A DNA stretch of 64,000 bases from Sorangium cellulosum So0157-2 (GTDB taxonomy: Bacteria; Myxococcota_A; Polyangia; Polyangiales; Polyangiaceae). The notes under the pieces were generated by a model. That model was not told where the DNA came from. It made no database searches and was given only the letters and a program-made list of their open reading frames with translations. A program made the position numbers and the translations under genes. Below are positions 1 through 64,000 of this stretch, in pieces (position 1 is the stretch's first letter; the number at the start of each line of letters is the position of its first letter). The stretch is taken from contig NC_021658.1 of NCBI RefSeq assembly GCF_000418325.1, forward strand, positions 11,112,001-11,176,000, written 5' to 3'.

Positions 1-486
1 GTCGAGCCCCGCGATCGTCGCCTCGACGAGGCGAGGATCGGCGCGATCCGCGTAGCGCATCAGCCCCGCCCGGTAGTACGCGCCCGCGCGGAGGAAATGC
101 GACGCCGCGCTCCGCGTATGGCCGCGGGCCTCTGCCTCCTCGCCGTAGGCGCGCACGCGCTTCGCGGTGGCGAGCCACTGCTCGAACCACGAGCGCTCGT
201 CGCCCGGGCGGATGCGCGTCGCCGTGTCGAGCACCTCGCCGACGTCGGTCAGGCCCATCGACGAGAGGCCGAGCCAGAACACGACCTGCGCGTCCATCAC
301 CGGCTGGCCGATGAACTTGTAGCGGTGCCAGACGCCGGCCGCCTGGCCCTGCCCGAGCGCGTCGTCGCCGTGGAACCGGGCGGACGCGACCTCCTCGTCG
401 AGCCCACGGCGGCCCGACGCGTAGCCGAGCGCGGCCGCGCTGCCCGCGACCGCCGTGTGGGCGAGGAACCTCCGTCGAGCGATCAT
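1..486 (-). CDS. Alpha/beta-hydrolase-like protein, N-terminal part (cut by window edge)
   Basis: The reading frame starts with ATG at 486 and stays open for 162 codons to the left edge, so the C-terminus is missing. The N-terminus (MIARRRFLAHTAVAG) has a twin-Arg-like signal followed by an Ala-rich hydrophobic stretch, suggesting export. After it comes an all-helical region (VWHRYKFIGQPVMDAQ, then HFLRAGAYYRAG) that resembles the N-terminal cap of FrsA/DUF1100-type alpha/beta hydrolases, in which tyrosine-rich helices precede the hydrolase core. The nucleophile motif would lie outside the window. The gene is divergent from the TetR gene at 587, a common arrangement for a regulator and its target. 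The family assignment is inference from the helical cap only. Confidence 0.5.
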   Translation of the reverse strand, partial: MIARRRFLAHTAVAGSAAALGYASGRRGLDEEVASARFHGDDALGQGQAAGVWHRYKFIGQPVMDAQVVFWLGLSSMGLTDVGEVLDTATRIRPGDERSWFEQWLATAKRVRAYGEEAEARGHTRSAASHFLRAGAYYRAGLMRYADRADPRLVEATIAGLD

Positions 487-510
487 CGATGCATCTCCGG
501 CACCTGATAA

Positions 511-581
511 AACAAACGATTCAAACAGATGTTTAGATGATTGACATCCGCGCGGAGCGTTGTCAAGGTGTGTTTCAAACA
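511..581. promoter_or_regulatory. Candidate TetR operator region between divergent genes
   Basis: The 100-bp gap between the hydrolase (start 486) and the TetR gene (start 587) is much richer in A+T than its surroundings. It holds a perfect 11-bp palindrome TGTTTCAAACA at 571-581, further AAACA/TGTTT half-sites at about 511-534 (AAACAGATGTTT), and an inverted TTGACA/TGTCAA pair at 541-566. Autoregulation by the adjacent TetR protein with control of the divergent hydrolase is the natural reading. Binding is inferred. Confidence 0.5.
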
Positions 582-586
582 AGCGT

Positions 587-1234
587 ATGAACGACCGAGA
601 CCCCCCTGCCCACGCGGACGATCCACGCCAGCGGCTCGTGGTCGCCGCGATCGATCAGATCGAGAAGCACGGCGTCGGGCAGGCGACGGTGCGGAGGATC
701 GCGGCGGCGGCGGAGGTGAACATCGCCGCGGTGAACTACTACTTCCGGTCCAAGGAGGCGCTGCTCGCGACGGCGCTCGAGCTGTCGATTCGGAACATGC
801 TCGAGCACGTCGAGGAGTTCCTCGCCCGGATGCCCGACGATCCGATGGAGGCGCTCAGCGGGCTGCTCGGCTACCTCCTCGAGGGCTGCCTGCGCTTCCC
901 GAACCTGAGCCGGGCCCACCTGCACGACGCGTTTCACGCCGACGACTACAGCGGTCCTTTCCCGACGCTCTTCGCGCCGGTGGTGGCGCGCCTGCGCGAT
1001 CTCGTCCGGGCGGCGGTGCCTGGGCTGGACGAGCGGGCGGCGGCGCGCCGCGTGGTGGCCGCGCTCTCGGCGGTCTTCTTCCCGGGGTTCTTCGCGGGGC
1101 TCTACGAGGGGCTGAGCGCGCTCGGCTCGCCGGCCGACCGCCTCACCTACGCGCGCGAGCTGGCGCGGCAGACCCTGGCGCCCGCGGAGACCGAGGCGCC
1201 CGCGGCCCGCGGCAAGCGGCCGAAGCGCGGGTGA
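587..1234 (+). CDS. TetR/AcrR family transcriptional regulator
   Basis: A 215-residue protein. The N-terminal helix-turn-helix spans roughly residues 15-60 (QATVRRIAAAAEVNIAAVNY, then YFRSKEALL), the classic TetR recognition-helix/helix-4 pattern. The rest is a helical ligand-binding domain with no recognisable specificity, ending in a basic tail. A TTG start at 560 is possible, but ATG at 587 gives the usual TetR N-terminus and leaves the palindrome at 571-581 upstream. It is divergent from an exported hydrolase-like gene that it probably controls together with itself. The effector is unknown. Confidence 0.9.
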   Translation: MNDRDPPAHADDPRQRLVVAAIDQIEKHGVGQATVRRIAAAAEVNIAAVNYYFRSKEALLATALELSIRNMLEHVEEFLARMPDDPMEALSGLLGYLLEGCLRFPNLSRAHLHDAFHADDYSGPFPTLFAPVVARLRDLVRAAVPGLDERAAARRVVAALSAVFFPGFFAGLYEGLSALGSPADRLTYARELARQTLAPAETEAPAARGKRPKRG

Positions 1235-1313
1235 TCGGCGAGGGTCACCCGCGGGGGCCGGATCCCGGCGACGAGGGAGGGCGTCCCGTCGGCGCGCGCG
1301 AGCGCGCGGCGGG

Positions 1314-2048
1314 TCAGCACGCGAAGTAGCGACGGAGCCCGGGGCGGATGACCTCCTCGATGGTCTCGTCGAGCAACACGCGCGCCGTCAGGCCGCTGCA
1401 CAGCCCGAGCTGCTCGCCTCGCGGCGGGGCGTCGTGGGGCGGCAAGTGCGCGTGCTCGTGCTGCACGAGGTGCCGGAACGCGACGGGGAAGTAGCGCTCG
1501 ACCGCGGTCCGCTCCGCCGCGGAGAGCTCCGGCGCGACCTGCTCGAGCAGGCGCCAGCCGAAGCGGGCGTGCCCGACCTCGTCGGCGTAGATGCGCGTCA
1601 GCAGCTCGAGCAGCGGCCCGGGCGGCATCTCCAGCCGCTCGGCGCCGATCAGGGCCACGGCCACGGTCTCGCTCATGCAGCAGATGTGGATCACGTTGCG
1701 GAGCGCGGCGGCGCGGGGGGGCGCGTCGCGGTGCAGGGGGAACTCCGGGCGCTCCGGGACGCTCGCGGTCGCGGTCCCGCCGAGGGCCTCCACCACGGCG
1801 CCGCAGAGGATCCCGTGCCGGCGCTCCTCGTCGGCGAAGCCCCGGCACGCGTCGGCGAGCTCTTTCGGGAAGCCCGCCTCGGCGAGCTGGCGCGCGAGCG
1901 CCTCGAACACCGCCGACGACGCGTGCTCGTTCACCATCCGCCCGTGCCAGGTGCGGATCGCCGAGGGGAACAGCGCCGCCGGATACCCGCTCACGTCCAA
2001 GGCTCGGGCGCGCGCCTCGTCGCGGAGATCGAGCTGCGCGGCGTTCAT
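1314..2048 (-). CDS. Ferritin-like domain protein
   Basis: A 244-residue, mostly helical, soluble protein. Two carboxylate/histidine motifs typical of ferritin-like diiron four-helix bundles are visible: FADEERRHG around residue 68 and YADEVGHARFGW around residue 157, with further acidic residues in the helix containing NEHASSAVFEAL. It has no signal peptide. Its ATG overlaps the stop of the upstream lipoprotein gene by four bases (ATGA), so the two are very likely translated together. An oxidase, hydroxylase or metal-handling role is possible; the substrate cannot be read from sequence. Confidence 0.75.
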   Translation of the reverse strand: MNAAQLDLRDEARARALDVSGYPAALFPSAIRTWHGRMVNEHASSAVFEALARQLAEAGFPKELADACRGFADEERRHGILCGAVVEALGGTATASVPERPEFPLHRDAPPRAAALRNVIHICCMSETVAVALIGAERLEMPPGPLLELLTRIYADEVGHARFGWRLLEQVAPELSAAERTAVERYFPVAFRHLVQHEHAHLPPHDAPPRGEQLGLCSGLTARVLLDETIEEVIRPGLRRYFAC

Positions 2049-2731
2049 GCGACCTCCGGCGCGCCGTCGGCGTCGAGCGCCGGCGGGACCGGGGGGCCCC
2101 ACGGCGTGCAGAACGTCCGGAAATAGAGCTCCTGCTCGGGCGCGACCACGTTGCCGAAACAGCAGACGCCGCGGACCGGCTCGGCCTCCGGGTACGAGAT
2201 GGCGCCGGCGCCCACGCCGACGATCAACGCCGTGCAGCAGTTCACGAAGGAGGCGTCCTCCGCGAGGGCGGCCGCCTCCTGCTCGGAGAGGCCCGCCCCG
2301 CGCTCGGGCGCGCGCTCTGCCGTGTAGCCGAGGCAGCAATCGAGCTCCGCGCGAGGGCGGGCCTCCGCGTCGTCGAGGCTCGCCGGCTCGGCGCACGCGA
2401 GCTCGGGCGGCTCCGGTTGGGCGGCCTCGGAGCAGTCCGGATCGCCCTCCGCGGGCGTGCAGCCGGGCGCGGGCTCCTCCGCCGTCGGCGCTGCCCCGCC
2501 GTCGCCGGCGTCCTCTCCGGCCGGAGCCGCGTCGTCGGGCGCGTCCGGCGATCCCGGCGCGTCCGGCGATTCCGGTGCTTCCGGCGCGAGGTGCTCGTCG
2601 GGATCCAGATCCGATGATTGCCCGCCGGTGGTGATATGCCCGCCGCAGCCGACGGAGGCGCCGTAGGCCAGCGCTCCCAACGCGACCCTCGCCGCTGCAC
2701 GCAATGCTGCCCGTCTCGTCTCCTCACGCAT
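2045..2731 (-). CDS. Cys-rich lipoprotein, acidic/Pro-rich
   Basis: A 228-residue protein. I chose ATG 2731 because it gives a basic N-terminus (MREETRRAALRAAARV), a hydrophobic core and a lipobox-like GASVGC, which predicts a lipoprotein. A long Asp/Pro/Ala/Glu linker of repeated SPDAPG-like segments (residues about 40-105) follows. The C-terminal domain carries several Cys pairs (ELDCCLGY, NCCTAL, GVCCFGN, FCTPWG) that could form disulfides or bind metal. The stop overlaps the start of the ferritin-like gene. I recognise no family. The pairing suggests a surface-exposed partner of the ferritin-like protein, which is inference. Confidence 0.7.
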   Translation of the reverse strand: MREETRRAALRAAARVALGALAYGASVGCGGHITTGGQSSDLDPDEHLAPEAPESPDAPGSPDAPDDAAPAGEDAGDGGAAPTAEEPAPGCTPAEGDPDCSEAAQPEPPELACAEPASLDDAEARPRAELDCCLGYTAERAPERGAGLSEQEAAALAEDASFVNCCTALIVGVGAGAISYPEAEPVRGVCCFGNVVAPEQELYFRTFCTPWGPPVPPALDADGAPEVA

Positions 2732-3195
2732 ACAGTTCGCCTCCACGAAAGGTGGTACGCGCAGCGGAGTGCCTCCGCCGCGGTACAAGCCGCTCGCGCG
2801 GCCCGCGTGACTCAGCGTATGCGCGCAGGAAAGCGAAGGGAATCTGCATTTTCTACACAGCATTGAATCAGAAATCCAAACAATGGCGCCGCGGTCCCTG
2901 CCGGCGCGGCGCTCACGAGGGCGCGAGCATCGCCGCGCGGCAGCGGGCGTGGACGCGACGGCCGCTGATGCTCGGAGGGGTGTTCTCGCGAGCTGCGAGC
3001 CTTATCGCGCCGGGATGGCGGCGAGGATCTCCGCCCGGGGCGCCTCGCCGAGGACGGACGCGTTTCCGTCGTCCGGCCGGCGAGCACCTCTGGCGCGAGC
3101 AGGCGGCGCTGGCCTGCTCTGCGGCGCTTCGCGAGGCGCGCGATACGCGTGCATCGAGCCCTCGCTTTCCTGATCTGTCGTGCCAGCGCCGTGGA
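2732..3195. other. Intergenic region upstream of the lipoprotein/ferritin pair
   Basis: 464 bases without a convincing gene. Open frames here are Arg-rich shadows. An A+T-richer patch at about 2845-2885 is the likeliest promoter area for the leftward pair that starts at 2731. The rest is GC-rich and featureless to my reading. Confidence 0.4.
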
Positions 3196-3846
3196 TCACC
3201 TCGTGGGGGTGAACGGGGCCCGCCACAGCCCGACGAGGGCGTCCACCAGCCCGACCGCGGCGGCCTCCCACGTCGCTCGCGGCGTGGCGGTGCCCGCTTG
3301 CAGCGCCCGCTCACGCTCAGCGCACATGTGCACGATGAGCTGCCGGCTCATGTCGCCGCGCTCCGCGCGCACCTCCTCCGGGAGGACCGGCATGAGCCGG
3401 ATCAGCCCTTCGATGGTCTCCTGCATCGACGTCGAGGCGACCGTCTCGTCGATCACGATGCGGCGGAAGGCAGGGTCGGTCGTCGCCTGGGCGATGAAGC
3501 GCGCATACCAGCTCGGGCTGCCCAGCGAGGCGAGGTGCTCGGTGAGCGGCCGCACCAGGCACCCGATCCAGTCGCGCAGGTCGGACGCGCCCTTGATCGA
3601 CGCCAGCATCTCCGCGCGCCGTCGCTCGATGGCCGGGGCATGGCGGCGGACGACGGCGAGCACGAGGTCGGCCTTGGTGCCGAAGTGATAGCCGACCGCA
3701 AAGTTGTTCGCCTGCCCTGCGGCCTCGCTCACCTGACGGTTCGAGACCGCCGCTACCCCCTGCTCGGCGAAGAGCCGCTCCGCGGTGGCGACGATGAGCT
3801 CGCGGGTCTCGTTCCCGTGCGCTTGCCTGACCCTCGAGCTGGCCAT
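3196..3846 (-). CDS. TetR family transcriptional regulator
   Basis: A 216-residue regulator from ATG 3846; an in-frame ATG at 3858 would add MLAI. The HTH lies at residues about 12-55 (VSNRQVSEAAGQANNF, then AVGYHFGTKADLV). The C-terminal half resembles the TetR_C domain of regulators with a conserved W-Y-A-R-F segment (SPSWYARFIAQ). Its start codon sits only 10-20 bases from the first unit of repeat cluster 1, so the repeats occupy its promoter or leader. No divergent target is adjacent; upstream lies the RAYT-like transposase. Confidence 0.88.
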   Translation of the reverse strand: MASSRVRQAHGNETRELIVATAERLFAEQGVAAVSNRQVSEAAGQANNFAVGYHFGTKADLVLAVVRRHAPAIERRRAEMLASIKGASDLRDWIGCLVRPLTEHLASLGSPSWYARFIAQATTDPAFRRIVIDETVASTSMQETIEGLIRLMPVLPEEVRAERGDMSRQLIVHMCAERERALQAGTATPRATWEAAAVGLVDALVGLWRAPFTPTR

Positions 3847-3868
3847 GATCGCCAGCATACCAGAAGGC

Positions 3869-4066
3869 GCGACCCGACCCGGGTTGACCCGCGCGACCCG
3901 ACCCGGGTTGACCCGCGGCGATCCGACCCGGGTTGACCCGCGGATCGACTCGACCCGGGTTGGCCACCGAATCGACCCGGGTTGGCCACCGAATCGACCC
4001 AGGTCGGCAATCGTGTGACCCCGACGCGACCCGACCGGAGACGACGCGACCCGACCCGGGTTGACG
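3869..4066. repeat. Repeat cluster 1: seven CGACCCGGGTTG units
   Basis: Cores CGACCCGGGTTG occur at 3875, 3899, 3924, 3951, 3973 and 4052, with a variant at 3995. Most are spaced 22-27 bases apart, with flanks such as GCGACC before and ACCCGC or GCCACC after. The core is nearly self-complementary around ACCCGGGT. A decayed zone follows to about 4234. The cluster sits between the TetR start and the stop of the RAYT-like gene, in inverted orientation to cluster 2 on the gene's other side. Confidence 0.9.
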
Positions 4067-4234
4067 ATCGCGGCGGTGGTCGAACGCAGGTCGCGACGAC
4101 CTGTGACCGGTCGCCCGAGCCGGGTTGCCAGTCGCGCCGCGACACGGCGACGACTCGCGTCGCCACACGACCAAGCTGTGCGGCGCAATCCAGGTTGCGG
4201 CCGCTCCCTGCGCGCGAGTGCACCGCGTCTGCGT

Positions 4235-5155
4235 CTATGCCGAGACCACGACGTCCTGCACCATGGCACCGTGAAACACGCGCATCCACCACGTCCCCAC
4301 CGGGAATGCGACGCTGCGCACACCGGCGCGCCAGCGTTCGAGCGCCGCGCGGTACGACGCGCGAAAAGCCCGCACAGCAGCACCAGCAATTCGCCAAGCA
4401 TCGCCCTGCTCGCGGCCGACCGCAAACGTAGGATTGCATTCGCGCAGCGCCTCAAAGCTCGTAGCACGCGCGTACGGGGACACCTCACTGACTCGCTCGA
4501 CGCCCAGGAAGCGACGCTCCTGCCGCAGCAGCTCCGCATGAGCCTGTGCTTCCTGTCGCGCGAGCTCGGCGGCGACCTCTTGGCGGAAGGCCTCCGCGCC
4601 GTCCTGTTCAATGACCGGCGGCAGCAGGAGCGAGAGCGTAATCTCCTCAGGCCACTGAGGGTTTTCCGGGTCGAGATACACAGAGGGGCGCGCGGCGTGC
4701 AGCACGCCGCGACCGAGCGCGTCCATATCCACCTTGGCGCCCGGCCACTCACGCGCATGTCGGACGAGGCCAGCAGCCACGGGATTTGCGAGGATATACG
4801 CGATTTTCTCCACTACGGCCGCGCGCGTCAGCAGCCGTACCACGCTCGGGGCCTCATGGTCCCACACCGGTCCTTCCCATGTGCGGAGCGCCTTCGTGCC
4901 GAGCGCGACGATGCGATGGAAGAATTGCAGGAAACGCGGCAAGACCCCCGCCACGTCGGTCACGATCAAGTGCAGATGCGTTGACATCGCGCAGAGCGCG
5001 TGGATCTGGAGGCCATAGCGCCGCGCCGATACCGCCAGGGCGTAAATCAGGAGCTGAGTGATCGCCGCGTCGGGGCGGAAGAGCAGATGTCGACGCAGGA
5101 CGCGACGGGTGATCATGTATGTGGCGCCGGGAGTTATCTCGCGGGGCTGGCTCAT
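4235..5155 (-). CDS. REP-associated tyrosine transposase-like protein (RAYT, Y1/HUH type)
   Basis: A 306-residue protein from ATG 5155 (MSQPREITPGATYMITRR). The opening G-A-T-Y-M-I-T-R-R, the His-hydrophobic-His motif in MSTHLHLIVTD (near residue 65) and the Tyr-containing motif AYILANPVAAGLV (near residue 115) are the three signatures of IS200/IS605-like Y1 transposases of the RAYT group; the Tyr of YILANP is the presumed nucleophile. The C-terminal half is longer than usual and helical, with no known domain. On both sides lie clusters of a palindromic repeat in opposite orientation, as in REP/RAYT loci. Known RAYTs act on REP hairpins; that this one acts on these repeats is inference. Confidence 0.85.
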   Translation of the reverse strand: MSQPREITPGATYMITRRVLRRHLLFRPDAAITQLLIYALAVSARRYGLQIHALCAMSTHLHLIVTDVAGVLPRFLQFFHRIVALGTKALRTWEGPVWDHEAPSVVRLLTRAAVVEKIAYILANPVAAGLVRHAREWPGAKVDMDALGRGVLHAARPSVYLDPENPQWPEEITLSLLLPPVIEQDGAEAFRQEVAAELARQEAQAHAELLRQERRFLGVERVSEVSPYARATSFEALRECNPTFAVGREQGDAWRIAGAAVRAFRASYRAALERWRAGVRSVAFPVGTWWMRVFHGAMVQDVVVSA

Positions 5156-5340
5156 GGTTGAGCGTGCACTAACAAACACCATACCAACAGTTCCCACGAG
5201 TAATTTCAAGTAGTTATCTTAGCCTTGTGGGTGGCGGCGCCATGGCGCATCCGTGTCCGCCACCTGATTGTTCTTGGCTGCGGCTATCTTTGCCGCTGTT
5301 ACCTTGCTTTGCTTGCTTGTGCTCGTTCTTTCTTTCTATC

Positions 5341-5491
5341 TCAACTCGGGACGGGTCCAACCCGGGACGGGTCCAACCTGGGTCGGGTCGTCCTACCTCA
5401 ACCCGGGACGGGTCCAACCTGGGTCGGGCGACGCCGTGGGTCGGGTCGTCTCGCTTCAACCCGGGACGGGTCCAACCTGGGTCGGGTCGCT
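5341..5491. repeat. Repeat cluster 2: tandem CAACCCGGGACGGGTC / CAACCTGGGTCGGGTCG units
   Basis: Alternating subunits CAACCCGGGACGGGTC and CAACCTGGGTCGGGTCG repeat from 5341 to 5491, with spacers TCCTACCT and TCTCGCTT. The orientation is the reverse of cluster 1. The last unit abuts the stop codon of the AraC gene at 5490. The stretch 5156-5340, between the RAYT start and the cluster, is unusually T-rich, pyrimidine-biased on the + strand, and holds no gene I can support. Confidence 0.9.
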
Positions 5492-6404
5492 ACCCCCGAT
5501 AGGCTCCCGGGGGAACCCCGACCTCTCGACGAAATGCGACGCTGAAGGCGGCCTGGTCCCGGTAGCCCACGGACGACGCCACCTCGGCGAGGGCAAGCTC
5601 GGGATGCTCCCGCAGCTTCTCCTTCGCCAGCTCCATACGCCAGCGCATCAGGTGCCGGAGCGGGCTCTCCCCCACCTGCTCGCGAAATGCATGAGCGAAA
5701 CCCGAGCGACTCATGCCTGCCCGCCGCGCGAGCGACGCCACGGTCCACGTGCGCTCCGGCGCCAGGTAGAGCGCGTCTAGAGCGCGGGCGACGCGCTCGT
5801 CCGCGAGCGCGGCGCGAAAGGAGCCAGGAGGCGCGGGGCGCTCGAGCTCCGCGCGAATCGCCTGCAGCAGGAGCAGCTCCGCGAAGCGCGCGGCCATCAC
5901 CGGTGCGCCAGGTCGCCGGACGTGCACCTCGTCGCGGATGCCGTCCAGGAGCCGCCCGAGACCGGGCACGGGCTCTCCGGCGCCGCCGTCGAGGAGCACC
6001 ACCGAGGGCAGCGCGCGCAGCAGCAGCGACCTTCCGGCGCCGACGAGGCTCATGGCGGCGCAGAGCACCACCGTCTTCGCGCCGTCGCCGCCAAGCCGGC
6101 GCCGCACCGTCTGCACACCCGGCGCAGGAGGCGCGAGCCAGCGCCCCTCGTCCTCGACCGGTGCCCCAGGTCGGTGCCGGAGGCAGTGGGGAGCGCCGTG
6201 GGGCAAGAGCAGCAGGTCGCCCCGACCCACGTGAATCTCTCGGCCATCCAGCTCCAGCCACATCTCGCCTTCGAGCAGGAGGTGGAGCAAGACGAGCTCT
6301 CGCCGGCCGACGCGGGCCCCCCAGGGGGCTCCGAGCTCGACACGGCCGAAGTGGCTGGCCTCGATGCGCACGTGGCGGAGCAGCGCGGTGAGGACATCCG
6401 GCAT
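5490..6404 (-). CDS. AraC family regulator with cupin-type sensor domain
   Basis: 304 residues. The N-terminal half (about 1-180) is a cupin-like sensor with HLLLEGEMWLELDG and LLLLPHGAPHCLRH, the pattern of AraC_binding/Cupin_6 regulators. The C-terminal double HTH (about 205-300) includes SLARRAGMSRSGFAHAFREQ and AEVASSVGYRDQAAFSVAFR. It is divergent from the NAD(P)-binding reductase at 6497 with a 92-bp gap, and in this family such pairing usually means direct control of the neighbour. The stop codon touches repeat cluster 2. Confidence 0.92.
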   Translation of the reverse strand: MPDVLTALLRHVRIEASHFGRVELGAPWGARVGRRELVLLHLLLEGEMWLELDGREIHVGRGDLLLLPHGAPHCLRHRPGAPVEDEGRWLAPPAPGVQTVRRRLGGDGAKTVVLCAAMSLVGAGRSLLLRALPSVVLLDGGAGEPVPGLGRLLDGIRDEVHVRRPGAPVMAARFAELLLLQAIRAELERPAPPGSFRAALADERVARALDALYLAPERTWTVASLARRAGMSRSGFAHAFREQVGESPLRHLMRWRMELAKEKLREHPELALAEVASSVGYRDQAAFSVAFRREVGVPPGAYRG

Positions 6405-6496
6405 TGGACGATCGCAAAAGGGACGTGGACTCTACCACATGGATGACCCGCGGGGCGTCCGCCAGGCTTCGACCACCAACCCACAAGGAGCCAGAC

Positions 6497-7378
6497 ATGG
6501 ACATCTTCATCACGGGCGCGAGCGGATTCATCGGTTCGGCGGTCGCCCGCGCCCTGGTCACGCGCGGACATCGCGTTCGCGGGCTCGCGCGCAGCGACGC
6601 GTCGGAGGCGACGGTCCGGGCCTGCGGAGCGGATCCGGTGCGGGGCGATCTCCACCAGCCGGACCTGCTCGCGCGCGAGGCGGCGGCCGGCGACGGCGTG
6701 GTGCACACCGCGGCCACGGCGGGGGAGGATCGCGCCGCCACGGACGCCGCGGCGGTCACCGCGATGCTTGCGGCCATGAACGGCGGCGTCTTCGTCACGA
6801 CCACCGGGGCGCCGATGGCTCGATCCTCGCGGGTGCCCGTGTCGGAGGACGCTACGGTCAACCCGGGTGGGCCGCTCGAGTGGCTGGTGGCGGCCGAGTC
6901 GCGCGTGCTCGGCGCGGCGGGGCTCCGCGGTCTGGTCGTGCGGCCTCCGATGGTCTACGGCGATGGCGCAGGCCCGGTGGCGGGCCTGGTGAGCGCCGCG
7001 CGCGCAGCGGGGGCGGCGCGCTATATCGACGACGGCACGAACCGCTGGTCCACCGTCCATGTGCGGGACCTGGCGGTGGCCTACGCCATGCTGCTGGAGT
7101 CGGACGCGGCGGGCGTGTTCCACGCCGCCGACGCGTCGCCCGAGCCGATGGCGACCCTCTTCTCGGCGATCGGCGATGTCGCCAGGGTGCCCGTGCGCTC
7201 GTGGACCCTCGCCGAGGCCCGGGCCGCGCACGGGCTCATGGCAGGCTTCCTGGCCATGGACGCCGCCCTCGATGCGGCCAAGCTGCGCCGCCTCGGCTGG
7301 ACGCCGCGGGTGGGAGAGGCGCTCGGAGGGATCTGTGGCGCGCTGCGCAACCCGGCGCAGGGGTACGGAGCCTCGTGA
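6497..7378 (+). CDS. Atypical SDR / NAD-dependent epimerase-like oxidoreductase
   Basis: 293 residues from ATG 6497, chosen because AAGGAG lies six bases upstream and the protein then begins with the Rossmann motif GASGFIGS. Domain features include RGDLHQPD and RPPMVYGDGAG, typical of extended/atypical SDRs. The usual YxxxK catalytic pair is not visible; the corresponding region reads PLEWLVAAESRVL, as in the subgroup annotated SDR family oxidoreductase or NAD-dependent epimerase. Substrate unknown. It is probably regulated by the divergent AraC protein. Confidence 0.85.
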   Translation: MDIFITGASGFIGSAVARALVTRGHRVRGLARSDASEATVRACGADPVRGDLHQPDLLAREAAAGDGVVHTAATAGEDRAATDAAAVTAMLAAMNGGVFVTTTGAPMARSSRVPVSEDATVNPGGPLEWLVAAESRVLGAAGLRGLVVRPPMVYGDGAGPVAGLVSAARAAGAARYIDDGTNRWSTVHVRDLAVAYAMLLESDAAGVFHAADASPEPMATLFSAIGDVARVPVRSWTLAEARAAHGLMAGFLAMDAALDAAKLRRLGWTPRVGEALGGICGALRNPAQGYGAS

Positions 7379-7450
7379 ACCGCGCGCCAGGGCAGCGGCG
7401 GCGGACCGCGAGCTCTGCTGCTGGAGCGCCCGCAGAGCGACGCTCGCTGG

Positions 7451-7837
7451 CTAGAGCGGCTGATAGAGCTGGATCAGGTTCCCGCAAGTGTCCGAGAACA
7501 CCGCGATCATGACTGGGCCCATCGGGGTGGGCTCCTGCGTGAAGGCGACCTGGCGCTCCTTGAGGCGCGCGAACTCGGCTCGGAGATCGGTCACCTCGAA
7601 CGCGGTGAGCGGGATGCCCTGCGCGAACATCGCCTGCTGGAACGTCTTCGCCGCCGGGTTGGCGTTCGGCTCCAGCACGAGCTCGACGTCGTCGGGGCCC
7701 TCCGGCGAGACCACGGTGATCCATCGATACTCCCCGACGGGGAGGTCGTTCTTCTTCTTGAAGCCGAGCACCTCGGTGTAGAACTTCAGCGCTCGGTCCT
7801 GGTCCTCGACCATGATGCTGTTGAGCTTGATCTTCAT
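7451..7837 (-). CDS. VOC family (glyoxalase/bleomycin-resistance fold) protein
   Basis: A 128-residue single-domain protein with the two beta-alpha-beta-beta-beta repeats of the vicinal oxygen chelate fold: LNSIMVEDQDRALKFYTEVL at the N-terminus and VFSDTCGNLIQLYQPL at the C-terminus, the latter containing the usual D-x-x-G-N-x-I. It lies 54 bases downstream of the AraC-type gene in the same direction, so the two probably form an operon. Such pairs often respond to electrophiles or antibiotics, but nothing in the sequence fixes the substrate. Confidence 0.9.
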   Translation of the reverse strand: MKIKLNSIMVEDQDRALKFYTEVLGFKKKNDLPVGEYRWITVVSPEGPDDVELVLEPNANPAAKTFQQAMFAQGIPLTAFEVTDLRAEFARLKERQVAFTQEPTPMGPVMIAVFSDTCGNLIQLYQPL

Positions 7838-7891
7838 CGTTTGCCTCGCTGAGCTGACGGTTCTGGGCCGACTTTGCCAGGGCCGCCCGGG

Positions 7892-8335
7892 TCAGGCTTC
7901 TCGAAAACTGCGAAACGCCTCCGGCGGCAGGCGGCCCATCAGGCTGAGGCACCCCGGGACGAGCTCCCACGGGAGCTTCCCCGGCACCTGGACCATCGCG
8001 CGCAGCCGCCGCTGGTACGCCGAAGGCGGCATGCCGATGCGGTGCGCGAACAGAGCGCTGAAGCTGCCGAGGCTGGAGAATCCTACCTCCATGCACACGT
8101 CGGTCACGGAGTGCCGCCCGGCGGCCAGGAGCTGCTTGGCCAGGTCGAGGCGCTGCCGGATGCGATACTGGTGCGGGGTCACGCCGAACACAGCCTCGAA
8201 CTGCCGGATGAAGTGATAAGGAGAGATGGCCACCTCGCGGGCCACGTCCTCGATCGTGAGCTTCGCGTCATGCACCTCGGAAAGCAGGTCGCGTGCCCGA
8301 CAGAGATTCCTCAGTGCATCCTGTCCCAGCAGCAT
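7892..8335 (-). CDS. Short AraC family HTH regulator
   Basis: 147 residues from ATG 8335 (MLLGQDALRNLCRARDLL). It consists almost only of the AraC DNA-binding domain: VAREVAISPYHFIRQFEAVF then DVCMEVGFSSLGSFSALFAH, followed by a 35-residue tail. A longer frame to 8476 gives a Cys/Arg-rich extension that does not look coding. It precedes the VOC gene in the same direction. With no sensor domain it may resemble MarA/SoxS-type regulators whose activity is set by their level. Confidence 0.88.
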   Translation of the reverse strand: MLLGQDALRNLCRARDLLSEVHDAKLTIEDVAREVAISPYHFIRQFEAVFGVTPHQYRIRQRLDLAKQLLAAGRHSVTDVCMEVGFSSLGSFSALFAHRIGMPPSAYQRRLRAMVQVPGKLPWELVPGCLSLMGRLPPEAFRSFREA

Positions 8336-8579
8336 CGCCAGCGTCCACGATAGGCTGCTGCGGCGGCGGGCACAAGCGGTGCAACCGACCCGGGCTGGCG
8401 CAGCGAGACCTGCCCTGTGCGAGAGCCCCTGGTCGGCCATACAACCTGAATCGGGCCCCACACCACGAAGTCGCACGCTCTGTAGGTGGCGGGAGGGCCG
8501 GGGGGTGGACGTCGTCCGCTGTTGTGGTTGTTGTCTTGGTTACAGCGGCCGAAGTTGCGTGCCAATTCAATCCGGCCAC

Positions 8580-8668
8580 CTCAACCCGGGTCGGGTCGCT
8601 TGCCGGGTCGGGCTGCCCGGGCTGCCCGGGTTGACCCCGCGCGCGGCTCAACCCGGGTCGGGTCGCTC
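8580..8668. repeat. Repeat cluster 3: CAACCCGGGTCG units
   Basis: Units CAACCCGGGTCGGGTCGC at 8582 and 8649 flank a GCCCGGGCTGCCCGGGTTGA segment in the other orientation. The second unit supplies the final codons (RPDPG) and the stop of the glycosidase-like gene. Apart from the cluster, the 312-base gap from 8336 to 8647 upstream of the AraC start holds only an A+T-richer patch near 8515-8580 that could be promoter. Confidence 0.85.
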
Positions 8669-9538
8669 CCCTGGCAGGAACGCGCTCTCCTCGTACTCGC
8701 TGCGGGCATTCCACGCCGCGTAGCCAGCGCAGCCGGCGTCCTCGATCGCCCGGATCTGCTCCCGAACATGCCACGGCGTGTACTTGTACCGCCGCATCGG
8801 ACGTGAGCTGTCCAGGTCGAACGCCTGCACCCAGCTGCGCAGCAGCGCGATCCGCCCCGGCAGCTCTGCCACCCTGCGCCAGCCGGCCGACAGCGGCGCG
8901 TGGACGGTCTCGTACGGCTGATGGGCAGGGTTCGCGAGCCCGAAGCTGCCTGGCCCCCAGTGCGACGGGTACGGCATCGGCATCACGTAATCGAAGAGCT
9001 CCACCGCATCCTCCAGCCGCTGGCCCACGCCGTCCTGCGGCCCGAGGAGCGTGATCCCGAACAGATCCGCCGAGATCGGCCGCGACGCCGCGTCGCCGAC
9101 CTCCGCGCGAAGGAACTCGAAGAAGGCGCGGATCGTCGGCGCCCTCTCCTCGACCGGCGTCCGCGAGCGCGGCTCGCGCGCCGCGCCATAGCGCACGTAG
9201 TCGTAATTCACCTCGTCGAAACCGACCTCGAACGCACGAAGCGAGATCTCCGCGATCTCTCGCCATCGCTCCTCCGAGCCTGGATCGTACCAGCCCCGCG
9301 GACCTCCCTTGAACGCGACGAGCCGGGCGATGAGGTAGATCCCGGCGTCGCGAAGGGCTCCCACCCTGGCCCTGGTGGCCTCGTCGCGATCCAGGAGGAG
9401 CGCTCCTCCATCCGACCGGACATCGATGACCAGGGAGTTCAGCTCCGTCCGCTGAACCAGGGAGGAGAGCCGATTCATCCGGTCCGCGCTCCTCCCTGCC
9501 GCGAAGTTCACGTAAATCGCCTTGGTGACCGTGGGCAT
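8648..9538 (-). CDS. Putative glycoside hydrolase (DUF4015/GHL-like TIM barrel)
   Basis: 296 residues from ATG 9538, preceded by a G-rich Shine-Dalgarno. Motifs typical of the DUF4015 putative glycosidase family are AIYVNFAAG at the start, LNSLVIDVRSDGG, GIYLIARLVAFKG, GFDEVNYDYVRYG and DYVMPMPYPSHWGPGS, a barrel whose D/E residues sit at strand ends. Family members are normally exported; here no signal peptide is seen, so it may be cytoplasmic or truncated at the N-terminus. The last residues and stop are encoded by a unit of repeat cluster 3. Confidence 0.82.
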   Translation of the reverse strand: MPTVTKAIYVNFAAGRSADRMNRLSSLVQRTELNSLVIDVRSDGGALLLDRDEATRARVGALRDAGIYLIARLVAFKGGPRGWYDPGSEERWREIAEISLRAFEVGFDEVNYDYVRYGAAREPRSRTPVEERAPTIRAFFEFLRAEVGDAASRPISADLFGITLLGPQDGVGQRLEDAVELFDYVMPMPYPSHWGPGSFGLANPAHQPYETVHAPLSAGWRRVAELPGRIALLRSWVQAFDLDSSRPMRRYKYTPWHVREQIRAIEDAGCAGYAAWNARSEYEESAFLPGERPDPG

Positions 9539-9804
9539 GCCGTTCCCCCCGGCGGACGTAGAGCACGCCGCCGGCCACCCGCGCACGAGCCCCCTCGGCC
9601 AAGGCACCGTTCCCGGCCGACACACATCGCCCTCGCCGCCCCCTTCGGCCCTCTCCCGCTCTCCCCTCCCCTCCTCGCAACCCGGCCGCGCGCCCCGCGC
9701 TCAGGTCGCCAGGAAAGAATGCTCCTGCACGTACGCCAGGATCGTCTCGCGGCCTGGAATCCCGGCCACCCCCGAGCCGTCCCGCCGCCCGTGCCGCGCC
9801 CGAG

Positions 9805-10971
9805 CTACCCCCGCATCGCCTGGATCGGGCTGACCCGCGCCGCGCGCAGCGCCGGGAAGAAACCGCCGAGCACGCCCATGATCACGGCGAGCAGCACCGA
9901 CGCGATCAGGATCCCCGGCGTCGGCTCGAACGTGAACACGATCTCCGAGAAGCTCGCGAAATTGATCGTCGAGAACCGCACGAACCTCATCCCGAGCGCG
10001 GCGAGCACGCCGAGCGCCCCGCCGACCAGCGCGAGCAGCACCGACTCGATCAGGAACGACGTGAGGATGCTCAGCCGGGAGAAGCCGAGCGCCCGCAGCG
10101 TGCCTATCTCGCGCTGCCGGTTGGCGATCGACGCGTGCATCGTGATCATCGCGCCGATCATCGCGCCGATCGAGAAGAACACCGCGATGAGCACGCCCAT
10201 CCCCTTGATGAACATGCTCGTCCCCTCGGACTGCTTCTCGTAATACTCGCTCTCGCGCATCACCTCGAGCCCGAGGTTCCGGTTCTGCTCGATCGACGCC
10301 TCGAACGCGTCGAACTTGCTCTCCGAGGCGAGCCGCGCGCGCACCGACGACACGCTCCCCTCCCGGCCGAACGCCGCTCGCGCCGTGTGCAGATCGGCCC
10401 AGACCTCGGACTCCGACGAGGAGCCGCCGTCCGAGAACACCCCGACCACCTTCACCGGCCGGTTCTTGCGGAGATCGAACGACTCGCCGATCGACAGGCC
10501 CTTGAAGCGGCGGTAGATCGCCTGCCCCACGATCACCTCGTCCGTGCCCGGCTGCGCCGGCCGGCCCTCGACGATCTTCACCTGCGAGCGGAACGCGAGC
10601 ACGTCGTCGGGCACGCCGCGCACCTGGACGTTCGAGACGCCGTCCGTGCCGAGCTTGTCGAGGAGGATCACCGCCACGACCTCCGCCGCGCCGTCCGGCT
10701 TGCCGTCCTGCCGCTTCGCCACCTCGGCGCTCGCCAGGATCAAGCCGATCTGCTGCTCCTCGACGCTGCTCGCCATCTCGACGTCCGATCCCTTCCGGAT
10801 CACGATCGCGACGTCGCTCCGCGCCGTGCGCCCGAGCGTGCGCTCCACGCTGTTCGCGAGCATGAGCACCGAGGCGAACACGAACACCACGAGGCCGAGC
10901 CCCGCCGCCGTCGCGACGGTCGTCGTCTTGCGCACCACCAGATTCCGAACGTTGTAAGCGACGGGGATCAT
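9805..10971 (-). CDS. MacB/FtsX-type ABC transporter permease (second permease)
   Basis: 388 residues with the MacB-like layout: one N-terminal transmembrane helix (GLGLVVFVFASVLMLA), a periplasmic core domain to about residue 265, then three C-terminal helices. The FtsX-like signature REIGTLRALGFSRLSILTSF is present. It is the last gene of a leftward operon (adaptor, ATPase, permease, permease) and starts 52 bases after the first permease ends. Two different permeases suggest a heterodimeric exporter rather than the homodimeric MacB. Cargo unknown. Confidence 0.9.
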   Translation of the reverse strand: MIPVAYNVRNLVVRKTTTVATAAGLGLVVFVFASVLMLANSVERTLGRTARSDVAIVIRKGSDVEMASSVEEQQIGLILASAEVAKRQDGKPDGAAEVVAVILLDKLGTDGVSNVQVRGVPDDVLAFRSQVKIVEGRPAQPGTDEVIVGQAIYRRFKGLSIGESFDLRKNRPVKVVGVFSDGGSSSESEVWADLHTARAAFGREGSVSSVRARLASESKFDAFEASIEQNRNLGLEVMRESEYYEKQSEGTSMFIKGMGVLIAVFFSIGAMIGAMITMHASIANRQREIGTLRALGFSRLSILTSFLIESVLLALVGGALGVLAALGMRFVRFSTINFASFSEIVFTFEPTPGILIASVLLAVIMGVLGGFFPALRAARVSPIQAMRG

Positions 10972-11023
10972 CAGCGCTCTCTCCCGCTTTCAGGTGTCCT
11001 GGACAGGCTCCGACGTCGCTCGC

Positions 11024-12190
11024 TCACGCCACGCGCCGGAGCGCGTCGGTGACCGAGAGCTTCGAGGCTTGGTGCGCCGGCAGGAGCGACGCGACCAGCG
11101 ACAGCCCCATCGAGAGCAGCACCGCCATCACCATCGTCAAAGGATCGATCCGGAAATAAGGGAACATGCCGCCCATGTTCTCCTCCAGCCACCGGCCCAT
11201 CCCGAGCTCGATGATCGGATAGGCGATCGCGAGCCCCACCAGCCCCGCCAGGAGCCCGACGGTCGCCGCCTCCCCGATGATGAAGATCCGCACGTGCTTC
11301 GGCTCGAACCCGAGCGCGCGCAGCACGCCGTACTCCCGCGACCGCTCCCGGACGCCCATCGCGATCGTGTTGCCGAGGATCATCATCATGATGAGGAGGA
11401 TGATGACGGACACCACGTTCAGCGCCGTCAGCACGGCCGACATCATCGCCATGAACGACATGTTCATCGCGCGCTCGCTCATCGTCGCCGTCTGGATGTC
11501 CTTCTCGTCGAAGATCTTGTCGATCGCCGCGCTGATCTCCGCGCTCCGTGACGGATCGTCGATCCGCGCGGCCATCCAGCCGATCTGGTCGCGATCCCGC
11601 TCGGGGATCGACTCGTTCAGGTAATCGTAGTGGAAGATGAACTGCGACCGGTCTATCGACCTGCGCGACGCCGTGTAGATCCCCGAGACGTTGAACTGCC
11701 ACGGCCCGGGGTAGATCGACCCCTCCAGCGTCACCGTGTCGCCCACCTTCACGCCGAGCCGCGTCGCGAGGACGTCGCCCACGATGGCGCCCTTGCGATC
11801 GGCCTGCCACCGCTCCATGTCCGCCGGCGAGACCACCATCTCGTCGTAGACCTTGAAGAACGTCGCCGACTCGACCGCCATCGAGCCGAAGAAATTTGTC
11901 GCGTCGCGCGGGTCCTTGCCGCCGAACCAGTTCATGAACGTCCCCTCCGTCACGCCGGGGACCTCGCGGAGCGTGGCCATGTAACGCTTCGGCAACGGGA
12001 GGATGAACGAGATCTTGTGCCGCGTCGCGATCCGGTCCTTCGCCGCGTAGTCGGCGGCGACGTTCCACGCCGTCAGCACCGTCCGGAGGAGCACGAACGC
12101 GAGCACCGCCACCGCCGCGCCGATCACGGTCAGCAGCGTCCTGAACTTGTTCCGGAGGACGTTCCTGGCGGCGACGGAGACGAGGTTCAT
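11024..12190 (-). CDS. MacB/FtsX-type ABC transporter permease (first permease)
   Basis: 388 residues. There is one N-terminal membrane helix ([20 protein letters not shown]), a periplasmic domain (about 45-265) and three C-terminal helices with [19 protein letters not shown], the FtsX-family coupling motif. Its ATG (12190) overlaps the ATPase stop by four bases, indicating translational coupling. It is similar in length but clearly diverged from the next permease, so the pair is not a recent duplication. Confidence 0.92.
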
Positions 12191-12885
12191 GACAGGTTCC
12201 CCTTGTCGAGCCGGCGCGTCACCGTGGCGCGCTCGGCGGCTTGCGGGTCGTGCGTGACCATCAGGATGGTCTTCTTGAACTCCTTGTTGAGCTTCTCCAG
12301 GAGCGTCAGGATCTCGTCGGCGCTCTTCCGATCGAGATCGCCGGTCGGCTCGTCCGCCACGATGATCGTCGGGTCGTTCACGATCGCCCGCGCGATCGCC
12401 ACCCGCTGCTCCTGGCCGCCGGAGAGCTGCCGCGGATAATGGCCCATCCGCTCCTCCAGCCCGACCACGCGCAGCGCCGTCTGCGCGCGCTTCCGCCGCT
12501 CGGACGCCGAGAGGTTCGTGAGCAGGAGCGGCAGCTCGACGTTCTCGGCCGCGGTGAGGACCGGCATCAGGTTGTAGGCCTGGAAGATGAACCCCATCGT
12601 CCTCGACCGGAAGCGCGCCAGCTCGCCGTCGCTCATCCGCGTGAGCTCCTGCCCCGCCACGCGCGCCGTGCCGCGCGTCGGGCGATCGAGCCCGGCGATG
12701 AGGTTCAGGAGCGTCGACTTGCCCGAGCCCGAGGGACCCATCAGCGCCTCGTACGACCCCTCCGGGACATCGAGCGTGATGTCGTCGAGCACCACGATCG
12801 GCTCCTTGTCGCGGAAATAGGTCTTGCCGACCCCTTGCAGCTCGACAATGGGCTTCGGCTTCCCGTCGCGATACCCCTCGGTCAT
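12187..12885 (-). CDS. ABC transporter ATP-binding protein (MacB/LolD-like)
   Basis: 232 residues with all ABC motifs in order: Walker [10 protein letters not shown] (about 49), Q-loop [10 protein letters not shown], signature [14 protein letters not shown], Walker [13 protein letters not shown] and the H-loop MVTHD. The [13 protein letters not shown] and PTGDLDRKS segments are typical of the MacB/LolD/FtsE group, which power mechanotransmission rather than substrate translocation through the membrane. The start overlaps the adaptor stop by four bases and the stop overlaps the permease start by four bases. Confidence 0.95.
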
Positions 12886-14111
12886 TCGCTCCCCTTTCCC
12901 TTCTCCTTGATCTTCTGGCCGTCCGCGAGGTCGGCCGGCGGCTTGACCACGAGGCGCGTCCCCGGGGCCGGGCCGTCGAGCAGCTCCAGCCCCCCCGGCG
13001 CCGGCCCACCCGCCCGGATCGGCACCATCTTCGTCTGGCCCTGGTCGACCACGAACACCACCTTGGCGCCGGCCCGCTCGACCACCGCCGCCTCCGGGAC
13101 GACCCGCTTCGGCGGCTCCTTCATCGCCTCCTCGGACAGCGCCTCCGCGAGGAAGCTCACCCGCGCGCTCATCTCCGGCAGCGCCTCCTTCGCCTCCCCG
13201 ACGAACTTCACCTTGACCGGGATGGTCGCCTTGGCGCGGTTCACCCGCTTGCCGATCTCCAGCGTCGTGCACCGGTGGCGCTTCGACGGATACGCGTCGA
13301 GGACGACCTCGCACGGCTTGCCGGGCTCGATGAGGTAAAGGCGCGTCTCCGGGACGTCGGTCTCGACGACGAGCGACGTGAAATCGGCGATCTCGACGAG
13401 GCGCGGCAGCTCGAGGCCGACGACCTCCCCGACCTCCGGCGGCTTCGTCATGATCGTGCCGCCGATCGGCGCGACGATCTTCCGCTCGGCCAGCGTGACC
13501 CGGAGGCTCTCGACGTCGGCCGCGGCGGCCTTGACCTCGGCGTCGGCCGCCGCGGCCGACTGCGCGAGGGCGTTCATGCGCGCGGTCAGGTCCTCCATCG
13601 AGGCGCGGCCGGTCACCTGGCGCTCGACCAGCGCCCGCTCCCGAGCGACCTGCTGCTCCACCTCGGCGATGCTCGCCCGGGAGGCGGCGGCGCGCGCCCG
13701 CGCCGCGGCGACCTTGGCCTGGGCCGCGGCGACGAGGCTCTTCTGGTCGGCGTCCTCGAGCTCGACGAGCGGATCGCCCGCCTTCACCACGTCGCCTTCC
13801 TTCACGAACACCCGGGCGATGCGGCCCGGGATCCTGACCCCGACCCGGGAGACGACCTGCGGGACCACATACCCGGTCGACGTCACCGAGATCGAGGCCT
13901 GCGCGGGCGAGACCAGCGCGACCTCGGTGGTGGCGACCTCGGTCTTGAAGATCGCGCTCTGCGCCCTCGGCGCGACGAACACGGCGGCGCCCGCGACCGC
14001 CGCGAGCGCGAGCAGGGCGACGAGGGCGGTGCGGAGCGGGCTCCGCCGATCGGGATCGACGTCCCGCCGGATCCGGAGCGATGCGAGATCCGAGCTGAGC
14101 TGGTCGGACAC
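12882..14111 (-). CDS. Periplasmic adaptor (HlyD/MacA-type membrane fusion protein)
   Basis: 409 residues starting with GTG at 14111, preceded by AAGGAGG at good spacing. One membrane anchor (about 28-46) is followed by a beta-barrel/lipoyl half-motif ([18 protein letters not shown], then [20 protein letters not shown]), an Ala-rich coiled-coil hairpin (about 125-205) and the second lipoyl half ([11 protein letters not shown]). This is the first gene of the four-gene exporter operon. No outer-membrane TolC gene is nearby, so the channel must come from elsewhere. A TATAAA box lies 32 bases upstream of the start on this strand. Confidence 0.93.
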
Positions 14112-14437
14112 GGCGCCTCCTTATCACGCTTCGGGCGTGGCGTTTATATTCTAACGTTAATTCCTGACACGCGGCGCCGGCCGCGCCCGACAGGCGCCCG
14201 CGGCGCCACGCCGCGGCCGGCTCGCCGCTTTCCTCGCGGACCGGCGCCCTGTGCCGTGGCAATCTGCACGTCCCGACTACAATGCGGCCTCGAGGAGCGG
14301 CGCCGCCGCGGCCGTCCGGAGCGGCGCCGGATGCCTCCGGCGCCGTCAAGACGCCGCCGGACGCCGTGCGCGCCGGTGCACCGCAACGCTGGTTAGTATG
14401 GCTACCTAACTATCGACCGTGGTACCCTGAAGGGCTC
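14112..14437. promoter_or_regulatory. Divergent promoter region of the exporter operon
   Basis: 326 bases without a gene. On the minus strand TATAAA (14143-14148) lies ahead of the AAGGAGG/GTG start of the adaptor. Near the right end an inverted repeat GTTAG-N9-CTAAC spans 14392-14410, a possible operator for whatever transcribes rightwards. The centre is GC-rich without visible structure. Confidence 0.45.
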
Positions 14438-14635
14438 ATGTCGAGGGAAAAGCACGGCTGTTGCCTCTGCGAGGGCGCTCACCGCCGTGCGGGCAAGCGC
14501 GTCGCCGCGTACGGCGCCCCGGCCAAGGGCAATACGCTCCTCAACCACCTCGGCATCGGCCCGGAGACGCTCGAGTCCATCGTCGACGGGGGCAAGTTCA
14601 TCGTCCCGGTTCCAACTCCGACCGTCATCGGGTAA
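14438..14635 (+). pseudogene. Remnant of a SAM C-methyltransferase, C-terminal domain
   Basis: A 65-codon frame containing KRVAAYGAPAKGNTLLNHLG and then GPETLESIVD. This is the hallmark of the C-terminal (Methyltransf_14) domain of NovU/TylCIII-type sugar C-methyltransferases, where YGAxAKGNTLLN binds the C-terminal substrate part. The preceding Cys cluster and most of the enzyme (about 350 residues) are absent, and the expected GthIP segment is replaced by a short unrelated tail. It sits 13 bases before the epimerase gene, hinting that a sugar-modification cassette has decayed. Short length leaves some doubt. Confidence 0.6.
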
Positions 14636-14648
14636 GGGAGCGAGCGAC

Positions 14649-15722
14649 ATGGATCGGCTCATCGAGGACGAGCTGCGGAGCCTCTCGGGCATGCTCGGCG
14701 ACGTCGCGCTCCGGTTCGAGGGGAAGACGGTGCTCATCACCGGCGCGGCCGGGTTCATCGGGGGCTACATCGTCGGCGTCCTCCAGGAGCTCAACCGCAG
14801 CCGGTTCCGCCGGCCCGCGCAGATCGTCGCGCTCGACAACCTCATCACCGGGACGAAGGAGAGCGGCTTCTTCGACCTCGGCGACCCGAACCTCGTCTTC
14901 GAGACGCACGACGTGACGAAGCCGTACCTGCGCGACATCAGGCCCGACTTCATCCTTCACGGCGCCGGCATCGCGTCTCCGGTGTACTACGCCCGGTACC
15001 CGCTCGAGACCATCACCGTGGCGGTCGACGGCATCCGCAACGTCCTCGATCTCGCGCGCCGCGCGCGCCCCGAGGCGGTGCTGTATTTCAGCTCGAGCGA
15101 GATCTACGGCGATCCGGATCCCGCGTTCATCCCCACGCCGGAGGACTACCCCGGGCGCGTCTCGCCCACGGGGCTCCGCGCCTGCTACGACGAGTCGAAG
15201 CGCCTCGGCGAGACGCTCGCGATGGTCTATCACCGCCAGTTCGGCGTCCCGGTCACGGTCGTTCGCCCGTTCAACGTCTACGGCCCGGGGATGCGGCGCG
15301 ACGACTCCCGCGTGCTGCCGAGCTTCCTGAACGCCGCGCTCGACCGGCGGCCCATCGAGATCCACCGCGGCGGGGCGCAGACGCGCACGTTCTGCTACGC
15401 GACCGACGCGGTGAACGGCTTCCTGCGCGTGCTGCTGCTCGGCCGCCCCGGCGAGGTCTACAACATCGGCTCCGACGCCGAGGAGATCACCGTGCGCGAT
15501 CTGGCGAAGAGGGTCGAGCAGGCCGCCGGCGAGCCGCTCGACATCGCGCTCGCGGGCTATCCGGAGGGGTATCCGGTGGGCGACCCGAACCGCCGCTGCC
15601 CGGACATCACCAAGGCGTCGCGGGAGCTCGGGTACGCGCCGACGATCTCGCTCGATCAGGGCCTCCCCCGGATGCTCGCCTGGTACCGGCTCCTCCGGAG
15701 CGTCGACCGGCCGAGCGGCTGA
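14649..15722 (+). CDS. NAD-dependent sugar-nucleotide epimerase/decarboxylase (UXS-like)
   Basis: 357 residues from ATG 14649 with GGGAG upstream. It is an extended SDR: the Rossmann motif TGAAGFIG (about 33), FSSSEIYGDP with catalytic Ser, YDESKRLGE giving YxxxK (about 192), RPFNVYGPGMR and R-x-FCYATDAV. The last three match UDP-glucuronate decarboxylase/dTDP-glucose 4,6-dehydratase relatives. The product would be a UDP- or dTDP-sugar intermediate for surface polysaccharide or glycoside. The methyltransferase remnant just upstream fits a sugar pathway. Confidence 0.88.
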   Translation: MDRLIEDELRSLSGMLGDVALRFEGKTVLITGAAGFIGGYIVGVLQELNRSRFRRPAQIVALDNLITGTKESGFFDLGDPNLVFETHDVTKPYLRDIRPDFILHGAGIASPVYYARYPLETITVAVDGIRNVLDLARRARPEAVLYFSSSEIYGDPDPAFIPTPEDYPGRVSPTGLRACYDESKRLGETLAMVYHRQFGVPVTVVRPFNVYGPGMRRDDSRVLPSFLNAALDRRPIEIHRGGAQTRTFCYATDAVNGFLRVLLLGRPGEVYNIGSDAEEITVRDLAKRVEQAAGEPLDIALAGYPEGYPVGDPNRRCPDITKASRELGYAPTISLDQGLPRMLAWYRLLRSVDRPSG

Positions 15723-15724
15723 GG

Positions 15725-16771
15725 TCACCGCGCCACGTCGACGGACTCGACGGACGCCGTGAGCTCGTTGTCCGCCGCGGAGCGCCCGCCGACGACGATC
15801 ACCTCGCCGTCGCCCGGGCAGATCAGGGGGCTGAAGTAGCGGGTGAACGCGAGCTCTCCCGCGGGCTCCCAGCCGTCGCCGGCGTCGTTGAGCCGGAAGA
15901 GGCCGTCGGCGTAGTTGACGTAGAGGTCTTCTTCGTCGTTGCACGCGGTCGCGCCGAATCCCTTGATCGGGATCTCCGAGGGGAGCTCGGGGCCTTCCGC
16001 CCACGTCTCGGTCTTCGTGTCGAACGAATAGACCGCGCCCGAGAACGACTGGTCCTCGCCGACGCCTCCCACGGCGTAGATCACGTCGCCGCGCCTCGCG
16101 ACGCCCAGCGAGCGGAGCTTGAACGGCGGCTCCGGCATGGGGACCCACGTTGCGCCCGGCGTGGCCAGGTCGAGCATGAACCCTCCGGTCAGGAACTCTC
16201 CCGGCCCCTTGAGCTCCCAGCCCGCCACGGCATAGAGGCGGTCGCCCACGACCACGGCCCCGTGCCCCGAGCGCCCCTCGGGCATGTCCGGCAGCGCCTC
16301 CCACGTCCCGGCCTCCGGATCGTAGCGCTCCACCGTCGCCACCGAGGTGAGCGCTTCCGGCTCGCCGGCGGCGTTGTCGGCGCGGAGGCCGCCGACCCGG
16401 ATCACGCGACCGTCGACCACCGCGAGCGTCGTGCTCTCCAGGTGCTCGACGGTCCCGAGGTCTTCCCACGCGCCGCCGGGCAAGAGCGAGAGGCGCCGGA
16501 ACGCGCTCGACTGGTTCTCGGCCGCGAAGTCGCCGTCGCCGAGCTTTCCCCCGTAGGTATACAGCGTCTTGTCGACGAGGACGGCGCCGAACGAGCTGAC
16601 CGCCTCGACGAGATCGGGGTAGTTGCGCGCCGTCTTCACCTCCGGCGTCTCGGGCTCCTCCTTCCCATCGACCGGCTGCACCCCCTCGTCGCCGCAGCCC
16701 AGGGCCATCAGCGCGCTCGCCGTGGCGAGCGCCAGGTACGTGAAACGGTGCGATCGATTCCGGTGCGGCAT
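15725..16771 (-). CDS. Kelch-repeat lipoprotein
   Basis: 348 residues with a lipoprotein signal (LATASALMALGC, lipobox LMALGC). Repeated beta-propeller blades follow the Kelch pattern: VDKTLYTYGG, VVDGRVIRVGG, GDRLYAVAGW, GDVIYAVGGVG and EVIVVGGRS, spaced about 45-60 residues, with W in the preceding strand (TWEALPDMPEG, TWVPMPEPP). A five- to six-blade propeller on the outer or inner membrane surface is likely. It ends three bases from the convergent epimerase stop. Confidence 0.88.
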   Translation of the reverse strand: MPHRNRSHRFTYLALATASALMALGCGDEGVQPVDGKEEPETPEVKTARNYPDLVEAVSSFGAVLVDKTLYTYGGKLGDGDFAAENQSSAFRRLSLLPGGAWEDLGTVEHLESTTLAVVDGRVIRVGGLRADNAAGEPEALTSVATVERYDPEAGTWEALPDMPEGRSGHGAVVVGDRLYAVAGWELKGPGEFLTGGFMLDLATPGATWVPMPEPPFKLRSLGVARRGDVIYAVGGVGEDQSFSGAVYSFDTKTETWAEGPELPSEIPIKGFGATACNDEEDLYVNYADGLFRLNDAGDGWEPAGELAFTRYFSPLICPGDGEVIVVGGRSAADNELTASVESVDVAR

Positions 16772-16823
16772 CGTGACGGATCTCCTTCGGTCAAGAACGG
16801 TTCGATGGATGACGGCATCCCCT

Positions 16824-17520
16824 TCACTCGATCGCGGCGCCGTGCGCGATCCAGCGGCGGATGGTGTCTCTCTCGCCGGCGGAGAGCGGCTTGAGCGTCG
16901 GCGGCATGGCGAGGCCGCAAGTCTCGCGGCACGAGAGGATCTCGCACGCCAGCGTGCCGTCGATCTTGTGCATGAGGAAGCTGTGCTCCGGGTCTCCGGG
17001 CGCCACGCGCTTCATCCCGACCGCGCCGCCGGCGTCGGCGTTCACGTTCTGTTCCCGGAGGGCGGCGAGCTCGGCGTCGCCGACCTGATCGGGCGGCGTG
17101 TCCGCGGTCGGACCGAGGTAGGGCTGGAGCGACGAGCCGTTCTTGCTCGCGTGGCACGCGGCCCCGGTCGCGCACGAGCGCTGCAGCAGCGGCAGCACCT
17201 CTGCCCTGAAGTCCACGGGCGCCCCCGGCTCGAAGGCCTCGTAGTCGTAGCAGGCCCCGCCGCCGTGCCCTCCGCCCCCTGCGCTCGCGCCCTGCGCCCC
17301 CTGCGCTCGCGCCCTGCGCGCCCTGCCCTCCTCCCCCTGCGCTCCCGCCTTCTCCGTCACCGCCGCCGGCCGCGCCGGGAGCGCCGCGCTCGCCGCAGGC
17401 CGAGGCGAGCGCGACCGCGACCGCGACCGCGAGGAGACGGCCGAGCCGGGCGCCTCGCGACGGGTGGCCGGCCGCGGCGCGCGGATCGTGCTGGAGGACT
17501 TGCGAGCTGGCGAGCTGCAT
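16824..17520 (-). pseudogene. Cytochrome-like lipoprotein interrupted by a frame-breaking 22-bp duplication
   Basis: Reading leftwards, a lipoprotein signal (LLAVAVAVALASACG) and a Gly/Ala linker are encoded in one frame. The C-terminal domain is in another: CYDYEAFEPGAPVDFRAEV, RSCATGAACHASKNGSS and RRWIAHGAAIE, resembling planctomycete-type cytochrome c domains. The frames meet in a 22-bp sequence present twice in tandem (17276-17319). Removing one copy restores a continuous protein of about 220 residues. The heme motif is unusual (CATGAACH instead of CxxCH). The start at ATG 17520 is uncertain. As sequenced, the exported full-length protein cannot be made without slippage. Confidence 0.7.
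17276..17319. repeat. Perfect 22-bp tandem duplication
   Basis: The 22-base unit at 17276-17297 (beginning CCCCTGCGCTCGCGCC) is repeated exactly at 17298-17319 inside the Gly/Ala linker of the cytochrome-like lipoprotein gene. Because 22 is not a multiple of three, copy number decides the frame. It could switch expression by slipped-strand events. Confidence 0.9.
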
Positions 17521-17610
17521 ACGGAGGATCGCCGGGGGTGGCGCCGGCGATCGGTGCATACCAGAGCTCGAGGTGGACCGCGTCACCGCCGTCGAGACGG
17601 AAAACGGCTC

Positions 17611-18864
17611 TCACACGGGCGTTGCGTCCCAGCGCGCGGCCAGGTGATCGAAGCCCCGGAACCCGATCGCCGCGGCCCGCACCGGCGGCTGATCCGGATC
17701 GAGGCGCAGGTTCGGCAGCCGCGCGAGCAGCTGCTCGAGCGCGACGCGGCCCTCCAGCCGCGCGAGCGGCGCGCCCAGGCAGAAGTGGGCGCCGCGGCCG
17801 AAGCTGAGGTGCCGGTCGGCGTTCGCCCGGCAGGGGTTGAAGGCCGTCGGCTCGCTGAAGACGCCCTCGTCGTGGTTGGCCGAGCAGACCGCGAGCTGGA
17901 CGATCGCGCCCGCCGGCAGCTTCACCCCGCCCAGCTCGACCTCCGTCGTCGTGTACCGCCCGATCCAGAGGAGCGGCCCGTCGAGCCGCAGCGTCTCCTC
18001 GATGACATCGCCGATCCGCGCCGGATCCTCGCGCGCGGCGGCGAGGTGCTCCGGGCGCTCCAGCAGCAGCACCAGCGCGTTGCCGATGAGGTGGAGCGTC
18101 GTCTCGTGCCCGGCCATGATCAGCTGCATGGGCAAGGCGATCAGCTCCTCTTCGCTGAGCTGCGCGCCGTCGTCGAGGTGCGCCCGGATCACCGCCGAGA
18201 GCAGATCGTCGCCCGGGCTCCGCCGGCGCTCCGCGATCACCCCGGCGAAATAGCGCTGGAACGCGAGCAGCCCCTTCGCCGCCTCCACCATCCGCTCCGT
18301 CGGCTCCGCGTTCCAGACCAGCCGGATCCAGTCGTCGGACCAGCGCTTGAGCCGGGCGATGTCGGCGCGCGGCATGCCGAGCATGTCGCCGATCACGAAC
18401 GCGGTGAACGGGAACGCGAACCGCTGGATCAGATCCGCCCGGCCCTCGGCGGCGAACCCGCCGATCAGCTCGTCGGCGGTGGCGCGGAGCTGCGGCTCCA
18501 TCGCGGCGACCCGCTGAGGCGTGAACCCCTTGCTGACGAGGCCCCGGAGCCGCGTATGGTCGGGCGGATCGGTCGTGAGCATCGTCGGCAGCCGGGCGTT
18601 CGGGTCCCCGAGCAGGGCGACCACTTCCGGCGCCAGCGGGGTCCGCGGCTTCATCAGGTGCTCCGACGAGAAGCGCTCCGTGTCGCGGAGCGCCGTCAGG
18701 ACGTCCTCGGGGCGCGTGACGAACCAGCTGTTCGCCGACGCATTGAAGAAGACGGGGGCTCCGCGCCGGGCCTGGGCATAGAACGGGTACGGATCGGCCG
18801 CGTGGCTGGGATGGTAGAGATCGTGGGCGCCGACGGCGGCGCGCAGGTCGTCAGGGGTTGTCAT
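17611..18864 (-). CDS. Cytochrome P450
   Basis: 417 residues from ATG 18864 (MTTPDDLRAAVGAHDLYHP). All P450 landmarks are present: I-helix AGHETT (about 235), K-helix ExxR as EETLR, FNPCRANADRHLSFGRGAHF and the heme-thiolate loop FGRGAHFCLG with axial Cys (about 355). Length and motifs match soluble bacterial class I P450s of the CYP107-like type. No ferredoxin or ferredoxin reductase is adjacent, so electrons come from elsewhere. Substrate unknown; the neighbours give no pathway clue. Confidence 0.95.
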   Translation of the reverse strand: MTTPDDLRAAVGAHDLYHPSHAADPYPFYAQARRGAPVFFNASANSWFVTRPEDVLTALRDTERFSSEHLMKPRTPLAPEVVALLGDPNARLPTMLTTDPPDHTRLRGLVSKGFTPQRVAAMEPQLRATADELIGGFAAEGRADLIQRFAFPFTAFVIGDMLGMPRADIARLKRWSDDWIRLVWNAEPTERMVEAAKGLLAFQRYFAGVIAERRRSPGDDLLSAVIRAHLDDGAQLSEEELIALPMQLIMAGHETTLHLIGNALVLLLERPEHLAAAREDPARIGDVIEETLRLDGPLLWIGRYTTTEVELGGVKLPAGAIVQLAVCSANHDEGVFSEPTAFNPCRANADRHLSFGRGAHFCLGAPLARLEGRVALEQLLARLPNLRLDPDQPPVRAAAIGFRGFDHLAARWDATPV

Positions 18865-19041
18865 GCTAAGTTTCTCCTGCTCTGTCGAGATCGCGCGAAG
18901 CAGCGCGATCACCCGGCGCCGGGGAGCCCCGGCCCGCGGGCGTCCATGGAGCTTATGCCGCTCGGGTCCAGAGGCCTATACTCGGCCGCAGGCCGGCCAG
19001 CCCCTCGCGGCGTGTCGACCCGTCACCGGACTCGAGCCCAC

Positions 19042-19749
19042 ATGCCACCTTCCCCTGCATCGACCCCGCCTCCCGGGGGCTCCCACCTCCCCGGCGCTCC
19101 GGCGCGCTCGCGGCGCTCCTGGCTGGGGTGGGCCGGATTTTCCTGCGTGCTCCTCCTGGCCATCCTCGTGCCCTTCTTCTTCTTCGCGGACCGCATCGAG
19201 GCGGCGGCGCGAGCGCTCCTCGCTTCGCCGCCCTCCGGCGTCGCCGCGGCGCTGGTGCTCGGGGGGCTCTTGGCGAGCGACGTGGTCTTGCCGGTGCCAT
19301 CCAGCTTCGTGAGCACGGCCGCGGGCGGCCTGCTCGGGTTCTGGCGCGGAACGGCCGTGTCGTGGGCGGGCATGATGGCGGGCGCGGGGCTCGGCTACGT
19401 GCTCGGCGCGCGGGCGGGGGCGCCGGCCTTGCAGCGGATGGTGGGGGCGTCGGAGCTCGCGCGGCTCACGCGCGCCGCCGAGCGGTACGGCCCCTGGTTC
19501 CTGCTCCTGTTCCGCGGCGTACCGGTGCTCTCGGAGGCGTCGGTCGTCTTCGCGGGCGCGGGCCGCATGCCGCTCCGCGCGTTCTTCACGGTGACGGCCC
19601 TGGCCAACCTGGGCATCTCGGCCACCTACGCGGCGATGGGGGCGTCCGCCGCGCGGCTCACGTCGGTGCTGCTGCTCTTCGCGGGGATCGTGCTGCTCCC
19701 GGGGCTCGCGCTCTTGGTCGTGCGCTTGCCGGAGTGGCGGCGGAGGTAG
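19042..19749 (+). CDS. VTT-domain (TVP38/DedA-like) membrane protein
   Basis: 235 residues. A Pro-rich N-terminal tail is followed by a membrane helix (AGFSCVLLLAILVPFFFF), then the VTT core with GGLLASDVVLPVPSSFVS, GGLLGFWRGTAVSWAGMMAG and FRGVPVLSEASVVFAGAGR, and two final helices. The F-R-G-x-P...E...AGAGR pattern is that of TVP38/TMEM64 family proteins, thought to act in lipid or small-molecule transport. It is divergent from the P450. The end at 19749 is followed by the hypothetical gene in the same direction. Confidence 0.82.
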   Translation: MPPSPASTPPPGGSHLPGAPARSRRSWLGWAGFSCVLLLAILVPFFFFADRIEAAARALLASPPSGVAAALVLGGLLASDVVLPVPSSFVSTAAGGLLGFWRGTAVSWAGMMAGAGLGYVLGARAGAPALQRMVGASELARLTRAAERYGPWFLLLFRGVPVLSEASVVFAGAGRMPLRAFFTVTALANLGISATYAAMGASAARLTSVLLLFAGIVLLPGLALLVVRLPEWRRR

Positions 19750-19815
19750 CCTGCGGGCAGCGCTTGCGCGAGGTTGCGGACACCTATCACAAGCGGGCCG
19801 GGGCGGGCCATCCAG

Positions 19816-20457
19816 GTGGAAGACGATAACGATCGGAGGCGACTCATCGACCAACTGCTCACGCGCGTCGACGAGGCTCGCGACGAGCGCACGAGCCTCG
19901 CTGAGATCGAGGACGCGATCCGCCAGCTGGAGGCGCTTGCTTCGCGAGAGCCTGGTACCGATGCGGACTACGCCTTGGCGTATTCATGGTACTTTCATCC
20001 GCGTAGACGGGACGACGAAACCATCCAGCAACGGGTCTCTGCTCTGCTCCTACCATTGACGCAGAAGAATCCGCGCGACTTCTTGGCGTGGCTGTACCTG
20101 GGACACAATGCCTACGACCTGATGCGCTACGACATCGCGTTGGGGTACTTCAGGCAGGCATCTTTGGTGGCACCGTCAAGCTATATAGGATTGAAGGCTC
20201 ACGAGATGGTGGTTTGCTGCCTCGTGACGCACAGCGGGATCAGCGCATCGCTCGACGAGATGGAGCGCTTCGTGAATCGAGCAGAAGGATATCCCGCGGA
20301 GGACATCTGGCCGCAGCAGCTGGCGGCTGCAGTTGGAGGATCGTGCCAGAAGCTCGGAGCAGATGAAGCGGCGCGGTTGACGGTACTTCTCGGCCGCCTC
20401 GATCGGGCCGGCCGGTGGGGCTCGTGGTTTCAGCAACTCTTGCAGCGCCAGTCATAG
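19816..20457 (+). CDS. Hypothetical protein, helical repeat type
   Basis: 213 residues from GTG 19816 (VEDDNDRRRLIDQLL); a TTG at 19774 is an alternative. It is mostly helical with TPR-like spacing (DFLAWLYLGHNAYDLMRYDIALGYFRQA, given in part), no signal and no membrane segment. Codon use is less GC-biased than its neighbours, hinting at later acquisition. I recognise no family. The gene ends just before the long inverted repeat at 20531. Confidence 0.65.
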   Translation: MEDDNDRRRLIDQLLTRVDEARDERTSLAEIEDAIRQLEALASREPGTDADYALAYSWYFHPRRRDDETIQQRVSALLLPLTQKNPRDFLAWLYLGHNAYDLMRYDIALGYFRQASLVAPSSYIGLKAHEMVVCCLVTHSGISASLDEMERFVNRAEGYPAEDIWPQQLAAAVGGSCQKLGADEAARLTVLLGRLDRAGRWGSWFQQLLQRQS

Positions 20458-20530
20458 GCAGAGCTGAGCAGCGGTGGTTGGCCGCTAGCGCACCGATCAC
20501 GTTGGAGTCCCGAAGAAATCAACAGAAGGG

Positions 20531-20638
20531 AAGAGAGACCGCAAGGGCGCGAGGGGCGCAAGGGGGGGAGAGAGAGAGAGAGAAAAAAAAATCTCGTCTT
20601 TGGCCCCTTGCGCCCCTCGCACCCTTGCGGTCTCTCTT
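20531..20638. terminator. Long inverted repeat between convergent genes, probable bidirectional terminator
   Basis: The arms at 20531-20565 and 20604-20638 are complementary over 35 bases with a single mismatch, which becomes a G-U wobble in the minus-strand RNA. The loop contains a (GA)n tract and nine consecutive A residues. It lies between the stops of the rightward gene at 20457 and the leftward gene at 20733, the right place for a shared terminator, but the stem is far longer than a usual intrinsic terminator. Confidence 0.7.
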
Positions 20639-20732
20639 TCCCGCATTCCTTGCCCCTGGGGCTTGCTTCCCGGCAGAGCGGTCGGGCTTCACAACCTATT
20701 CAATTCACGAAGCTTTCAACCCGTTCGGTGCT

Positions 20733-22172
20733 CTAGGCGACGTCAGGCCGTGTCATCAGCGGCGAGCGCAGGTGCAGCTCCAGGTCGGAGGTGGTCAGCG
20801 GCAGCGTGACCCAGGTGGCCGTCGCGGTCCCCGCGTCGGCGTCGACCGCCACCCGGACCCGGTGCGGGCTGGTGATGACGTGGAGCTCGGCGACGAACGT
20901 CCCGCCCTGCCAGGCGCCAGACGCGACGACGGGCCGGCCGAGCGGCGAGCTCTCCCGCCAGGCGCCGTGGCCCACCTCGAGGTCGAGCAGCGACCCGAGT
21001 CGCAGGAGCCACCCGGCGTCGGTCGGCTCGACGACCACCGTGGCTCCGTCGGGAAGGGCCGAGCTCTCGGCGGAGGCGTCGAGCCTCGCCGTGACGGAAC
21101 GCCGCGGGCCGGCCGAGCCCCGTACCTGCGCGAGGGACAGCCCTCCCAGCCGGTCGGCGAGGAGTTCGTCGTCGCGCGAGCCGTCCGGATGGCCGACGCC
21201 GGGGAGCAGGCACTCCCATACGGCGTCGAGCACGTCCTGAGCGTGCTGAACGTCCCGTTGGGCGCCGGTGACGGCGACCACCAGGTCGTGCGACGGGACG
21301 ACCACGCAGTGCTGGCCGAATGCGCCCTTGCCGTGAAAGCCGTGGCGCGACATCCAGAACTGGTAGCCGTAGCCGCAGAGGAAGTCGGGGCCGTCGTCTC
21401 CCTCCGCCTGGTGCCGGCCGTCGATCTGCCGGCTCGTCGCGAGCTCCACCCACGCGCGTGGGACGAGCTGCTGCCCGTTCCAGAGACCGCCGCGCAGCAG
21501 CAGCTCGCCGAAGGCGGCGACGGCCTCGGTCCGCAGGTGCAGACCGTGGAACCCGAAGGCGGCGCCGCTCGCGACGCGGTCCCACTCGGCGTCCTCGATT
21601 CCCATCGGCTTGAAGAGGCGCTCGTCGAGCAGCTCCGGGAGCCCGACGCCGGTGACCCGCTCCACCATCCGGGCCAGGATGAAGGTGGTGGCGTTGTCGT
21701 AGGTGTGCCGCGTTCCCTCGGGTGCGTCGAACGGCACGCGCAAGAAGCCCTTCACGAGGTCGTGGGGTTCCAGCCCCCAGGCCTCGGCGAGGCTGTCCGT
21801 GTCGTGCCCGGCCGTCATGGAGAGCAGGTGGTGAACGGTGATGCGGCGCCCCTGCTCGGAGACATCGGAGGGGACGTGGTCGGGCAGGACGTCCACCACC
21901 CGGTCGCCCAGGGCGAGCAGCCCGTCGGCGATCGCGAGCCCCACGGCGATCGACGTGAACGACTTGGTCAGCGAGTAGAGGAGGTGCGGGCGCTCGACCG
22001 AGTACGGCGCCCACCACCCTTCGGCGACGACGTGCCCGCAGCGCACGACCATGACGGAGTGGCACTCGACGGAACGGTCCTCGAGGCGGTCCAGCATCGC
22101 GGCGATCGAACGGGACGACACTCCCGAGGCGGCCGGGGTCGAACGCGGCAGCAGCGCACGCGGAGACGACAT
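20733..22172 (-). CDS. Serine hydrolase, class C beta-lactamase fold
   Basis: 479 residues from ATG 22172 (MSSPRALLPRSTP). The beta-lactamase/PBP-like domain (about 25-345) carries the nucleophile motif S-L-T-K in LLYSLTKSFTSIAVG (about 88) and the Y-x-N motif in HTYDNATTF (about 175). The last 130 residues form a separate beta-rich domain. No signal peptide is visible. Similar stand-alone esterase/amidase-like hydrolases are common in actinomycetes, and the wording of this protein looks actinomycete-like, so transfer is possible (impression only). Probably an esterase, not a resistance enzyme. Confidence 0.88.
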   Translation of the reverse strand: MSSPRALLPRSTPAASGVSSRSIAAMLDRLEDRSVECHSVMVVRCGHVVAEGWWAPYSVERPHLLYSLTKSFTSIAVGLAIADGLLALGDRVVDVLPDHVPSDVSEQGRRITVHHLLSMTAGHDTDSLAEAWGLEPHDLVKGFLRVPFDAPEGTRHTYDNATTFILARMVERVTGVGLPELLDERLFKPMGIEDAEWDRVASGAAFGFHGLHLRTEAVAAFGELLLRGGLWNGQQLVPRAWVELATSRQIDGRHQAEGDDGPDFLCGYGYQFWMSRHGFHGKGAFGQHCVVVPSHDLVVAVTGAQRDVQHAQDVLDAVWECLLPGVGHPDGSRDDELLADRLGGLSLAQVRGSAGPRRSVTARLDASAESSALPDGATVVVEPTDAGWLLRLGSLLDLEVGHGAWRESSPLGRPVVASGAWQGGTFVAELHVITSPHRVRVAVDADAGTATATWVTLPLTTSDLELHLRSPLMTRPDVA

Positions 22173-22277
22173 CCCGGCACGATAGCCGCAGGCGGGCGCC
22201 ATGGCGGAGGATTTGTTGAACGCCTTCACCACCGGGCCTTGAGCGTTCGGCCTCACGCGCTGCTGCACGACGCGCGC

Positions 22278-23762
22278 TCAACCTCGCAACGCGGTCACCG
22301 CAGGCAGCCCGCTGCCAGAGGTGTCGACGCGCATCACATCGAGGATCCCGCTGAAGATCTCCGCCTCGCTGGTCTGACGCCCCTTGTCCGGCGCGCCCGT
22401 CGTCGGATCGAACCCATAGGTCAGGCCCGTATCCGGGTCGACGCCGCCGAGGACGCGATTCCCCTTGAGCATCGGCGACACCAGCAGAACGCCGTTGTTC
22501 AGATCGTGCGAGCTACCGAAATCGTCCTGACCCCCGACCCGGGCCCTCGTGCGCCCGAACTCGGTGGCGACGTAGATCAGCGTGCGGTCCCACAGCGATG
22601 CGCCGCTGTCGTCGGCCGGCGTCTGCTCGAGCAGCCGGATGAGCGCGTCGGTCACCTTCAGGATCCGGCTCCACATCACGGCCTGCATCGAACGATGGTA
22701 ATTGTGAGAGTAATCGAAGGCGACCGGCGCATTGACGAGGGAGCTCGAGCTCTCATCGATGAGGACGCGGGTGGTCGGCCAGATGGTCGCCGTCACGCAG
22801 ACCTGGTTCTTGAACAACAGATAGGCCAGGGCCGCCTGCGCCTCCAAAGGATCGGTGTCGAGCAGCGGGAGAGCCTCTCGCAGCATCGCGGCTTCAGGGG
22901 ATGATTCGACGTTGTAGTCCGAGAGCGGGTAGTCTTTAGAATCCTGCAAGAGGCACAGCTTCTCGAGCAGACCGCGAGCTTCGAGGTTCGTCCGCGCCTT
23001 TGCGCGCTGCTCGGCCCACAGCCGGAGCGGCTCGGCCTGGCCAAACGCCTGGAGGAACGGGCTCTCCGGCTCGATCTGCTCGTCGCGCAGCCGCCGGGCC
23101 TCGTCGAGCAGCGCCGACGACGGAGCAGCCTCGATGCCCTTGCGCGCGTCGAGCCCGAGGGACCAGGTCGAGGGCCGGGCGATCAGCTCCGAGAAGCAGC
23201 GCGACGGCAGCGCCTCATCGTGGCCGCGAGCCGCGAAGCCCCCAGAGGTCATGTTGATGTTTGGAATGGAGAAGTCATCGCCGTACTCCTTCGCCACGCA
23301 CTCCTGCAGGGTGCGCCCACGCCACGCCTCGTTGCCCGTGATCGAGCGGCGCTGACCGACGAAATGATTGACGCTCGATCCCGTCAGCGTCGCCACGAGC
23401 ATCTGCTCGCGGTGGGCCCGTACGAACGACGACTGCTTCGCCCGCAGCGGGAAGGGGAACGGACCCGCCGTCGGGCGCTCGATGTCGACCGCGCGCAGCG
23501 GCGAGCCGTCGAAGCCCTTCACCTCGTCGTCCGGGAACGTGTTGATCGTCTCCCAGTGCGCCGACTCGCCGTGGCGCACGGCGAGCATGCTGTCGACGAT
23601 GGAGGCGCCGCCATGAGCGCCGATGACGAGCAGATAGCGCGGCGGTATGCCCGCCGCGCGGCCGCGGGATGAGACGAGGCTGGAGACGCCGAGCGCCCCG
23701 CCTGCCGCGACACCCCACTGGAGGAGCTGTCGCCGCTTGATCTTGGATTGAGCTGGTTTCAT
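22278..23762 (-). CDS. DUF1501-like exported protein (Tat signal)
   Basis: 494 residues. The N-terminus (SKIKRRQLLQWGVAAGGALG) is a Tat signal. The body resembles the DUF1501 group of the alkaline-phosphatase/sulfatase-like superfamily: LLVIGAHGGAS near the start, the conserved YVATEFGRTRARVGG and SSHDLNNGVLLVSPMLKGNRV near the end, and a terminal GILDVMRVD. It is the last gene of a three-gene leftward operon with a DUF1588-type heme protein and a small lipoprotein, starting eight bases after the latter. Such genes are paired in Planctomycetes and Myxococcota; the biochemical role is unknown. Confidence 0.82.
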   Translation of the reverse strand: MKPAQSKIKRRQLLQWGVAAGGALGVSSLVSSRGRAAGIPPRYLLVIGAHGGASIVDSMLAVRHGESAHWETINTFPDDEVKGFDGSPLRAVDIERPTAGPFPFPLRAKQSSFVRAHREQMLVATLTGSSVNHFVGQRRSITGNEAWRGRTLQECVAKEYGDDFSIPNINMTSGGFAARGHDEALPSRCFSELIARPSTWSLGLDARKGIEAAPSSALLDEARRLRDEQIEPESPFLQAFGQAEPLRLWAEQRAKARTNLEARGLLEKLCLLQDSKDYPLSDYNVESSPEAAMLREALPLLDTDPLEAQAALAYLLFKNQVCVTATIWPTTRVLIDESSSSLVNAPVAFDYSHNYHRSMQAVMWSRILKVTDALIRLLEQTPADDSGASLWDRTLIYVATEFGRTRARVGGQDDFGSSHDLNNGVLLVSPMLKGNRVLGGVDPDTGLTYGFDPTTGAPDKGRQTSEAEIFSGILDVMRVDTSGSGLPAVTALRG

Positions 23763-23770
23763 AGTGTTCC

Positions 23771-24409
23771 TCAGTAGAAAAGAAACTCGGTGCTCGTCAC
23801 GACGGCGAGGCAGGACAGCGTCGCCCAGCCCACCTCCGCCTCGGCGACGCCGGGCCCCTCCGCCAGGGCCCGCGCGTAGAGCGACTCGAAGCCGTCGCGC
23901 TCACGCGCCGCCGGCGGCCGCCCGAGCGCGGAGGCATAGAGCGCATCGAGGCTCGCCGCGCGGCCCTGAGCGGTCGCCACGTCGCGCCAGATCAGAGGAC
24001 TCGCCTCGCCTCCGGCCACATCCCGCTCGGCGCGTCGACGGCAGGCTTGAAGGGCGATGCGCTCGACGATGAGCGTCGTGCTCAGCCCGGTCATGGGGGA
24101 CGATTCGAAGATCTGGTTCCGATATGGGTCGAGGCCGCCGAGCGCCACCGTGTGCACGCTCTCCGAGCAGGACATCGTGCCGAACTCGTTGCACACCTCT
24201 TCCGGGTCGAGCTGGAGCAGCTGCGCCAGGTCGTTGCGCAGGCGCGTCCCGCCCTTGAAGTGCACGCGGGCGTGCCGTGAAGCGTGTTGCGTCGTGGGAG
24301 CCGGCTCGCGCTCGGGGTCGTCGCCGGCGCACGACGCGGCAGAGACGGCGAAGACGAGCGAGAGCGACCGCGCCGCGGCGAGGAAGAGCGTCGAAAGATT
24401 ACGGTGCAC
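23771..24409 (-). CDS. Small lipoprotein of the DUF1588/DUF1501 operon
   Basis: 212 residues from GTG 24409, overlapping the upstream gene by eleven bases. A signal sequence (FLAAARSLSLVFAVSAASC) ends in a lipobox-like SAASC. The C-terminal half has YASALGRPPAARERDGFESL and ends STEFLFY, which resembles the helical repeats at the ends of DUF1592/DUF1800-type proteins. No catalytic motif is visible. Coupling by overlap implies that it works with the two flanking gene products at the membrane. Confidence 0.7.
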   Translation of the reverse strand: MHRNLSTLFLAAARSLSLVFAVSAASCAGDDPEREPAPTTQHASRHARVHFKGGTRLRNDLAQLLQLDPEEVCNEFGTMSCSESVHTVALGGLDPYRNQIFESSPMTGLSTTLIVERIALQACRRRAERDVAGGEASPLIWRDVATAQGRAASLDALYASALGRPPAARERDGFESLYARALAEGPGVAEAEVGWATLSCLAVVTSTEFLFY

Positions 24410-25859
24410 CGAAGGCCTCCGTGCGAACGAGGTCGCGCAACATGGGTTCGATCGCGAAGCCGTGCTCGGTCCGGAATGCCTGGACCAGCGCGTCGAACGT
24501 GGCGAGCTCCGCGCCGGAGGGCTCGGCGTGGAAGAACACCTGCCAGTAGTCCGCGACGCGGGAGCTCGCGAACTCCTGGCTGCTCGTCGCGACTTCGGCC
24601 CACTCCGTCAGCGAGCTCACGGGTCTCCCGAGCAGCATCCCTGCCTCTGGCATCGCGCTGACGCCCGGGAGCAGGGCTTCATAGGAGTCCTCGAGTCGGG
24701 TCGGGAGGTAACGGCCTTTTTCGTCCAAATTGGTGACGGTCACGCCGTCGTAGCGGCTGAACGGATAGCTGAGCGGATCGAGGGTCGAGTGGCAGCCGGC
24801 GCAGGCCGGGGCGGCGACGCCCTTGTAGTCGTAGTCGGCGGGCTCGCCGGGCACGGGGTGGAGGCCTTCGCCCAGCGCGATATCGAGGCCGAGGTAGGCT
24901 CGGTAGGCCTGGGCGGCGGCGGTGCGCGGCAGCGCCGTGAACATGTTGTTGAACAGCAGAAACCAACGTGTGGTCAGCATGCCGGCGCGGCGCTCGGTCG
25001 GCATTTTCTGCCTGCCCGGGAGCTCGTCGACGGGCTTGTACACGGAGCGCCCGTCGACGATCAAACGCTGGACATAGTAACGGGCATTCAGCAAATCACG
25101 GCTATCGTGGCCATCGATCTGCGTGTAGACGAACAGGGCGTAATCGGGGAAGTAGTCGAAGTCCTCTTCGCCGGTGTAGCGGCCGTCGGTGTTCTCTTCT
25201 GGCTCATCGACGAAGATGGTGGGCCGGATCTTGGCGTGAGCGATGTTCCACACCACGCCGTCGCGCCCTCGCCAGAACTCGCTTTGCATGCAGGTGGTCA
25301 GCGCGTCCGCGACGGCGTCCGGCTGCAGCTCGAGCGGGGTGTCGGCCACGGCCGCGAGCTCGGCAGGCGTCGGCGATCGACCGCACGCCTCGAGCGTGAC
25401 CTTGCGCAGCGCATACCGACCGTCATAGCGGCACACGTCATAGGTCGTAGAGACCTCCGCGGGTCCGCATGCCGTCTCGCTCGCCGGGGCGCTGGCCGCG
25501 TCTCCCGGGGACGTCCCCGCCGTGATCTCGTCGCCGTTGGATGCGCCGTCCTCGTCCGAGTCGCGATCCTCCACGGCGGCGAGCGCCTCGGGCAACGCGG
25601 CCGCGAACGTCTCGTCCGATGTCGACGGCTCCGAGAAGGCCGACCGCACATCGCCGCCATAAGCGTTCCAGGCGACAGGCGTTTCAGTGCGGGTATGGCA
25701 CAAGGAGCAATCGACGCGGCTGGCCGCGCAGAGCCGGGCGTCAGGATAGCTTTCACAGAACAGTTGAATCGCTGGAGGCCGGGCGGACGCGTCACCGCTG
25801 CTGAGCAGCGCGGTGAGCGCGACCGCCGTGGCGACCAGGCTCGGATGGCTAGGTCTCAT
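24399..25859 (-). CDS. Exported DUF1588-like protein with two CxxCH heme motifs
   Basis: 486 residues from ATG 25859 (MRPSHPSLVATAVALTALLS), which gives a normal signal peptide. A first heme-type motif, CSLCHT, lies about 25 residues after the signal. A calcium-binding-like DRDSDEDGASNGDEITAG segment (about 105) follows. The C-terminal part carries ACAGCHSTLDPLSYPFSRYD, the DUF1588 signature with a second CxxCH. It is the first gene of the operon with the lipoprotein and the DUF1501 protein. An exported heme protein acting in periplasmic redox is the likely reading; substrate unknown. Confidence 0.8.
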   Translation of the reverse strand: MRPSHPSLVATAVALTALLSSGDASARPPAIQLFCESYPDARLCAASRVDCSLCHTRTETPVAWNAYGGDVRSAFSEPSTSDETFAAALPEALAAVEDRDSDEDGASNGDEITAGTSPGDAASAPASETACGPAEVSTTYDVCRYDGRYALRKVTLEACGRSPTPAELAAVADTPLELQPDAVADALTTCMQSEFWRGRDGVVWNIAHAKIRPTIFVDEPEENTDGRYTGEEDFDYFPDYALFVYTQIDGHDSRDLLNARYYVQRLIVDGRSVYKPVDELPGRQKMPTERRAGMLTTRWFLLFNNMFTALPRTAAAQAYRAYLGLDIALGEGLHPVPGEPADYDYKGVAAPACAGCHSTLDPLSYPFSRYDGVTVTNLDEKGRYLPTRLEDSYEALLPGVSAMPEAGMLLGRPVSSLTEWAEVATSSQEFASSRVADYWQVFFHAEPSGAELATFDALVQAFRTEHGFAIEPMLRDLVRTEAFGAP

Positions 25860-26041
25860 GCGCTGAAGGTTGGCGCGCTGGGAACACCGTGCCAGGACGC
25901 CAGACGTCAAAATGCGGACCGGATGCGCCAGTCGGTCCGGGAGCCGCCGACTCGCGCTCGCCTCGAGGCGCTAAGATCCAGCGCTCGGCGCCGAGCGCAG
26001 CCTGCGTGCCCCGAGCGCGCGGGCGGCGACGGGAGCGGCGC

Positions 26042-27073
26042 TCACGAGCCGGCGTCCTCGCGATCGTGCCGCAGGAGCTCCGAGGGCGTCCGGCCGGTTC
26101 GCCGCTTGAGCGCGCGGCGGAGAGAGCGTACGTCCGAGAAGCCGACGCGCTCGGCGACGTCCTTGAGGCAGCCGTCGGGGCGCTGGAGGAGCGCGATGGC
26201 CCACTCGCAGCGGACCTGATCGAGGAGGGTGGTGAACTGGACGCCAGCCTCGGCGAGGCGCCGCTGCAACGTGCGGCTCGTCGTCTTGAAGCTGCGCGCC
26301 ACGTGGCCGATCGACGGCCTCGCGCCCTGCTCGAGCGCGTCGCGCAGGCACCGCCGGACCGCGCCGGCGAGATCGACTCCCCCCATCGCCTCGAGCTGCG
26401 CATCCACCTGGCTGCGCATGTACGCCGCCAGGGCTGGATCCGCGTTGCAGTGCGGGAGATCGAGCGCGTACGCCGGGAGGACGAGCTCGGTCGCCGGCGC
26501 TCGGAAGCGCAGGTCGGTCGTCCCGAAGAGCGCTGCGTGCTCGGTGACGTCGACGGGCGCCGCGTGGCGGAAGCTCACCCAGCGGGCCTTGATCTGCGCG
26601 CCCGTGAAGCGGCGCAGCGTCAGGAGGCCGCCAGTGACGATTGTCTCGGCGAAATGGCGTAGCCACGCCGGCTCCGGCGGCTCGGGGCCGATACGGATGT
26701 GGAGCAGGCCGTTCTCGTCCACGTGAAACCTGGTCGTCGACCGCTTCGGGTTGAAGCGGTGAAGGTAGTCGGTGCAGATCTCGAGCGCCTCACGGACGTT
26801 CGTGAGGCTCATGCCGAGGACGCCGAGGATGCCAATGCTCGAGTTCGCCTCGAGCGCGAGGTGGAGGCCGAGGTTGTCGTCGTCGCTGGCGGCGCAGATC
26901 TCCTCGACGAGCGCGAGGGCGCCGTCCTGCGGGACGCGGGCCGTGATGCTGTCGACCGCGGCGCGGCTGACGCCGTGGCGCGTGCACAGGTCGACGAGCG
27001 CGTCCTCGGACCAGCCGGTGCGTAAGGCGTGCCGCACGAAGGGGGAGAGTCGGATCGCGTTGATGGACCCCAC
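26042..27073 (-). CDS. AraC family regulator with arabinose-binding-like N-terminal domain
   Basis: 343 residues from GTG 27073, chosen because family members (PF12625 plus HTH_18) begin about ten residues before the motif RLSPFVRHALRTGW; longer starts up to 27241 are open but Arg-rich. The N-terminal domain shows SSIGILGVLGMSLTNVREAL and PYHF-like segments. The C-terminal HTH includes HVARSFKTTSRTLQRRLAEAG and DVAERVGFSDVRSLRRALKR, then GRTPSELLR. OruR/ArgR-like relatives often control catabolic genes; no obvious target is adjacent. Confidence 0.88.
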   Translation of the reverse strand: MGSINAIRLSPFVRHALRTGWSEDALVDLCTRHGVSRAAVDSITARVPQDGALALVEEICAASDDDNLGLHLALEANSSIGILGVLGMSLTNVREALEICTDYLHRFNPKRSTTRFHVDENGLLHIRIGPEPPEPAWLRHFAETIVTGGLLTLRRFTGAQIKARWVSFRHAAPVDVTEHAALFGTTDLRFRAPATELVLPAYALDLPHCNADPALAAYMRSQVDAQLEAMGGVDLAGAVRRCLRDALEQGARPSIGHVARSFKTTSRTLQRRLAEAGVQFTTLLDQVRCEWAIALLQRPDGCLKDVAERVGFSDVRSLRRALKRRTGRTPSELLRHDREDAGS

Positions 27074-27370
27074 GGGGTGCAGCGGGGCCCCGCGCTTGGC
27101 TGGCCGTGCATGGACGCCGATGGATGTCGCGCGGGCTCTTGGAGCCAAATCGCTCGACCCGCGCGGTCTCTCCATGGGCTCTCGGACGGCGTGCCGCAGA
27201 CGGTTCGAAGAGCGACGCATCGGCGCCTTCGAGGGTGCCACAGGCCTGTCCAGGGAGCAAGGTGCCGCACATTCCTGTCAATGACGAATTGGGGATCCAC
27301 GGATCGAGGGGCAGGGACATGAATACGCGTCGCAAAGGCGACGCGAAACGGTACGCGTAGTAGCGCTGCT

Positions 27371-27733
27371 TCAGCCTTCTGAACTCAGCCTCGGCTCGTG
27401 AGCTCGGATAGAATGTGCACGTTCGAGTCGACGGATCTGCCTCGGAATCAGCGAGTACGACCTCAGCCCATGAAACAGAGCGAGCAGGTCATCTTTGAGC
27501 GCGAGCGCGTCGGCCAAGGAGTCGAACGCGGGCCGGTAGGCTGGTTGGCCGTTCAGGTGCTTGTGGCCCGCCTGGTTTAGAACGATCCCGGTATCCCGCT
27601 CGACGAGCATGAGCTGGTACCGCCGCGGCCGAGGGAGGTTCACGCGAGTCAGGGTGGACGGATCCCAGAGCTTCGCAACCCGTGGCAAGACCCCGAGGCC
27701 GCTCCGCGCCGCGGTGAGGCCCGGGCGACGCAT
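27371..27733 (-). pseudogene. Frameshifted small hypothetical gene
   Basis: A 120-codon frame from ATG 27733. The part PRRYQLMLVERDTGIVLNQA and then AYRPAFDSLADALALKDDLL reads like a genuine small protein. Just after LLALF, adding one base near 27470 (TTTCATGG to TTTCCATGG on the coding strand) changes the tail from HGLRSYSLIPR to PWAEVVLADSEADPSTRT, a much more protein-like continuation ending in YPSSRAEAEFRRLKQRYY. A one-base deletion is therefore likely. Function unknown. Confidence 0.45.
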
Positions 27734-27952
27734 CGCGCTCCGCCGGGGCACATCGGTCCTTCGATCCGATGCGCTCCTCGCCACCGCAGCACCGGCCCCG
27801 GCCTCTGGCGGGCCGACGGCGCCGCTCAGGTGCCAGCGATCCGCACTTCCGGCCGGCGGAGCTCGCTCCAGCGAGCAAACCGCCTCGGCGCCCGCCCGGC
27901 GCAGCGAGCAGCCCACCTCGACGCCCTCGGGCCGCGCGTTTACTCTCATGCA

Positions 27953-28780
27953 ATGGGGTTCGTCGCCAGCCTCCTCATCGTCTACGGCGTCGCCGGGGTG
28001 GCGCTGGGCGCCGCGGTCGCGATCGCGATCGGGCGCTGCCTGCACCACCAGCGCCGCTCGCAGATCGCCGCGTACGCGCGGAGCCCTTCGGCCCCGCCCG
28101 AGGCGATGCGCGAGGGGTTCGCCCTGCTCCGCGGCGAGGTCGCCGCCGAGGACGCCGCGCCGGGCGACGCGGTGATCGCGGTGGAGATCGCGCCGGACGC
28201 GTGGCGCACCCGGGCGCGCCCGTTCTCGCTCCGGCTCCCCTCGGGCGCCGCGGTGCGCGTCGAGCCGCTGCGCGGCCGGCTGAACCTCGACACGACCTTC
28301 GTCCCGGCGAGCCGCGACGGCGTGCCCGTCTACGTGTCCGAGGTCCGCCCGGGCGACGCCATCTACATCGCCGGCTCGGTGCGCCGCGAGATCGACCCGA
28401 GCGCCGCCGGCAAGGGGTACCGCGACGCCGCGAAGGCCTGGGTGCTCCGCGCGCCCACGTACGGCAATCTCTCCGTCTCCTCGGAGACGGTCATCGCCCA
28501 CCACGCGCGGCGCGCGCGCTTCCACCGCGCCTGGGCGCTCGCGCTCGGCGCGGCGCTCGCGGCGCTGCACCTCGGCCTCTTCCGGGCGTTCCACGCGAGC
28601 GTCCTCGGCGACCTCGGCCTCGCCGGCGGCATCGGCGTCGACCCCGCCGGCGGCATCGGCGTCGGCCCGGCGGCGCTCGCGCTGTTCTTCGTCGGCGCCG
28701 CCGCGCTCGCCTACCGCACCCTGGCCGAGCTGACGTCTCCCTGGACCGAGCTCCGCGTGGAGCGCCCCAGGGCAGCGTAG
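27953..28780 (+). CDS. Membrane protein, GIDE-like architecture (uncertain)
   Basis: 275 residues. An N-terminal membrane helix (FVASLLIVYGVAGVALGAAV) is followed by a soluble beta-rich domain (about 50-195) containing LLRGEVAAEDAAPGDAVI, GVPVYVSEVRPGDAIYIAGS and YGNLSVSSETVI, then two C-terminal helices (about 198-262). Size and layout recall bacterial GIDE/MUL1-like membrane proteins, whose soluble domain lies between membrane helices, but no RING motif is present and the match is by architecture only. Out-of-frame starts nearby give no plausible protein. Confidence 0.6.
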   Translation: MGFVASLLIVYGVAGVALGAAVAIAIGRCLHHQRRSQIAAYARSPSAPPEAMREGFALLRGEVAAEDAAPGDAVIAVEIAPDAWRTRARPFSLRLPSGAAVRVEPLRGRLNLDTTFVPASRDGVPVYVSEVRPGDAIYIAGSVRREIDPSAAGKGYRDAAKAWVLRAPTYGNLSVSSETVIAHHARRARFHRAWALALGAALAALHLGLFRAFHASVLGDLGLAGGIGVDPAGGIGVGPAALALFFVGAAALAYRTLAELTSPWTELRVERPRAA

Positions 28781-28795
28781 AGCAAGGAGACCACC

Positions 28796-29105
28796 ATGAT
28801 CACGGAGGGGGGGTGACGAGGGGATCAGGGCCGAGAACGCGCGCCTGCGCGCCCGCATCGAGGAGCTGGAGCGCCGGCTCGGCGCCGCGGCGCCGTCGCC
28901 CGACGCGCGGGCCTCCGCGAGCCGGCCCCGCGTGCCGTTCGAGGCGCTCTTCGATCTGCTGCCGATGCCGATCTTCGTCTACCGCGCCGACGGGCTGCTG
29001 GCCGCGGTCAACCAGGCCAGCTGTACGTGGTTCAAGGTCCCGCGGGAGCACGTGGTCGACAAGTTCAACATCCTGCAGGACCCCGAGTCCGTGACGCAGG
29101 GGTTC
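28796..29105 (+). pseudogene. Truncated PAS-domain protein with a G7 frameshift
   Basis: AAGGAG (28784-28789) and ATG 28796 form a good start, but after MITEGG the frame meets a stop because of a run of seven G (28807-28813). With six G the frame continues as GDEGIRAENARLRARIEELE, a coiled coil, and then a PAS half-domain: FEALFDLLPMPIFVYRADG, NQASCTWFKV, DKFNILQDPESVTQGF. The PAS domain then stops being recognisable near 29105, 64 bases before the convergent protease stop. In myxobacteria such genes usually continue into kinase or anti-sigma parts, which are missing here. Confidence 0.6.
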
Positions 29106-29168
29106 ACCGGTCCATTGCGCCGGCGGCGCGTCGGGCTAACGCCGCGCGCCGGAGCGCCCGTGCGCCCG

Positions 29169-30164
29169 TCAGCGCACGGCCGGCGCGCCGCGCTCGCCGG
29201 CGGCGGGACGCCCCCGCCGGGGCCGCTCGCGCCGGCCGCGCACGCCGGCGCGGAGCCAGGCGGCGGCGCCGAGCGCGGCGGCGGCGAGCGGGACGCTCCA
29301 CCCCGAGCCGCCGGCGCCGGGCGGCGCCACGCCGCAGGCGACGAGCTGGTCGTCCGCGCACTCCGGCGAGAAGCCATGAGGAGGGATGGGGTTGCACTCC
29401 GCCGTGGAGAGATCCCGAGGGGGGTAGATCTGGCAGATGCCCGCGATGTCGTCCGCGTGCAGCGTCCGGAAGTTCATCGGATCCGACCTGTCGTACCGGT
29501 CGTGCATGGTCGCCTCCGGGCCGGCCAGGGTGTGATCGAGGCCCAGGAAATGGCCGGCCTCGTGCGTGACGACGGCGAGGAGATCCTCCCTCGGCGCCGC
29601 GGAGTCGTCCCCGACGGTGAAGTCGTAGAGATCGGTGTTGATCTCCATGTCGGCGCCCCAGAGATCACCTGTGTTCTTGTCGAACTGCACCGTCGTGAGC
29701 GCGAGCATCTCGGACCTGTGCCCGGCGCTCGCGAGCCAGTCCATATCGCGGAAGACGACCACGTTGGCGTTGCCCGGCACGAGCCCGTCGACGATCCTCG
29801 TCTTGCCGTCCCGCGCGTTCAGCTCCACCGCGCCGCAGCTCACGGGCCCGAGGTTCTGCACGCGGATGCCGGGGGGCCTTCCCCCGTCGCAGGGCGCTTC
29901 CTGCCATGTCCTGAACGCGGCATCGAGCACGTCGGAGATCTCCTGGTAGGAGATCTCGCCCGACGCGTCCTCCTGGACGTTGAATCCGATGCAGCTGCTC
30001 GTCCAGCGGAGCGGCCTGCAATAGCCGACCGGCAGGTCGTCCTGCAGGCAGAGCTCCGAGACCTTGCAGGTGTTCGAGCGGCAGTAGGCCGAGGCCTGCT
30101 GCGCGGTCGCCAGCGCGGCGAGCGCGGCAGCCGCGCCGAGGCACCTCGCACTCTTCGTCGACAT
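29169..30164 (-). CDS. Matrixin-like zinc metalloprotease with MYXO-CTERM-like tail
   Basis: 331 residues from ATG 30164, with GGAGGAG just upstream. A Sec signal (CLGAAAALAALATAQQASA) leads into a Cys-containing N-terminal segment and a metzincin catalytic domain with the full zinc motif HEAGHFLGLDH (about 205) and a downstream Met in DPMNFRTLHADDIAGI. The C-terminus has CGVAPPGAGGSG, a hydrophobic stretch (VPLAAAALGAAAWLRAG) and an Arg-rich end, the tripartite layout of MYXO-CTERM surface-sorting tails. It probably digests extracellular protein while anchored at the cell surface. Confidence 0.9.
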   Translation of the reverse strand: MSTKSARCLGAAAALAALATAQQASAYCRSNTCKVSELCLQDDLPVGYCRPLRWTSSCIGFNVQEDASGEISYQEISDVLDAAFRTWQEAPCDGGRPPGIRVQNLGPVSCGAVELNARDGKTRIVDGLVPGNANVVVFRDMDWLASAGHRSEMLALTTVQFDKNTGDLWGADMEINTDLYDFTVGDDSAAPREDLLAVVTHEAGHFLGLDHTLAGPEATMHDRYDRSDPMNFRTLHADDIAGICQIYPPRDLSTAECNPIPPHGFSPECADDQLVACGVAPPGAGGSGWSVPLAAAALGAAAWLRAGVRGRRERPRRGRPAAGERGAPAVR

Positions 30165-30285
30165 CGACTCCTCCACGGTCGCTTGACCGTACCGCGACGG
30201 TACCAGCGCGCGAGGGGAGCGTGGGGATTTCGCGGCCGGCGCCCTTGCCGGCCGCGGGCCCGGCGCCATCCTGAGCACATGGGGC

Positions 30286-30927
30286 GTGCTCGTGGGTGAG
30301 GCGGGCGGCGGGGCGGACGCGGCCCCGGAGGGCGCGGAGCCGGCTCCGGGCGGGGCGGATGCGGCCCCGGGCGGGGCGGCGGCGCCGCGCTTCCTGTGCG
30401 ACGCGATGCTCGGCGGCCTGTCGCGCTGGCTGCGCGGCGCGGGGTACGACGCGACGTTCGAGCACGGGATCGACGACGGCGATCTCGTGCGGCTCGCGCA
30501 GCAGACCGGCCGGGTGCTGCTGAGCTCCGACGCGGGGGTGTTCGAGCGGCGCCCGCTGCGCACCGCGGCCGTGCGCGGGCTCTACGTGCCCCGCGGGCTG
30601 CGGCCGATGGAGCAGGCGGGCTTCGTGCTGCGCGAGCTCGGGCTGCCCGTGCGGGATCCGCGGTGCATGGCGTGCGGCGGCGCGCTCGCGGCCGCGCCGA
30701 AGGACACGGTGCGCGGCGCGGTGCCCGGGGTGGTGGCGGATCGCTATGACGAGTTCTGGCGCTGCGAGCGCTGCGGCAAGGTCCTGTGGAAGGGCAGCCA
30801 CTGGGAGGGCATCGCCGCCGGCGTCGCGAGGGCCGCAGCCGGCGCGGGCGCAGAGGCAGGCGCGGGCGCAGAGGCAGGCGCAGAGGCCCCTGCGGCGCCG
30901 CCCGAAGGCCGCAAGCCCACGCCGTGA
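30286..30927 (+). CDS. Mut7-C RNase-domain protein with zinc ribbon
   Basis: 213 residues from GTG 30286 (a second GTG lies at 30292). After an Ala/Gly/Pro-rich start, the Mut7-C/PIN-like domain begins with FLCDAMLGGLSRWLRGAGYD and includes GRVLLSSDAGVFERRPL, whose conserved Asp residues would bind metal. A zinc ribbon follows: CMACGG (about 125) paired with CERCGKVLWKGSHWEG. An Ala/Gly/Glu repeat tail closes the protein. Such proteins are predicted RNases; no toxin or antitoxin partner is adjacent. It is divergent from the metalloprotease. Confidence 0.85.
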   Translation: MLVGEAGGGADAAPEGAEPAPGGADAAPGGAAAPRFLCDAMLGGLSRWLRGAGYDATFEHGIDDGDLVRLAQQTGRVLLSSDAGVFERRPLRTAAVRGLYVPRGLRPMEQAGFVLRELGLPVRDPRCMACGGALAAAPKDTVRGAVPGVVADRYDEFWRCERCGKVLWKGSHWEGIAAGVARAAAGAGAEAGAGAEAGAEAPAAPPEGRKPTP

Positions 30928-30994
30928 CCGGTGCCTGCCGGCTCGATGACATGCACGTGTTGCAATCAACGCGCTGATCGCAGGTGCGCGCGGC

Positions 30995-32070
30995 TCACAG
31001 GCGGACGAGCCCGGCCTTCGCAGAGGCGTTGCGGCGCCGCCGGCGGACCGCGCCGGCCAGCGCCAGCGCGATCGCCGCGAGCGGCGCCCCGCGCGAGCCC
31101 TGCGCGCCCGCCACGAGGCAGCCGCAGCCGCGGTCCGCGCCGGCGCCATCCGCGCCGGCCCCGCCAGCGCCCCCGGCGCCGCCGCTGCCGCCCGTACCGC
31201 CGCTGCCGGCCGGATCCGTGGACCCGCCGCCCGCGCCGGAGTCCAGGCTCGCGCCCGTCGAGCCGTGGGCCCGCTGGTCGCGGTCGCGCTCGCGGCGTCC
31301 ACGCAGGCGCCGCCGGCGCAGGTCTGCCCGCTCGGGCACACCGCTCCGACGCACGCGTCCACGCACGCCCCGGCGTCGCAGCGCTGGCCGGGCGGACACG
31401 CGACGCCGACGCAGGCCGACTCCCTGCAAAGCCCGCTCTCCTCCTCGCACGCGCGCCCGCTCGGGCACGGCGTGCACGGACAGCCCGGCTTGCACACGCC
31501 GCCGTCGCAGACCGTGCCTTCCTCGCAGGTCACGTTGCTGCACGGGTCGACACAGACGCCGACCCGGCACACCGTCGGGAAGGGGCACTGCACTCCATCG
31601 CACGCCGCGCGGCACTGCCCGCCGGCGCACACCTGCCCCGCGTCGCAGACGACGTCGGCGCAGGCCGGCTCGACGCAGAACCCCGCGGCGTTGCACTCCT
31701 TCTCCGGCGGGCACACGAACTCGCCCCTGCCGCACGCCTGCACGCACACGCCCCGGTCGCAGACGTGATCCGCGGGGCAGAGATCGCCCTCGTCGGCGGT
31801 GCCGTTGCAGTCGTTGTCGAGCCCGTCGCAGGTCTCCTGCGACGCGGGCACGAGCCCCTGGCAGGTGAGCCCGTCCGCCGCGCACTGGGTCACCCCTGGC
31901 GCGCACACGCCGGGCAGCCCGGTGTCGCATGGCTCGCCGCCGCCGGTGCAGGTGAGTCCGCTGAAGAAGTAGACATAGTCGTTGTAGTCGCCGTCGTTGT
32001 TGAAGTCGTCGGGGTCTGGGCCGACGCTGCCGTCCTCGAAGGCGACGTAGAACGCGTTGGGCGTGACCAC
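30995..32070 (-). pseudogene. Cys-rich secreted surface protein, frameshifted and missing its start
   Basis: The coding frame from about 32100 leftwards reads NAFYVAFEDGSVGPDPDDFN and NDYVYFFSG (DUF4114-like calcium loops), then many short Cys-rich repeats of the type C-x-x-G-x-x-C-x-x-G-x-C (about 31270-31900). Near 31255-31300 the sensible frame changes to one giving GSTGASLDSGAGGG, a Gly-rich linker and a MYXO-CTERM-like end with GCGCLV, a hydrophobic run and RRRRR before the stop at 30995. No normal start or signal peptide exists; upstream lies the 25-bp repeat array. It looks like a broken relative of myxobacterial Cys-rich surface proteins. Confidence 0.65.
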
Positions 32071-32115
32071 CGAGGTGTAGATGACGGCCGTGACCCAGGG
32101 GCCGGGCGGCGGCGT

Positions 32116-32380
32116 GCCGACCCGGGTTGGGTACCGGCGTGCCGACCCGGGTTGGGTACCGGCGTGCCGACCCGGGTTGGTGCCCGGCGTGCCGACCCGG
32201 GTTGGGTACCGGCGTGCCGACCCGGGTTGGGTACCGGCGTGCCGACCCGGGTTGCGGCCCCCGGCCTGACCCGGGTTGAGGTCCCGGCGGCCCGACCCGG
32301 GTTGCGGTCCTCCCGCCCGACCCAGGTTGGGGTCCCGCCCCAGGTAGAGGTCCCGCCCCGCCTACCCAACCCGGGTTGAG
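32116..32380. repeat. Repeat cluster 4: exact 25-bp tandem array with degenerate tail
   Basis: Six units of GTGCCGACCCGGGTTGGGTA-type sequence with a period of exactly 25 bases start at 32116, 32141, 32166, 32191, 32216 and 32241. More divergent copies of the CGACCCGGGTTG core follow to about 32380 (flanks GAGGTCCCG, CGGTCC). All three frames are stop-free through the array, so it creates spurious long ORFs. It lies between the start-less Cys-rich gene and the RsbR-like gene. The rest of the 515-base interval to 32585 shows no gene. Confidence 0.93.
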
Positions 32381-32585
32381 GTCCCGCGCGCCTCCAGACG
32401 GCACCGCCTGCGCCGGGCAGAACGCCTCGCGGCGCGCGCTCGGAACGGCCCCCGGCGCCGACGCGATGCGCGGTCGCGCTCGGGCTTGCCGCTCCGGCGC
32501 GCGTGAGGCAAGGAGCACCGGCGGGGTGGGGTCGCAGCGCACGCGGCGCCTCGGCTCCGCGCCCAATCACGCTGACCGCGAGCCT

Positions 32586-33665
32586 ATGACAACCCCCCGA
32601 ATCACGATCGCCGGCTTCGACATCGAATGGAACCTGAAAGACGGCATCAACTTGTGGGCCGGAATGCCCACCCTGAGCATGTGGATCCCGAGCTCGGTGG
32701 CCGGCCTGATGTCGGGCATGGTGGCGATGGTGGGGGTCGAGCGCTTCAATCTGTGTCTCCAGCTCGGGGGACGGCAGAGCGTCGATGGCGACTGGTCCAT
32801 CATCAACACGCAACCGACGTTCGAGGAGGGCTTCGGTCGGCTCAGCGAGATCTGCAGCCCGGCCGGCTGGGGGCGATGGGAGCTCGTCGCGGTCGACCGC
32901 GAGCGCCGTAAGGCCCGGTATCGCACCTTCAACAACTGGGAGTCCATCTACCAGCGCGCGCTCGGGGTCGTCTGGGGGAGCTCGATGACGGCCGGCAAGC
33001 TGGCCGGCATCACCGAGCGCCTGTTCGGGGTCCCTTGCTGGGCGGAGCAGACCGCGTTCGTGACGCAGGGCGCGGAGTACGACGAGTTCGTCGTCCGTCC
33101 GACCGACGAGACCGTCGAGACCCGCCTGGCCGCGCTCCTCGAGACCGATCGGGCCACGAGCTCGGATCTCGCGGTCGCGCTGGCCACGCTCAAGAAGGAG
33201 GTCGCCGAGCGGGAGCGGACCGAGCTCGCGCTGCGCGAGAAGCTGCAGCTCATCGATCAGCAGGAGACGGCGCTCTCCACGATGGTCGCGCCGATCATCC
33301 AGGTGTGGGACGGCGTGCTCACCGTGCCCGTCATGGGGGGTCTCGACAGCCAGCGCGCATCCGCGCTGATGGAGCGGCTGCTCGGCGCGATCGTCGACAG
33401 CCAGACACGCCACGTCATCCTGGACCTGACCGCGGTCGACGCCGTGGATACGGGCACCGCCGATCACCTGATCCGCATCGTGCGCGCGGTGGAGCTCCTC
33501 GGCGCCCGCGTGGTGGTGACCGGCATCCGCCCCGCGGTGGCGCAGACCGTCGTGTCGCTCGGCATGGACCTCGAACGGATCGTCACGCTGCGCAACCTGC
33601 AGGAGGGCCTCAAGGCGTGCATGGCCGCAGAAAACGGCGCCGCCCGCGGCCCGAGCGCCCCGTGA
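32586..33665 (+). CDS. RsbR-like STAS-domain protein
   Basis: 359 residues from ATG 32586 (MTTPRITIAGFDIEWNLKD). The N-terminal 200 residues are a sensor-like domain I cannot name with confidence. A short coiled coil (VALATLKKEVAERERTELAL) leads to a C-terminal STAS domain (about 240-350): APIIQVWDGVLTVPVMGGLD, LDLTAVDAVDTGTADHLIRI and LLGARVVVTGIRPAVAQTVV. DTGTADHL holds Thr residues where RsbR paralogues are phosphorylated. Stressosome partners RsbS and RsbT are not in the window. Probable role is signalling through a stressosome-like complex. Confidence 0.85.
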   Translation: MTTPRITIAGFDIEWNLKDGINLWAGMPTLSMWIPSSVAGLMSGMVAMVGVERFNLCLQLGGRQSVDGDWSIINTQPTFEEGFGRLSEICSPAGWGRWELVAVDRERRKARYRTFNNWESIYQRALGVVWGSSMTAGKLAGITERLFGVPCWAEQTAFVTQGAEYDEFVVRPTDETVETRLAALLETDRATSSDLAVALATLKKEVAERERTELALREKLQLIDQQETALSTMVAPIIQVWDGVLTVPVMGGLDSQRASALMERLLGAIVDSQTRHVILDLTAVDAVDTGTADHLIRIVRAVELLGARVVVTGIRPAVAQTVVSLGMDLERIVTLRNLQEGLKACMAAENGAARGPSAP

Positions 33666-33844
33666 AGCGCCGCTCGTCTCGGGGGACGGGCGCTCCCTTG
33701 CGCGACCCGTCCATCTCCTGAACGAGCCACTTCCTACCGACATCGCCCGTCAGGGGGACCGCCTCCACGCCGCAGCCTGCTGGAGCGCTCGACGCGTCTT
33801 CTTTCCAGGTGAACGCTCCCTCCCGGGGTGCTTCACTGGACGGC

Positions 33845-34339
33845 ATGTCGATCATCCAGCGTGGCTTCGATCGGTCGGTCGTCGTCCGGGGCGCGGACGC
33901 CGAGGTCGTCGGCGCCCCCACCGCGCGGGTCCAGCTCCTCGCGGACAGCAGCGCGACGGGCGGAGCCCTCTCCACCGTGCGTGTGACGCTCGCGAAGGAC
34001 GCCGACGGCGCGCGGCCGCACCGCCACGACGGCTCGGCCGAGATGTTCTACGTGCTCGACGGCGCCGTGCAGGTCCTCTCGGGGAGCGACATCGTGACGG
34101 CCGAGAAGGGCGACCTCCTCGTGGTCCCGCCCCGGGTCGCCCACGCGTTCGCCGCCGCCCGCGGCAAGAGCGCTGAGCTCTTGATCGTCATCACCCCAGG
34201 CGTCGAGCGCTTCGAGTACTTCCGCAAGCTCACGCGCATCGCCCGCGGCGAGGAGCCGCCCGAGACCTTGCGCGACGTGCAGGAGCTCTACGATACCTAT
34301 TTCCTGAGCAGCCCCGAATGGGACACGGCGCGCCGATGA
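33845..34339 (+). CDS. Cupin-domain protein
   Basis: 164 residues from ATG 33845 (MSIIQRGFDRSVVVRG); a GTG/ATG further upstream adds residues without family support. It is a single cupin barrel with the two metal-binding motifs recognisable: GARPHRHDGSAEMFYVLDG (His, His, Glu) and DLLVVPPRVAHAFAAARG (His). An extended helical C-terminus contains LTRIARGEEPPETLRDVQEL. This is typical of small-molecule-binding or quercetinase-like cupins. Substrate unknown; no operon partner. Confidence 0.85.
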   Translation: MSIIQRGFDRSVVVRGADAEVVGAPTARVQLLADSSATGGALSTVRVTLAKDADGARPHRHDGSAEMFYVLDGAVQVLSGSDIVTAEKGDLLVVPPRVAHAFAAARGKSAELLIVITPGVERFEYFRKLTRIARGEEPPETLRDVQELYDTYFLSSPEWDTARR

Positions 34340-34529
34340 CGGGCCGCCCGTCCAATCGATATGTCCCTGGGCGACTCTGGCCTCTGGCCATCGGCGAGCT
34401 CGGCGGCGACGGCGGCCAGCCGGCCGCGGCGCATTGACCGGCGTGGGTGGAGCTGGTAGCCCCGTTGGCAGGGCCGCGCGCCCGCGCCGCGCGCCGCCGC
34501 GGCGCCGACACGCCCTCGGAGGTCCACGC

Positions 34530-35120
34530 ATGTTCCGCAAGACGCTCGCCGCTGCTCTCCCGCTCGCGCTCGCGCTCTCCGCCGTCGCCCGCGACGGCGC
34601 CGCCTCCAACTACCCGCCGAGCTACGATTATTGCGGGCCCACCGCGACGGTGCACACCGGCCCGTTCGAGCTCATCCAGGATCCGGTGCGGACCGACGCC
34701 GCCAGGCTGACGGTGGCCTACCGCGGCTACCTGCGCGCCTATTATCCCGATCACGAGATCAACCTCTATGTCCGGCTGAACGGCAGCGACGCCTTCCTCC
34801 CGGCGAGCGCGGGCGCGCACGGCGACGCCTACGCCCTCGTCAGCAACGCGCCCCGCGACTGCGCGTGGTGCTCGCCGCCGCCCGACGCCGCGGGCCAGCG
34901 CCTCTGCGGCGGCGCGCCGCTCCCGCCCGCGTCGAGCGGCACCTGGGTCTGCAACGAGCCGACCGCTATCGAGGAGGACCTCTTCTTCTGGGCCTACGAT
35001 GCATACGGCCACATGAACGCCTGGGACATCGAGGTGGCCGCCGAGTCCCACGGCCTCTGGGACAGCAACCTCGGAGCGAACTACGCCGCGCGCTTCGAGG
35101 CCCGATCGAGCTGCTTCTGA
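34530..35120 (+). CDS. Secreted protein of unknown function
   Basis: 196 residues from ATG 34530, with GGAGG eight bases upstream. A clear Sec signal (LAAALPLALALSAVARDGAA) is followed by a compact beta-rich domain with several Tyr/Trp motifs: SYDYCGPTATVHTG, RLTVAYRGYLRAYYPDHEIN, LYVRLNGSDAFLPAS and DLFFWAYDAYGHMNAWDIEV, and five to six Cys that could pair. I do not recognise the family with certainty. It stands alone between a cupin and a convergent hypothetical gene. Confidence 0.75.
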   Translation: MFRKTLAAALPLALALSAVARDGAASNYPPSYDYCGPTATVHTGPFELIQDPVRTDAARLTVAYRGYLRAYYPDHEINLYVRLNGSDAFLPASAGAHGDAYALVSNAPRDCAWCSPPPDAAGQRLCGGAPLPPASSGTWVCNEPTAIEEDLFFWAYDAYGHMNAWDIEVAAESHGLWDSNLGANYAARFEARSSCF

Positions 35121-35219
35121 GCGCCGCGAGCGGCCTATGCGTCGTCGCCTGCCCGGAGAAGGCGATCCAGCTCGTCCCGACGGCCGGGGCGGGCTGAGCC
35201 CTCCGCGCCTCGGCCGGCG

Positions 35220-36161
35220 TCAGGCGACGCTGCGCGCGGGCCCGGACGCGGGCGCGGCGCCATACCCGTAGGCGGCGCGGTAGCGCTCGTACCGGTCGAG
35301 GAGCTCGCTCGTGGTCTTGGGCATCGGCACGCGGGCGCGCGTGATGTACGAGATCACGTTCTTGGCGCGGACGATCAGCTCGGCGCCGCGGGCCGCTTGC
35401 TCCCGCTCGGCCGGCGAGGCGTCCGCGCCGAGCGCCGGCTGGAAGGCGGCGAGCCTCTCCGCCGACACGACGAACGACGTCCAGACCTCGAAGATCTCGG
35501 CGTCGGTGCGCAGCGTCTCGCACTTGACCTTGGCCGCATGCGCGAGCTCGCAGGCCAGGCGGTCCAGCCCGGCGAACATCGGCAGCGGCCCGAAGGTGTC
35601 GATCATCGCGTCGCGGATGCCGTCGATGGCCTTCATGCTCTGGGCGATCTTCACGTACCGGCTGTTATAGAACGCCTCGACCGGGAAGGAGAACGCCTTG
35701 AACGGCTCGCCCCACAGCTCGTCGAGCCCCTCTTCCCCGCTGCGGTGGAGCACCATCTTTCCGAGCGTCAGCGCCTCGAGGAGGTGCTCTCCGCACTCGC
35801 GCATGAGGGCGTTGTCGGGCTCGATGGTGACGCCGAGCTCCTGGATCTCGACCAGCTTGGTGAAGATGTCCGCCGCGCGGTTGAAGATCGCGCCGGCGAG
35901 CATGGCGCCTTTGACGCGCTTGCGCTGCGGATCGGCCTCGGACTCGAAGGCGCGCCGCGCCTCGTCCAGCCGCTTTCCCGGCACGTTGATGCCGTGCTCG
36001 ACATGGTTGAACAGCCGCCGCGTCAGCGCCTCGATGAGGCGCTTCTTCGCGAGCAGCGTATCGGCCGGCGCCTCGTACGCCTTGATCCAGTAGCCGTAAT
36101 AGTAGACCCGCAGCTGGCCGTCGATGATCTGCTTCTTCCCGAGCGGTATCGCGCTGTCCAT
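35220..36161 (-). CDS. Conserved hypothetical helical protein
   Basis: 313 residues from ATG 36161 (MDSAIPLGKKQIIDGQLRVY). The protein is soluble and largely helical, with YYYGYWIKAYEAP near the start, repeated charged helices, SFPVEAFYNSRYVKIAQSMK mid-protein, and a C-terminal SELLDRYERYRAAYGY. There is no signal, membrane helix or catalytic motif. Longer starts to 36263 are Arg/Pro-rich and unlikely. I recognise no family. Confidence 0.72.
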   Translation of the reverse strand: MDSAIPLGKKQIIDGQLRVYYYGYWIKAYEAPADTLLAKKRLIEALTRRLFNHVEHGINVPGKRLDEARRAFESEADPQRKRVKGAMLAGAIFNRAADIFTKLVEIQELGVTIEPDNALMRECGEHLLEALTLGKMVLHRSGEEGLDELWGEPFKAFSFPVEAFYNSRYVKIAQSMKAIDGIRDAMIDTFGPLPMFAGLDRLACELAHAAKVKCETLRTDAEIFEVWTSFVVSAERLAAFQPALGADASPAEREQAARGAELIVRAKNVISYITRARVPMPKTTSELLDRYERYRAAYGYGAAPASGPARSVA

Positions 36162-36495
36162 GGCCCGCCTCCGATCGGCTGCCAGGCGTCGCCCCTGCGC
36201 CGGAGGCGCGGGGATGCGTGCCCGTGCGAGATGCGAGTAGCATGGGCGCGAGGCCGCCCGCAAGGCGCGAGCGACGCGATCCAGCAGAGTCGTCCGCCGG
36301 AAACCGGGACTTCACCGACAGGAAAGACAGAGGCTCGCGAGGTGATCGCCGCCGCCGAGCGCCGCCCTCTCGGCGGCTCGGCGGCTCGGCGGCCCGGCGC
36401 GACGGCCCGGCGCGACGGCCCGGCGCGAGGGGCGCACGACAGCGCGGCTCACCGGGGCCGGCCGGCGGCGCGCGCCCGCGCGCGAGGCCCGGGCG
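36162..36495. other. Intergenic region with 13-bp tandem repeats
   Basis: 334 bases without a gene I can support. A 13-bp unit GGCCCGGCGCGAC occurs three times head to tail at 36391-36429, preceded by two copies of CGGCGGCT (from 36371). It may be simple-sequence expansion. The left part should contain the promoter of the leftward hypothetical gene starting at 36161. Confidence 0.6.
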
Positions 36496-37422
36496 TCACT
36501 GCGCGCACCCCTCGAGCTCGGCCATCATGCGCCAGAAGGCCGTGGCCTTGATCTCGCAGCTGTCCTGCGTCGTGTGGGTGTGCTCGTACTCCGCGTTGCC
36601 GGACGCCTCCACGTCGAAACGCGGGTGCTGCATCGGGATCTCGACGCCGTCCACCACCGCGGTGTGCCGCTCGCCGCCAAAGTGGACGTCGAGATCCTCG
36701 AAGTCGTAAAGGATCTTCCCGCGCTCCCGGCAGAAGCCGCGGATCTGCTGGTTGCGCTTCGCGCGGTTCACGCCGTTGTATTCCGCGTCGGCGGGCCCGG
36801 TCATATAGATGAAGGTCACCTTCGGGAACTCCTGACCGAGCGCGTCGAGCGCGTCGAGGTAGCGCTGCACGTCCTGCTCGGTCTGCTCGGCGATCTCCGA
36901 GGACCACGCCCACATCGAATACCGGATCTCCGGGTGATCGCCGAGGATGGCGCGCACCTCGTCGACGCCCGCCTCGCTCGCCCAGTACTGCTCGCCCACG
37001 ACGAGGTTGTTGTCGATCATCCCGTCCCACATCCGGAAGACGCCGGTCTCCGCCGGGACGCCGCAATACTCCGCCTCGAAGCCATAGACGGGAGAGCTCG
37101 CCTCGATGCTCTCGGCGCCCACGATGATCTGCGAGCCGTGCGAGCGATGGGCGTAATGGAAGACGAAGTCGCCGGACTTGAGCGCGTCGATACAGCTCGC
37201 CGGGATGCCGTCCAGCGCCGCGTGCCGATGATCGAACGTCCGCGCGTCCGCGGGGTCGGGATCGGGATCGCCGCCCGACGCCGTGCTCGCCCCGCCGCCG
37301 CCCGTACCGCTGTCGCCCGCGGCGCGATCGCCCGCACCGTCGCCGCCCCCGCAAGCCGCTATGCCGAGCGCGAGGGTGAGCCCAACGACAATGAGTTCCG
37401 AGTGAATCAAGGATTTTATCAT
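36496..37422 (-). CDS. Lipoprotein, SGNH-hydrolase-like (tentative)
   Basis: 308 residues from ATG 37422 (MIKSLIHSELIVVGLTLALG). The lipobox LGIAAC is followed by a Gly/Ser/Asp linker to about residue 60. The domain reads DFVFHYAHRSHGSQIIVG, NNLVVGEQYWASEAG, IRYSMWAWSSEIAEQTEQ, FPKVTFIYMTGPADAEYNG and RGKILYDFEDLDVHFGG. The order of strands and the late D/H pair recall SGNH-type hydrolases, but no GDS motif is visible, so function stays open. Divergent from the kinase across a long gap. Confidence 0.7.
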   Translation of the reverse strand: MIKSLIHSELIVVGLTLALGIAACGGGDGAGDRAAGDSGTGGGGASTASGGDPDPDPADARTFDHRHAALDGIPASCIDALKSGDFVFHYAHRSHGSQIIVGAESIEASSPVYGFEAEYCGVPAETGVFRMWDGMIDNNLVVGEQYWASEAGVDEVRAILGDHPEIRYSMWAWSSEIAEQTEQDVQRYLDALDALGQEFPKVTFIYMTGPADAEYNGVNRAKRNQQIRGFCRERGKILYDFEDLDVHFGGERHTAVVDGVEIPMQHPRFDVEASGNAEYEHTHTTQDSCEIKATAFWRMMAELEGCAQ

Positions 37423-38026
37423 GGCATTGTGAATTCTAGACGTCGTCCAGGGGAGCGCAACGGCCATCGAAGGCGTTCTCGTGCTGTCGCGCCGGGCTCG
37501 GACGCCGCGATCTCCACCGCGGCGACGGCGCACCGGCGAGCGCGCCCGCCGTGCTGCGCTGCGCCAGCGCGGCCTCTGCGCGACGGCCGCCTGGGCCCGC
37601 GCGGCCGCCTCGAGGCGGCGGGCCCGCGCAGAGATCGCGACGAGGCGCGCACGTCCGCGCAGGAAGCGGGCGGCGGCCAGCGCGCTCGCGGGGACAATCG
37701 CGCTCCGGCGCTCGACAGAGCACGTCTGCTGCGCCAGATATTGCTGAATTTCAACAGCAAGGATGGACCGTTAGGGACTGACGCGCGCCAGATCCCGATC
37801 CAGGCCTGTCGCGGGGGTGCGTGCCAGCGATACGGCCGCCTCGGGCGGCCCGGGCGGAACTCGGGCGATCGCCAGCCACCCACGGCGATAGGAAGCGCGG
37901 AGTCGCCCGGAACGTGGCGCGCGCAAGCACGATCGTTCCGCCATCTCCCGGCCCATCGTGGCCGGCACCTTTCCTATCCTGTAGGCTCATCTCACCTCCC
38001 TCGGCAGCCAGGAGGACGCCATCGCC
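37423..38026. other. Divergent intergenic region upstream of the kinase
   Basis: 604 bases between the divergent lipoprotein and kinase genes. Open frames on both strands have the Arg/Ala/Pro composition of shadows. An A+T-richer spot at about 37735-37775 is a possible promoter. AGGAGG lies before the kinase ATG. I see no RNA gene or repeat. Confidence 0.4.
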
Positions 38027-39553
38027 ATGCATTACGCCCCAGATTCCGTCGTAGGTGGGAAGTACCGTCTTGAGCGACCGCTCTCGGCCGGCGGGATGGG
38101 CTCGGTGTGGGCGGCGCGTCACATCAACTTGGGATCTCCCGTCGCGGTCAAGTTCATGGCACCGACGTTTGCGACGTCGTCCACGTTCCTGGCCCGCTTC
38201 GAGCGCGAGGCCAGGATCGCCGCGAGCCTGAAGAGCCCACACGTGGTCTATGTCCAGGACTACGGCGTCGACGACGACACTCCGTACCTCGTGATGGAGC
38301 TGCTCCAGGGCGAGGACCTGGGCACGCGGCTCGAGCGCGTCGGCCGGCTCTCCCTCGCGGACGCCACGCTCATCCTCATGCAGGCCGGCAAGGCGATCCG
38401 CCGCGCGCACGAGGCCGGCCTCGTCCACCGCGATCTCAAGCCGGCCAACCTGTTCCTCGCGCGCGCGGAGGAGGAGCAGGAAGAGATCGTGAAGGTCCTC
38501 GACTTCGGCATCGTCAAGGAGACCGGCGTTCATCTCACGGAGGAGGTGACGCGCACCGGCGAGCTGCTCGGCTCCCCTCACTACATGAGCCCGGAGCAAG
38601 TCCGGGGCGAAAAGGACGTGGACCAGCGCAGCGATCTCTGGTCGCTCGGGGTCATCCTCTTCTGCGCCGTCACGGGCGAGCTGCCGTTCCAGGGGGATCA
38701 GCTCGGCGCCGTGATCGCCAACATCCTCGTCGCGCCCGTGCCGAGCGCCTCCACGCTCGCGCCCGACCTGCCGCCGGCGATGGATGCCTTCTTCGCGCGG
38801 GCGCTGGCCCGCGAGCGGGCGCAGCGCTTCCAGTCGATCGGAGAGATGATCGGCGAGCTCCGCCGGCTCGCGGGCATGGCGTCGCCGTCGATTCCGGATC
38901 TGCAACCGCCATGCTCCGGTATGCCGACCTCGTCTCAGCCGAGGAGGAGCGGGACGATACCGCTGCGGCCGGTGGAGCTCCGCGTCCCGCCGTCCGCGCC
39001 CCGGACGGCCACGCCCGGGACCCTGACCGGCGCGGGGGCGACGGCGCAGGAGGCACGGCCGCAGACGCCCACGCGCGCGATGCTGGCGCTCGGCGTCGCG
39101 ACGACGCTCCTCGGCGTCGGCATCACGGTCGCCCTGAGGGAGGTCAGCTCGCGCGGCAGGGGCGAGGCGGGCGCGGAGGTCGCCTCGCCGGCCGCGCCGG
39201 CGCCGGAGCGGAGCGCCGCCTGGATGCCGGCGAGACCGCCGAGCCCGCCCGCGCCGCCGCCGAGCGTGTTCCCCGGCGCGCCGTCCGCGCCCGACGCGCG
39301 GACGCCCCTTCGCGAGCCGCCCTCCGCCCCGCCGACGGGCGTTCCCGGAGGCACGACGGCGCGGCCCGAGACGCCGCCGTCGCCCACGGGAGCACGCCGG
39401 CCGTCGCCGACGACCAGGCCCAAAGCACCGCCCACGCCTGTCCTCAACCCCGCCCCGAAGCCGCCCGTGCCACAGCCGACAGCACCGGCGCCCGATCGCG
39501 CCCCGCCAGCGCCGGAGCCGGATCGCGCCCCCATGCCGATACCGCCCTTTTGA
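38027..39553 (+). CDS. Ser/Thr protein kinase (PknB/Hanks type) with transmembrane and Pro-rich tail
   Basis: 508 residues. The N-terminal kinase domain (about 12-280) has the Gly-rich loop LSAGGMGSVW, Lys in PVAVKFM, catalytic HRDLKPANLFLA, DFGIVKE, SPHYMSPEQVRGE and DQRSDLWSLGVI. All catalytic residues are present, so it should be active. A linker leads to a single membrane helix (LALGVATTLLGVGITVAL, about 350). The outer part is a 140-residue Pro/Ala-rich tail without a folded sensor domain. Typical of myxobacterial Hanks kinases. Convergent with the ABC permease gene. Confidence 0.95.
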   Translation: MHYAPDSVVGGKYRLERPLSAGGMGSVWAARHINLGSPVAVKFMAPTFATSSTFLARFEREARIAASLKSPHVVYVQDYGVDDDTPYLVMELLQGEDLGTRLERVGRLSLADATLILMQAGKAIRRAHEAGLVHRDLKPANLFLARAEEEQEEIVKVLDFGIVKETGVHLTEEVTRTGELLGSPHYMSPEQVRGEKDVDQRSDLWSLGVILFCAVTGELPFQGDQLGAVIANILVAPVPSASTLAPDLPPAMDAFFARALARERAQRFQSIGEMIGELRRLAGMASPSIPDLQPPCSGMPTSSQPRRSGTIPLRPVELRVPPSAPRTATPGTLTGAGATAQEARPQTPTRAMLALGVATTLLGVGITVALREVSSRGRGEAGAEVASPAAPAPERSAAWMPARPPSPPAPPPSVFPGAPSAPDARTPLREPPSAPPTGVPGGTTARPETPPSPTGARRPSPTTRPKAPPTPVLNPAPKPPVPQPTAPAPDRAPPAPEPDRAPMPIPPF

Positions 39554-39582
39554 CGGGGCGCTCTTCCGCGCGCCGCTCCAGC

Positions 39583-40389
39583 CTACGACCCTGTGGACTG
39601 ATACCGCCGCTCGCCGAAGCGCCAGATGCGCAGCGACACGAGCAGGAACACCACGCCGACGAGCGGCGACGCCCAGCGCGCGGCCTCGGGCAGCGCCGGG
39701 ACCGTGGGGCGCTCGAGCAGCGCGCCCGCGGGGATGTAGCTCACGAAGGCCAGCGGCACGACGAACGTGAAGAAGCGCCGGAACCAGTCGCGGTACAGGG
39801 TCAATGGGTACTGCGCCGCCTCCGTGCCGCCGTAGGTCAACGTGTTCATGATCTCGAGCGACTCGACCGTCCAGAAGCACAGCGTCGCCTGGAGCACGAG
39901 GAGCCCGTAAAACACGCAGGCGCCGCCGGCGATCGCGCCGGCGAGCAGCCCGACCTTGGCCGCCGTCCACCCGACGTCGAGCGCGGCGCCGGCCCACAGG
40001 AGCATCACGAGGCCGACGGCGAGCCGACCGGCGCGCAGGAACTGGAACTCGCTCGTCGCGACCTGGAACGCCGTGGAGCGCGGGCGCAGGAGCATCCGGT
40101 CGAAATCGCCGGACCGCACCACCGTCGAGAAGGTGTCGAATCCCCGGCCGAACGCCTCGGCGAGCGCGAAGGAGACGTTGACCAGCCCGAACAGGAGCGC
40201 CACGTCCGCGAAGCGCCAGCCGCGGACCGCGCCGAACCGGTCGAACAGCGCCCACACGCCGAGCAGCTCGATGCCCACCATGATGAACTGGCCTATCGAC
40301 CACATCGCGAACGAGGCGCGATACTGCATCTGCACCCGCAGCGACGCGGCGGCGAGCCGGAGGTAAAGCGTCGTCGCGTCCCGCCACAT
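39583..40389 (-). CDS. ABC-2 type permease (DUF990-like), second subunit
   Basis: 268 residues, about six membrane helices, first at GQFIMVGIELLGVWALF. Motifs RSGDFDRMLLRPRS and FFTFVVPLAFVSYIPAGALL are characteristic of ABC-2 permeases of the DUF990 type. It is the last gene of the leftward operon ATPase-permease-permease, 19 bases after the first permease. The pair forms the channel of an exporter for an unknown substrate. Confidence 0.9.
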   Translation of the reverse strand: MWRDATTLYLRLAAASLRVQMQYRASFAMWSIGQFIMVGIELLGVWALFDRFGAVRGWRFADVALLFGLVNVSFALAEAFGRGFDTFSTVVRSGDFDRMLLRPRSTAFQVATSEFQFLRAGRLAVGLVMLLWAGAALDVGWTAAKVGLLAGAIAGGACVFYGLLVLQATLCFWTVESLEIMNTLTYGGTEAAQYPLTLYRDWFRRFFTFVVPLAFVSYIPAGALLERPTVPALPEAARWASPLVGVVFLLVSLRIWRFGERRYQSTGS

Positions 40390-40408
40390 CTCGCCTGCTC
40401 CTCGCCCC

Positions 40409-41218
40409 TCAGCCGCCCTGCGCCACGAGCCGCCGCAGGCCGCGCGCCACCATCGCGCGGCCGAGCGCGACGAACGCCGCGGTCCACAGCGCCTGGTGCA
40501 GCAAGACGCCCGGGAGCGCCCCGGCCGGCAGGTGGCCGAGGTAGAGCCGGAACGGGGCGTCGACCATGCCGCGGAACGGCAGCGCGTCGAGCCAGGGCTG
40601 CATCCACGACGGGAACAGCGGCAGCGGCACGACCATGCCCGAGGCGATGAGGACGAGCGAGGGCACGATCCGCGCGATGCCGTCGCCGGACGTGGTCCAC
40701 AGCATCGTCGACGTCACCGCCGTCGCGAACGCGGCGACGAGCGCCGCCGCGAAGACCATGGCCGCCGCCCACGCGCCCGCGGCCGCGAGCGACGGCGGCA
40801 GCGACATGCCGAGCAGCGGCACCGCGACCGCGAACATCGGGATCGCGCGCAAGACCGTCGGCGCGACGCGCGCGGCGAGCGCGCGGGCGAGCCAGAGGGT
40901 GTGGAGGTCGAGCGGGCGCGAGAGCTCGTAGCCCACCGCGCCGGTGCGGATCAGCTCGCGCACCTCGGGGTCGGGGTTCGTCGAGAACGGCATCAGCTGG
41001 AAGAACGCCTGCCCGAGCCAGGTGTACGTGATGGCCTGCCCGAGGGCCATCGGCGGACGCGCGCCGGGCGCGTTCGCGTAGAACGCCTCGAGCACCATCA
41101 CCTTGATGAGCCCCCAGAACAGCTGCGTGCCGAACCCGGCCGCGGCCGCGGCGCGGTACTGCAAGAGCGCGCGGAAGCGCGCGCGGAAGACGGCCCCGTA
41201 GGCGAGGAGCGCGCTCAC
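40409..41218 (-). CDS. ABC-2 type permease, first subunit
   Basis: 269 residues starting with GTG at 41218, which overlaps the ATPase stop by four bases. Six membrane helices; RTGAVGYELSRPLDLHTLWL after the second helix parallels the RSGDFDRMLLRP segment of the partner permease, marking both as ABC-2/DUF990 family. PLPLFPSWMQPWLDALPFRG near the end is also typical of the family. The two permeases are diverged and probably heterodimerise. Confidence 0.9.
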   Translation of the reverse strand: MSALLAYGAVFRARFRALLQYRAAAAAGFGTQLFWGLIKVMVLEAFYANAPGARPPMALGQAITYTWLGQAFFQLMPFSTNPDPEVRELIRTGAVGYELSRPLDLHTLWLARALAARVAPTVLRAIPMFAVAVPLLGMSLPPSLAAAGAWAAAMVFAAALVAAFATAVTSTMLWTTSGDGIARIVPSLVLIASGMVVPLPLFPSWMQPWLDALPFRGMVDAPFRLYLGHLPAGALPGVLLHQALWTAAFVALGRAMVARGLRRLVAQGG

Positions 41219-42204
41219 GGCCGGCCGCCCGCCTCGCCGTAGAGCCGCGCCACGATCTCGTCGATGGGCGGGTTCTGCACCAGGAGGTCGCGCACGGGGT
41301 AGCGGGCCGTGACGCGCCCGACGAGCTCCGCGGTCGAGATCGCCGCGGGATCGAAGCGCAGCGTCACGCGGTCGCCCTCGCGGCGGATCACCTCGGCGTG
41401 CGGCTCGGCGATCTCGGCCGCGGGGTCGGTCAGGTCGACGATGAGCCAGCGCTCGGCGGTAACCTTCGCGCGGAGCGCCTCGAGCGAGCCGTCCGAGAGC
41501 ACCCGGCCGCCGGCGATGAGGACGACGCGCGAGCACAGGGCCTCGATGTCGTCCATGTCGTGCGTCGTCAGGATCACGGTGACGCCGCGCTCGCGGTTCA
41601 GCCGCTGGACGAAGCGCCGCACCGCGAGCTTCGAGACGGCGTCGAGGCCGATCGTGGGCTCGTCGAGGAAGAGCAGGTCGGGCGCGTGGAGCAGGGCGGC
41701 CGCGAGATCGCAGCGCATGCGCTGGCCGAGGCTGAGCTGCCGCACCGGCGTGTCGAGCAGCGGCGCGAGATCGAGCATCGCGACGAGCTCGTCGCGCGCG
41801 CGGGCGTGGTCGGCCGCGCCGACGCGGTAGATGTCCCGGAGGAGCTCGAACGAGTCGATCACCGGCAGATCCCAGAGGAGCTGGGTGCGCTGGCCGAACA
41901 CGACGCCGAGCCGCCGCACGTGCGCGACGCGCTCGCGCCACGGGACGCGGCCGTCCACCTCGCATCGCCCCGCGTCCGGCACGAGGATGCCGGCGAGGAT
42001 CTTCACCGTGGTGGACTTGCCGGCGCCGTTCGGCCCGATGTACCCGACGAGCTCGCCCCGCTCGATCGCGAACGAGACGCCCGCGAGCGCGTCGACGGCG
42101 CGGTAGCGCGGGCGCACGAGCCCGGCGAGCGCACCCCACGCGCCCGCGCGGCGCTCGGCCACCCGGTAGGCCTTGCGCAGGTCCTCGACGACGATCAGCG
42201 GCAT
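41215..42204 (-). CDS. ABC transporter ATP-binding protein (ABC-2 exporter)
   Basis: 329 residues. Walker A GPNGAGKST (about 58), Q-loop VFGQRTQLLWDLPV, signature LSLGQRMRCDLAAALLH, Walker B LLFLDEPTIGLD and H-loop TTHD are intact. The FGQRTQLLWDLP and LSLGQRMR motifs mark the subgroup that pairs with DUF990 permeases. The C-terminal 90 residues form a regulatory domain. This is the first gene of the operon. Confidence 0.95.
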   Translation of the reverse strand: MPLIVVEDLRKAYRVAERRAGAWGALAGLVRPRYRAVDALAGVSFAIERGELVGYIGPNGAGKSTTVKILAGILVPDAGRCEVDGRVPWRERVAHVRRLGVVFGQRTQLLWDLPVIDSFELLRDIYRVGAADHARARDELVAMLDLAPLLDTPVRQLSLGQRMRCDLAAALLHAPDLLFLDEPTIGLDAVSKLAVRRFVQRLNRERGVTVILTTHDMDDIEALCSRVVLIAGGRVLSDGSLEALRAKVTAERWLIVDLTDPAAEIAEPHAEVIRREGDRVTLRFDPAAISTAELVGRVTARYPVRDLLVQNPPIDEIVARLYGEAGGRP

Positions 42205-42341
42205 GGCGGCGGCGAGGCTCCCACGGGCGGCGCGGGAGCATACAGGACGTCGCTCGGATGGCCAGCGCCGCCGGCGTCGTCAGGTCTGCCTTCCTCTCCC
42301 CCGCAGGCCCCGCGCGGGTTACCCTGGCCGCCGCTCCTCCT

Positions 42342-43328
42342 ATGACCGCCGATCCGATCGCCCAGGCCCTGTTTCCGCCGTTCGACGACCCTGCCGCCTT
42401 CGACCGGATCCGCGCCGATCTCGACGCCTTTCTCCCGGCGATCCGCGCGGTGTGCGAGCGCCACGGCCTCGCCGCGAGCGGCCTCGCCGCGTTCGAGCGC
42501 GGGACCAACGTCGTTGTTTCGAACGACGCGGGCCAGATCATCAAGCTGTTCCCGCCGTTCCTGAGGCACCAGTTCGAGGCCGAGCGCCTCGCGCTCGGGC
42601 GGGTCCACGGGAACGTCCCGGTGGCCACGCCGGAGATCCTCCGGGAAGGGGAGCTCGACGGGTGGCCGTATCTCGTGATGTCGCGCCTCCCGGGGCGCAC
42701 CCTGGAAGAGGTCTGGCCCGCGCTCGGCGGGGCGGAGCGCGCCGAGGCGCTCGCCCGCATCGGCGAGATCATGACGGCCGCCCACGCGCTGCCCACCGGC
42801 GGGCTGGAGAGCCTCGATCTCGGCTGGGACACGTTCGTGGAGCGCCAGATCGCCGGCTGCGAGGGCCGCCACCGGCGAATGCGCTTGCCCGAGCGCCTTG
42901 TCGCTCAGATCCCGGCGTATCTGGCCTCGGCCCGCCTCCTCCTGCCGACGTCCGTGATTCCCGTCCTCCTGACGGGAGAATACACGCCCGAAAACCTCCT
43001 CGTGACCAGGACGGGCGGGGCGTGGCGCGTCACCGGCATGATCGACTTCGCGGACGCGTGCCTCGGGCCGGCCGAATACGACCTCCTGGGCCCGTGCCTC
43101 TTCCTCGCTGCCGGCAGCGCGGAGCTCCAGCGCGCCTTTCTGGTCGCCTGCGGAACCGGGATCGCCGACGCCGACCTGACCCCGGCGCTGAGCCGCAAGC
43201 TGATGGCGCTCGCGCTCCTGCACCGGTACAGCAACCTCGGCTACCAGATCAGGATCGAAGGCTGGGAGTCCCAGGCCTCCTCGCTCTCCGAGCTGGAACA
43301 GCTGATCTGGCCGTTCCCGGTCCGCTGA
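42342..43328 (+). CDS. Aminoglycoside phosphotransferase (APH)-fold protein with altered catalytic loop
   Basis: 328 residues from ATG 42342 (MTADPIAQALFPPFDD); an upstream start at 42258 adds a low-quality extension. APH-fold features: FERGTNVVVSNDAGQIIKLF with the ATP-binding Lys, LVMSRLPGRTLEEVW hinge, and MIDFADACLGPAEYDLLGP with the metal-binding Asp. The catalytic Brenner-type loop, normally HGDLxxxN, reads LLTGEYTPENLLV, so His is lost and Glu replaces the catalytic Asp while Asn remains. It may be a weak or regulatory kinase. Substrate unknown; an antibiotic-resistance role should not be assumed. Confidence 0.8.
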   Translation: MTADPIAQALFPPFDDPAAFDRIRADLDAFLPAIRAVCERHGLAASGLAAFERGTNVVVSNDAGQIIKLFPPFLRHQFEAERLALGRVHGNVPVATPEILREGELDGWPYLVMSRLPGRTLEEVWPALGGAERAEALARIGEIMTAAHALPTGGLESLDLGWDTFVERQIAGCEGRHRRMRLPERLVAQIPAYLASARLLLPTSVIPVLLTGEYTPENLLVTRTGGAWRVTGMIDFADACLGPAEYDLLGPCLFLAAGSAELQRAFLVACGTGIADADLTPALSRKLMALALLHRYSNLGYQIRIEGWESQASSLSELEQLIWPFPVR

Positions 43329-43446
43329 TCTCGGGGCGAGACCTCGCGACAGTCGGTCGCGGGCGGCTCGAGCAAAGAGCACCCGCGCCGGCGAAGCGTC
43401 GAAAAGGTGCTATCGGTGTGTCCGTCGGACGGGCGCGCGGCGCGAT

Positions 43447-43511
43447 GGCAATCCTTGCCATGCGCGTGTCTTTCATGAACGGCAATCTTTGCCATGACGG
43501 CAAGGCTTGCC
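43447..43511. promoter_or_regulatory. Three iterated GGCAA-N3-TTGCC palindromes
   Basis: Perfect 5+3+5 palindromes occur at 43447-43459 (spacer TCC), 43481-43493 (TCT) and 43499-43511 (GGC), within the 453-base gap 43329-43781 between the APH-like gene and the heme-motif lipoprotein. Centre spacings are 34 and 18 bases. Repeated identical half-sites suggest cooperative binding of a dimeric regulator. No other gene or structure is visible in the gap. Confidence 0.6.
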
Positions 43512-43781
43512 ACGCGCAGGCTGGACCCGCGGGCGAGCTCGATGAGGCGGCAGCCGCTCCTGCGCCGGCGCTCGGCGCGTCGCGCCGCCCGATCTCGCCC
43601 GAGGGGCCGTCACGCCGCGGGGCGGCATACCGGTTGCGATAGCGCGCTCCCAGCCGGGCCGTCGCGGCCGGGGCATTCCCCGGCGAGGCACGCCGAGCAG
43701 GTACAGCGCGAGGCGGAGCAGGCGCAGGAGCGCGAGCCGCTTCGGAGCGACCCGGGTCCGCCTTACTCCACAGGAGCGATC

Positions 43782-45437
43782 ATGCATCTTCGTTATGTCT
43801 CCAAGTTCCCCTTCATCGCAGCGGTCGTGTGCGCCGCGGCGTCGGTCTCCCTGGGCGCCTGCGGCGGCGCCGATCCGGTGGACGACGACGTCGTCGCCGC
43901 CGGCGAGGCCCAGGAGGTCACGGCGGAGGGCGCGGAGGCGCTGACGTGCCCCGCGTCCGTGCCGGTCATCGACATGCGGAAGTCCCTCATCGTCACGAAG
44001 GAGACGGACCCGGACCTCTTTACCGAGTTCTCGCTCAGCTTCGTCCTCAATCGGCTCCTTGCGAGCGTCGGCTCCAGCCAGGATCCCGAGGAGGTCTACA
44101 AGCGCTGGTGGGACACGCAGAACGATGCCGCCAACGCCGTCTTCACGGACGCCGACGCCATCCACTGCGACGACGAGACCGACAGCAACGGCAATCCAAC
44201 GCTCAACGGGTACCCGTACACGTGCCCCAGGAACGAGGGCGTGCTCGCCCAGACCGACCCGTCCGATCCCGGCATGAGCAGCCCGTTCAATCCCGCGGGG
44301 AACCACTTCATGGAGCCGGTCGCGCTCGTGAACCGGTTCGACCTCGCGCCGAAGGAGGGCGGCGCGCATTGCGGCGAGTACCGGATCATCTACGCCAAGA
44401 AGTCGGCCGGCGCCACTGACCGCAACTTCATCATCTTCGAGGCCCAGCTCCCGAACCCGCACCCCGAGTGCGGCATCGCGGCCTGTCTCCCGGTCGCCGA
44501 GTTCTGGGCGAACCTCTCGGACCCGAACATGACCGCGGCCCAGCGCCAGGCCGCGCTCGAGGGGTTCTATTTCTACGGCCGGCCCGAGCTGCCCGACTTC
44601 GCGCCGGTCATCAAGGCGGCCCACTTCATGGCCGGCACCGGCCAGATCCGCACGAACCAGTTCATGGCGTCGAGCCGAGGATTCCAGCCCTGGGTGCTCC
44701 GCGAGTTCAAGCTCGAGCTGGACAACGGCAGCTCGCCCAGGCTCTTCTTCAAGCCGGTCACGGTGAAGGAGAACCCGTTCCCCGGCCTGTTCAACGCCAG
44801 CTTCGCCAGCGACCCCCGCGGGGCCGCGTTCCAGAGCAGCTTCCCCGTCGCACTCGACTGGCTCGTGCCGTCCGGCAGCGACGAGAACGACATCTCGCTG
44901 CGCACGCTGCCGAACCAGGGCCTCTTCAACTCGGGCGAGAGCATCATGGACCCCGGTGATTTCGACCCCAACAACAACAACTATCGGGCGCGCATGCAGG
45001 GGAACACCGCGTTTGCCGCCGACATCGACGCGGCGCTCGGGCCGATCCTCGTGAGCCGCGACCTCCCGCCTGGCATGGTCACGGCGGACAACGCCGCCGA
45101 TCGCGCCACCACCCAGTCGTGCGCCGGGTGCCACGAGCTGAGCAGCCGCGACGACGAGAACGTCGGCGGCGTGCACGTGTGGCCAGCGCATTTCCCGACC
45201 ACCGCGCCGGGCACGTTCGTGCACGTCAACGAGGCGGGCGAGATCTCGGCGCCGCTCCAGTGGACGTTCCTCCCCCACCGCGCGCAGGTTCTCACGTCCT
45301 TCATCGAGGACAAAGCGTGCACGGGGGCCTGCTCCTCGGAGGCGGCCAGCGCCGCTTCGATCGCGGCCAGCGCCGATGAGGCTCTCCTGGACGGCGCGGA
45401 GCAGGTCCCCACGCTCGGCGGCTCGACGACCCACTGA
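43782..45437 (+). CDS. Large lipoprotein with a single CxxCH motif
   Basis: 551 residues from ATG 43782, with AGGAG eight bases upstream. Signal and lipobox (FIAAVVCAAASVSLGAC) are clear. The body is a novel-looking domain: VIDMRKSLIVTKETDPDLF, FMEPVALVNRFDLAPKEGG, CGEYRIIYAKKSAG, NFIIFEAQLPNPHPECG, FDPNNNNYRARMQGNTAFA. A C-terminal CAGCHELSSRDD with CxxCH could bind heme, followed by GVHVWPAHFPTTAPGTFVHV. I recall similar myxobacterial lipoproteins only as hypothetical. Probably an exported redox protein. Confidence 0.78.
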   Translation: MHLRYVSKFPFIAAVVCAAASVSLGACGGADPVDDDVVAAGEAQEVTAEGAEALTCPASVPVIDMRKSLIVTKETDPDLFTEFSLSFVLNRLLASVGSSQDPEEVYKRWWDTQNDAANAVFTDADAIHCDDETDSNGNPTLNGYPYTCPRNEGVLAQTDPSDPGMSSPFNPAGNHFMEPVALVNRFDLAPKEGGAHCGEYRIIYAKKSAGATDRNFIIFEAQLPNPHPECGIAACLPVAEFWANLSDPNMTAAQRQAALEGFYFYGRPELPDFAPVIKAAHFMAGTGQIRTNQFMASSRGFQPWVLREFKLELDNGSSPRLFFKPVTVKENPFPGLFNASFASDPRGAAFQSSFPVALDWLVPSGSDENDISLRTLPNQGLFNSGESIMDPGDFDPNNNNYRARMQGNTAFAADIDAALGPILVSRDLPPGMVTADNAADRATTQSCAGCHELSSRDDENVGGVHVWPAHFPTTAPGTFVHVNEAGEISAPLQWTFLPHRAQVLTSFIEDKACTGACSSEAASAASIAASADEALLDGAEQVPTLGGSTTH

Positions 45438-45463
45438 GGGCGCGCCGGGCAGCGTGAATCCAC

Positions 45464-45496
45464 CAGCCAGACGTCTGGTAATGCTCGACTTTGAGC
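45464..45496 (+). repeat. Left terminal inverted repeat
   Basis: It begins CAGCCAGACGTCTGG and contains the perfect palindrome CCAGACGTCTGG (45467-45478), then TAATGCTCGACTTTGAGC. A second related motif, TGCTCAACTTTGAG, follows at about 45502. It lies 27 bases after the lipoprotein stop. Confidence 0.85.
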
Positions 45497-45631
45497 CCGA
45501 GTGCTCAACTTTGAGTCACGGGCATAGCGGATAGGGATCTCGCCGCGTAGGTTCGGCCCGAAGGAGTGCGGCCCGCGAGCGCGCCAACGCTCCGGGCTGC
45601 GTGGCCGAACCCCGCGTTACCGAGGTCCGGC

Positions 45632-45958
45632 ATGTCCGTTGTACACTTACGCCCGAATTTGGGCAAAGGGAGCGGTGCGCCCAGAGGGCGGCACGGCTCG
45701 GTATGCCTCACCCGAGAGGAGAGCGCCGCCCTGCGCGCGGTGCTCCAGAACCTGAACCGCACGCGCACGTGGGCGGAGATCGCCCGCGAGATCGGCGTCT
45801 GCCGCAACACGGTCCGCTCCGTGGCGAACGGGCGGACGCCCGGGTCCACCGGGCTCGCGCTTCGCGTCGCGCGGCTCGCGGGCCTCAGTCTGGAGCGCAT
45901 CCTGTCGCCCGGGCCGCTCGATGCCGGCAAGTGCGACCGCTGCGGGAGGTCCGGGTGA
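45632..45958 (+). CDS. Small HTH protein with C-terminal CxxC
   Basis: 108 residues from ATG 45632 (MSVVHLRPNLGKGSG). A helix-turn-helix of XRE/transposase type lies at about 55-85: TWAEIAREIGVCRNTVRSVA followed by NGRTPGSTGLALRVARLAG. The C-terminus ends in KCDRCGRSG, a possible metal-binding knuckle. Probably a DNA-binding regulator for the island or its ends. It is the first ORF of the inverted-repeat-bounded segment; the next ORF begins 61 bases downstream. Confidence 0.72.
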   Translation: MSVVHLRPNLGKGSGAPRGRHGSVCLTREESAALRAVLQNLNRTRTWAEIAREIGVCRNTVRSVANGRTPGSTGLALRVARLAGLSLERILSPGPLDAGKCDRCGRSG

Positions 45959-46019
45959 AGAAGCCGCGGAAGGGGTCAAGCGCCCGCTTGCCGCGCGACA
46001 TTCCCGGAAGCGACCGACG

Positions 46020-46409
46020 ATGCAGGCGCTCCTCGCAGAGGTGACGCCGGTGAGCAAGCCCATCCTGACCGAGGCGGACCTGACCGTCATCGCGGAAGGG
46101 ACGCCCGCGCTCGACCCGTTCCCGACGCGCCCATGGCACCGCGAACGGCTGTGGGCGGCCGTGCTCGACGCCCAGATGAGCGCGAAGACTCGCGCCGAGC
46201 GCGAGGTCGTCGCCGAGGCGCGCGGCGCGTTGCAGGTGCTCGACGCGCTGGACCGGCTGTACGTCCGCCGCAATCAGCCCACGACTCCCCGAACGGCGGC
46301 CCATGATGCGCGTGCGAAGTGCGCTGGACGGGCCTCCGTCCGGTGTTCCGCAGCCCCGTCTCGGGTACCAGCCGAGGCGGGGCGCTTTGCTAAGTACCCT
46401 GAAAGATAG
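46020..46409 (+). CDS. Hypothetical protein of the island
   Basis: 129 residues from ATG 46020 (MQALLAEVTPVSKPILTEAD). The first 85 residues look real: DLTVIAEGTPALDPFPTRPW, RERLWAAVLDAQMSAKTRAE, LQVLDALDRLYVRRNQ. The tail is Ala/Arg-rich and may be out of frame with an ancestral end. No known domain is seen. It follows the HTH gene closely, as an operon partner would. Confidence 0.55.
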   Translation: MQALLAEVTPVSKPILTEADLTVIAEGTPALDPFPTRPWHRERLWAAVLDAQMSAKTRAEREVVAEARGALQVLDALDRLYVRRNQPTTPRTAAHDARAKCAGRASVRCSAAPSRVPAEAGRFAKYPER

Positions 46410-46512
46410 CACGAAACACCTATGTTTCCCGTGTATTTCGGTTGAGCTAGGACGGCTGCTGTCATCGTCGAGAGGCATGCATCGACCGCCGCATCTGTGA
46501 TAGCGTCGCCGC

Positions 46513-46845
46513 ATGAAAGTCAGGCTGGTCATCAAGGTGGAAGGTCGGACTACCAAGCACAGCAGCGTGGAGTCGCAGGGACTGGAGAGGTCGGTCGAGA
46601 TGCCGGTTCCGCCCGTCGTGGGGCTGCAAATAGCCGTAGCCGGGGCGAAGAGGCCTGTTGGCGATGTGTGGTACGACGCCGATTCGGAACGGTACGTCGC
46701 CGAGCTGGCGATGACCGATGATGACAAGAGCGAGCCTCTGCCGGCGTGGTTGAAGGAGATGAAGAAATCGCGCTGGAAGACGGCTAGCGGTAAGGCACGT
46801 AACACCGCCGTAGATATGGTCAACATGGGACCGCAGGACGAGTAG
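46513..46845 (+). CDS. Small hypothetical protein A (110 aa)
   Basis: 110 residues beginning MKVRLVIKVEGRTTKHSSVE. A beta-strand-rich first half and a charged helical second half (PAWLKEMKKSRWKTASGKAR). GC content is lower than the rest of the window. The opening is similar in pattern to the next ORF (M-K/R-V-R-L), so the two may be distant paralogues. No signal or known motif. Function unknown. Confidence 0.6.
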   Translation: MKVRLVIKVEGRTTKHSSVESQGLERSVEMPVPPVVGLQIAVAGAKRPVGDVWYDADSERYVAELAMTDDDKSEPLPAWLKEMKKSRWKTASGKARNTAVDMVNMGPQDE

Positions 46846-46849
46846 ATCG

Positions 46850-47182
46850 ATGCGCGTACGGCTCATCCTGGAGAACAATGGCCACGCCATGACCAAGGTG
46901 GCGGAGCTTACCCAGGCGCCAGAGGCGGGTGCCACCGTCGAGTTTGACCGACCGCGGAAGGTCAACTCCGTGGAGGAGGATGCGGAGCGAGGCGAGGTCA
47001 GAGTCTACCTGTCCGAGGACGCCGAAGATTTCGCGGTCCAGATGCTTCCGCAGGCGCACATGGCCTACATCGAACTGATGAAGGCTGAGGGGTGGGAGGT
47101 CGAAGGGGAGGACGAGCTGATGGCCTGGCTTAGGCATCGAGTCAGGCGTCAACGACATACCGGGCCCGTTGCTCAAAATTGA
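46850..47182 (+). CDS. Small hypothetical protein B (110 aa)
   Basis: 110 residues, starting four bases after the previous ORF, so the two are co-translated. It opens MRVRLILENNGHAMTKVAEL, continues with an acidic middle (VNSVEEDAERGEVRVYLSED) and ends in a basic tail. Same length and similar start as protein A. The last codons lie in the right inverted repeat, so its end may be set by the element boundary. Function unknown; an interacting pair is inference. Confidence 0.6.
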   Translation: MRVRLILENNGHAMTKVAELTQAPEAGATVEFDRPRKVNSVEEDAERGEVRVYLSEDAEDFAVQMLPQAHMAYIELMKAEGWEVEGEDELMAWLRHRVRRQRHTGPVAQN

Positions 47183-47203
47183 GCATTACCAGACGTCTGG
47201 CTG
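47171..47203 (-). repeat. Right terminal inverted repeat
   Basis: On the minus strand this repeats the left end with two mismatches. It contains the same CCAGACGTCTGG palindrome (47189-47200) and a perfect TGCTCAA/TTGAGCA hairpin. The stop codon of the last small ORF lies inside it, and the glycosyltransferase stop is ten bases further on. Confidence 0.85.
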
Positions 47204-47212
47204 CAGCCGCTC

Positions 47213-50191
47213 TCACGCGCCTCCCACCCCGCTCCCCTCGCCTCCCCGCCCCTCCCGCCCGCCCAGGCACACGCGCGCGTAGTCGGCGACCATCCTCTCC
47301 AGCGAGAATCGCTCCCGCGCGCGCTCCCACCCCGCCGCCCCCATGCGCGCCCGCCGCGCCGGGTCGTCCGCCAGCTCCACCAGCGCCCCCGCGAGCGCCT
47401 CGGCGTCGCCCGGCGGCACCAGCCGGCCCGTCACCCCGTCGACGACCTGCTCGGCCATGCCGCCGACCGCCGTGGCCACCACCGGCAGCCCCTCGGCCAT
47501 CGCCTCCAGCGACGCGTTCGGGCACCCCGCGGGCTCGGCGATCAGCGCGAACACGTCGAGATCGCTCAGGAAAGCGCGCGTATCGGCGAGCTCGCCCACC
47601 CACTCGACCGACAGCCCCGCCGCCATCCGCCGCAGCGCCTCGGCGTGCGCCTCGGCGCCGCGCTCGACGCCGCCCGCGATGCGCAGCACGTGCGGCGGCA
47701 GCCGCGGCGCCGCGAGCCGCAGCGCGGCGAGGAGCTCGTCGAGCCTCTTGTGCGGGTGCACGCGCGCCGCCGTCCCGATCGCGAGCCGCGCGCGCCCCTC
47801 GCGAGCCGCGCCCCCGCCGCCGCCCGGCGCGCGCCGCGGCGGGCGCGCGTCTCGCGACGGGCGCGGGCCGAGCGCGACGCCGTTCGGCACCACGTGCGCC
47901 GGCGCCCCGAGCACCTCGGCGGCCAGCGCCGCCTCGGCCCCGTACTTGACGATCACCCCGGCGAGGCGGGCGCCGTAGTCGCGCGGCGCGCGGTACGGCA
48001 GCCCGCGGCGCGGCGACGCGAAATAGCGGCGCAGCGAGGCGAAGTACATCTCGCCCGGGCTCACGTCGAAGAGCGGCACGTCGAGCAGCCCGTCGGCGAG
48101 GAGCACCTTGTGCTCCGCGATCACGTTCCACATCAGCACGGCCTCGGGCGGGTCCTCCTCGATCGCGCGGAGCAGGCGCTCCACCGCCTCGGCCGGCTCG
48201 ACGTCGGCCGGCGGCGGCACCGCCATCACCGGGATGCCCGCGGCGACGAGCGCCCGCCGGCCCGGCGTCGGGTACTCCGGCTGCTCCTCGATCACCGCCG
48301 CCCGGCCGCGCACGCCCGCCGCGGCGAGCCCGAGCAACAGCCGCCGCGCGCTCGACTGGGCGCCGCCGGTCGAGAAGTTGTTCGTCACGAGCAGCAGCCC
48401 GTCCCCCCGGCGCGGGCCGCGATTCCGGGCGATCGCCCGCGGGTAGAGCCGCGCGTACCCCTCGGCCATGCGCGCGACGCTGAAGTGCCGCGCCACGACC
48501 TCCCGGCCGCCCGCCGCCGCGGCGCGCGTCGCCGCTGCGCCGCGCGCCGCCGCCGCGATCGCCTCGGCGAGCCGCTCCGGCGCGGCGTCGAGCGGCAGGT
48601 GGACGAGCGCCGGGGTCTCGGCCGCGATCTCCGCCGTGCCGCCGGCGCCGGTCGCGACGACCGGGAGGCCCGCGGCGAGCGCCTCGAGGTGCGCGAGGCT
48701 CAGCCCCTCGTGGGCGCTCGGCGACACGAGCACGTCCGCCGCCGCGAGCAGGCCGGCCACGTCGGCGACCGCGCCGGCGAAGCGCACCTCGGCGCGCAGG
48801 CCGAGCCGGTCGACCTCGCGCCGGATCTCCGCCTCCGCCGCGAGCGCCGGCGCGCTGCCGGGCGAGGCGCTCCCGGCGATCACGAGCCGCGCCGGCCGCG
48901 GATCGCCGGCCGCGGCGAGCGCAGAGCGCGTGGCCGCGAGGATCGCGGGCAAGAGGTGCAGCCGCTTCTGCGGCCGCGGGTTGGCCACGGCGAGCAGGAC
49001 GAGATCGCCCGGCGCGATCTCGAGGCGCCGCCGCCACGCCGCGGCCGCCGCCGATCGCGCGCCGCCGGGCTCCGCCGGCCCCACGTCGATCCCGTTCCAC
49101 ACCGTGCGCCGCGGGACCGGCAGCCCGCGCGCGGCGAGCTCCGCCTCGACCGCGCGCGCGCACGCCACGAGCAGCGCCGCGCCGTCCGGGTCGAGGCGAT
49201 CGAGCCCCGCCGGCCAGCCCGCGGCCACGTTGTGCACCGTCACGAGCGGCCGGTACCCGCGCGCGGAGAGCCGGCCGAGGTCCTCGGCGTCGAACAGGTG
49301 CGCGTGCGCGAGATCCGCGCCCCACGCGGCGAGCCCGCGGGCGAGCGCGTCGAAGCGCGCCTCGCGGTCGCCGGGCGCCCCGGACAGGTCGAGCGTCCCC
49401 GGCGGCGCGCCGAACGTGGGGCGGGTCGGCCGGTACACCGCGCAGACGCGCGAGCGCACGCCGCGGCGCGGCAGCGCGGTCGCGAGGTCGATCGCGATCC
49501 GCTCGGCGCCGCCCTGCTGAAGGCTGGTCACGACCTGCGCGACCCGCAGCGCCGCGTCGTCGCACACGTCGAGCGGCGCGTGCCGCACCACGCGCGCCCG
49601 CCGCGCCCCGAGCTCGCCCTGGAGCGCGGCGTCGAGCGGATCGCCCGCGCGGAGGCGCGCCGCGACGCCCGCGGCGAGCGGCGCGTCGAGGTACACGCTC
49701 GCGGCGCGGGGCAACCCCGGCGCGCGGCGCCCCGGCGCGCGGCGCGCCGGCGCGCGGCGCGCGGCCCGGCTCAGCTCGCCGCCCGTCGCCCGCAGCAGCT
49801 CGGCCCACGCCGCGGCGTCGGACGCCGGCGACGCGGCCGCGGAGGGCGCCGCGCGGGAGGCCGCCGAGCGCGCGGGCGGCGCCGAGGCCGCAGCCGGCGC
49901 CGCGGCGAGGTCGAGCGGCGCGAGCACGGCGCCGAGCGCGCAGACCGGCAGCCCGGTGTCGCTCGGCGGCGGGAACGGGTCCGGATCGAGCGCCGCGGAC
50001 GGGGCGGGCCAGGCGCCGCCGCGCACGAGCCACACCGGCCCCGCCGCGATCGCGTCCGCCGCGGCCGCGAGCGGCGCGGGCGTGAGGTCGAGCGGCGCGA
50101 GCCCGGCGAGCCGGAGCGCGCGCAGCGTGCGGCCGGCGCGGGCGCGGTGCTCGGGCGCTTCGGCGAAGACGGCGCAGATCGGCGGGCGCAT
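47213..50191 (-). CDS. Double-domain family 4 glycosyltransferase
   Basis: 992 residues, very Ala/Arg-rich. After an odd 200-residue N-terminus come two GT-B, GT4-like modules. The first (about 215-600) has VTSLQQGGAERIAIDLATAL, HAHLFDAEDLGRL, NGIDVGPAEPGG and SPSAHEGLSLAHLEALAAGL. The second (about 615-975) has LLVTNNFSTGGAQSSARRLL, VVPNGVALGPRP and ALIAEPAGCPNASLEAMAEG. The E-x7-E motif of retaining GT4 enzymes is present in both (EGLSLAHLE, EPAGCPNASLE). Two activities in one chain suggest a polysaccharide or glycolipid disaccharide step. The gene upstream in the same direction is FGE-like. Confidence 0.88.
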   Translation of the reverse strand: MRPPICAVFAEAPEHRARAGRTLRALRLAGLAPLDLTPAPLAAAADAIAAGPVWLVRGGAWPAPSAALDPDPFPPPSDTGLPVCALGAVLAPLDLAAAPAAASAPPARSAASRAAPSAAASPASDAAAWAELLRATGGELSRAARRAPARRAPGRRAPGLPRAASVYLDAPLAAGVAARLRAGDPLDAALQGELGARRARVVRHAPLDVCDDAALRVAQVVTSLQQGGAERIAIDLATALPRRGVRSRVCAVYRPTRPTFGAPPGTLDLSGAPGDREARFDALARGLAAWGADLAHAHLFDAEDLGRLSARGYRPLVTVHNVAAGWPAGLDRLDPDGAALLVACARAVEAELAARGLPVPRRTVWNGIDVGPAEPGGARSAAAAAWRRRLEIAPGDLVLLAVANPRPQKRLHLLPAILAATRSALAAAGDPRPARLVIAGSASPGSAPALAAEAEIRREVDRLGLRAEVRFAGAVADVAGLLAAADVLVSPSAHEGLSLAHLEALAAGLPVVATGAGGTAEIAAETPALVHLPLDAAPERLAEAIAAAARGAAATRAAAAGGREVVARHFSVARMAEGYARLYPRAIARNRGPRRGDGLLLVTNNFSTGGAQSSARRLLLGLAAAGVRGRAAVIEEQPEYPTPGRRALVAAGIPVMAVPPPADVEPAEAVERLLRAIEEDPPEAVLMWNVIAEHKVLLADGLLDVPLFDVSPGEMYFASLRRYFASPRRGLPYRAPRDYGARLAGVIVKYGAEAALAAEVLGAPAHVVPNGVALGPRPSRDARPPRRAPGGGGGAAREGRARLAIGTAARVHPHKRLDELLAALRLAAPRLPPHVLRIAGGVERGAEAHAEALRRMAAGLSVEWVGELADTRAFLSDLDVFALIAEPAGCPNASLEAMAEGLPVVATAVGGMAEQVVDGVTGRLVPPGDAEALAGALVELADDPARRARMGAAGWERARERFSLERMVADYARVCLGGREGRGGEGSGVGGA

Positions 50192-50210
50192 GCGGCGCGA
50201 GCGGCGCGGC

Positions 50211-51668
50211 TCAGTAGGCCGAGGGGTAGCCGCGGAAGGGCGCGACGACGGCGACGTCCGGCGCGCTGGAGATGCGCTCCCGCGAGCGCTGGCCGCCCCA
50301 CGCGGCGCGCGGCGCGGCGGCGTGGGCCGCGGGCGGCGCGGCGGACGGCGCCGCGGCCCACGCCGCCGCGCCGAGCTGCTCCGCCTCCACCGCCGACGGG
50401 ACGCCGCCCGTGTAGACGAACTGCCCGCGCGGGCTCGCCTCGATGGGGACCGACGTGCGCCGCATCGCGCCCTTCACGAGGCAGCGGTAATGGAGCACCG
50501 ACCCGTGCAGGTGCGGGGGCGCGTGCAGCCAGAAGCCGTCGCCCTGCGGCCGGAACGTCACGCCGGGCGGCGCCCCGGGCATGGGCTTGCGGCGGGTCGC
50601 GCGGTGCACGAGCACGCCGATGAGGCCGATGACGGCGCTCGCCACGACGAGGCCGCCGCCGACGAACGCCACCGTCGCCGCGGTCGACCCCGAGCTCGAG
50701 CGCGGCGCGCGCGCGGACCCCGCCGGCGCGGCCGGCGAAGGCGCGGCGGCCGCGGGGGCGCTCGCCTCCAGCGCGGCGACCACGCGGAAGCCGTTGTCCG
50801 CGTTGCGGCTGCCGGGGTCGTTGCGGTACCGCGCCGCGGCGCGCAGGTGCTTCGCGTCCTTGAGCCACGAGCCGCCGCGCAGCACGCGCCGGGGCTTGTC
50901 GCCGCCCGGCGCCGAGGTCTGCTCGGGGTCGACCGCGGGGCCGGGCGCGTAGGGAGCGTACAAGTCGCGACACCACTCGTAGACATTGCCGCTCATGTCG
51001 TGCAGGCCAAAGGCGTTCGGCTGCTTCTGCCCGACAGGCCGGGTGCCGCTGCCGGCGTTGCCCTTGAACCACCCGATGGCCGCGGCGGCCGCGTCGTCGT
51101 TCCCCGCGTAGAACCGCGTCTGGGTCCCCGCGCGGTGGGCGTACTCCCACTGCGCCTCGGTCGGCAGATCGAAGGCGCGGCCGGTCCGCTGCGTGAGCCA
51201 ACGGGCGAACTCGCCCGCGTCCTTGAACGTCACCAGCGTCACCGGGTGCTGGTCGGTCTGCGGGAAGCCGGGAGCCCTCCAGGTGAACTCCTTGCGCTGC
51301 GACAGGCCCTTGCCGTCGAAGCCGAACCCGCCGGAGGCGCCGACCTCGGCCTCGGTGCGGTAGCCGGTCTGCTCGACGAAGCGCTTGAACTGCCCGACCG
51401 TGACCGGGACTTTGCCCAGGTAGAAGCCGCGGCTCAGGGTCACCTCCCGGGGCGCCTCGTCGTCGCCGCGGCCCGCCTCCGCCGGCGGCGAGCCCTGGCG
51501 GAAGCGGCCCTCCTTCACCAGCACGAGGTCGAGCTGCGCCCCCCCGAGGTCGATCGCGAGGGCGGGCGCCGGGTCCGCCGCCCGCGCCGCGGCCGGGGCG
51601 AGGAGCGCGACTTCGGTTGCGAGGGCGAGGGTTAGGGAGATGCGGTGCCGGTCACGGCGGGGTCTCAC
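50211..51668 (-). CDS. Formylglycine-generating-enzyme-like (SUMF1) protein with membrane anchor
   Basis: 485 residues. A signal-like N-terminus (LALATEVALLAPAAARAA) leads into the FGE-sulfatase domain (about 45-300): FRQGSPPAEAGRGDDEAPRE, GFYLGKVPVTVGQFKRFVEQ, LPTEAQWEYAHRAGT, NAFGLHDMSGNVYEWCRDLY, RRVLRGGSWLKDAKHLRAAA and NADNGFRVV. The Cys pair of true FGEs is not evident beyond EWCRDLY, so sulfatase activation is doubtful. A membrane helix (about 325-348) and a 130-residue Ala-rich C-terminal domain follow. It ends 19 bases before the glycosyltransferase start. Confidence 0.85.
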   Translation of the reverse strand: MRPRRDRHRISLTLALATEVALLAPAAARAADPAPALAIDLGGAQLDLVLVKEGRFRQGSPPAEAGRGDDEAPREVTLSRGFYLGKVPVTVGQFKRFVEQTGYRTEAEVGASGGFGFDGKGLSQRKEFTWRAPGFPQTDQHPVTLVTFKDAGEFARWLTQRTGRAFDLPTEAQWEYAHRAGTQTRFYAGNDDAAAAAIGWFKGNAGSGTRPVGQKQPNAFGLHDMSGNVYEWCRDLYAPYAPGPAVDPEQTSAPGGDKPRRVLRGGSWLKDAKHLRAAARYRNDPGSRNADNGFRVVAALEASAPAAAAPSPAAPAGSARAPRSSSGSTAATVAFVGGGLVVASAVIGLIGVLVHRATRRKPMPGAPPGVTFRPQGDGFWLHAPPHLHGSVLHYRCLVKGAMRRTSVPIEASPRGQFVYTGGVPSAVEAEQLGAAAWAAAPSAAPPAAHAAAPRAAWGGQRSRERISSAPDVAVVAPFRGYPSAY

Positions 51669-52302
51669 CAGCCCAGGCTAGCAGAGCCGACCGATGCGCT
51701 GCGCGGTGTTCGACGAGCGCTCGGCCGAACACGCGCGCCGGCGCCGCGCGAGCTCGGCCCCTGCGCAGACGGCTCGTCCTCACCGCGGCCCTCGTCCGCA
51801 ACGAGGCGCCATCGCGACCATCGCGCTGGCAGGCGGAGCACCCGAGTTGCCGCCCCTGCAGACCGAGACGACTCATGCCATGTTAAGAATGATAAAGCGA
51901 ACCCGTTAAGAACTGTCAAGATCGATACAGAATCAGTTGCACGGCAGCTGACATCGTGGTTAACGACACGGACGGAGGGCGACGTTTTATCTCAGCACGC
52001 GCGGCGCCGTCTTCGCGCCTCGACAGGTCCGACGGCGCGCGGCGCCGGCTCGGCCGCGTCATCTCCTGTTCACGCGGCGCCTGAGCTCTTGAGGCTCGTC
52101 GCGCCCGACGCGCGCCGGCGTACCACCTGCATCTCGGCCAGCCAGCGACGCAGGTCGCCGCGATCGACGGAGGAGATCCCCCGGTACGGCGTCCGTGTTC
52201 GCGAAGCCTCATGAGACGAGCGCACGAGCGCTCCTCCGTGAATCCGCAGCCTTCGAGCGTACCTCGCGCCGTGGTCAGCGGCCGACGAGACAAGGATCAG
52301 AA
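51669..52302. promoter_or_regulatory. PKS upstream region
   Basis: 634 bases without a convincing gene, divergent between the FGE-like gene and the PKS. An A+T-rich island at about 51870-51970 contains direct repeats GTTAAGAA at 51882 and 51905 (23-bp spacing, about two helical turns) and GATACAGAAT, fitting an activator-bound promoter for the PKS unit. Frames here on both strands look like shadows. Confidence 0.5.
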
Positions 52303-55300
52303 ATGCCCAGCAACACCGCTTCATCCACGTTCTCACGCGGCTCCGATGGCATTGACGCTCGCATGGAGCCGATCGCGATCGTCGGCATCGGTTGCCGATT
52401 CCCCGGCGGGGCGCACGACGCCGACAGCTTCTGGAAACTGCTGAGCGACGGCGTGGATGCCATCGGCGAAGTGCCGCCCGATCGATGGAGCATCGAGCGC
52501 TTCTACGACCAGAGCCCAGGTAAGCCCGGCAAGACGGTGTCTCGCTGGGGCGGGTTCGTACAGCAGCGCATCGAGCTCTTCGACGCCCTCTTCTTCGGGA
52601 TGTCTCCGCGCGAAGCCGCGTCGCTCGACCCGATGCAGCGCTGGCTCATGGAGGTCAGCTGGGAAGCGCTCGAGGACGCAGGGGTCGTCCCCGAGCAGCT
52701 GGCCGGGAGCGATACGGCCGTGTTCATCGGCGGCTTCACGGAAGATATCAAGATCTTCCAGCTGGACGCGAACAACCGCGATCTCATCGGCCCGCACGCC
52801 GCGACCGGCAGCGCGATGACGATGCTGGCGAATCGCCTCTCCTACATGTACGATCTCCGCGGGCCGAGCGTGGCGCTGGACACCGCCTGCTCCTCGTCCC
52901 TGGTCGCGGTGCACCTGGCGTGCCGGAGCATCTGGAACGACGAGAGCGCTTTGGCGCTCGCCGGCGGCGTCAACGCGATGTTCCGGCCGGAATACACGAT
53001 CGCCGAGTCGAAGGCGGGGATGCTCTCGCCCGACGGGCGCAGCAAGGCGTTCGACGCGCGCGCGAACGGCTATGTGCGCGGCGAGGGCGCCGGGATCGTG
53101 GTGCTCAAGCCGCTGCGCCGGGCGCTCGCCGACGGAGATCCGATCTACGCCGTCATTCGCGGCAGCGGCGTCAACCAGGATGGCCGCACGAACGGCATCA
53201 CCGTCCCCAGCGGCCAGGCTCAGCAGGCGCTGATCCGGGAGGTGTGTGAACGGGCGCGCGTATCGCCGGCTCAGATCCAGTACGTGGAGGCGCACGGCAC
53301 GGGCACGCCGGTGGGCGACCCGATCGAGGCGAATGCGCTCGGCGCCGTGCTGGGGAGCAGCCGGGCGCCGGACGACCCATGCTGGATCGGCTCGGTCAAG
53401 ACGAACATCGGTCATCTCGAGGCCGCCGCGGGCGTCGCGGGGCTCATCAAGGCAGCGCTGGCGCTGAAGCACGGCGCCATTCCGCCGCACCTCCACCTCC
53501 AGCAACCCAACCCCGGGATCGACTTCGACGCGCTCGGCCTGAAGGTCGCTCGCGCGCTCGAGCCCTGGCCCCGCACGGCTGGCCCGCGGCTGGCCAGCGT
53601 CAACTCCTTCGGCTTCGGCGGGACCAACGCCCACGTGGTGCTCGAGGAGGCGCCGGCCGCGCCGGTCACGCCGCTCCCGGCGGAGGAGGCCCGGAGCGAG
53701 CTCCTCCCCCTGTCCGCGCGGAGCGAGCAGGCGCTCTTGGACACCGCGCGCGCGTACCGCGCGTTGATCGCCCGGCACGAGGACGAGCCCGGTTTCTTGC
53801 GCGATCTCTGCCGCTCCGCCGGCGTGCGCCGCACCCACCACGAGCACCGGCTGGCGCTGCGGGCCGAGTCCTGCGAGGCGCTCGCCGAGCAGCTGACCGC
53901 GATCGCGGCAGGCGAGGCGGCGCCCGGCGCGGCCATCGGGCGCCGGCCGCACACCCCGGCGCGCCTCGTGTTCGTGTTCGGGGGCATGGGGCCTCAGTGG
54001 TGGGCCATGGGCCGCGAGCTCCTGGCACGAGAGCCGGTGTTCTACGAGACCGTCAAGGAATGCGACGCGCTCCTGCGCCGGCACGCCGGAGGGTCGCTGC
54101 TCGAGCAGATGCTGGCGGACGAGGGGCGCTCGCGCATGTCCGAGACCCAGATCGCCCAGCCGGCGAGCTTCGCCCTCCAGGCCGGCCTGGCCGCGCTGTG
54201 GCGGTCCTGGGGCATCGCGCCGGACGCCATCGTGGGGCACAGCGCCGGCGAGGTGGCGGCGGCCTACTGCGCCGGCGTGTTCGACCTCGAGGAGGCGATC
54301 CAGATCATCTATCATCGCAGCCGCCTTCAGCACCGGACCACTGGACAGGGCAAGCTGGTCGCGGTGGGGATCCCGCTGCTCGAGGCCCGGGCCGCCCTGG
54401 CCGGCCGCGAAGCGCGCATCTCCATCGCCGCCGTGAACGGCCCGAGCGCGGTGACCCTCGTCGGCGACCACGACGCGCTCTCGGAGTTCGTCCGGCCATA
54501 CGAGGAGCGGAAGGTGTTCGTCCGCTTCTTGCAGGTCGATGTGCCGTACCACAGCCACTACATGGATCCTCTGCGCGATGAGCTGATCGAGGCGCTCCAG
54601 CACATCCGACCGCGGCAGGCAGCGCTGCCGCTCTTCTCGACGGTGACCGGCGCCCGGTCGCAAGGGAGCGAGTGGGACGCCGAGTACTGGTGGCGCAACG
54701 TGCGCGATACCGTGCTGTTCGCGCCCGCCGCCGAGGCGCTCCTCCAGGAGGGCTACGACACGTTCCTGGAGCTCGGCGCGCACCCGGTGCTGGGCTCCTC
54801 GATCCAGGAGTGCGCCGCGCTGCACGGCCGGAAGGCCAGCGTGCTGACCTCGTTGCGCCGCAAGGCGGGCGAGCGCGCTACCCTGCTCGAGGCGCTGGGC
54901 GCGCTCTACGTCGCGGGGTTCCCCGTCGACTGGCGCGGCGTGCACCCGGGCGATCCGCGCGGCGCGCGCGTCGTGCGGCTGCCGCGCTACCCGTGGCAGC
55001 ACGAGCCGCACTGGGTCGAGTCGGACGCCTCGCGGCGCGACCGGCTGGGGGCGCCGGGCCACCCGTTGCTCGGCGATCGGCTGCCCAGCTTCCAGCCGAC
55101 CTGGGAGAGCGTCGTCGACGTCGATCGCCTGCCCTACCTCAAGGACCACGTGGTGCAAGGCGCCGTGGTGTACCCGGGCGCTGGGTACATCGAGATGATG
55201 CTGGCCGCGGCCAGAGCGCTGTTCGGAGCAGGGGACCGGGGGATCGAGCTCACAGGCATCGAGTTTCACAAAGCGCTCTTCGTGCACCCGGACACCCAGC

Positions 55301-58300
55301 CGCGCCTCCAGGTGGTCTGCGACGGCGCGCAGGGGACGGCGAGCGTCGGGAGCCGCGCCAGCGCCGACCCGCAGCAATGGACGCGGCACGCGAGCGCGAC
55401 CTTCCGCCTCCTTCCGGAGGACCGCCGCGCACGGAGGCTCCCGCTGCCCGAGTGGCGCGCCGAGCACCCGCGCGAGACGTCGACGCAGGACTGCTATCGC
55501 TACCTGAGGAGCCTCGGGCTCCACTACGGCCCCGAGTTCCGCGGGATCGCTCAGCTCTGGCGCGGCGCGGCCTCGGCCGTGGCGCGCGTCGCCCTGCGCG
55601 GGGAGCCGCGCGCCGCGCAGGGCGGGTATGCGCTGCACCCGGCGCTGCTGGACGCCTGCTTCCAGGTGCTGCTGGCGACGACCATGCCGGCGGACGACGC
55701 CGGCGATCGCAGCCGAGGGGTCTACCTGCCCACCCACATCGCGTCGCTGCAGCTCCGCGGCCGGGTGCCCGAGCAGCTCTGGGTGCGCTCCCAGGTCGTG
55801 GAGTTCGACGAGCGCGTCCTGCGCGGCGATCTGATCGCCTGCGACGACGCCGGCAACGTGGTGCTGGAGCTGCGGGGCGCCGTCGCCCGCTCGCTGGAGC
55901 ACGCGCGATCCGACGACGCCGTCGATACGAGCAGCCTGTTCTACAGGATAGAATGGCAGCCTCAGCCCGACGCGGCCCCGGAGGCGCCGCGCGGGCGTGG
56001 CAGCTGGCTTTTGCTGGCCGATCGGCAAGGGTTCGGGCAGGCGCTCGCGGCGCAGCTGGAAGCCCGGGGCGACCGGTGCGTCCTGGTGTTCGCCGGAGCG
56101 CGCTACGAGGCGGACGAGGCGCAGCGCCGCTTCGCGGTGAACCCGGCGTCCCTCGACGACATGCAGCGGCTGGTCGCCGCGGTGTTCGCGCGCGCGCGGC
56201 AGCCGTGGCGCGGCATCCTCCACCTCTTCAGCCTGGACACGATCCCCGCCGAGGGCCTCACGCTCGGGGATCTCGACCGCGCGCAGGCGCTCGGCCCGAT
56301 CGCCTTGTTGCACCTCGTCCAGGCGCTCGATCGCAGCGGCCACAGCGAGCTGCCGCGCATCTGGGCGGCGACGCGCGGCGTGCAGCCGGTCACGCCCGAC
56401 CTCCCCCCGACCGCGGTCGCCGAGTCCGCGCTCTGGGGCATGATGCGCATGGTCGGCTATCAAGAGCACGCCGATCGCTACGGCGGCCTGATCGACCTCG
56501 ACCCGAGCAGCCCGCTCGACGAGGTCGCGCTGCTCGCCGACGACCTGATCGCGGGCAGGGTGACGGACCAGGTGGCTTACCGGCGCGGGCGGCGTCATGT
56601 GCCTCGGCTTGTCGCGCGCCCCGACCTCGCGCAGGTCGCGCCGGCGCTCTCGTTCCGGGCCGACGCCAGCTACCTCATCACGGGCGGGCTCGGCGGGCTG
56701 GGGCTCCTTGTCGCGCGCTGGATGGTGCAGCACGGCGCGCGCCGGCTGGTCCTGCTCGGTCGCAGCGCGCTCCCGCCGCGCGCGGCGTGGCGCGAGGCCG
56801 CCGCCGACACGCCGCTCGGGCAGCGCGTCGCTGCCGTCCGCGAGCTGGAGGCGCTGGGCGCGAGCGTGCACGTGGCCGCCCTCGACATCGCCGACGAGGC
56901 GCAGCTCACCGCGTTCCTCGGTCAGCACCGGGACGAGGGGTATCCCCCGATCCGAGGCGTGATCCACGCCGCCGGCGTGAGCAGACCGCACCTGATGGCC
57001 GCGATGACCATGGAGGAGTACCTCGAGACCGCGCGACCGAAGGTGCAGGGCGCCTGGCTGCTGCACCGGCATCTCGAGCGGGAGCCGCTGGATTTCTTCG
57101 TGCTCTTCTCGTCGATCGCCGCGCTCGCCTTCACCGCGGGGCAGGCAGACTACGGTGCTGCCAACGCCTTCCTCGACGGCCTCGCGCAGTACCGGCGCGG
57201 CCTCGGCCTCCCGGCCAGCAGCATCAACTGGGGAGCATGGGCCGAAGCTGGCATGGCCACGACGCTCGGTGACTACTTCAACAACCGCGGGATGCCCCCC
57301 TTCTCGCCGCGCCGCGGCCTGGAGGCGCTCGGGCACGTCCTGCAGCAGGACATCGACCAGGCGACGGTCCTGTGGGTCTCCGATCCTCAAACATTCGCGC
57401 GGAACAACTTCTCTTCCGGCGGCGCCGTGCCGTTCATCGCGCGCCTGCTCGACGGCGCCGCGGCCGGCGGCGAGGCCGCGCGCGCCGCGAGCGCGCCGCC
57501 GAAGCACCCGCTCCAGGCCATCCTCGAGCCCGCGGACCCCGCCGAGCAGGAAGAGCGCCTCGTCGATTACCTCCAGGGCCTCGTCGCGCGCGTGCTGCGG
57601 CTCTCGGCCTCACGGATCGACCGGCGCTCGCTGCTCAACGACCTCGGGCTCGACTCCCTGCTCGCGCTCGAGCTGAAGAACCGGATCGGGACCGACCTCC
57701 GGGCCACCGTCCCGGTCGTCGATCTGTTGAAGGGCGTGACCGTCGGAGAGCTCGCCCGCCAGATCCGCGCGATGATCGCCGACGGCGCGGCCGCCGGCGG
57801 CGCCGCGCCGGTCGACGCCGCGCGCGCGCTCGTCACCGGCGAGGTCCCGCTGGGGCCGAACCAGCACTGGCTCCTGTCGCGCGATCTCCCGAACCCTCAT
57901 CACTGGAACCTCGCGACGCTCTGGGAGCTGATCCGGCCGCTCGAGCCAGAGCGCCTCTCGCAGGCGCTCCGGGCCGTGCTCCTGCACCACGACGCGCTCC
58001 GTACGCGGTTCGCGCGCGACGAGCGCGGGTGGCGGCAGCGGTTCGCGCCTCCGGAGGACACGGTGCCGCTCACCCACCTCGACCTCTCGGCGCTGCCCCC
58101 CGCGGAGCAGGCCAGCGCGATGGACGCGGCGGTGGTCGAGCTCCAGACGAAGCTCGACCTCTTCGCCGGGCCGCTCGTGCAGGTCGTTTACTTCGGCCTG
58201 GGCGGCGATCAGCGCGATAGGCTGCTCATCATCCTTCATCACCTGGTGAGCGACGTCGTGTCTCTCCAGATCGTGCTCGCCGATATCGAGATGGCGTACC

Positions 58301-59244
58301 ACCAGCTGAAGCAGGGTCAGCCCGTGCTCTTGCCCCCCAAGACCACGTCGTACAAGCAATGGGCAGAGCGGCTCGTCGACCACGCTCGATCGCCGGAGAG
58401 AAAGCGCGACCTGGAGTACTGGCGCTCCCTTCCCTGGGGCGCGGTGACGCCTCTTCCGATCGATCACCCGAGCGGGAGAGAGGCCAACACGATCGCGTCC
58501 ACGCGGATCTTCTCGTCGTCGCTCTCCGCCGAAGAGACCAGCGCGCTGCTGCAGGATCTCCCGAGGACCCACCGCGCCCAGATCATGGTCGCGCTGCTCT
58601 CGGCGCTCGGGCAGGCGTTCGCGCGCTCGGCCGGCCTCGACTCCCTGCTGCTCGACGTGATCGTGCACGGCCGGGAGGCCCCGTCCGACGAGTTGGACCT
58701 GGCCCGCACGGTGGGCCTCTTCGCGCACGGCATCCCCCTCCTGCTCCAGCTGCGGGGCCCGCGGACCCCGCTCGAGGCGCTTCAGAGCGTCAAAAGTCAG
58801 TTCGATCGGCTCCTCCGCCACGGGAGCACCTACGCAGCCCTGCGCTGGCTCAGCCAGGATGAGGAGATCGTGGCAGCGCTGAAGTCCTTGCCGAGGCGCG
58901 AGATGATCTTCAACTACGTGGGACAGTTCGAGCTGCCCGTATCGGATACGGCGCTGGTCAAGGCGGTGCCTCAGATACCTCCGGGCATGGAGGATCCGGA
59001 GAACATGCGAGACTTCCTCCTGCAATGTCAGGTGGGGATCTTCAGCGGCCGCCTGACCGCGCTCTGGAACTACAGCGAGAACGTGCACCGCCGCGGGACG
59101 ATCGAGCGGCTCAACGGCTCCTTCCTGGAGGCGCTGCGCTCGCTGATCCGAGGCGAGGCTGCCCCCGAGGTCCTCGCCGCGCCGGGCAAGAGGGCGCCCG
59201 TGAGGGCCTCGGACAGCGCGATCGCGCAGGGCGGCGGCGAGTGA
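52303..59244 (+). CDS. Type I polyketide synthase, one module (KS-AT-DH-KR-ACP) with C-terminal condensation-type domain
   Basis: 2,313 residues from ATG 52303 (AAGGATC upstream). KS about 20-450, with DTACSSSL, EAHGTGTP and NIGHLEAAAG intact. AT about 550-855, with GHSAGE; its specificity loop reads VPYHSHYM rather than HAFH or YASH. DH about 915-1200, with HVVQGAVVYP and DACFQ. A structural KR half, then KR about 1455-1680, with TGGLGGLG and catalytic Tyr in ADYGAANAF. ACP with LGLDSLLALE (about 1780). The last 430 residues form an NRPS condensation/epimerization-superfamily domain with HHLVSDVVS and FNYVGQFEL. No ER, loading or thioesterase domain. It heads an operon with two methyltransferases. 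Confidence 0.95.
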   Translation: MPSNTASSTFSRGSDGIDARMEPIAIVGIGCRFPGGAHDADSFWKLLSDGVDAIGEVPPDRWSIERFYDQSPGKPGKTVSRWGGFVQQRIELFDALFFGMSPREAASLDPMQRWLMEVSWEALEDAGVVPEQLAGSDTAVFIGGFTEDIKIFQLDANNRDLIGPHAATGSAMTMLANRLSYMYDLRGPSVALDTACSSSLVAVHLACRSIWNDESALALAGGVNAMFRPEYTIAESKAGMLSPDGRSKAFDARANGYVRGEGAGIVVLKPLRRALADGDPIYAVIRGSGVNQDGRTNGITVPSGQAQQALIREVCERARVSPAQIQYVEAHGTGTPVGDPIEANALGAVLGSSRAPDDPCWIGSVKTNIGHLEAAAGVAGLIKAALALKHGAIPPHLHLQQPNPGIDFDALGLKVARALEPWPRTAGPRLASVNSFGFGGTNAHVVLEEAPAAPVTPLPAEEARSELLPLSARSEQALLDTARAYRALIARHEDEPGFLRDLCRSAGVRRTHHEHRLALRAESCEALAEQLTAIAAGEAAPGAAIGRRPHTPARLVFVFGGMGPQWWAMGRELLAREPVFYETVKECDALLRRHAGGSLLEQMLADEGRSRMSETQIAQPASFALQAGLAALWRSWGIAPDAIVGHSAGEVAAAYCAGVFDLEEAIQIIYHRSRLQHRTTGQGKLVAVGIPLLEARAALAGREARISIAAVNGPSAVTLVGDHDALSEFVRPYEERKVFVRFLQVDVPYHSHYMDPLRDELIEALQHIRPRQAALPLFSTVTGARSQGSEWDAEYWWRNVRDTVLFAPAAEALLQEGYDTFLELGAHPVLGSSIQECAALHGRKASVLTSLRRKAGERATLLEALGALYVAGFPVDWRGVHPGDPRGARVVRLPRYPWQHEPHWVESDASRRDRLGAPGHPLLGDRLPSFQPTWESVVDVDRLPYLKDHVVQGAVVYPGAGYIEMMLAAARALFGAGDRGIELTGIEFHKALFVHPDTQPRLQVVCDGAQGTASVGSRASADPQQWTRHASATFRLLPEDRRARRLPLPEWRAEHPRETSTQDCYRYLRSLGLHYGPEFRGIAQLWRGAASAVARVALRGEPRAAQGGYALHPALLDACFQVLLATTMPADDAGDRSRGVYLPTHIASLQLRGRVPEQLWVRSQVVEFDERVLRGDLIACDDAGNVVLELRGAVARSLEHARSDDAVDTSSLFYRIEWQPQPDAAPEAPRGRGSWLLLADRQGFGQALAAQLEARGDRCVLVFAGARYEADEAQRRFAVNPASLDDMQRLVAAVFARARQPWRGILHLFSLDTIPAEGLTLGDLDRAQALGPIALLHLVQALDRSGHSELPRIWAATRGVQPVTPDLPPTAVAESALWGMMRMVGYQEHADRYGGLIDLDPSSPLDEVALLADDLIAGRVTDQVAYRRGRRHVPRLVARPDLAQVAPALSFRADASYLITGGLGGLGLLVARWMVQHGARRLVLLGRSALPPRAAWREAAADTPLGQRVAAVRELEALGASVHVAALDIADEAQLTAFLGQHRDEGYPPIRGVIHAAGVSRPHLMAAMTMEEYLETARPKVQGAWLLHRHLEREPLDFFVLFSSIAALAFTAGQADYGAANAFLDGLAQYRRGLGLPASSINWGAWAEAGMATTLGDYFNNRGMPPFSPRRGLEALGHVLQQDIDQATVLWVSDPQTFARNNFSSGGAVPFIARLLDGAAAGGEAARAASAPPKHPLQAILEPADPAEQEERLVDYLQGLVARVLRLSASRIDRRSLLNDLGLDSLLALELKNRIGTDLRATVPVVDLLKGVTVGELARQIRAMIADGAAAGGAAPVDAARALVTGEVPLGPNQHWLLSRDLPNPHHWNLATLWELIRPLEPERLSQALRAVLLHHDALRTRFARDERGWRQRFAPPEDTVPLTHLDLSALPPAEQASAMDAAVVELQTKLDLFAGPLVQVVYFGLGGDQRDRLLIILHHLVSDVVSLQIVLADIEMAYHQLKQGQPVLLPPKTTSYKQWAERLVDHARSPERKRDLEYWRSLPWGAVTPLPIDHPSGREANTIASTRIFSSSLSAEETSALLQDLPRTHRAQIMVALLSALGQAFARSAGLDSLLLDVIVHGREAPSDELDLARTVGLFAHGIPLLLQLRGPRTPLEALQSVKSQFDRLLRHGSTYAALRWLSQDEEIVAALKSLPRREMIFNYVGQFELPVSDTALVKAVPQIPPGMEDPENMRDFLLQCQVGIFSGRLTALWNYSENVHRRGTIERLNGSFLEALRSLIRGEAAPEVLAAPGKRAPVRASDSAIAQGGGE

Positions 59245-59278
59245 GCGGGCGGCCTGCCGAGCGCCGGCCGCCGCCGAC

Positions 59279-60106
59279 GTGGAGCGAAGCTACCTCAACC
59301 GGGGCGTGGACGTCATGTACGATTACGACAGAGAGTTCTACGACATCATGAACAGGGAGGCGATGCGCTCCGCCGAGCCTATCCTTCGTCTCCTCCTGAC
59401 GTGGTTCAACGTGACCAGCGTCGTGGATTTCGGGTGCGGCCACGGCGCGTGGTTGAAGGTCTGGAAGCAGCTCGGCGTTCCCGAGGTGCTCGGCCTCGAC
59501 GGAGCGCACGTGGAGAGCGGCGCGTTGCTCGTCGATCCCTCCGAGTTCCGCGCCGCGGATCTGACCCAGCCCGTGCAGCTCGGGCGGCGGTTCGATCTCG
59601 TCCAGAGCTTGGAGGTCGGCGAGCATCTGCCGCGAGAGGCCGCCAGGGACTTCGTGGGCTCGCTGACGCGCCACGGGAGCGTCGTCCTGTTCTCCGCTGC
59701 GCCGCCGGGGCAGGGCGGAGAATTCCACATCAACGAGCGCCCGTACGGGTACTGGCGCGAGCTCTTCGACGAGCGCGGGTACCTGCTCCTCGACGCGATC
59801 CGCCCGTCGGTGAAGGACGACCCGGAGGTGTCGTATTGGTACCGGTTCAACACGTTCATCTACGTCCGCCGAGACGCGCTGCCCGCGGTGCCCGGCGCGC
59901 TCCTCGGCTTCGCGCTGCCCGTGGGCAAGCCGATCCCGGACGTCGCGCCGCTCTCGATGAAGCTGTGGCGCCTGATGCTCAGGCCCATGCCGCCGCCGTG
60001 GATCACCTATGTCGCCAGGAACATCATCAAGCCTCGCGTTGTCCAGCAGCACCGGCGCGAGGCGGCCGCGAGATCGGCCGAGAGAGGAGAGCAAACGCAT
60101 GGATAG
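59279..60106 (+). CDS. Class I SAM-dependent methyltransferase (PKS-linked)
   Basis: 275 residues from GTG 59279; ATG 59315 (MYDYDREFYDIMNREAMR) is an equally plausible start. The SAM-binding motif I is VVDFGCGHGAWL (about 48), motif II LGLDGAH, then FDLVQSLEVGEHLP and the carboxy-terminal substrate region with GEFHINERPYGYWRELF. It follows the PKS stop after 34 bases and overlaps the next methyltransferase by eight bases. Likely O- or C-methylates the PKS product; the nature of the acceptor is unknown. Confidence 0.9.
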   Translation: MERSYLNRGVDVMYDYDREFYDIMNREAMRSAEPILRLLLTWFNVTSVVDFGCGHGAWLKVWKQLGVPEVLGLDGAHVESGALLVDPSEFRAADLTQPVQLGRRFDLVQSLEVGEHLPREAARDFVGSLTRHGSVVLFSAAPPGQGGEFHINERPYGYWRELFDERGYLLLDAIRPSVKDDPEVSYWYRFNTFIYVRRDALPAVPGALLGFALPVGKPIPDVAPLSMKLWRLMLRPMPPPWITYVARNIIKPRVVQQHRREAAARSAERGEQTHG

Positions 60107-61013
60107 CGTCGATCGTGGAGAGCCCCAGGGCTCTGTCGAGACTTCCGTATTCGACCGTGGCGCCATGGATCTGTACGTCGGGATCTTGCAGGACGTGGCG
60201 GACGGCAAGGACGTCACCGCGGCCGTCGAGCGCCTCGCGGCGACGCTCGAGGCCAGGCTCGACGGCCTCGCGCGCCGCGCCGAGCGGGACGGCGCCGCCG
60301 CGCTCCCGGCGCTCTCGCTCGCGAAGCGCGTCGTGTTCGAGGTCGTCCACCACCTCGCCAAGGGGAGCGATCTGGGCGGGCGGGCGCGCGACGCCGTCGG
60401 CGGCCTGCTCGGCCGCTCGAGCCTGTTCGACCTGCTCCCCCATGCCCGCTACCGGATCACACAGGACTGGTTCACTCACAACGTCACGTCCTGGGAGCCC
60501 GTGCTCGCTCCGCTGCGCGGCAAGCCCGACGTGCGATGCCTGGAGATCGGCTCCTTCGAGGGGCTGAGCGCTTGCTGGTTGCTCGAGAACGTCCTCACGC
60601 ACGAGACCAGCCGGCTCGTCTGCGTCGATCCCTTCGACGGACCGGGCCAGCTGCAGGCAGAGCGGCACTTCGATCACAACATGCGGCAGACGGGCGCCGG
60701 CCACAAGGTGACGAAGCTGAAAGGGTACTCGCGCCAGGCGCTCCCCTTGCTCTCGGGCTCGACGTTCGATATCGCCTACGTCGACGGCTCGCATCACCCG
60801 GTGGACGCCCTCCAGGACGCGCTCTCGGTCTGGCCGCTCCTCCGGCGCGGCGGCCTCGCGATCTTCGACGATTACGCCATCGGCGGCTCCTACCCGAAGG
60901 AGATCGCGGCCGCTGTCGACCCGAAGCCGGGCATCGATGCCTTCCTCGGATTCGTCAAGGGAGGGCACGAGATCGTCCTGCATGGCTACCAGCTGATCGT
61001 CCGCAAGGCGTGA
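60099..61013 (+). CDS. Class I SAM-dependent methyltransferase (Methyltransf_24-like)
   Basis: 304 residues from ATG 60099, with AGAGGAGA upstream. A helical N-terminal region (about 1-130) is followed by the methyltransferase core: VRCLEIGSFEGLSACWLLEN (motif I), LVCVDPFDGPGQ, FDIAYVDGSHHPVDALQDAL and GGLAIFDDYAIGGSYP, the GSHxxxxVxxD pattern of Methyltransf_24 enzymes, which methylate sugars or phenolic oxygens. Translation is coupled to the previous methyltransferase. Two tailoring methylations of one small product is the simplest interpretation. Confidence 0.92.
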   Translation: MDSVDRGEPQGSVETSVFDRGAMDLYVGILQDVADGKDVTAAVERLAATLEARLDGLARRAERDGAAALPALSLAKRVVFEVVHHLAKGSDLGGRARDAVGGLLGRSSLFDLLPHARYRITQDWFTHNVTSWEPVLAPLRGKPDVRCLEIGSFEGLSACWLLENVLTHETSRLVCVDPFDGPGQLQAERHFDHNMRQTGAGHKVTKLKGYSRQALPLLSGSTFDIAYVDGSHHPVDALQDALSVWPLLRRGGLAIFDDYAIGGSYPKEIAAAVDPKPGIDAFLGFVKGGHEIVLHGYQLIVRKA

Positions 61014-61089
61014 CGCTCGCGCCTCGCTCGATCGCCTCGTCGTCAGCGACCGCCTCGCAATCGGGATCAACCCACAGCAGGACCACCCT

Positions 61090-62352
61090 ATGCGCACACC
61101 CATCAAGCTCGTCGCTCTCCTCGGCACGTGCACGCTCGTCGGCTGCGCGTCCTCGGACCCCTCCTCGGACGTGCCCGAGGACGATCTGCTGGCGCCTCCG
61201 CCCGCCGGCGCTGGCGTGCAATTTCGAATGGTCGCCATGCTCGACCCTGGGGTCGAGATCCAGCGCTGCAAGCTCTTCGTCGTGCCTCCGGAGGGGCTCA
61301 ACATCCAGCGGGACGAGGTGCGGTTCTCGAGCGGGAGCCACCATGTCCTGCTCTACGAGACCCCCTACGCCGAGCTCCCGACCGAGACGCGCCACGGCGT
61401 GCCCATCGACGCGACCCAGGTCCACGACTGCAAGGACGGACCTCAGGGCGAGTGGGAGATCAACGGCGTGTTCGCCGGCTCCCAGTCCCGCGACGGCGCC
61501 TCCTTCCTGGGCGAGCTCCCGCCCGGCGTCGCGGTCAAGGTCCCGCCGGGCAAGGTGCTCCTCATGAACACCCACTACATCAACGCCTCGGCCGAGCCCA
61601 TCGAGACGGACGCGCGCATCAACATCTACACTATCCCGGATGGCGAGGTGGAGATCGAGGGGGGCATGCTCTTCCACTACAACCCCTTCATCGACGTGCC
61701 GGCGCGCGGGGCGTCTTCCGCGCGGATGCGGTGCACCGCCGATCAGGATATCTCGGTGGTGAGGATCCAGTCGCACACGCACAGCCGCGGCGTCGGCTAC
61801 GTCGCCCACAAGGTCGATCTCGACGGCGAGATGACGGAGCTCTACGCCCATGACCAGTGGGAGAACGTGCCGACCCGGGAGTTCTCCCCTTTCCTCGAGG
61901 TCAAGAAGGGAGAGGCCCTCGACTACCGCTGCGACTTCGCGAACGCCGAGGAGCGCGAGATCGCCCAGGGCCTGACCACGAAGGACGAGATGTGCATGCT
62001 CATCGGACCGTACTTCCCGCGCTCCCCCATGTACGAGAACTGCCACACCAAGGAGGGATTGCTCGCCGCGACCTGGTTCGGCTCCGGGGCAGCCACGTGC
62101 GCGGAGGCGCTCTCGTGCCTCGGCGAGGCAAAGGCCGCGGACGGAGGCAACGGGCCCAGGTCCTTCGGTTGCATCGTGAACAGCTGCGAGAACGTCGGGC
62201 CCGCGATCTCGAACGTCATTCGCTGTCAGTGGAGCGCGGGGTACGGCGCCTGCGCCGAGGCGTGCAGCCAGCCCGGCGAAGCGTGCGAGTCGTGCATGGC
62301 CACGGCGTGCAAAGCGGACCTCGACGCCTGCCAGATCGCGACGTGCGGCTGA
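61090..62352 (+). CDS. PHM-like copper type II monooxygenase lipoprotein, copy 1
   Basis: 420 residues, with signal and lipobox (LVALLGTCTLVGC). It shows the ligand set of peptidylglycine/dopamine-type copper monooxygenases: SGSHHVLLYE (HH pair, copper H site, about 80), NTHYIN (His), QSHTHSRGVG (HxH, copper M site) and DEMCMLIGPYFP (Met ligand, about 300). A Cys-rich C-terminal segment (about 340-420) follows. An exported ascorbate-dependent hydroxylase is the likely activity; substrate unknown. It begins 76 bases after the second methyltransferase and may or may not belong to that operon. It is paralogous to the gene at 63031. Confidence 0.88.
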   Translation: MRTPIKLVALLGTCTLVGCASSDPSSDVPEDDLLAPPPAGAGVQFRMVAMLDPGVEIQRCKLFVVPPEGLNIQRDEVRFSSGSHHVLLYETPYAELPTETRHGVPIDATQVHDCKDGPQGEWEINGVFAGSQSRDGASFLGELPPGVAVKVPPGKVLLMNTHYINASAEPIETDARINIYTIPDGEVEIEGGMLFHYNPFIDVPARGASSARMRCTADQDISVVRIQSHTHSRGVGYVAHKVDLDGEMTELYAHDQWENVPTREFSPFLEVKKGEALDYRCDFANAEEREIAQGLTTKDEMCMLIGPYFPRSPMYENCHTKEGLLAATWFGSGAATCAEALSCLGEAKAADGGNGPRSFGCIVNSCENVGPAISNVIRCQWSAGYGACAEACSQPGEACESCMATACKADLDACQIATCG

Positions 62353-62510
62353 CGCCGGCGCGCCACGTCACGATGCAACAAGCATTCCGCCGCTGCCGAC
62401 TGCCTCGATGTTCGAGATCCCAGAATGACACGACGCGTTAGCCCTCCGCTTCACGGACGCGATTCATCGCCTGTCCATGGCGGGGCGGCTCTCGCCGGAC
62501 GAAAGGGGGG

Positions 62511-62879
62511 AAGCTCGAGGCGGCGCTCGACGTAGGGATCGAGGTGGTGAGCGAGACCGTCGAGGAGCGCCGGAGGAGGCCCCTGGACAACGACATTCTG
62601 ACACTGCCGATCCAGGCCGAGGAGCAGGGTGAGGCGGCCTATCCCCCCACCTCGTCGCTCGATCTGCGGCGAAGCGCCGACGCGGGAGTTGCCTTCGGGG
62701 GCGGCGCCCACTATTGCATCGGGGCGACGCTGGCTCGCCTCGAGGGGCGGATCGCCATCGAGACGCTCGTCAGCCGCTTTCCCGAGAGGGAGCTCGCGGG
62801 GCCGGCGGTGTTCGCTCCGCGCCCCTCGCTCCGGAAGATGACCTCGTTCCCCGTCCGCCTCCGCCCCGCCCGTGCATGA
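62511..62879 (+). pseudogene. Cytochrome P450 remnant with internal deletion
   Basis: A frame beginning around KLEAALDVGIEVVSE and continuing VEERRRRPLDNDILTLPIQA matches the helix G/H region of bacterial P450s. It then jumps straight to the heme loop FGGGAHYCIGATLARLEGRI and a normal P450 end (VFAPRPSLRKMTSFPVRLRP). The I-helix, ExxR and roughly 300 residues are missing, and there is no proper start. It lies between the two PHM-like genes and is clearly a fossil, different in subfamily from the intact P450 at 17611. Confidence 0.75.
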
Positions 62880-63030
62880 GGGCGGACGCGGACACTCCGG
62901 CGCCGGCCACCCGGCGTCGACAGATTTCCCTGGGCGAGCGCGACGCCACCGCGCGACCCCGGGAACGATGCGCGCGCTCGGTCACATGCGCGCGCAGGAT
63001 ATGAGACCACCACACAGCAGGTATCGACGC

Positions 63031-64000
63031 ATGCGCACAACCACCTCGCTCATCGCTCTCCTCGGCGCCGTCGCGCTCTTCGGCTGTTCCTCCTCGGAAC
63101 CCGGCCCCGGGCCGGGGACCCCGGAGGACCAGGGGCTGGAGCCGCCGGCCGAAGGCGCCGGCGTGCAGTATCGAATGGTCTCCACGATCGAGCCGGGGCA
63201 GGAGGTCGAGCGCTGCCAGCTCTTCGTCGCGCCGCCGGAGGGGCTCAACGTCAACAAGGAGGTGGTGCGGTTCTCGAGCGGGAGCCACCACGTCCTCCTC
63301 TACGCAACGCCGTACACCGAGATCCCGAGCGAGACGCGCGACGGTGACCCCATCGATGGATCCCAGGTCCACGACTGCAGCCAGGGCCCCCAGGCCTACT
63401 GGGACGTCACCGGCGTGGTCGCCGGCTCCCAGTCCCCCGACGGCAACTCCTTCCTCGGCGAGCTCCCGGAGGGCGTGGCGCTCAAGGTCGCTCCGGGCAC
63501 GGTGCTCCTGATGAACACGCACTACCTGAACGCCTCGGGCGCGCCGCTCGAGACCGACGCGCGCGTCAACCTCTACACGATCGCGGACGACGAGGTGAAG
63601 GTCGAGGCGGGCATGCTCTTCCACTACAACCCGTTCATCAGCGTGCCGCCGCACGGGGAGTCCTCGGCGCGGATGCGCTGCACCACCGATGAGGACATCT
63701 CGGTCGTGAGGATCCAGTCGCACATGCACCGCCGCGGCGTCGGCTACGTCGCCAACAAGGTCGACCTCGACGGCACGATGACGGAGCTGTACGCCCACGA
63801 CAAATGGGAGGGGGTCCCGTCGCAGGAGTTCTCGCCGTTCCTCGAGGTCAAGGCGGGAGAGGCCCTGGACTACCGCTGCGATTTCAAGAACACCGAGGAT
63901 CGCGACATCGCGCAGGGCCTGACCACGAAGGACGAGATGTGCATGCTGATCGGGCCGTACTTCCCGCGGTCGAAGGCCTACGAGAACTGCCGGAACAGCG
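63031..64000 (+). CDS. PHM-like copper type II monooxygenase lipoprotein, copy 2 (cut by window edge)
   Basis: The frame is open from ATG 63031 to the right edge (323 codons). Signal and lipobox (LIALLGAVALFGC) resemble those of copy 1, and identity along the chain is high by eye. Ligand motifs are all present: SGSHHVLLYA, NTHYLN, QSHMHRRGVG (Met replaces Thr between the two His ligands) and DEMCMLIGPYFP. The C-terminal Cys-rich part lies outside the window. Tandem duplication followed by divergence is the likely history. Confidence 0.9.
   Translation, partial: MRTTTSLIALLGAVALFGCSSSEPGPGPGTPEDQGLEPPAEGAGVQYRMVSTIEPGQEVERCQLFVAPPEGLNVNKEVVRFSSGSHHVLLYATPYTEIPSETRDGDPIDGSQVHDCSQGPQAYWDVTGVVAGSQSPDGNSFLGELPEGVALKVAPGTVLLMNTHYLNASGAPLETDARVNLYTIADDEVKVEAGMLFHYNPFISVPPHGESSARMRCTTDEDISVVRIQSHMHRRGVGYVANKVDLDGTMTELYAHDKWEGVPSQEFSPFLEVKAGEALDYRCDFKNTEDRDIAQGLTTKDEMCMLIGPYFPRSKAYENCRNS

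Follow-up and report, generated by a model that had tools for sequence, protein, structure and literature searches.

We propose that a transposase locus in Sorangium cellulosum So0157-2 is probably one copy of an IS-like (TIRtron-like) element whose ends have been multiplied into REP-like arrays. The locus lies in a stretch of 64,000 nucleotides (the window) that spans bases 11,112,001-11,176,000 of a genome assembled as one contig (14,782,125 bp). The observations behind this reading are the inward arrangement of a short repeat (the box) around the gene, the match between box variant and transposase clade, nine box-bounded left ends in Anaeromyxobacter oryzisoli, one presence/absence site, and array spacers that are partly specific to their locus.

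A transposase gene between two box clusters

The gene (4235..5155, minus strand) encodes a Y1/HUH tyrosine transposase of 306 aa, starting at an ATG at 5155 (MSQPRE...) that is kept in close paralogues. The protein has an HLH motif at residues 60-62, a presumed catalytic tyrosine (Tyr120) and a C-terminal domain at about residues 150-306. Downstream of the gene lies a cluster of GACCCGACCCGGGTTG-type boxes (3871..4063, plus strand), and upstream of it a cluster in which GACCCGTCCCGGGTTG alternates with GACCCGACCCAGGTTG (5342..5489, minus strand); both read inward, toward the gene. The upstream cluster abuts the end of a gene for an AraC-family regulator with a cupin domain by Pfam (5490..6404, minus strand), and the other neighbour is a TetR-family regulator (3196..3846, minus strand; Pfam TetR_N, 4.7e-8). 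A Y1/HUH protein between oppositely oriented repeat clusters had been proposed in a sequence-only reading of this DNA, and the arrangement is real. The seven units counted there on the left come down to six exact copies of CGACCCGGGTTG (at 3875, 3899, 3924, 3951, 3973 and 4052), the copies at 3996 and 4117 being degenerate. On the right, the alternation described there is present as CAACCCGGGACGGGTC at 5358, 5399 and 5457 and CAACCTGGGTCGGGTCG at 5374 and 5473, with degenerate copies at 5342 and 5415.

Boxes also occur beyond those reported earlier. A satellite pair of perfect boxes (8582-8597 and 8649-8664; 8582..8664, minus strand) lies about 3.4 kb from the transposase gene, and a gene-less tandem array of the variant GTGCCGACCCGGGTTG (32114..32378, plus strand) repeats the same 12-nt core with a period of about 25 bp. 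This array has a distinct 5' part, GTGCCGACCCGGGTTGGGTA, and lies about 27 kb from the gene. The exact 12-mer CGACCCGGGTTG is found 15 times in the whole window (six left of the gene, two at 8582-8660 and seven in the array at about 32.1 kb), where 0.01 are expected from 100 shuffles. The reversed box pattern, searched as a control, had no match in any of 108 genomes; with both results we rejected an origin of the boxes by chance or composition.

The box and its inward orientation

A logo built from 396 boxes that flank related genes in six genomes gave a conserved unit of 16 nt, GACCCGACCCRGGTTG, beyond which conservation is weak. We counted boxes of the form GAC(4)GTTG within 950 bp of the 46 loci of the transposase clade, in eight genomes including the source genome. 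In total, 378 boxes face inward and 29 outward (93% inward). Inward boxes occur on both sides in 32 of the 44 loci with full flanks; the other 12 comprise ten one-sided loci and two (L072 and L073) with inward boxes on neither side. Box density is 4.75/kb near the genes vs 0.32/kb at 1.5-9.5 kb. A gene bracketed by clade-specific inverted repeats, as in a REPtron, is therefore what we found at most loci.

In other respects the box differs from a classical REP. The REP foot GT[AG]G is absent from the consensus and stands within the 12 nt before only 19 of the 378 inward boxes. Predicted folding of the commonest box (the A-variant) yields -0.4 kcal/mol in the sense and -1.5 kcal/mol in the antisense strand, compared with -4.4/-4.3 kcal/mol for the G-variant and -0.2/0 kcal/mol for the variant of genome G051, so a single box lacks the stable stem-loop of a classical REP. 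A 69-nt stretch with three boxes folds better than its own shuffles (z -3.6). Recognition of the box could be by sequence, by paired boxes, or in double-stranded form via the C-terminal domain; as candidate substrates among box-type sequences we name GACCCGACCCAGGTTG, GACCTGACCGTGGTTG and the Anaeromyxobacter box. Nor does the source genome show dispersed, high-copy repeats around a gene that is not multi-copy: its 14.8 Mb hold 115 relaxed-pattern boxes, which are clustered, and nine copies of the gene. We thus rejected the boxes as classical REPs, since they have no GTAG foot, almost no hairpin in the commonest variant, tandem arrays concentrated near genes rather than dispersed, and a multi-copy gene with signs of movement. 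The earlier suggestion of a separate REP/RAYT family unlike classical REPs consequently survives in part: the inward bracket recurs and variants tend to follow clades, but these are not REPs in the usual sense.

The transposase and its C-terminal half

The NCBIfam model NF047646 (REP_Tyr_transpos) matches residues 5-138 of the window protein (E 1.4e-14) with 54.2 bits, below its curated cut-off of 80 bits. It matches 40 of the 41 aligned proteins at E<=0.01, an E-value threshold and not the 80-bit cut-off. A profile of the 41 members matches the TnpA_REP structure in PDB 4er8 (E=1.7e-5, profile positions 5-146), and H60, H62, Y120 and N124 are invariant in the alignment (n=41 sequences). With its HUH motif, single tyrosine and 4er8 match the protein is a member of the Y1/HUH group; the Y1_Tnp model matches 18 of the 41 members at E<=0.5, and the window protein is not one of them. 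From the alignment to 4er8 and known Y1 chemistry, we take Y120 to be the catalytic residue.

The C-terminal half is indeed unusually long, as had been remarked from the sequence; the protein has 306 aa vs 165 residues in the TnpA_REP chain of 4er8, which matches only positions 5-146 of the profile. An AlphaFold model (mean pLDDT 92.5, pTM 0.90) has high confidence almost throughout, most of residues 150-306 included, and this half adds two strands and several helices. We found no Pfam match to it at E<=1. When we looked for an HTH-like C-terminal domain, one of the 41 members gave a weak match to HTH_71 (E 0.11), and no family matched convincingly enough to identify the domain.

Distribution and box variants

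Ten proteins of the source genome match, the window protein among them; of the other nine, seven are 75-81% identical to it, one is 62% identical, and the last, from another clade, 42%. The genome thus carries nine clade copies, including the window gene, and one distant homologue. In a tree of 73 proteins, the copies from Sorangium, Minicystis and Byssovorax form one clade of 46. L048 (source genome) and L066 (So ce26, G101) represent a second clade with about 41-42% identity and lack the bracket; about 9 kb from L048 lies a gene-less array.

A homologue is present in 26 of 108 family genomes. The strict box GACCCGACCYRGGTTG occurs in seven of the 108, six of the same genus (with 100, 38, 62, 66, 56 and 16 copies) and G052 with one stray match and a homologue. 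None of the 82 family genomes without a homologue has the strict box; the earlier reading would have been contradicted by equal abundance of the repeat in such relatives, and this did not occur. The exact box is absent from G067 (Minicystis rosea) and G046, which have genes with 65-74% identity. No clear box was seen at the copies in G009, G010 and G012. G009 and G010 harbour another multi-copy lineage (L140-L144 and L233-L242; 12-14 matches per genome) with no visible end boxes, in which likeness between non-syntenic copies begins about 108-125 bp before the gene.

The box variants tend to follow the transposase clades, a match that the sequence-only reading had suggested looking for. A CCRG loop is commonest in 33 of 34 core loci vs 3 of the 10 other loci that have two or more boxes (p=2.3e-5, a value that ignores the kinship of the sequences and depends on a core/other split made after the variants were seen). 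Diverged clades carry GACCGTGGTTG or TGACCGACGTTG. G051, whose protein is about 41% identical, has GATCCGACCGAGGG boxes, 25 in its genome vs 0-4 in each of the 107 others. A de novo repeat search with shuffled controls covered 35 of 80 further loci; three of these (L203 in G051, L245 and L221) stood well clear of the control, with repeats inward on both sides, and the rest were near or below it.

At six loci (L039, L044, L050, L053, L059 and L084) the upstream boxes are all A-type and the downstream boxes all G-type at the R position (p <0.04 each, uncorrected, 20 loci tested), which suggests that the two ends of the element can evolve apart. L145 (G054) has a one-sided array upstream of a 33%-identical homologue, with GACGCAACGT-like 10-mers found 19 times upstream (one mismatch allowed) and none downstream.

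The box as a terminal inverted repeat in Anaeromyxobacter oryzisoli

A. oryzisoli SG63 has nine full-length homologues in nine places, and our analysis of their ends covers these nine of 11 loci, leaving out the partial L235 and L253. Each of the nine is bounded by a 12-bp terminal inverted repeat, CCCGACCGAGAG ... CTCTCGGTCGGG. On the left, the likeness between copies starts at CCCGACCGAGAG, 116-119 bp before the start codon, in all nine (L209 has CCTGACCGAGAG); on the right, the reverse-complement box stands 220-392 bp after the stop codon in all nine (L207 with one mismatch). Conservation at the left end, as the share of the commonest of the nine bases, is 99% in the box columns, 48% in the 33 bp outside and 75% in the 60 bp inside. 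The motif GACCGAG[AG]G occurs 24 times inward and never outward at these loci. Singly, they lay near the control in the de novo search; the box was recognised by pooling the nine.

Judged from this pattern, the boxes look like the ends of an IS-like element. Terminal inverted repeats thus take the place of REPs in A. oryzisoli, as in a TIRtron, and in Sorangium the ends are arrays. In L209 and L212 the end box is doubled in tandem, with bases from outside the box between the copies, and in L215 a longer end piece is duplicated; the Sorangium arrays look like this end doubling taken further. We read no empty site for these copies from a search of the phylum (377 genomes), in which upstream matches end near the insertion point and downstream matches are separate.

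Signs of mobility

At L045, the source genome carries 1,696 bp (the gene and both arrays) that are missing from the sister species G100, where the flanks are contiguous. This could be an insertion in the source lineage or a deletion in G100. The insert is bordered by a 19-bp direct duplication, which is not expected of Y1 elements. The scan supports no general rule of target-site duplication: 40 of 41 scanned loci score within the control range. L056 has 24 of 27 bases alike and a score of 18, above all 1,640 control pairs (largest 15), while L045 itself scores just 11 because the scanned stretch cuts off its 19-bp duplication.

At L049 (So ceGT47, G102), flanks conserved with four other genomes break off at most 5 bp from the first box, and conservation returns about 13 bp beyond the last; those four genomes have other DNA in between. 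At the left junction of L049 (about 9186), the neighbour gene, compared with its form in the other genome, has its last codons replaced by the array, in which GGTTGA provides a new in-frame stop. No clean empty sites were found at the window locus, L040, L046 or L054, where relatives carry other DNA or are rearranged; L045 is the only one found. In another So ceGT47 clade member, L055 (contig 10559826-10562209), the first 28 codons are separated from the rest by about 1.5 kb with a 422-residue open frame that looks IS-transposase-like by eye; about 9 bp are duplicated.

Near-identical genes lie at different places in two genomes (L042/L044 and L067/L068). L042 and L044 are 99% alike, and what they share is the gene plus flanks of about 147 and 54 bp, to the exclusion of the arrays. 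Since the identity does not extend into the arrays, the copying was confined to the core, which would fit transposition into an array or gene conversion. Syntenic genes can also be less alike than their flanks (L041/L067, 80% vs 87%; L042/L068, 83% vs 89%), a pattern that fits gene replacement. Many loci are syntenic between species, and movement is therefore slow or infrequent.

These syntenic loci, together with the inverted bracket and the co-variation of box and RAYT, would also be expected of a conventional REPtron, in which a domesticated, stationary RAYT mobilises REP-like boxes that pile up around it. REPs are likewise reported to be concentrated next to a rayt gene in Marinomonas REPtrons (PMC8266576). 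We nevertheless consider a conventional REPtron unlikely, given the lack of a GTAG foot, the weak hairpins, the nine gene copies in the source genome, the near-identical pairs in two genomes, the absence of gene and arrays from an orthologous site (L045 vs G100), and the role of the box as terminal repeat of nine scattered A. oryzisoli copies.

Possible growth of the arrays

Arrays in Sorangium reach 33 boxes on a single side (at L041, with one mismatch allowed), and some arrays have exact periods of 18-27 bp. Over pairs, identity of the 10-nt spacers is 0.67 within arrays vs 0.31 between loci. When each array is counted once, the mean of 53 array means is 0.46, with 18 of the 53 above 0.5; the pairwise figure is higher because large arrays drive it, and the spacer evidence is weaker when arrays are weighted equally. 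The source genome also has 16 gene-less clusters. Of these, 4 lie within 10 kb of a clade member, where 0.20 are expected, and 9 lie within 50 kb, where 0.98 are expected; none of 20,000 random placements gave as many as 9. These statistics rest on 100 of the 115 box sites. The gene-less stretches L132-L139 contain nine multi-copy clusters, eight with a single orientation and one (L133) mixed.

Alike spacers in some arrays, exact periods and the fact that L042 and L044 have only the core in common could all be explained if the arrays were passive minisatellites produced by replication slippage, with a transposase that needs at most one box per end and paralogues homogenised by gene conversion. 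Such minisatellites would not be expected to keep the box while spacers vary, to place 93% of boxes inward or to cluster near these genes far above chance, and we regard this explanation as improbable, although it is compatible with an IS-like element and both can be true together. It is very improbable that the boxes serve the transposase or the TetR/AraC neighbours as double-stranded operators or other regulatory sites: the core is near-palindromic and the window clusters lie beside regulator genes, but at many unrelated sites the box goes with the transposase clade, and it is missing from the 82 family genomes without a homologue.

The reading we prefer, an IS-like element with multiplied ends, would work as follows. 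The transposase would belong to a clade of Y1/HUH proteins, mostly from Myxococcota, that have a long C-terminal domain, and the 16-nt box would be the terminal inverted repeat of the element and probably the site that the transposase recognises. Tyr120 would nick single-stranded DNA at or beside the box and rejoin it; we infer this processing of the box by the protein from sequence patterns. A. oryzisoli would have kept one box at most ends. In Sorangium, tandem duplication of the box and adjacent bases, through repeated end recognition or slippage, may have given the two inward-facing arrays, which may travel with the gene, though not always, as L042 and L044 show. Some arrays would have ended up at other places, many of them close to a copy of the gene.

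Comparison with known systems

The IS200/IS605 family uses subterminal hairpins, whereas the ends here are a short, weakly folding box, multiplied in Sorangium. The expected Y1/HUH chemistry and the multi-copy nature of the element are common to both, as described in part in PMC6006769. REPtrons with their RAYTs (TnpA_REP; E. coli, Pseudomonas, Stenotrophomonas) share the catalytic core and inverted flanking repeats specific to the transposase group, but classical REPs are dispersed stem-loops with a GT[AG]G foot.

The element works like a TIRtron or REPtron in that a Y1 transposase is paired with a flanking repeat of its own. Its boxes fall outside the definition of a REP, and it agrees with the TIRtron concept except for the GGGGWSAS motif. 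TIRYTs are Y1/HUH tyrosine transposases told from RAYTs by length and signatures, and their TIRtrons have flanking terminal inverted repeats without GTAG, as here; some of these TIRs make up moderate families whose members stand alone, in dimers or in groups (Di Nocera et al. 2013, PMC3733652). GGGGWSAS, seen in some TIRs (PMC3733652), has no inward bias here (28 inward and 23 outward at the 46 clade loci; 1 and 3 at the nine A. oryzisoli loci). Long tandem TIR arrays are not described in section 16 of PMC3733652, and words beginning myxo, delta or Sorangium do not occur in its main text.

Among the TnpA_Y1 classes, 2.1 and 2.3 similarly have a long C-terminal domain on the Y1 core, and a genome can have more than five genes of 2.3 (Quentin et al. 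2018, PMC6006769). In contrast to our loci, no REP-like sequences were found near those genes (PMC6006769), and Pfam searches gave no clear counterpart here of the HTH-like C-termini described there for 2.1, a comparison made by description. Class 3, described as resembling both IS and REPtrons, has atypical flanking structures without GTAG and three closely related genes in one genome; it differs in its 5' foot CnGA and its Y----Q motif, where our proteins have Y120 with an invariant N124 (PMC6006769). We found no report of this repeat in the open-access literature, including the available text of PMC6006769, PMC8266576, PMC3733652, PMC2817692, PMC3696898 and PMC12306157.

A possible path from transposon ends to repeat families

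The flanking sites are now assigned to a Y1 clade with a long C-terminal domain. One clade may even preserve the passage from a simple IS with one 12-bp end box (Anaeromyxobacter), through two-box ends with bases from outside, to REP-like arrays and gene-less satellites (Sorangium), all driven by the transposase; we put this forward as a tentative idea. The origin and spread of REPs are an open question, partly since the RAYT genes examined to date seem to stay in place. A relative with many copies, apparent mobility and both single-box and array ends would be a natural series in which to follow array growth, end recognition and the co-evolution of protein and repeat. From it one may learn how repeat families arise out of simple jumping genes. 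If the transposase does drive such a passage, REP-type repeat families would originate as multiplied transposon ends, and a REPtron could still be mobile.
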